Shown here: in pieces, positions 1-22,240 of the stretch
Numbering within the stretch: position 1 is the first letter of the stretch
Layout: each line of letters begins with the position of its first letter
IMG/VR virus record: IMGVR_UViG_3300008450_000515
Location: 1-22,240 of that record
Source: a virus
Strand: one strand, 5' to 3'
Length of the DNA: 22,240 nt
Notes under the pieces: model-generated
The model's input: only the letters and a program-made list of their open reading frames with translations
Database searches by the model: none
What the model was told of the DNA's origin: nothing
Translations under genes and position numbers: made by a program

Positions 1-1378
1 GCGATTGCATTGGCCTGGCGCACCAATGGGCATCTATTCGGCAAGCATTGGCAAACGCCAGCTCGGCGAGCCGATCACCTTTGCTGGCATTCAATCGGTG
101 CGTAACAAGGCCGATCTGCTTGGCCACATTGATCTGGTGATTGTTGACGAGTGCCACCTCGTCAATCACAAAGACGAAGGCGGCTATCGCAAGCTGCTCG
201 GCGACCTCACGCTCATAAACCCGGCGTTGCGCGTTGTGGGTCTTACCGGAACTCCCTACAGATTAGGTCACGGCCTCATCACCGACAAGCCGGCGCTTTT
301 TGACGCGCTCATTGAGCCGGTGGGCATCGAAGAGCTGGTGTTTAAAGGCTACCTATCGACCCTGCGCTCCAAGGTCACCAAGGCCCGCTTGGATGTATCT
401 GGTGTGCATAAGCGCGGCGGCGAGTTTATCGAGAGCGAGCTGCAGGCGGCGGTCGATACCGACGACAACAACCTCGCCGTGGTGCAGGAGGTCATTGGCC
501 TGGCAGGCGACCGCAAAGCATGGCTTTTTTTCTGCGCCGGTGTCAAACACGCCGAGAACGTGGCGGTCGTGCTGGATTTGATCCACGGCATCCCGGCCGC
601 GTGCGTGACCGGCGACACGCCCAAGGCCGAGCGCGAGCGAATCCTGGCCGACTTCAAGGCCGGCAAACTGCGCGCCCTCACGAACGCCAACGTCTTGACG
701 ACAGGCTTTGATTATCCCGACATTGATCTGATCGCCATGCTGCGCCCCACTATGTCGGCCAGCCTCTATGTGCAAATGGCGGGCCGAGGTATGCGCGTGA
801 AGAGCCACACCGATCATTGTCTGGTGCTGGATTTCGCTGGCGTAGTGGCAACGCACGGCCCGATCACCGCCGTGCAGCCGCCGACGAAAGCCGGCGATGG
901 CAACGGCGAAGCGCCGGTGAAAGTTTGCGACAACTGTGACGAGCTGGTGCCCATCAGCGCCCGCGAGTGCCCTGCCTGCGGCCACAAATTCCCCGAGCCA
1001 GAACGCAAGAAACTCCAGCTCCACGACGATGACATTATGGGCGTCGAAGGGACCGACATGGCGGTCACCCAATGGACCTGGCGCAAACACATTAGCCGCA
1101 CCAGCGGCAAAGAGATGATTGCCTGCACCTATTACGGATGCCTGAGCGACCCAACGGTCACCGAGTATTTCCCGGTCTTGCACGACGGCTATGCCGGCCA
1201 GATGGCCGTGCAGCGCGTGGCGTCTATCGCGCAGCAAGCTGGCGCACAGCTCACGGGTCGGCAATCGCTAGATGAAACGGTGATCTATCTCAACCAGGCA
1301 CGACACCCGTCCGATATTGAATACAAGCGTGACGGGAAATTTTTTCGAGTGATTAAAAGGGAATGGGCAAATGGCTAG
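1..1378 (+). CDS. DEAD/DEAH-box (DECH) superfamily 2 helicase, 5' partial
   Basis: This is an ATP-dependent SF2 helicase, probably acting in phage DNA replication or recombination. The window cuts it: the reading frame is open at the left edge, so motif I (Walker A) lies outside. Numbering from the TTG at base 5, the visible parts are motif II DECH (residues 48-51), motif III TGTPYR (81-86), a RecA-like C-terminal domain with a GDT and TTGFDYPDID segment (about 203-242) and motif VI QMAGRGMR (257-264). A four-cysteine zinc knuckle follows (C308, C311, C322, C325), then about 130 residues of unassigned C-terminal domain. The layout resembles the DEAD/DEAH helicases of phage replication modules (ssl2/RadD-like). 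Its last 8 bases overlap the next gene. The family call is firm; the exact role is inferred. Confidence 0.88.
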   Translation, partial: RLHWPGAPMGIYSASIGKRQLGEPITFAGIQSVRNKADLLGHIDLVIVDECHLVNHKDEGGYRKLLGDLTLINPALRVVGLTGTPYRLGHGLITDKPALFDALIEPVGIEELVFKGYLSTLRSKVTKARLDVSGVHKRGGEFIESELQAAVDTDDNNLAVVQEVIGLAGDRKAWLFFCAGVKHAENVAVVLDLIHGIPAACVTGDTPKAERERILADFKAGKLRALTNANVLTTGFDYPDIDLIAMLRPTMSASLYVQMAGRGMRVKSHTDHCLVLDFAGVVATHGPITAVQPPTKAGDGNGEAPVKVCDNCDELVPISARECPACGHKFPEPERKKLQLHDDDIMGVEGTDMAVTQWTWRKHISRTSGKEMIACTYYGCLSDPTVTEYFPVLHDGYAGQMAVQRVASIAQQAGAQLTGRQSLDETVIYLNQARHPSDIEYKRDGKFFRVIKREWANG

Positions 1379-1796
1379 GGGCCGCGCAATACCGCACTAC
1401 GGCAAGCTGGGCGTTGTCAATCTGGCCAGCGAGGTCAAAGCAATTTGGTACAGCCGCCACATTGAGCCAGAGCCGTGCGAGCCGATAGACACCTATTGGA
1501 CGTTGCACACCGACCCAGAGCTGGAGCTGTGGAAAGATTTTGTGCGCCGCTTGGTGGAAATCACGCCATTGACCGAGGCCGAAGAGCAGGCCGTTGCGCT
1601 TTGCGTGCTGGACAACTGCACGCTGAAAGAGGCCGGCATTGAGATGGGTCGCACGCAAGAGCGCGTGCGTCAAATTCTGATGAAAGCAATGCGGCGCTTT
1701 CGCACGCACCAAAAGGCGCTCACCGGCCAGAATATGTGGGAGATGGATTTTCGAGACATGACATACAACTGGTGGAAGCATGAAAACAGAACATGA
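1371..1796 (+). CDS. sigma-70 region 4-like helix-turn-helix protein
   Basis: This 141-residue protein has a helix-turn-helix at about residues 65-111 that closely follows the pattern of sigma-70 region 4: LTEAEEQAV, then CTLKEAGIEMG, then RTQERVRQI as the recognition helix, and a basic tail. No region 2 (core-binding and -10 recognition) can be seen, so it is not a complete sigma factor. Phage proteins of this build include ArpU/RinA-like late-gene activators and other sigma-4-like regulators. The start ATG overlaps the helicase stop and has AAAGG about 10 bases upstream; the gene runs 17 bases into the nuclease gene. DNA binding is well supported. A role as switch to the opposite-strand late operon is inference only. 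Confidence 0.65.
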   Translation: MARGRAIPHYGKLGVVNLASEVKAIWYSRHIEPEPCEPIDTYWTLHTDPELELWKDFVRRLVEITPLTEAEEQAVALCVLDNCTLKEAGIEMGRTQERVRQILMKAMRRFRTHQKALTGQNMWEMDFRDMTYNWWKHENRT

Positions 1797-2112
1797 AGAG
1801 CAGCGCGAGCTGGTGAAATGGTTTCGCCAGACCTATCCCGGCGTGCGTATCTTTGCGATACCCAATGGAGGCCTTAGATCGCCCTCTGTGGCCGCGCGGC
1901 TCAAAGCCGAAGGGGTAAGTAGCGGCGTGCCTGATTTGTGCGTCCCAGCCTGGCGGTTGTGGATTGAAATGAAACGCGCCAAAGGCGGCGTTGTCAGCCC
2001 CGAACAGAAGGATTGGATCGAATATTTAGCGTCGCACGAATACTGGTGTATAGTGGGAAAAGGTGCGGAGGATGCCAAGACAAAAATCCTCGAATTTAAA
2101 GAGCTGCCATGA
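1780..2112 (+). CDS. VRR-NUC domain nuclease
   Basis: This 110-residue protein consists almost only of a VRR-NUC domain, a PD-(D/E)XK-type nuclease fold found as a stand-alone enzyme in many phages. Visible marks are the N-terminal acidic helix (EHEEQRELVKWF), PNGG at 28-31, GVPD with D52, the IEMK motif with E63 and K65, and Q77 in the following helix; these match the D...ExK...Q catalytic pattern. It probably cuts branched or structured DNA during replication, recombination or packaging, but the substrate cannot be read from sequence. The gene overlaps both neighbours (17 bases upstream, 4-base ATGA downstream), so it is translationally linked to the helicase and sigma-like genes. Confidence 0.85.
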   Translation: MKTEHEEQRELVKWFRQTYPGVRIFAIPNGGLRSPSVAARLKAEGVSSGVPDLCVPAWRLWIEMKRAKGGVVSPEQKDWIEYLASHEYWCIVGKGAEDAKTKILEFKELP

Positions 2113-2258
2113 CCAAAGATCGTTATTTGACCATTCGCCTGCCTGCCGACATTGAGCAGGCCCTGCGTAAACACGCCGAGCAGAATACCCGCACGCTGGT
2201 CGCGCAGGTGCTGCACTACTTGAAGCAGGGCATGGCAAAAGAAAAAGCGAAAAATTAG
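2109..2258 (+). CDS. Arc-like ribbon-helix-helix DNA-binding protein
   Basis: A 49-residue protein that starts in an ATGA overlap with the nuclease gene. It has the ribbon-helix-helix layout of Arc/MetJ-type repressors: a short strand (YLTIRLP, residues 6-12), helix A (about 13-25) and helix B (about 27-42), then a lysine-rich tail. Such proteins bind DNA as dimers through the strand pair, usually at repeated or palindromic operators. Directly after its stop lie an inverted repeat (2256-2270) and a tandem 10-bp repeat (2278-2297), which are candidate operator sites for this protein; that link is inference. Fold assignment is fairly secure, target unknown. Confidence 0.7.
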   Translation: MTKDRYLTIRLPADIEQALRKHAEQNTRTLVAQVLHYLKQGMAKEKAKN

Positions 2259-2270
2259 GGTTTGTCCCTA
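2256..2270. repeat. small inverted repeat at end of the Arc-like gene
   Basis: TAGGG and CCCTA flank a 5-base loop (TTTGT), including the stop codon of the Arc-like gene. The stem is only 5 bp and has no T-tract after it, so it is not a good intrinsic terminator. It may be part of an operator. Confidence 0.3.
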
Positions 2271-2277
2271 CTTGCGT

Positions 2278-2297
2278 TTGTGGGAAATTGTGGGAAG
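2278..2297 (+). promoter_or_regulatory. tandem 10-bp direct repeat, candidate operator
   Basis: TTGTGGGAAA and TTGTGGGAAG stand head to tail with 9 of 10 bases identical. The 10-bp spacing puts both on the same face of the helix, as expected for cooperative protein binding. The repeat lies between a ribbon-helix-helix gene and the next small gene, about 35 bases before its ATG. It could be the operator of the Arc-like protein; no experimental or comparative support is available here. Confidence 0.35.
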
Positions 2298-2332
2298 ATA
2301 CATCCATCAACAACGCAACAGGAGCTGACACC

Positions 2333-2602
2333 ATGACTACCACCACCAACAACACCGACGCAAAAGTCACCGTCTATTTCGCAGTCCTGCAACCCCAGCC
2401 CACCCGCAAGATCAACGGCAAATTGATCCGTGGTCACATGGGCGGGTATCTGAATGCCTCAGGTGATGTCTCAATTCGTGGCAATCGGTGCAGTACGAAT
2501 CGTTCCGAAATCGAAGCCCGTGCAGCCCTTGCTTGCGCCAAGCATCCCACCTGGGTTGTGGACATTCGCTCCACCCTCGCACCGGCTGCAATGTTCAACT
2601 AA
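2333..2602 (+). CDS. small hypothetical protein
   Basis: This 89-residue protein is not recognised. The ATG at 2333 is chosen because AGGAG stands about 10 bases upstream; an in-frame TTG at 2288 would add 15 residues but lacks a ribosome-binding site. The N-terminus is a threonine/asparagine run (MTTTTNNT), followed by a strand-like stretch (VTVYFAVLQ), a basic glycine-containing middle and a helical alanine-rich part (RSEIEARAALACAKH). No membrane segment or catalytic motif is visible. It is the first gene after a 74-base non-coding gap carrying repeats, so it may begin a separate transcript. Function unknown. Confidence 0.6.
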   Translation: MTTTTNNTDAKVTVYFAVLQPQPTRKINGKLIRGHMGGYLNASGDVSIRGNRCSTNRSEIEARAALACAKHPTWVVDIRSTLAPAAMFN

Positions 2603-2611
2603 CAACACCCC

Positions 2612-2629
2612 GCCCGGCGCAAGCCGGGC
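2612..2629 (+). other. GC-rich hairpin with GCAA tetraloop
   Basis: GCCCGGC (2612-2618) and GCCGGGC (2623-2629) form a perfect 7-bp stem closed by the GNRA-type loop GCAA. It fills most of the 43-base gap between two small genes. No T-tract follows, so it is not a standard intrinsic terminator. It could shield an mRNA end, or lower read-through into the next small genes. Confidence 0.6.
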
Positions 2630-2645
2630 CAACCAAAACCACACC

Positions 2646-2732
2646 ATGCGCGACACCCTAGCCGCCCTCCTCTGCGCCGCCCTCATCGGCGCACCCTTTG
2701 CCTATTACTTCATCTGGGTGATGAAACCATGA
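2646..2732 (+). CDS. 28-residue membrane micropeptide
   Basis: This short frame encodes a basic/polar start (MRDT) followed by an almost unbroken hydrophobic stretch (residues 4-25, ending YYFIWV) and a short MKP tail, i.e. a single membrane segment. It ends in an ATGA overlap with the next gene. No strong Shine-Dalgarno sequence is seen upstream. Function is unknown. That it is real is inferred from its place in an overlapping chain of small genes. Confidence 0.45.
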   Translation: MRDTLAALLCAALIGAPFAYYFIWVMKP

Positions 2733-2899
2733 GACACACCGAGGCCGAATACGTGACCGCCGGCTACCGCTACGAGGTCGCCAAGCAATCGCTTGCCGAG
2801 GCCCAGCGTATCCGCGTCATGCTGGAATCCGAGACGCCCGAAGATCAGACCGAAGCGCGGCGACTTATTGAACAAGGCAGGCAGGAGGCACGCAAATGA
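2729..2899 (+). CDS. small helical hypothetical protein
   Basis: This 56-residue charged, helix-rich protein begins MRHTEAEYVTAGYRYE and has alternating acidic and basic residues with no membrane segment or cysteine. The ATG overlaps the preceding stop (ATGA) and its own stop overlaps the next ATG (ATGA), so it sits fully within a translationally coupled string. It resembles the many short helical proteins of phage early regions, but no family is recognised. Function unknown. Confidence 0.5.
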   Translation: MRHTEAEYVTAGYRYEVAKQSLAEAQRIRVMLESETPEDQTEARRLIEQGRQEARK

Positions 2900-3165
2900 G
2901 TTTCGCCGTTGGCTTAATTGTTGGCGTTGTCGTTGGCGGTACGATCATGCATTTCGTACACGAATACATTGATTCCATGATTGAAGACGACAACGACAGC
3001 CGTTGGCTAGGCCGCACCTGCCCACCGTGCGACGGAAAATGTCAGCAGGGCCGCGATTGTCCTGCTGAGGTCAAGCCGTTATTTACCAACGACATTCATA
3101 CCTGCCACGACGATTGCCAGAAACCTGCCTGCGTGCAGGCGCGCCGCGCAAGGGGCCAAACATGA
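2896..3165 (+). CDS. membrane-anchored Cys-rich small protein
   Basis: An 89-residue protein with an N-terminal membrane segment (about residues 3-21, glycine/valine rich, FAVGLIVGVVVGG) and a soluble part with seven cysteines: C42, C45, C49, C55, C70, C74, C79, plus H68 and H71. The first group (CPPC...C...GRDCPAE) resembles the short CNQGRDCP-type phage micropeptides, and the second (HTCHDDCQKPAC) resembles another short Cys/His phage motif, both from memory of phage proteins. The pattern suggests two small metal-binding knuckles held at the membrane. It is joined to both neighbours by ATGA overlaps. Function unknown; metal binding is inferred. Confidence 0.6.
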   Translation: MSFAVGLIVGVVVGGTIMHFVHEYIDSMIEDDNDSRWLGRTCPPCDGKCQQGRDCPAEVKPLFTNDIHTCHDDCQKPACVQARRARGQT

Positions 3166-3254
3166 GCTGGCCTTTCCCGCCTCAACCTATACCGATCAAC
3201 CAACCCACTCGCGTGCCGCTGGGCAGCGACGATTACGAGGATGCGCTGCTGTGA
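3162..3254 (+). CDS. 30-residue hypothetical micropeptide
   Basis: This short frame starts in an ATGA overlap with the preceding gene and overlaps the next start (GTG at 3251). The product is proline-rich at the N-terminus (SWPFPPQPIPINQP) and acidic at the C-terminus (GSDDYEDALL). Nothing else can be recognised. It is accepted because it links its neighbours without a gap. A non-coding spacer is the alternative. Confidence 0.4.
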   Translation: MSWPFPPQPIPINQPTRVPLGSDDYEDALL

Positions 3255-3427
3255 ACCTTGACTATGCTTACCCGACCATGATGGCGGAAAAGTCCTTGCG
3301 CGATCTGCACAACGCCATGCTAGAGAACCGGCACGACGACGCGCTGCTCGCTGGCATGAACGCCATCGTTGAAGTGCGAATTGCAATTGCCGCCATCAAA
3401 GATATGAAAGAGCGCGATGCAAAGTGA
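3251..3427 (+). CDS. small helical hypothetical protein (GTG start)
   Basis: This frame gives a 58-residue protein with a GTG start overlapping the preceding stop. It is predicted mostly helical: LRDLHNAMLENRHDDALLAG followed by MNAIVEVRIAIAAIKDM. Proteins of this pattern (a short MAEKSLRDLHNAM-like helix followed by an AAI-containing helix) occur in many phage early regions but have no known role. Its last 11 bases overlap the following gene. The GTG start is the only one that fills the space. Confidence 0.5.
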   Translation: MNLDYAYPTMMAEKSLRDLHNAMLENRHDDALLAGMNAIVEVRIAIAAIKDMKERDAK

Positions 3428-3644
3428 CCGCGAGCTGCTGGCGCTTTGCCTGCGCTACCTCACCGAAAGCCCGCGCCAGGCCTTCGACCGCGCCATGCTG
3501 GTTAGCACCATTGAAGAGCGTTTAAAAGGCGACCTCAAGAGCCAGCGTATGCAAGAGTTCTTGCAGCGCTTGCTTGACCCCGACGACCTGGGGCACGCGG
3601 TCACCGCAGAAGTGCGCCAAAAAGTTAGCGCCTTGCTCAAATGA
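3417..3644 (+). CDS. small helical hypothetical protein
   Basis: This 75-residue, highly charged, all-helical protein (MQSDRELLALCLRYL ... IEERLKGDLKSQRMQEFLQRLL) has no membrane segment and a single cysteine (C11). The start overlaps the previous gene by 11 bases and the stop overlaps the next ATG (ATGA). Its leucine/arginine pattern suggests a small helical bundle or an oligomerising regulator, but no family is recognised. The ATG lies inside the previous coding frame without a clear Shine-Dalgarno sequence, so it probably relies on coupling. Confidence 0.5.
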   Translation: MQSDRELLALCLRYLTESPRQAFDRAMLVSTIEERLKGDLKSQRMQEFLQRLLDPDDLGHAVTAEVRQKVSALLK

Positions 3645-3751
3645 AAAAAGCCGCTGCATTTATTGCAATCGCGCTGGCAACGATGGCGTTTGTTTTTGTC
3701 AGCGGCCGTCTGTTTCAGACCGGCCTTGTCGCCGTCGGGCGATGTTTTTAG
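3641..3751 (+). CDS. 36-residue membrane micropeptide
   Basis: The product starts MKKAAAF and continues as a hydrophobic segment to about residue 21 (IAIALATMAFVFV), then SGRLFQTGLVAVGRCF. This is either a signal-anchor or a Sec-type signal peptide on a very short protein. No lipobox is present, since the only cysteine (C35) lies near the C-terminus. It starts in an ATGA overlap with the previous gene. Function unknown; membrane location is inferred from composition. Confidence 0.45.
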   Translation: MKKAAAFIAIALATMAFVFVSGRLFQTGLVAVGRCF

Positions 3752-3760
3752 GAAACAGTC

Positions 3761-3946
3761 ATGCGACCGAATATCCTAGACCCAAAATTTAAGTACACGC
3801 CCGCCGCGTACACCAATATCCAAGACAAATGGCGCGAACACGGATGGAAACCCAAAAATGAAATGCCCGTTTTGCAACGCGTGGACAACGGTCATATCAA
3901 CCAGGCAGACCGACGAGTTCGTCCGAAGGTCACGCGCCTGCGGTAA
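3761..3946 (+). CDS. small conserved phage hypothetical protein
   Basis: A 61-residue protein starting MRPNILDPKFKYTPAAYTNI. The N-terminal pattern (LDPKF+YTPA...T+I) is one remembered from short proteins beside replication genes in many tailed phages; their role is unknown. AGGAAA about 10 bases upstream of the ATG supports this start. From about residue 33 the frame runs inside the zinc-ribbon gene, which is read in another frame. The C-terminal half (from NEMPVLQ) looks low in family-like character and may be read-through sequence after an ancestral stop was lost. Confidence in the gene is moderate, and lower for the exact end. Confidence 0.5.
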   Translation: MRPNILDPKFKYTPAAYTNIQDKWREHGWKPKNEMPVLQRVDNGHINQADRRVRPKVTRLR

Positions 3947-4082
3947 CGAGCATCGGTTCACGACCGAAGAGCGTGCGGTTCCAGATTCTAGGCAGCGTCT
4001 GACAGGAACAGCGCCCTCTCGGCCTCGCGCCGCTTTACTAAACCAGGCAAAACTCGACCGCCGCCCTTGGTCCAATCCATAA
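3858..4082 (+). CDS. NrdR-like zinc-ribbon protein
   Basis: A 74-residue protein whose first 41 residues look like the N-terminal zinc ribbon of NrdR-type proteins: MKCPFC with C3 and C6, a basic RRSRACGNEH segment with C28 and H32, then RFTTEER. NrdR ribbons carry a second CxxC; here the last ligand would be a histidine. The ATP-cone domain of NrdR is absent, so this is a stand-alone DNA- or RNA-binding ribbon, common in phages. GGAAA lies 8-9 bases before the ATG. Everything after about residue 43 is encoded antisense to the 3' end of the endolysin gene and looks unlike a folded domain, which suggests a stop was lost. Function is inferred. Confidence 0.6.
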   Translation: MKCPFCNAWTTVISTRQTDEFVRRSRACGNEHRFTTEERAVPDSRQRLTGTAPSRPRAALLNQAKLDRRPWSNP

Positions 4083-4485
4083 GCGCCTCAGCCGCAGCCT
4101 CCCATTCGCCTCTATTTGCCTTGATGCGAATTTGGCTGCGCTGGAGGTTGCCTAAACCGGCGTTGAATGCAAAACTGACAAGAGCGTCAAAAGCGCCTTG
4201 ACGCCCAGATACGCCGGGCACAAGACGAAGAACACCCCGTTCAAAACTGCCGACGTCACTTGCGAATAGCGAATTGATTTCGTCTTTTGACCAGACACGG
4301 TTGTCTCCTTCAGCAAGCGGGTAATCTTTGCGGCAGGTCTGTCCCACCATCGGCAGGCGAATTTGCGCCTGGTACAGCACGTGGCCGTAGCCAATGGTCC
4401 AGATGTGCGCCGGACACAGATAGGGCCGGTTGCGACAGCCCTCGTACCGGTGCATCAAGTTAGCGCCGGCCTGCGACAGCTTCAT
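3988..4485 (-). CDS. GH24 lysozyme-type endolysin
   Basis: This is a 165-residue muramidase of glycoside hydrolase family 24 that cuts the peptidoglycan glycan chain to release phage. The active-site region is residues 14-35, with E15, C24 and T30. The spacing E-x8-C-x5-T is the lambdoid (P22 gp19/R21) pattern in which the middle position is Asp or Cys. GYGH (32-35) and FDALVSFAFNAG follow, also typical. No signal peptide or SAR anchor is seen, so it should need the holin to reach the wall. The start overlaps the holin stop (ATGA). The 3' end overlaps the convergent zinc-ribbon gene by 95 bases. It is the last gene of the late operon. Confidence 0.88.
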   Translation of the reverse strand: MKLSQAGANLMHRYEGCRNRPYLCPAHIWTIGYGHVLYQAQIRLPMVGQTCRKDYPLAEGDNRVWSKDEINSLFASDVGSFERGVLRLVPGVSGRQGAFDALVSFAFNAGLGNLQRSQIRIKANRGEWEAAAEALMDWTKGGGRVLPGLVKRREAERALFLSDAA

Positions 4486-4982
4486 TTCTTGAACCCGCGA
4501 GAGCCAAACCAGAACCCAATGATGCCGCCGAGCATTGACATTTCGTCGCTGCTGAAAATGAGTTCGCTGTACTTAATCACATCGTCAATGCTCTTGATGA
4601 GTTCCGGGTGGTTCCAGAGGTAGAACGCTAGGAATCCATTGATCGCCAGCAGCTCCAGCACGAACAGATAGGTCACGGTCGGCCGCACGGTGCCAATGTA
4701 ATTGGCAACCCAACGACTCGCCTTTTCCAACACCTTTTTGTCGTGGTCCTGCGCGCCTTGCGTCATCGCCGCTTCAGACTGCATGGCAATCTGGTCGCTG
4801 CGAATTTCCTCAACCTTGGCCTGGGCGGCAAAGCCCTGCGCCGCCAGCGCCAACTCGCGCTCAGACTGCGCCCGCGCCAGAGCCAGCTCGTGCGCGTGGT
4901 CCTGCTTGGATTGGAAATAGTCCAGCAGTTTCGGCAAGCCGCCGAGCAGAATGCCGCCAAGGGTAGAGATGAGTGACAACAT
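4482..4982 (-). CDS. 3TM-type holin-like protein
   Basis: A 166-residue membrane protein that probably forms the holin lesion letting the endolysin out. The ATG at 4982 is chosen because it forms a TAATG overlap with the previous stop; the 47 in-frame residues upstream read as basic antisense sequence of the neighbour. Visible parts are an N-terminal hydrophobic segment (LSLISTLGGILLGG), a long charged helix (about 24-90), a motif TVRPTVTYL leading into a membrane segment (103-123), and a third hydrophobic segment (148-161, MLGGIIGFWFG). The helix-RP-TM pattern resembles the 3TM holin family (GTA_holin_3TM, PF11351) from memory. Placement directly before the endolysin supports this. Confidence 0.65.
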   Translation of the reverse strand: MLSLISTLGGILLGGLPKLLDYFQSKQDHAHELALARAQSERELALAAQGFAAQAKVEEIRSDQIAMQSEAAMTQGAQDHDKKVLEKASRWVANYIGTVRPTVTYLFVLELLAINGFLAFYLWNHPELIKSIDDVIKYSELIFSSDEMSMLGGIIGFWFGSRGFKK

Positions 4983-5593
4983 TACTGTTTGCTCCTTGAA
5001 AGCATGGTTGCTGCGATTTGCAGAAGAACACGGTACTGGTCTACGTCCGGTGGCTCTTCTTTCCAGCCCACCGTAATCTGGCCCACGAACTTGCCCTGTT
5101 CTGGTGGAACGCTGATGCGACACCCGTAGGTGACGCCCCGTTCAATATACCAAAGCCCGATTTCGGATTGGGCGGTTTTGTACGCGCCACAAGGCACCTC
5201 CCCCGCCATAAGCGCCACTACATCACGGTTGTTGGCCGCGTTGGCGGTAAACAGGCCAACGTCCAGCCCTTCGTGCGTTTTGTCTCGCCCGTCTTTGGTG
5301 TAGGCCCGGTGTAGCACCCGAGTGCCAAAAATGGGATTGACTTTAAAGATGGCGACTACCGCAGCATCGGTATTTTTAAACAGGTGCGCCGCTGCATCTT
5401 CCACCCGGTCTTCTGCGATGGCGGGTAGTTTCTTTTGCTCTTTGTAAGCCCCCAGCAGAAACGCTTGGTTCTGCCAGAGGAAGTAACCCGCGAACGCAAA
5501 GACCGCCATTAGGATGATGGCGAACAACTTAAACGGCGAATCCACATAGCCGAGAACCTTGTCGACAATGGTCGTCGTTTTATCTTCGCTCAT
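4982..5593 (-). CDS. membrane-anchored protein, possible GAF-like domain
   Basis: A 203-residue protein with one membrane segment (about 21-41, FKLFAIILMAVFAFAGYFLW) and a soluble C-terminal domain of about 140 residues. The ATG at 5593 is chosen for its ATGA overlap with the previous gene; a 60-residue in-frame extension is antisense-like. The soluble domain has strands and helices in an order reminiscent of a GAF domain (TDAAVVAIFKVN ... GVTYGCRISVP ... FVGQITVGW), with cysteines C135 and C158. It lies between lysis genes, so a role in lysis timing or in the membrane is plausible, but it lacks spanin features (no lipobox or proline-rich partner). Function unknown. Confidence 0.55.
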   Translation of the reverse strand: MSEDKTTTIVDKVLGYVDSPFKLFAIILMAVFAFAGYFLWQNQAFLLGAYKEQKKLPAIAEDRVEDAAAHLFKNTDAAVVAIFKVNPIFGTRVLHRAYTKDGRDKTHEGLDVGLFTANAANNRDVVALMAGEVPCGAYKTAQSEIGLWYIERGVTYGCRISVPPEQGKFVGQITVGWKEEPPDVDQYRVLLQIAATMLSRSKQ

Positions 5594-6045
5594 ACGTGCA
5601 TGATGATGTAGACGAAACCAATCAGGAACGCGACAAACCCAACGGTGATGCACGTGTACAAAATGAACATCGCCATCTCTTGCCGGCTCTTTAGCTTTGC
5701 CGCCTTTTCCGCCGCCTCTCGTTTCTTTCGCGCCTTCTGAATCTCCATATGCTTCTGGAGGAAAAGCGTCCAAAGTTCTGGATAGCCGCCGTAGACAAGT
5801 TGGTGTTTGAGCTGCTCCATGTCCTCGCGCAGCTTGTTTTGCTGCATGACAATTTCCATTGCCTGCGCTGCGTCTGACTTGCCGGCGTTGGCCTCGTTCG
5901 CCGCCTTGTTAACAATGTCAGCAGACTCAAAGAGCGCCGAAAACTCTTTGATGCAGCCGGTAATGTCTTTACCGAGCTTGAGTGCCTTCTGTATACCCGC
6001 TACCGCAGCTTGCGCCGTTGCAAATGCGGTGATGGGGTCGATCAT
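5590..6045 (-). CDS. phage membrane protein, coiled coil with C-terminal TM
   Basis: This 151-residue protein starts MIDPITAFATAQAAV, a pattern shared by a conserved family of unknown role in many marine and vibrio-type phages (from memory). It has a helical N-terminal half, a long charged coiled-coil-like segment (about 66-120, EDMEQLKHQL ... KKREAAEKAAKLKSRQE) and a C-terminal membrane segment (about 125-148). The topology suggests a tail-anchored membrane protein. It lies in the lysis block between a small holin-like gene and the GAF-like gene, sharing a 4-base overlap with the latter. An antiholin or lysis accessory role is possible but not shown. Confidence 0.6.
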   Translation of the reverse strand: MIDPITAFATAQAAVAGIQKALKLGKDITGCIKEFSALFESADIVNKAANEANAGKSDAAQAMEIVMQQNKLREDMEQLKHQLVYGGYPELWTLFLQKHMEIQKARKKREAAEKAAKLKSRQEMAMFILYTCITVGFVAFLIGFVYIIMHV

Positions 6046-6047
6046 GG

Positions 6048-6257
6048 TCAGCCACCCTTAAAGTGCCCCGCGATCCAAGTGATTGCACCGCCGGCCATGC
6101 TGGCAATCGTCATGCCCATCCAAAAACCGCCCTTGCCTTTGTTCGCTAGGGCTACCAGCTCTTCTAGCTGGCGCTCCATCTTATCGACCTTGCGATCCAT
6201 TGCCTGCACGCGCTCCCAGAGAACGCCGTATTTGATCGGGTCGATTTCGGTTTCCAT
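6048..6257 (-). CDS. XhlA/holin-accessory-like small membrane protein
   Basis: A 69-residue protein with an N-terminal coiled-coil helix (residues 12-38, WERVQAMDRKVDKMERQLEE) and one hydrophobic segment near the C-terminus (about 45-64, FWMGMTIASMAGGAITWIAG). This plan matches XhlA-type holin-associated proteins and other small phage membrane proteins. It starts one base after the glycosyltransferase stop and ends two bases before the next ATG. It may serve as a second holin, an antiholin, or an assembly factor for the membrane genes that follow. Family assignment is by topology only. Confidence 0.5.
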   Translation of the reverse strand: METEIDPIKYGVLWERVQAMDRKVDKMERQLEELVALANKGKGGFWMGMTIASMAGGAITWIAGHFKGG

Positions 6258-6258
6258 G

Positions 6259-7320
6259 TTAGTCGGGCGGTTGCATCAATTTACGGTTGGACAGCAGACG
6301 AGCGTCGTCTGGCGCCAATTTTAGGGCTTCGTCTAAATGATGGATAGCCTCGGCTTTCAGGCCAAGATGCCAGGCCGCAATGCTGGCTAGGTCGTGGGGT
6401 TTTTCGCCCCAGACGCTAGGGTCGGCTGTGTACACCAGCGCTTTGTCTTTGATCTGGAGCGCCGACTTAGCCGCCGCGTAGGACTCGGCCCACATTCCGT
6501 AGCGGTAGGTCAGCATGGACAGCTCAACCCAAGGCTCGCGCGTGCCTGGTGCCTCGGCAACGGCCAGGCGATACCATTTGAGCGCCTCCCAACCCCGGCC
6601 CAGCTCGTCGTGCGCCTTGCCCAATAGGCGCATGGCGTAGCAGCGCTCGTTGGCCCAGTTCGCCTCCGGCATCGCCAAATATTTGGACAAAGCGACTATT
6701 GCCTCGTCCCACCGGCCATAAAAAGTTAACTCGCGAGCGTGGTAGAACGCATTGCGTGGGCAAAACGGATCCTCTTTAACCGCCAGCTCTAGCAGCGGCA
6801 TATATTGACCGCGGGATTTGTCCGGGTCCGGGTGATGGCTCACCAACAGCATATCGGTCTGCGCGTAGACCTCGGTGATTCGGCCGTCCGGGCGTGGGTA
6901 TTCATGGACCGGGTGATGCCAATGGTAGCCGCGCCGGTGATGGATCTTTTCGTAATAGAAGCTGATGCCACAGCCCCAATCGAATTTGTAGCGCAGCCTG
7001 GTGGTGTCCTCCTGCCATACGCGCTCAATTTCCTGCCGCCAGCCAGGCTCTAGCACCTCGTCCAAGTCTAGCGAGATACACACATCGTAGTCGCCAGGAA
7101 TGAGCGCGAGCGCCGTGTCGCGCGCCTTGTCAAAGCGCCACGGTGAAACAAAAATGTTGTGGACCGTAGCGCCACATTCAGCCGCCAGGCTGGCCGTGTT
7201 GTCGGTCGACCCGGTGTCGGCAATTAGCACCAGATCGGCCTCGGCGGCAGACTCGCAGAACCGTTTTACAAATGCTTCTTCGTTCTTGCTGATGGCGTAG
7301 ACCGCGATTTTTAGTGTCAT
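6259..7320 (-). CDS. family 2 glycosyltransferase with TPR-like C-terminus
   Basis: A 353-residue protein with a GT-A-type glycosyltransferase domain: AVYAISKNEE (7-15), IADTGSTDNT (33-42) for nucleotide-sugar binding, and SLDLDEVLEP (83-92), whose D-x-D is the metal-binding motif. The C-terminal half (about 185-350) is made of helical pairs resembling tetratricopeptide repeats (AFYHARELTFYGRWDEA; EALKLAPDDARLLSNR). It likely moves a sugar from a nucleotide donor to an acceptor. In this place, between fibre and lysis genes, the acceptor could be a fibre protein or the host cell surface; both are inferences. The start is the ATG at 7320 with only a weak ribosome-binding site. Confidence 0.85.
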   Translation of the reverse strand: MTLKIAVYAISKNEEAFVKRFCESAAEADLVLIADTGSTDNTASLAAECGATVHNIFVSPWRFDKARDTALALIPGDYDVCISLDLDEVLEPGWRQEIERVWQEDTTRLRYKFDWGCGISFYYEKIHHRRGYHWHHPVHEYPRPDGRITEVYAQTDMLLVSHHPDPDKSRGQYMPLLELAVKEDPFCPRNAFYHARELTFYGRWDEAIVALSKYLAMPEANWANERCYAMRLLGKAHDELGRGWEALKWYRLAVAEAPGTREPWVELSMLTYRYGMWAESYAAAKSALQIKDKALVYTADPSVWGEKPHDLASIAAWHLGLKAEAIHHLDEALKLAPDDARLLSNRKLMQPPD

Positions 7321-7335
7321 ATCTTGTAGTGTTGG

Positions 7336-9456
7336 TTAGGAGAAAAAGACCATAAAGTTACTGTTGCCGTTGTAGACAAGCGTTGTCTGGCCGTTGATGT
7401 AGCTCACGTTTAGGTAATCGCTCAGACCGCCGGCCGTGAATGTTAGGCCGGTGTTGTTGCCAGCGTCGGTGGAGTTGGCTCCCATGTACCAAACCGATGG
7501 CTGTTTCAAAATCGCCTGCGTGGTGTTAGTGCTACTAAGCGTGAGCAAATTTCCTGATGCGCCATCAAGATTAAAGGTAGTAAATTCATTAGTCATTCCG
7601 CCGATAAACAACACCGAGCCAATGGCCGTGTTGGTCATGGCCGCAAACTTGTTGTTGCCGGCAATTGTCAGCGCCCCCGTGCCGCCTTGGTTCAACGTGG
7701 GATATGTCTGAATGTCGCCACCAATAAACGATTTACTTGACGCGCTTGTCAGACTAATAGTTCCCGTTCCTGTAACGGTGAAATTTGTAGATATTGAGGC
7801 ATTCCAAGCATTTCCAGTTCCGGCAATAGTCCATACACCAGAGCCAATATTAAGTTGCTTTACTGCGGCGCCGCTAACAAAAGCGCCAGCCCCGGCTCCC
7901 GAAAGAGTTACATTATAAATTGCCGCATCAAATGTGCCTCGCGTAAGGGTAAATGCGGAAACAATAGACCTGCTGATTATTAATGCATCTTGCAAAGCAA
8001 CCGATCCACCAGGACTATTAATAATAATGGATTGTGTAAATGTCTTTCCTTCGCTTCTAATTGTCTGACTTCCGCGCCCAGCAAATGTAATCGTTTGCGT
8101 CCCTGTTAACGTCGTACCCGTCCCATTGATCCAGTTACCATAAATTGTCGGTGTTGTCGCGCCCGTCGTCAGCGTCATTGTGTTGGCCGTGCGAGCCGAC
8201 ATATCAATGGTGCCAATGTTATAGTTGGCGTTGATGGTTGAAAGTACTCCACTAGAAGGATATGGAGTAGGCGAAGATGGGAAAACGGCAGTATCTTGAG
8301 CCAATGGAAAAGCTGTTAAATCTAAAGCCCCTCCATTGGTCAATGACCAAGCAGTACTACCAGTTATCCCCCAGTTTGTAGAACCTGAGGACCGGTAATA
8401 AACCGTCTTACCCGCAGGGAATGTGATGCCGCTGTTGCCTTTGCAATCTCCAAACCGAGTGCCCGTTAGTGGCGCAGCAGAACCCGTAATAGCAATGTCT
8501 CGGAAATCGTAATCGGCAGCACCGGCCGTCAGCGTGGTAACGGCTAAAGTGCGCGTTGTTTCAATGGTGTTAGATGCAAGAAATGTGCGATATGCAGAAT
8601 AAAGGCCAGCATTTAGCGTAAGAGTACCGATTGTTTGGTTGGCATTAAATGTGGCAATTGAAATGCCAGCTTGAGTGCGGCCAACAAAAGATAATATATT
8701 AAAAGTGTTTGCGCCAGTAATTGTTATGCTAACTGCGCCAGTAGAGTTTGTAAACGCAACATTCCAAAATGTCAAACCACCAGATGCAATTCCGGTGTTT
8801 ATTCCAGTCAAATTTATTTGACTAGTTCCGGCGTTAAAAGTCAGGTTTGTAGTTGTTGCAAAGTTAAATGCTACATTACTTGGGAATGAAATGTTAACTG
8901 TTGAACCATTGAGATTAATTGTGCGGGCTGTAATGTTATTACTGGAAAATTGATAGGTGCTAACCGTGTAATTGCCGGAGGAGGAAGTGTCAAAAGTTCC
9001 AGACGCAACACCTAATATGGTCGTAGAGCCAAGTGTTAACGCGCTTCCAAGCGTGAACGTCGCTGTACTTGGTCCACCGGTTGGGCCAGTTTGAAAGTTG
9101 GTGGCATTAATTGTCACCCCGTTTGTGGTGATTGTGTGTGCGCCAGATGTTGCCTGAAAAGTAATTGCGCCGGTGCTGTTCCATACCGTCCCCGCCAGCA
9201 AGGACATGGAGCCGTAAATTCCCAGCGTTGGGCCAGTTCCGGTGGCGAATGTCACCGTGCCTGCCGAAACCGTAATGTCTAGGCAGTTCAGCGCGCCCGT
9301 CATCGTGACGGTGTAAGTACCGGCTTGGTCAAAAAATACGCTGTCCGCTGAAGTTGGGACAGAAAAGCCGCCCGATCCGCCAGAAGTGTCAGACCAGTTT
9401 GTTGTGCTGGTGGTGTTCCACGTTCCCGAGCCGCCGACCCAATATCTATTCGCCAT
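7336..9456 (-). CDS. large beta-rich tail fibre/adhesin, duplicated architecture
   Basis: A 706-residue protein very rich in Thr, Ser, Gly, Asn and Val with regular short strands, typical of a beta-helix or beta-solenoid fibre. The N-terminus MANRYWVGGSGTW is a start module seen in many phage fibre or adhesin proteins (from memory). A related module returns at residues 353-392 (YYRSSGSTNW ... QDTAVF), and the following stretches also match in order (IYG at 80 and 438, ITF at 98 and 456), so the protein consists of two diverged halves. AGGAG lies about 9 bases before the ATG. The first 11 bases overlap the small gene before it. It is probably a receptor-binding or decoration fibre. Several stretches are visibly more AT-rich than neighbouring genes. 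Confidence 0.7.
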   Translation of the reverse strand: MANRYWVGGSGTWNTTSTTNWSDTSGGSGGFSVPTSADSVFFDQAGTYTVTMTGALNCLDITVSAGTVTFATGTGPTLGIYGSMSLLAGTVWNSTGAITFQATSGAHTITTNGVTINATNFQTGPTGGPSTATFTLGSALTLGSTTILGVASGTFDTSSSGNYTVSTYQFSSNNITARTINLNGSTVNISFPSNVAFNFATTTNLTFNAGTSQINLTGINTGIASGGLTFWNVAFTNSTGAVSITITGANTFNILSFVGRTQAGISIATFNANQTIGTLTLNAGLYSAYRTFLASNTIETTRTLAVTTLTAGAADYDFRDIAITGSAAPLTGTRFGDCKGNSGITFPAGKTVYYRSSGSTNWGITGSTAWSLTNGGALDLTAFPLAQDTAVFPSSPTPYPSSGVLSTINANYNIGTIDMSARTANTMTLTTGATTPTIYGNWINGTGTTLTGTQTITFAGRGSQTIRSEGKTFTQSIIINSPGGSVALQDALIISRSIVSAFTLTRGTFDAAIYNVTLSGAGAGAFVSGAAVKQLNIGSGVWTIAGTGNAWNASISTNFTVTGTGTISLTSASSKSFIGGDIQTYPTLNQGGTGALTIAGNNKFAAMTNTAIGSVLFIGGMTNEFTTFNLDGASGNLLTLSSTNTTQAILKQPSVWYMGANSTDAGNNTGLTFTAGGLSDYLNVSYINGQTTLVYNGNSNFMVFFS

Positions 9457-9619
9457 CCACCGGCTCCTGCGGCGTGTTCAGGATAGCCAGCCAGTTATCT
9501 AGGCGCTCTTGCTTCAGCGCCTCAATCTGGGCATCGCTCAGGCCGTGATCCTCCGGCAAATGCAAAGCATCGGAAAATTTGCCGTGTTGGGTGTCAAATT
9601 GAAAGTCAATTTTAATCAT
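9446..9619 (-). CDS. small tail-fibre-region accessory protein
   Basis: A 57-residue acidic protein starting MIKIDFQFDTQHGKFSDAL and continuing with a helix (SDAQIEALKQERLDNWLAIL). The ATG at 9619 is chosen because an upstream TTG would overlap the end of the collagen-like gene. Proteins of this pattern (strand, LPEDHGLSD, helix with W) are found next to fibre genes in many phages, from memory. It may be a fibre-assembly chaperone or a small structural part; no enzyme motif is present. It overlaps the start of the large fibre gene by 11 bases. Confidence 0.6.
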   Translation of the reverse strand: MIKIDFQFDTQHGKFSDALHLPEDHGLSDAQIEALKQERLDNWLAILNTPQEPVDGE

Positions 9620-9621
9620 GG

Positions 9622-11777
<2,156 letters not shown>

Positions 11778-11808
11778 GACTTTTCCCTGCTCTCAGGTGG
11801 TGACGCCG

Positions 11809-11823
11809 CCCGCTTTCTGCGGG
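11809..11823 (-). other. hairpin 1 in the late-operon gap
   Basis: CCCGC and GCGGG form a perfect 5-bp stem around a 5-base loop, 32 bases upstream of the start codon at 11777. No T-run follows. It may influence mRNA stability or translation of the next gene. Confidence 0.4.
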
Positions 11824-11844
11824 TTCACGTTGTCGTGTCTTGTT

Positions 11845-11864
11845 GGGCGATTATCGCATCGCCC
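11845..11864. other. hairpin 2 in the late-operon gap
   Basis: GGGCGAT (11845-11851) and ATCGCCC (11858-11864) form a perfect 7-bp stem with a 6-base loop. No T-run follows on either strand, so it is not a standard terminator. It overlaps the -10 element of the promoter-like sequence and could be an operator instead. Confidence 0.5.
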
Positions 11865-11879
11865 ATAAATTCGCTGCAA
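11850..11879 (-). promoter_or_regulatory. possible sigma-70-like promoter for the fibre genes
   Basis: On the minus strand a GATAAT box (11855-11850, 5 of 6 to consensus) lies 18 bases after TTGCAG (11879-11874), which matches only the TTG of the -35 consensus. It sits in the one sizeable gap of the late block and points toward the fibre genes. A promoter at this spot would let fibre genes be expressed apart from the tail shaft genes. The weak -35 keeps confidence low. Confidence 0.28.
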
Positions 11880-11891
11880 TTGAAATTTGGC

Positions 11892-12464
11892 TTACGCGGT
11901 CCGTTTCCACATATAGACCGTGATGTACGGTTGGTAGTTGGCGTTGGTGCCGGACGAGCCGGTCGTGCTGTTGGAAACGGTAATACCGGTGGTTGCCAGG
12001 CTTGTATTTTGCGTGGAATCGCCGTTCCAGCAAGGTGTGGCCGAGCCGCTTTGTATTAGTTGTGCTGAATAGCGGGTGTATGTGTGTCTATGGCCCGGAT
12101 CGGTCACCGTCGCTGTGTGAGTGTGCGACACAACGACCGCATCAGCGCTGCCACCGGTTTCCTCTGCCGTGTCAAACAAGGCATTACTAGAATCAAAACC
12201 AACGGGAACCCGGCCTGCACCAAATGCAGCCCAAGTGCCAAAACCTAACAATGTGCCAGGGTTGGTGCTGTTTGTTGCGTTTATATAAAGAGAACCAACT
12301 GGATACAAAATATTGCCAAAAACAGCGGCTGCGGCTGCGGCTGAACTTGCGCCGGTGCCGCCGTTGGCGATCGGCACAGCGTTGACTAAGCCGTCGGTGG
12401 CGTCTAGTTGCCCCGAAGTATTGAGGTTGTTGGCGAGCTGAGAGAGGTTGTAGGCTTGCGTCAT
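11892..12464 (-). CDS. tail collar-domain fibre/baseplate protein
   Basis: A 190-residue protein. The N-terminal part (1-45) has the fibre-type module NAVPIANGGTGASSAAAAA; the rest resembles the phage tail collar domain of T4 gp12/gp10-type fibres: YPVGSLYINATNSTNPG (54-70), GFGTWAAFGAGRVPVGFD (about 74-91), a His cluster SHTHTATVTDPGHRH (112-126) that in related fibres binds metal ions along the trimer axis, and a C-terminal YQPYITVYMWKRTA. It follows the tail-tip gene with TAA-ATG adjacency. It is probably a short trimeric fibre at the tail tip. Assignment to the collar family is good, the exact role less so. Confidence 0.75.
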   Translation of the reverse strand: MTQAYNLSQLANNLNTSGQLDATDGLVNAVPIANGGTGASSAAAAAAVFGNILYPVGSLYINATNSTNPGTLLGFGTWAAFGAGRVPVGFDSSNALFDTAEETGGSADAVVVSHTHTATVTDPGHRHTYTRYSAQLIQSGSATPCWNGDSTQNTSLATTGITVSNSTTGSSGTNANYQPYITVYMWKRTA

Positions 12465-15400
12465 TTATGCGGCTCCGTTTCGCGCGAAGGTTTGTTGATT
12501 AAGCAAAGTCACGTTGTTATTGAACGCCGTGGTCAAAATGTAATTTGCGGCGCTTGCCGTGTAATCGTACCCGGCGCCTTTGGCCAACAATGCGCCGTTG
12601 GCGTAGACCTCCATGCTGAGAGGATTGCTTGGGAACGGATAGGTTGTCTGGCCGCTGGTACTGTACGCGGTCGTATTGGCAATGTTGCTGGCCGGCACCG
12701 CCAAATTATTCGGTGCGTATTGAATGATCGTAAACCGGCCCGTCAGCGGCGCAGGAAACCCCTCCACCGCGCCGAGGGCAATGTCGTAATCAATCTCGTT
12801 GATTTGACTGCCGTTGACATAGATCGACTCTGCGCCGTTCTGGATAGCGTATGTTGTCGGCAAGAACGAGGTCACCGCCGTCACATCCTGATCGTAGCGG
12901 CTGAACGGCGCATAGTTGGAACTGGCGGCGCGGTAGCGGTAAACGCTGTTGCCTGCCGTTGCCCCGGCAATCGTGCCGGTAAAGGTAATGACCTTGGTGC
13001 TGGTGTTAACCGTTGACACCGTGTAGGTGGTCGGCGTCCCGCTGTCGGTGAATGTCAATAGGTCACCGGCGTTGATGATCTGATATGGCAAGCCGGTGTA
13101 GGTAATTGAGTTGCTGGTGTTGCTGGCAATGGTGATGTTCATCGCCTCGTAAGCTGCCGAGGTGCTAACGCCGCGCATATAAATAATGACCACCGTTTCG
13201 CCGGCGACGCAAGCTGTGCCCATGACCACCGTGGTCGACGTCTCCGAGTATTCGCTTGGGTCCAACAAGACGCCATTGCGGAACACCAGAATCCAGCCGA
13301 CGGTGTGCGTGTTGCTAAACGAGGTCTGCCCACCGGTGGCCGTGTAGACCGTCTCGGTGTAGAAAAACTGGTCCTGCTCTTGGAACCCGACGACGCGGCC
13401 GTAAACGTCAATTGTGAGCGTGGCCGCAGAAAACGATTTCGTGTAGATGCCAGAACCGAAATTTAGGAACTCTTGCAGATTGACACGCATTGTTCCGTCG
13501 ACGTTGTTCGTGACCGAAAGGAAACCGTCGTTAATGTTGTTGGACGTTGTGCCTGCAATGATCGTCTGGCCGGTGCGCGCGTCTAGGTCAATGAAACTTT
13601 GCAGAGCGCCAGACGGGTCCACCAGGCCCGACCACACATTGCTGTCGTAAACGGCCGTGTTTGTTGGCACGAATGCACCGCCAAGATTTACATAGCCAGC
13701 GTTGCCGACGTTGAAACTGAACTTGCGGTTTGTGCGGCTGGCGTATAGCAGGTAATTGGCGGTACTAAAGTTGGCGACCGTGTACCATGTGTAAAGCGTT
13801 GGGTCGGTTCCGCCGTTCGCTGTAGCGTTGTTGTAAAGGCCAAAGTAAAGTTTGTTGCGCGGGCTGTAGCTGAATCCCGAGGTGCCGGTCGCGTTGTCGG
13901 CGTAGGCCACCGCCAGCCAGCGCTCGGCGTATTGGAAAGTTAGCGGTCGCCATTGGAACACCGACGACGATGGCGAGAAATTTGATTCGCCGAGCGCGTT
14001 GACATATTTGACGCTGAAATACCAATCGCCTTGCGGCAGCGAATTGATCGTCAGAACGCCCATTGACGACGACGGGTTGTAGGGATTGCCGCCAGGGTTG
14101 ACTGCTGTCGTGCCAATGAAGATGCGTTGCGAATCGGTCGGGCTGGAATAGAGCGAATAGTAGACGTTGGCATATTGCACAATGCCGTTGCTCGCGGCTG
14201 TGACCGCAATGTCAAACGATGGCACCGGGTTGCTGATCTGCACATTGGTAACCGACGGTGCGTAGAGCGTGCCAAACCCTAGCGGCGAGCCAATGCCGGT
14301 GTTAGGTGCCGGCGTAAACTGCGTGACGTTAACGTCGTCGTACACCGTCGGGTTGAACTCTTGCAGCGTAAGGCTGGCTGTGATCTGGCCATCGTCGGTA
14401 AATGTTTCAACGACCTGGCTAATCCTAAACAATTTCGCCGTCCAGCCGTAGTTGGCGTTGGTCACCGTCACAATGTCGCCGGCCTCAAGTTGGATACCGG
14501 AAAAATTGACGTCGACCTTAACAATCAAATCTTCCCGAGCGCCTTCCAAGAATCGGTTAGCGATGTATTGCGCGCGCACCGAGTTATTCACCAGGCCGAG
14601 CGTGACTGTCTGCTTGTTGACCGGCTCGTTAGGGTAGAGCAGCGACGGGTTAACGACCGCCAGATCGAACGTGGCCGAATTGAACGCATCCTTTGCCGTG
14701 CCGTCGGGGAACTTAACCTCTGCGACGTTATAGGACGACGACAGATCAATCGGTGTGACCTGAATAGCCGACACCATGTTTGAATCGTTAATGTCCATGA
14801 CGACCGTATAGGTCGGCGACTGAACAATCACGCCCCATTGCCCGAGGATTTCGTTGTACTTGATGAGGCAATCGCAGCACGCGGCCATCGCTTGCATATT
14901 GGCCATGATGGTTTGGTTGGTGTCAACCATGCCGTCAAAGCGAAAGCGCGTTTGAGTTGAGCTGCCGCCCGTGTATGGCGTGTAGGTCATCATTTGATCC
15001 GAATAAGTATTCAGATCGGTAAACGATGTTGTGTTGACTTGCGTGGCGTCAAGTGCCGCGCCGTAGCGCGTCGACAGCAAAAAGTCCGAGAAACAATCGC
15101 CTGGCCGATAGCGGCTGTTGGTGAGCTGGAACCGCGTCTGCTGTAGGCCGGTGACGTTGGCCGATTGGCTGTAGGTGAGCTGCACGATGGCAAACGCCGC
15201 ATTGCTCATTAGCTTGGTGGCATCCCATTGATACACCAAGTTTGCCGACTGCATGATCTGAATGGCCGTTTGAGCAGTATTGACGCCAGACGACGAGCCA
15301 TTCCTAAACAGGTAAATATTGATTTTGCCGTTGACGGTTGTGTCGGTGATGCCGGTCGATTCATCCAGCAGGCCGGTGACCTTGTACTGGTCTGTTGGAT

Positions 15401-15812
15401 CAAATACGCATCGCTTACCGCCCCAATACACATTGCCGAACGTGTAGGTGTCCGGCGTGGCTCCGTTCTGGCCCTCGGTGTTCGTTACCTCGGCGAGCGT
15501 CAAAACATAGTAAATCTGCTGGTTGTTGCTGGTGATGCTCAGGTCGGTAATGATGCCGCCGACATAGGCCGAGCCATAGACCACCGGCACCTTGTTGTCG
15601 CCGGCTGGCCCTAACTGCTGGTTGTTGCCAGGATTGGGCTGGCCTTGAGCGTCGTTAAAGTTTGGGCTTTCAGGGCCGAATGCTTTGCTTACGATTGCCG
15701 AAGCAACCATGTTGATTGCAAAGGCGGCGGCTGTATATCCAGTAGACCCAAGAGCTGCCGCAGCCAAAAGGGCATCGCCATAAATAGCGCTAAGAACAAT
15801 TGAAGCTGGCAT
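12465..15812 (-). CDS. tail tip/host-specificity protein, lambda J-like
   Basis: A 1115-residue protein in the place of lambda gpJ, last of the tail-tip genes. The ATG at 15812 forms a TAATG overlap with the GNAT stop; a TTG at 15824 is less likely. N-terminal features include a hydrophobic segment (LLAAAALGSTGYTAAAFAIN), then GPAGDNKVPVVYGSAYVGG and TSNNQQIYYVLTLAEVT, typical of J-like hub proteins. A Cys cluster (ACCDC) lies near residue 310. A fibronectin-III-like region follows at about 517-620. The C-terminal third holds beta modules of the form GWILVFRNGVLLDPSEY and LSMEVYANGALLAKG seen in fibres. It is likely the central hub carrying receptor-binding parts. No matching gpK/gpI genes are seen next to it. 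Confidence 0.7.
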   Translation of the reverse strand: MPASIVLSAIYGDALLAAAALGSTGYTAAAFAINMVASAIVSKAFGPESPNFNDAQGQPNPGNNQQLGPAGDNKVPVVYGSAYVGGIITDLSITSNNQQIYYVLTLAEVTNTEGQNGATPDTYTFGNVYWGGKRCVFDPTDQYKVTGLLDESTGITDTTVNGKINIYLFRNGSSSGVNTAQTAIQIMQSANLVYQWDATKLMSNAAFAIVQLTYSQSANVTGLQQTRFQLTNSRYRPGDCFSDFLLSTRYGAALDATQVNTTSFTDLNTYSDQMMTYTPYTGGSSTQTRFRFDGMVDTNQTIMANMQAMAACCDCLIKYNEILGQWGVIVQSPTYTVVMDINDSNMVSAIQVTPIDLSSSYNVAEVKFPDGTAKDAFNSATFDLAVVNPSLLYPNEPVNKQTVTLGLVNNSVRAQYIANRFLEGAREDLIVKVDVNFSGIQLEAGDIVTVTNANYGWTAKLFRISQVVETFTDDGQITASLTLQEFNPTVYDDVNVTQFTPAPNTGIGSPLGFGTLYAPSVTNVQISNPVPSFDIAVTAASNGIVQYANVYYSLYSSPTDSQRIFIGTTAVNPGGNPYNPSSSMGVLTINSLPQGDWYFSVKYVNALGESNFSPSSSVFQWRPLTFQYAERWLAVAYADNATGTSGFSYSPRNKLYFGLYNNATANGGTDPTLYTWYTVANFSTANYLLYASRTNRKFSFNVGNAGYVNLGGAFVPTNTAVYDSNVWSGLVDPSGALQSFIDLDARTGQTIIAGTTSNNINDGFLSVTNNVDGTMRVNLQEFLNFGSGIYTKSFSAATLTIDVYGRVVGFQEQDQFFYTETVYTATGGQTSFSNTHTVGWILVFRNGVLLDPSEYSETSTTVVMGTACVAGETVVIIYMRGVSTSAAYEAMNITIASNTSNSITYTGLPYQIINAGDLLTFTDSGTPTTYTVSTVNTSTKVITFTGTIAGATAGNSVYRYRAASSNYAPFSRYDQDVTAVTSFLPTTYAIQNGAESIYVNGSQINEIDYDIALGAVEGFPAPLTGRFTIIQYAPNNLAVPASNIANTTAYSTSGQTTYPFPSNPLSMEVYANGALLAKGAGYDYTASAANYILTTAFNNNVTLLNQQTFARNGAA

Positions 15813-16264
15813 TACATCACCCAAAATTCTTCTAAATATTTGAACCCAAAGCGACCGTAGTCTAGGTTGGGGCTGTTGCTCATCTTACTGATGAAGAAAT
15901 TGCAGATGCGCCCCTGTTCTTTCATCTTTTGTCCCGCCTCAATGTATCTTTTCAAAAGCCGGTGCCCTGCGGTCCCGCCTCGGTGTTCTGGCTCAACCCA
16001 CCAAGCCAGCTCTGTTAGCAGAAGATGCGCCGGCGACCAGCGGCTCGAATGAATGCCGGCTATCAACATTCCCACTAAGCCATCGTCCTCGGCCACCAGC
16101 ACCACCCCCCGGCCCGCCATGATTTCGCACAGCATTTGCGTAATGTAGGTTGCATTATCGGCCTCGAACAAAAAGTCTAGTGGCGTCTGTTCCCGATATT
16201 TCCGCAGCATATTCAAGAGCTGCGGCAGATCGACCGGCGTTGCCTCACGAATCTGCAGGGGCAT
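15812..16264 (-). CDS. GNAT-family N-acetyltransferase
   Basis: A 150-residue GCN5-related acetyltransferase. Start M at 16264 (ATG) is preferred to an in-frame TTG three codons earlier. Visible parts are the N-terminal strand (IREATPVDLPQL), motif A ELAWWVEPEHRGGTAGHRLL with the acetyl-CoA pyrophosphate loop R95-GGTAG (residues 95-100), and the C-terminal GFKYLEEFWVM typical of the fold. It transfers an acetyl group from acetyl-CoA to an amine; the substrate is unknown. It lies between two tail structural genes, overlapping the upstream one by 20 bases and the tail-tip gene by one base, where lambda-like tails carry gpK/gpI. Modification of a tail or host protein is possible (inference). Confidence 0.85.
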   Translation of the reverse strand: MPLQIREATPVDLPQLLNMLRKYREQTPLDFLFEADNATYITQMLCEIMAGRGVVLVAEDDGLVGMLIAGIHSSRWSPAHLLLTELAWWVEPEHRGGTAGHRLLKRYIEAGQKMKEQGRICNFFISKMSNSPNLDYGRFGFKYLEEFWVM

Positions 16265-16850
16265 CTTTGCCAAAGTAATAATTGATGTTCTGAATAAATG
16301 GCACGCGATTCATGCTGGTATCGCCAGGATTGAAAAACTGCCAAGCGTTGTCGTTGGTGTAGCGGCCGGCGATTCGGTTTTGCAAAATTAGTTGCACAGA
16401 CGACGCGGCTACGGTGATTGTGCCGACATACATACGCGCTTCTTCCATCCATTGTTCGCTAATCTGAAACGATGTGATGTAGCCGCTAAAGAACTGATAC
16501 AGACCGCCAGAACCGCCCGAGGTGATGAGCGCGCCGGTCGTGTCATAAAACCCGTGCCACATTTGAATGGCCGATCCTTTAATTGATTGCCCCAACACAA
16601 ACCCAAGCATCGCCGTGTCAATTCCAACGAGCGTTACCGTTGTCTCGTTCGCTGTCGATTTAATGTCGCGCTGGACATTGCCGACCTTTATTAGCGTGCC
16701 GACGGCGTTGAACTCGGTTGCGTCAACCGCCGGCACAAGCTGATTTGATGGCGCGGTCGTGAACCGGAAAATGTCTGTGCCGTTATTGATCCGAATGAAA
16801 TCGGCAATACGAATGTTGTTCGTGTTGTCGACCGGCGTAATGATGTTCAT
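16245..16850 (-). CDS. distal tail protein (upstream of tail tip)
   Basis: A 201-residue protein of a family seen before the tail-tip gene in many environmental siphophages (from memory): MNIITPVDNTNNIRI ... IKVGNVQRDIKSTANETTVTLVGID ... WQFFNPGDTSMNRVPFI. It is beta-rich with no enzyme motif and no cysteine pattern. By place it corresponds to a hub or adaptor protein such as the lambda gpL or GTA hub component, but sequence similarity to these cannot be judged by eye. It overlaps the previous gene by 4 bases and the GNAT gene by 20 bases. Confidence 0.6.
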   Translation of the reverse strand: MNIITPVDNTNNIRIADFIRINNGTDIFRFTTAPSNQLVPAVDATEFNAVGTLIKVGNVQRDIKSTANETTVTLVGIDTAMLGFVLGQSIKGSAIQMWHGFYDTTGALITSGGSGGLYQFFSGYITSFQISEQWMEEARMYVGTITVAASSVQLILQNRIAGRYTNDNAWQFFNPGDTSMNRVPFIQNINYYFGKDAPADS

Positions 16851-17527
16851 AGGACAGACTCAAATGCTTTAAATGTGCCGTTCCAAGAAATGAACGAATC
16901 GTTCGTCATTGGCACCAGCGTATAGGTCGGATATTCGCGCAGCACCACCTGAAACGTGATCCCTGTATACGTCGTGCCGCCCATGCTCACGGTGGTTCCA
17001 AACTCGCCGGCCACACAAGCGACCGTGGATGCCAGCGTTGAAATGAGGTTGCGATGCACCGGCACGTTCACCGTAGGGTTTGTGCCGCGCAGAACATCGG
17101 CTGTGACAATGTACGAATAGAGGCCGACCTGTACAAAATCGCCAACTCTAAACAGATACGCGGTTGAACTAATGCTAGGCAGCGACCCCAGCACCAGCGT
17201 TTTGTTTGCGCTGGAGGTCTGCCATTGGCAGGCGGCAATCTGGCCCGAGGTCATATCGCCTTGGTATTTGATGTAGTTTAGCCAGCCTGTCGAACCAAAA
17301 TTAAGATACTGCGTCAGCGACTTGTCGGCCAAGCGCAATTGATTCAAGGTGCCGCGATTCTGCGAATAGAGCAGGTAGTTCATCGGCCGCATATCAAACG
17401 CAAAAGGCACCACCGTTAAAATCTCCGAGGTGGTGATTTTCTGGTTGCGGCTCAGGGTCTGCCCGACGAATCGCTGGTCATTGATGCCCACCGACTCGCA
17501 GATCGAAAGAATGGTTTGTAGGCTCAT
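16847..17527 (-). CDS. distal tail protein following the tape measure
   Basis: A 226-residue protein encoded directly after the tape-measure gene, in the position of lambda gpM or the distal tail (Dit) proteins. It begins MSLQTILSICESVGIND, then has a strand-rich middle with FRVGDFVQVGLYSYIVTADVL (about 148-168) and VNVPVHRNLIST, and ends WNGTFKAFESVL. No known enzyme motif. Its role as a tail-tip or Dit-like structural protein is inferred from gene order, with weak support from sequence pattern. It overlaps the following gene by 4 bases. Confidence 0.55.
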   Translation of the reverse strand: MSLQTILSICESVGINDQRFVGQTLSRNQKITTSEILTVVPFAFDMRPMNYLLYSQNRGTLNQLRLADKSLTQYLNFGSTGWLNYIKYQGDMTSGQIAACQWQTSSANKTLVLGSLPSISSTAYLFRVGDFVQVGLYSYIVTADVLRGTNPTVNVPVHRNLISTLASTVACVAGEFGTTVSMGGTTYTGITFQVVLREYPTYTLVPMTNDSFISWNGTFKAFESVL

Positions 17528-19894
17528 TTAGCGGCTCACAGGTAGAGAGCGTTGCGCCGACTGATTAGCCGCCCACACCGCTTGTTTGTTTTTAGACAAA
17601 AACGCAACGCCCGACTGCGTATCAATTGCGCTCATGTTCTGAATGATTGGCCCGTTGTAGTTAATCACCTGGCCACCCATTGCGCCGGCCAGCGCGTGAT
17701 TGGGAATCACCGTTCCCGAATTTCTAGGCACCACCAGCTCAGGGCCGCGCTCGCCGACGAGGTACGGTTGACCAGATGAAATGTCGCCGCCATCAGCTCG
17801 GGCGCTTAGACCTAAACCCGACGACGGCGCACCGTAGCTTAACGAGTATTGAGACACGCCAGGCCCAGACCCGAAAAGTTTGATTCCAGACCCACCAACA
17901 ATTGCTGAGAACAGCGCCGAGGCCTGCGCCTTGAGTTGGATTGCAATAATGTCCTGAATGATTGATCGCGCTAGATCACCAAATTTCAATTTGCCCGTTC
18001 TAACAAACCTATCAATCGCCGACTCAATGTTGTTGGCAAGAGACGAGAACATAGACTCGGCAACCCTTGCGGCGTTAGTGGCGTTATCCATGTAAGAACT
18101 GAATGCGTCATCCCAACCATATTTAAACGAGCGTTGCGCGTCTTTTTGCTGTTCAGTCAGACGAATCATTTGTATACCAGACTCGTAAATTTCTTGCGTC
18201 CGGCGTTGGATGATTTCCTCGTCAACACCAAGCCGGCGAGATGTTCTTTGAAATTCGGCGATGCGAACCTCTAGGTCGTACATGGCCATCAATTCTTCAC
18301 GTCGTCGCTGACTAAACGACAGAGTTTTCATTTCATATTCAACGCGCTCATTTGCCAATTTGTTTTGGCGCGTCTGCTCGTCAATTGATTGACCGAATGC
18401 GAATTGTTGACCAGCTTTTTCTGTTGCGTTGGCAAGACCGGCGGCGGCTGATTCGCCGGCTCCGCGTTTTTCCGACCGCATGAAATCAGAAGAATTTTCA
18501 ATCTGAGACAAAAGCGCCTGATATTCCAGACGCTGTTGCATGATTTTTTCTTTGCCCTCTTGGAGCAACTTCACGCGCTTGGCTTCAGCGTCGGCAGCAT
18601 CGTTAATTTGTTTTTTGACCTGCGCCGTTGCATCGCGGTTTTGAATAAGGTCAACTTGGCGTTTGTTCTCAATCTTTGCGAGCTGTTCTTGCGTCGTCAG
18701 TTGATCGGACAGATATTCATAAAGCGATTTGCCTAAGACGGTTTCATCCATCTGAAGAGCCAGCCGCTTTGCATCAATGTCGGCCAGCGTCCGAGACAAT
18801 ACAATTTCTTGTTTGTATAGCTCCAGCTTTTTTTGTTGCTGTTGCGCTTCTTTGGATGATTTAATTTCGCGCTGATTGGTGGCTTCCCATTCGGCAACTT
18901 GGTCCGCAATAGAAGGCACCGCCATGCCTTGACGACCACCAGCTCCAGCGTTGGAGCCACCGCCCATGACTCGCTTTTCGGCAGCATCAAGTTCGCGGCG
19001 CGCTTTTTCGGCGTCCGCAACCATCTTTCTGTGAATTTGAGAAACCTTGTCAAAGTCCAGAGCTATTGCTGCCGCAATCTGGTCTTTCATTCCGCTAATT
19101 TCTGTCCTTACTGCTTTGAACACATAGGCTAGGTTCATTGCCAGAACAGAAACGGTTTCATAAACCGTTTTAAAAACTTCGCCAAAAACTTTGGTTTCAA
19201 GACCCAAGCTGGTGATGTAGTCAACAGTAATTTTTAAACGCGGCCCAAGTTCAACGGCAATAATTTGCAACGCATCCCGCCCTGTTTGAGCAAACAGGTC
19301 GTACATTTCCGCCGCGTCTTTCAGCGCCTGGGCTTGCTCTTGCGTTGCGCTGTTTGTTGCGTTTAGCCCGTTGGCAAGTGCGGTAAAGTCAACGCCCTTA
19401 GCCGCCCTTCCAAAAACTTCCATCGCCAACGCATTGCGCGTCAACGGATCGGCAATCTGGCCGATGTTCTGTGCGGTCTTGGCGAACAGTTGCTCTGTAT
19501 TAAGCGTCGCCAAATCTTTAAGAGAAACGCTGGCTTTGGCAAATGCCTTTTGCGCTTCGTCTGATCCAGATGCGGCCTTGTCTACAAAGCTGGTAAACGA
19601 GGAAAGAAACTTGCCGGCGTTTTCTGCTTTGCCGCCAGAGTTGGCGAGAGCGTTAGACAGCTTGATAACCGAATCGACCGCCACATCATTAGCGGCGGCG
19701 ACATCGACAATTTCGTCGGCGTACTTCAACGCGGCGGCAGATGCGGCCGTGAGCGCGGCAACAGCAACACCACCGTATCTTTGCGCGCTGTTGGCAAACT
19801 CGGCCATTTTGCTGCTGGCCGTGTCCAACCCTTTCACGAACTCGGCGCTGTTTAGACCCAGGACAACGCCGAGCCGTGAAATGATGTTAGCCAT
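17528..19894 (-). CDS. tail tape measure protein
   Basis: A 788-residue tape measure that sets tail length and is expelled during DNA entry. It has an N-terminal LGVVLGLNSAEFVKGLDTASSKM segment, an alanine-rich hydrophobic stretch (GVAVAALTAASAAALKY, about 41-57), long charged coiled-coil regions in the middle (about 280-590), and a C-terminal GERGPELVVPRNSGTVIPNH motif found in many tape measures. At about 0.15 nm per residue the tail would be roughly 118 nm (inference). It starts with TAATG coupling to the chaperone extension. Parts are more AT-rich than the rest of the window. Confidence 0.9.
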   Translation of the reverse strand: MANIISRLGVVLGLNSAEFVKGLDTASSKMAEFANSAQRYGGVAVAALTAASAAALKYADEIVDVAAANDVAVDSVIKLSNALANSGGKAENAGKFLSSFTSFVDKAASGSDEAQKAFAKASVSLKDLATLNTEQLFAKTAQNIGQIADPLTRNALAMEVFGRAAKGVDFTALANGLNATNSATQEQAQALKDAAEMYDLFAQTGRDALQIIAVELGPRLKITVDYITSLGLETKVFGEVFKTVYETVSVLAMNLAYVFKAVRTEISGMKDQIAAAIALDFDKVSQIHRKMVADAEKARRELDAAEKRVMGGGSNAGAGGRQGMAVPSIADQVAEWEATNQREIKSSKEAQQQQKKLELYKQEIVLSRTLADIDAKRLALQMDETVLGKSLYEYLSDQLTTQEQLAKIENKRQVDLIQNRDATAQVKKQINDAADAEAKRVKLLQEGKEKIMQQRLEYQALLSQIENSSDFMRSEKRGAGESAAAGLANATEKAGQQFAFGQSIDEQTRQNKLANERVEYEMKTLSFSQRRREELMAMYDLEVRIAEFQRTSRRLGVDEEIIQRRTQEIYESGIQMIRLTEQQKDAQRSFKYGWDDAFSSYMDNATNAARVAESMFSSLANNIESAIDRFVRTGKLKFGDLARSIIQDIIAIQLKAQASALFSAIVGGSGIKLFGSGPGVSQYSLSYGAPSSGLGLSARADGGDISSGQPYLVGERGPELVVPRNSGTVIPNHALAGAMGGQVINYNGPIIQNMSAIDTQSGVAFLSKNKQAVWAANQSAQRSLPVSR

Positions 19895-20247
19895 TATTCA
19901 AACCTCTTTTTGTCGAACCCTGGTGCGCTTGCCATGAATGCCAGCAGGTTTTGATTGGTCGCCTCTTCCTGCAAGTGTTTTGGCAACGGCGGATAGATGT
20001 AATCGTAAGCCGAACCGATAATTGTTTGGAGCTTGTACGGCGCAGAATTTGCGGGTCGAATGTAGTTGAACATCCCGTTCACCATCGTGCCCAATAGCGT
20101 GATAAGCGACTGATTGCCGACCACGCCATCGGCGTACATGGTTTGAATGTTCGCCATCGTCACATCGTCAATATCGGCAATGCTGTCGTGGGTGTGGCCG
20201 TTAAAGATCATTGCCGATTCAACTTGCAACCTTAACGACCCAATCAG
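19894..20247 (-). CDS. tail assembly chaperone, -1 frameshift extension (GT-like)
   Basis: This frame holds 117 residues that are added to the upstream chaperone by a -1 frameshift at 20253-20247, giving a fusion of about 277 residues. It begins with CTG right after the slippery site; the frame is open between that site and the first internal ATG (20211), and no good ribosome-binding site precedes that ATG. The protein (MIFNGHTHDSIADIDDVTMANIQTMYADG ...) matches the role of lambda T, the C-terminal domain of gpGT that recruits the tape measure and tail tube proteins. It is followed by the tape measure gene through a TAATG overlap. A stand-alone product from 20211 is the alternative. Confidence 0.8.
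   Translation of the reverse strand: MIGSLRLQVESAMIFNGHTHDSIADIDDVTMANIQTMYADGVVGNQSLITLLGTMVNGMFNYIRPANSAPYKLQTIIGSAYDYIYPPLPKHLQEEATNQNLLAFMASAPGFDKKRFE
20173..20218 (-). promoter_or_regulatory. perfect 10-bp stem downstream of the slippery site
   Basis: On the mRNA strand, ATCGGCAATG (20218-20209) and CATTGCCGAT (20182-20173) form a perfect 10-bp stem around a 26-base loop. It begins 28 bases after the slippery heptamer. This spacing is longer than the usual 5-9 bases for a frameshift stimulator, so its role is open; it may instead regulate the internal ATG at 20211, which it includes. Confidence 0.5.
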
Positions 20248-20726
20248 TTTTTTCGAGCTTCCCTGTACGTCGGGGAAATAACCTCACCAATTTTTTCGCA
20301 GATGGCGAGCTGCACAGACAACGGCCACTCAACTTCGATTTCTTCGTAGGTCAGATCGGCCAGGCTTTCGCCTTCAATCTCCGGCACCAATAGCTTAATG
20401 AATTCGGTGATGCGCGTTTCGGTGATGCATTTGGCCTTTGCGGCCTCACGCATAGAACGCCCTTCGACCAGCACATCGTCGTCGGTAAACTTAAAAGACT
20501 CTGCGCCTTCGTCCTTAAACTGCATCAGCGGCTCGACCATGCTCTGATAGATGCTGTCGATTCGATCCGAGCTTGGCTCAGAAATGCGCCGGTAGATTTC
20601 GTCGGATTCGGAAACGAGAGGCACGCGAACCTTAAAGGTGTGGCCCCCGAGTTCAAATTTGCGGATAAGCAGCTCTTTACGTTTTGCCTCATAGGCAGAA
20701 CCGAGTGCAGAACCTAGTTTGGTCAT
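20244..20726 (-). CDS. tail assembly chaperone (G-like)
   Basis: A 160-residue protein encoded before the tape-measure gene, in the place of lambda gpG. It begins MTKLGSALGSAYEAKRKELL, continues with a strand pair (KFELGGHTFKVRVP, about 23-36) and then helices, ending in EKIGEVISPTYREARKN. This mix is typical of tail assembly chaperones, which coat the tape measure during tail assembly and are absent from the virion. The gene ends at a TGA that directly follows the slippery heptamer. The start overlaps the previous gene by 4 bases (ATGA). Confidence 0.75.
   Translation of the reverse strand: MTKLGSALGSAYEAKRKELLIRKFELGGHTFKVRVPLVSESDEIYRRISEPSSDRIDSIYQSMVEPLMQFKDEGAESFKFTDDDVLVEGRSMREAAKAKCITETRITEFIKLLVPEIEGESLADLTYEEIEVEWPLSVQLAICEKIGEVISPTYREARKN
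20247..20253 (-). promoter_or_regulatory. programmed -1 frameshift site A-AAA-AAC
   Basis: The minus strand reads CGA AAA AAC TGA in the chaperone frame, so the heptamer A-AAA-AAC of the X-XXY-YYZ type sits directly before the stop codon. A -1 slip reads CTG ATT GGG next and enters the open T-like frame that runs to 19894. Site, frame relation and gene order all fit the lambda G/GT system. Confidence 0.88.
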
Positions 20727-21277
20727 CTTGTATTTTTCCTGTATTTATTGAGTTGTTGTGCCAGCGCCTCTCCCAAACGAGAAACGACAGCTTGTGCATT
20801 CGACTCCATTGCGGGTCGCAGGTACGGTTGCGCCGAAATTTTCGACGTCCCAAATTCTTGCGCGATTGCGCGCGCGTCCGATTTGATACCGGTAAACCCG
20901 GCAACCTGCTCGGCGGTAGCGCCCATTTTTGCCAATCGTTTTTTTGCTTTTGCCAGACCTCGGTCGCTGCTCATCTGGGCAAGTTTTTGCCCGCTGGCCG
21001 TTGTGACCATTGCAATCACCGAATCGCTTTGGCCAATATACTTTGACCGCCTATCTCGTTTGGTTGGCCGTCTGGCCTCAACTTGCAAAGACAGCCGCAG
21101 GCCACCGCTATCAATTGGCGCGTTTTGCTGCGCTGCGGTCAGCACCGGCATGATGGCTTGCCTAGCCGCTGGCACCAGAACTCGGCTCTGCGCTTTCCTG
21201 TCGCCAATTTCGTCAGCCAGTTGATCGAATGCCCGCGTCACATCCCCAAGACCTTCAATCTTAAAGGTGACGGACAT
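20723..21277 (-). CDS. HK97-gp10-like tail completion protein
   Basis: A 184-residue basic protein with the typical start of the HK97 gp10 family: MSVTFKIEGLGDVTRAFDQL, then VLVPAARQAIMPVL and AAQQNAPIDSGGLRLSL (about 32-65), and the end motif TSKISAQPYLRPAMESN (about 144-160). These proteins act at the head-tail joint or tail terminus. In many siphophages the gene comes before the tail tube gene; here it comes after it, between two small genes and the chaperone. A 5-base gap separates it from the previous gene. Confidence 0.75.
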   Translation of the reverse strand: MSVTFKIEGLGDVTRAFDQLADEIGDRKAQSRVLVPAARQAIMPVLTAAQQNAPIDSGGLRLSLQVEARRPTKRDRRSKYIGQSDSVIAMVTTASGQKLAQMSSDRGLAKAKKRLAKMGATAEQVAGFTGIKSDARAIAQEFGTSKISAQPYLRPAMESNAQAVVSRLGEALAQQLNKYRKNTR

Positions 21278-21282
21278 AGCAA

Positions 21283-21504
21283 TCAGCCCTTTAGCATCTT
21301 GTTATAGATGGCCGCATTCAGCCCTATGACGTAATCAATGATTTCGTTGGGCGTCATCTTATCGCCGTGGGCGATGGCCATTCGGTAGGCCAGATCAATA
21401 CCGGCCACCTTCTGCTGCTGGAAACTAAACCAGTTTTTCTGGCCCGAGTTAGCCTGGCCCCATAGGAACCCCAGCAGGTCATTCGTGTTTTGTATTGTGG
21501 TCAT
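21283..21504 (-). CDS. small hypothetical protein in the tail cluster
   Basis: A 73-residue protein, mainly helical, with tryptophans near the N-terminus (NDLLGFLWGQANSGQKNWFSF) and a helical C-terminus (NEIIDYVIGLNAAIYNKML). No membrane segment or enzyme motif. It lies between a small acidic gene and the gp10-like gene with gaps of 3 and 5 bases, so it is clearly part of the operon. In several phages short helical proteins follow the tail tube gene and act in chaperone or tail completion, but similarity cannot be judged here. Function unknown. Confidence 0.6.
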   Translation of the reverse strand: MTTIQNTNDLLGFLWGQANSGQKNWFSFQQQKVAGIDLAYRMAIAHGDKMTPNEIIDYVIGLNAAIYNKMLKG

Positions 21505-21507
21505 CTT

Positions 21508-21714
21508 TTATTCTTCAGGGTCTGGGTCCGGCGCTGGGGCCGCAGCCTGCGGTTTGACGAGGTAGCGCATAGCCACCGCCTCGGCGCTGTCGGCGTCGGC
21601 ATCGGCAATTGCTTCTGCCAGCTCGGCTTGGTCGACTTCCATGCCGCGAGCTGCCAGAGCGAGATCGCCCTGGACAGCCATGAGCAATTGCACAGCCTCA
21701 AAGACGCCGGACAT
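21508..21714 (-). CDS. small acidic hypothetical protein after the tail tube gene
   Basis: A 68-residue protein with a helical, alanine-rich, strongly acidic body (LALAARGMEVDQAELAEAIA, DADADSAEAVAMRYL) and a low-complexity end (AAAPAPDPDPEE). The ATG at 21714 forms a TAATG overlap with the tail tube gene. A competing frame at 21501-21701 has arginine/serine-rich shadow composition and is rejected. Function is unknown; its place right after the tail tube gene hints at a chaperone-like or tail assembly role. Confidence 0.6.
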   Translation of the reverse strand: MSGVFEAVQLLMAVQGDLALAARGMEVDQAELAEAIADADADSAEAVAMRYLVKPQAAAPAPDPDPEE

Positions 21715-22232
21715 TAGCTGTTGCTCCAGCCGTACTGGTTACCGCGCGGGTGAACCGTGAAAACGCATTTGGCTTCAGCGCCAGGCTGGGCATCGATTTG
21801 GAACTGGCTAACGCGGCCGTTAAACGCATAAGCGACGGTGTTGGTGCCATCGTATGCCGACACGACAAACGTGCGGTCTACGGTCCCGTTATAGGCGTCT
21901 GAACGGATTTGAAGCAGGGCCGTGTCGCTAGGGTTCCAAGCTGCGGTAATCGTCATTGAGGTAGGCGCGGATTGCGTCGGGATTTTGTCCGACTGACGCG
22001 AGCCGGCCACCGAGAAATTGGCGACCGCATCGTCCTGGCCAAAGGCAGGCACCGCCTCGACGGGAACCGCGACACCAGCCGCGCCAGTACCGCCGGCCGT
22101 GGTGCCGACGATGGTGGCGACCTGCGCCGACCAGACCGACAGGTTGGCGGTTGTCAGGGGCGTAGGGGTAGCTGCGGATTGCATCCACAGCGCGGCGCTA
22201 AAACCGGGAAGAACTTTATTGGGGAGAGCCAT
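21714..22232 (-). CDS. major tail (tube) protein
   Basis: A 172-residue protein, beta-rich, starting MALPNKVLPGFSAALWMQ, then glycine/alanine-rich segments, a conserved-looking stretch AGSRQSDKIPTQSAPTSMTITAAW (given here in parts: GSRQSDKIPTQ about 77-87 and SMTITAAW about 92-99), then VSAYDGTNTVAYAFNGRVSQFQID and a final VHPRGNQYGWSNS. The pattern (short beta-barrel protein with an R-x-x-D near the middle) fits phage tail tube proteins. Place at the head of the shaft genes, before the chaperone and tape measure, agrees. GGTG before the ATG is a weak ribosome-binding site. Its upstream neighbours lie outside the window. Confidence 0.65.
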   Translation of the reverse strand: MALPNKVLPGFSAALWMQSAATPTPLTTANLSVWSAQVATIVGTTAGGTGAAGVAVPVEAVPAFGQDDAVANFSVAGSRQSDKIPTQSAPTSMTITAAWNPSDTALLQIRSDAYNGTVDRTFVVSAYDGTNTVAYAFNGRVSQFQIDAQPGAEAKCVFTVHPRGNQYGWSNS

Positions 22233-22240
22233 GTTTCACC

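Follow-up and report, generated by a model that had tools for sequence, protein, structure and literature searches.

A predicted programmed −1 frameshift with candidate stimulators in the tail assembly chaperone gene of a large uncultured phage family

Few recoding events in nature are commoner than frameshifts in tail assembly chaperone genes, which according to a major review seem to be without stimulators in certain tailed phages. In the G/GT genes of phage lambda, a −1 shift near the end of the chaperone gene, at the X_XXY_YYZ heptamer G_GGA_AAG, produces the long G-T form, and the tape measure gene comes next. The lambda heptamer lies 15 nt from the stop, with no Shine-Dalgarno (SD)-like motif upstream and no local hairpin (codon-shuffle z of about +0.9). 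In phage HK97, gp14 of the gp13/gp14 pair is annotated as a −1 frameshift product, and the shift in HK97-like genes was measured at ~6-7% (PMC3711429); a simple X_XXY_YYZ scan found no slip site in HK97 itself. For enterobacterial prophages, hairpins were judged likely to be important in one cluster only out of five (PMC4066793). In the dnaX gene of some bacteria, the zero-frame stop directly follows the shift site (PMC5009743).

The locus described here lies on the minus strand of a 22,240-nt stretch of viral DNA (IMG/VR record IMGVR_UViG_3300008450_000515, positions 1 to 22,240), referred to below as the window. It is like lambda G/GT in the predicted direction of the shift, its place near the end of the chaperone gene, the tape measure gene that follows, the type of heptamer and the long form predicted. 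Judged from the sequences of the window and its relatives, a programmed −1 ribosomal frameshift very probably yields a short and a long form of the tail assembly chaperone in this phage. The first-pass annotation had proposed a shift of the lambda G/GT type, a reading upheld by the preserved function of the heptamer, the conservation of the −1 frame from its first codon, the gene order and a moderate fold match to the HK97 chaperone. Its account of the signal was correct for the slip site and overlooked an SD-like motif upstream and a hairpin downstream, so the site is not of the bare lambda type.

The chaperone junction and its gene neighbourhood

The zero-frame, G-like chaperone (20244..20726, minus strand) is an open reading frame of 160 aa immediately ahead of the tape measure gene. 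Read directly, its last codons at 20264-20244 are AGG GAA GCT CGA AAA AAC TGA. The slippery heptamer A_AAA_AAC (20247..20253, minus strand) stands in slip phase, its first A being codon position 3, and is followed with 0 nt between by the zero-frame stop TGA (20244..20246, minus strand). After a slip, the −1 frame would continue CTG ATT GGG TCG until TAA at 19896-19894, adding a T-like extension of 117 aa (open frame 19894..20247, minus strand) whose stop shares bases with the tape measure ATG (TAATG). The predicted products are thus a short form of 160 aa and a fusion of 160+117 = 277 aa. The heptamer flush with the stop in CGA AAA AAC TGA (20255-20244, minus strand), the −1 frame open as far as 19894 and a fusion of about 277 residues against 160 had all been claimed earlier, and the sequence, the reading frames and the computed lengths agree with that account.

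The surrounding genes, all on the minus strand, follow the order major tail protein (21714..22232; phrog_158, 2e-6), HK97 gp10-like tail completion or neck protein (20723..21277; phrog_5, 5e-14), chaperone, extension and tape measure protein (17528..19894; 788 aa; Pfam PF09718, 6e-15; phrog_1716, 7e-17), which fits a tail chaperone. Between the major tail protein and the neck protein are two small ORFs of 68 and 73 aa (21283-21714, minus strand) with no clear family match. A long collagen-like GPTGPTG repeat protein of 558 aa is encoded downstream of the tail genes (9622-11298, minus strand), and a glycosyltransferase-like protein with repeats, recognized by eye, lies beside the tail fibre genes (6259-7320, minus strand).

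Pfam and PHROGs gave no convincing family match for either the chaperone or the extension; little sequence is shared among such chaperone genes of different phages (PMC5009743). The AF2 model of the chaperone (pLDDT 88) found its best solved match in the HK97 tail assembly chaperone 2OB9, aligning 102 of 107 residues at 12% identity with an rmsd of 3.7 and a Z of 6.0, which stands above unrelated rows at ~3.6 but falls below 8; Foldseek alone gave an E of 1.6. The modelled resemblance to the HK97 chaperone fold is moderate but pointed. The predicted fold of the extension had no informative match (low pTM of 0.46).

Conservation of the slip site, SD-like motif and hairpin

The mere number of heptamers in the window was not taken as evidence, since AAAAAAC occurs 3 times compared with 5.5 expected from shuffles; of the three copies, only that at 20253-20247 has the phase needed for slippage in its gene. 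The significance of the heptamer comes instead from its conservation at homologous junctions. A search of viral contigs returned 31 close loci and profile searches hundreds more, from which 190 loci with 106 distinct junctions were counted. The comparison of homologous chaperone genes proposed in the first-pass annotation placed a canonical heptamer at exactly the same position, flush with the stop, in 105 of these 106 junctions (GGGAAAC in 97, AAAAAAC in 7, GGGAAAT in 1), the single exception being Methylophilaceae phage P19250A. The stop is always TAA or TGA at canonical junctions, and TAA, TGA or TAG across all branches. Six near-copies aside, relatives with a canonical site have ~45-68% of the chaperone in common with the window, and conservation of the heptamer is therefore not a matter of mere recent descent.

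In a tree of 94 sequences, calculated with the frameshift signal's own columns left out, the window and loci L123 and L124 carry AAAAAAC at separate places inside the GGGAAAC group. This pattern indicates that the function of the heptamer is preserved as its letters change, with GGG replaced by AAA, three bases together, in two separate places. Synonymous constraint was evaluated for 69 thinned sequences over 159 chaperone codon columns, of which the three most conserved are the heptamer GGA, the heptamer AAC and the AAG/AGG of the SD-like motif. One point against a shift is that, in E. coli, A_AAA_AAC slips far less readily than A_AAA_AAG (PMC5009743); the weakness of this site there fits a need for stimulators.

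The SD-like motif of the window, AGGGA (20260..20264, minus strand; AAGGA in most relatives), ends 6 nt before the heptamer and is marked by both codon choice and predicted anti-SD pairing. It begins with a Lys or Arg codon five codons before the heptamer AAC. Among the 69 thinned sequences, Lys at this position is written AAG in 44 cases and AAA in one, that of P19250A, and Arg is AGG in 24/24; elsewhere in the chaperone gene AAA is the commoner Lys codon and AGG accounts for a few per cent of Arg codons. Part of a further branch, represented by L035, has Glu here, written GAG. Lys, Arg and Glu share only the bases of AAGGA, AGGGA and GAGGA, a Shine-Dalgarno-like motif. One of these three forms stands upstream of the slip site in 83/94 rows. 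Over a 180-nt profile, predicted pairing with the 16S tail is strongest at the motif (mean of −5.25 kcal/mol for the 94 sequences; −5.1 kcal/mol for the window). The window's AGGGA is a weaker SD form than AAGGA, and PMC4066793 does not include AGGGA among the SDs for which stimulation has been proven by experiment.

The 5' arm of the hairpin (20230..20240, minus strand) begins 6 nt past the heptamer and forms an 11-bp stem with the 3' arm (20196..20206, minus strand). Folding energy over 45 nt from +6 after the heptamer averages −18.4, as against −6.6 over the region, and the first paired base is +6 in 68/69 sequences. Codon-preserving shuffles gave a mean z of −3.75, with 52/69 sequences below all 100 of their shuffles. 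The z of the window alone is only about −1.6 to −1.9, moderately unusual, so the hairpin is convincing there through the comparative evidence. In 87 sequences, from which the L035 branch with its different, weaker hairpin was left out, standard pairs fill 99.2% of stem cells compared with 33-63% for slid partners. At +13/+43 the stem pairs GC in 52 sequences and AT in 35, having changed at least 9 times on the tree with 0 GU intermediates, and the pair +10/+46 is GC in 49 and AT in 35, with eleven changes. By corrected mutual information these two pairs rank 1 and 2 among 3063 column pairs, and +16/+40 ranks 5. The covarying stem positions are third-codon positions on both arms, and protein constraint is therefore no explanation for them. 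In the window's own lineage, a C to G change at +7 accompanies a G to C change at +49 (GGC to GGG with GGG to GGC), exchanging synonymous Gly codons and keeping the pair. An Rfam search with the hairpin gave no match. Ranks three and four of the mutual information fall outside the hairpin, in columns +23/+24 and +97 from the chaperone stop (20223/20222 and 20149 in the window, minus strand), and may reflect a lineage effect or a longer-range pairing.

Searches of annotated phages found only P19250A, whether the query was the window protein, a central relative or a distant one. The P19250A locus (KX815270.1, 9904-10715; L033) is annotated as two unrelated hypothetical proteins, P19250A_0013 and P19250A_0014, the second called from an internal ATG (+35) inside the hairpin; the sequence predicts that together they are one frameshifted chaperone. 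P19250A and its relatives end in TCA AAG followed by TAG or TAA, two sequences having TTTAAAG. The branch is without the canonical heptamer and keeps the hairpin, the 6-nt spacing, the flush stop and the homologous −1 frame. Its outer members also keep AAGGA, and the P19250A core has AAAGA and no SD. Homologues without a slippery heptamer, which the first-pass annotation had counted against the shift, thus exist in the literal sense; in an otherwise kept layout they carry A_AAG, and the frameshift reading is not refuted. Of the tetramers that shift by −1 in E. coli, A_AAG (A_AA.G) performs best (PMC4066793). In the L035 branch, AAAAAAC abuts the stop, with GAGGA or AAGGA upstream. The same phage tail module is present in L034 and L035, whose contigs are recorded as MAGs of Crocinitomicaceae and Candidatus Nitrosotalea and are likely phage contigs that were wrongly binned.

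Proposed mechanism and rival explanations

For most ribosomes, reading CGA AAA AAC TGA would end in release of the 160-residue G-like protein. The minority may be delayed at the heptamer by AGGGA pairing behind and the 11-bp hairpin ahead, whereupon both tRNAs would slip from A_AAA_AAC to AAA_AAA, the stop would be skipped and the 277-residue G-T-like fusion would be made. When AAC occupies the A site, the stem would start 13 nt from the P-site codon's first base, close to where the mRNA enters the ribosome. The SD-like motif would be positioned behind the P site. The event is thus likely a tandem −1 slippage before the stop is decoded, stimulated from both sides; its efficiency and the roles of the two proteins are likewise predictions. 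By analogy with lambda (PMC5009743), the short form may coat the tape measure protein and the extension of the fusion may recruit the major tail protein. The ratio of short form to fusion would then set correct tail assembly, as in lambda.

The flush stop raises a variant of this mechanism, in which the stop would itself be a stimulator: slippage would occur mostly while the P site contains AAC or AAG and a stop in the A site awaits release factor, so that the G:GT ratio would respond to release-factor supply. The stop is flush in every branch, compared with an average heptamer-to-stop distance elsewhere of 26-36 nt (PMC10885494), and in the A_AAG branch TCA cannot re-pair in the −1 frame whereas AAG can, as AAA. 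However, the canonical branch keeps the whole X_XXY_YYZ, which fits tandem slippage before the stop, as does the 6-nt spacer; the flush stop could simply spare C-terminal residues, and the use of TAA, TGA and TAG favours no single release factor. Slippage mainly at a waiting stop is for these reasons improbable. The related proposal that the stop is a working part, with the hairpin, the SD-like motif and the waiting stop together setting the chaperone ratio through termination-coupled −1 slippage, is rather unlikely. Were it correct, the slip motif could be freely swapped (GGGAAAC, AAAAAAC or single-tRNA A_AAG) around a fixed hairpin and stop.

The remaining explanations do without a programmed ribosomal shift or without a role for the hairpin in it. 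That the extension is a separate gene, started at TTG 20229 or ATG 20211 by coupling to chaperone termination, with the heptamer incidental, is suggested by the small gap, by TAAGG standing before the TTG in the window and by the P19250A annotation, in which the extension is a CDS of its own that starts at the +35 ATG. These are the first start candidates in the window, and neither has a well-spaced ribosome-binding site or is kept in all relatives: the ATG at +35, which falls within the hairpin, is missing in L030, L031 and L035, and a TTG at +11 is missing in the window and others. The extension protein is conserved in all branches from the first −1 codon (LIGSL[KR]xQ), upstream of both candidates, which substantiates the earlier statement that it has no good start signal. 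A separate gene would also offer no reason for the SD-like codons that precede the stop, for the flush position of that stop or for the swaps of the heptamer, and is highly improbable. Transcriptional slippage on the six consecutive As at 20248-20253, yielding the fusion from a mixed mRNA population, would require a run that the relatives, mostly GGGAAAC, and the sister branch with TCAAAG do not have, neither motif being a long run for polymerase slippage; an SD-like motif with a spaced hairpin indicates the ribosome, and this explanation is exceedingly improbable. A strong hairpin between two gene segments might instead be a terminator or processing site unrelated to frameshifting. It is very unlikely to be either, as no U run follows it, its start is fixed at +6 in 68/69 sequences, Rfam does not recognize it and the very branch whose slip motif changed, that of P19250A, has kept it.

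Comparison with known systems

A ribosomal −1 frameshift in a tail chaperone gene is a kind of event known from lambda G/GT; within the open-access literature covered, and allowing that an earlier description may exist, the set of candidate stimulators, the flush stop and the slip-motif swaps differ from lambda. A large uncultured phage family, consisting of hundreds of environmental contigs and one named isolate, has a dnaX-like set of candidate stimulators, base-pair covariation at synonymous sites and natural slip-motif swaps. The family offers a ready comparative system for asking how these parts, the slip motif, the SD, the hairpin and the stop, are balanced against one another to hold a G:GT ratio, and it calls for a correction to the annotation of its sole named isolate, P19250A, in which both halves are listed as unrelated hypothetical proteins.

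Set against lambda, the window family is distinguished by the flush stop, the SD-like motif, the covarying hairpin and the swapped slip motifs. The P19250A branch, with TCA AAG and a stop, is like A_AAG tetramer sites such as that of IS1222 (G_CGA_AAG; PMC5009743) in the same predicted re-pairing of a single tRNA and in the downstream hairpin. It differs from them in its tail chaperone gene, its flush stop and the interchange with canonical heptamers within one family. E. coli dnaX has an SD-like motif, an A-rich heptamer and a stem-loop ~5-6 nt downstream in the same order. Its motif is AGGGAG, its spacing 10 nt and its heptamer AAAAAAG, whereas the window family has 6 nt and AAAAAAC or GGGAAAC in an unrelated gene, and the shift gives a shorter product in E. 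coli dnaX and would give a longer one here. The upstream SD-like motif and the stem-loop, which starts within a distance of about 5-8 nt downstream, are thus present, and A_AAA_AAG is absent, its place being taken by AAAAAAC, GGGAAAC or TCAAAG. The site is therefore not classed as a dnaX-type site proper, and would work like that of dnaX without being homologous to it.
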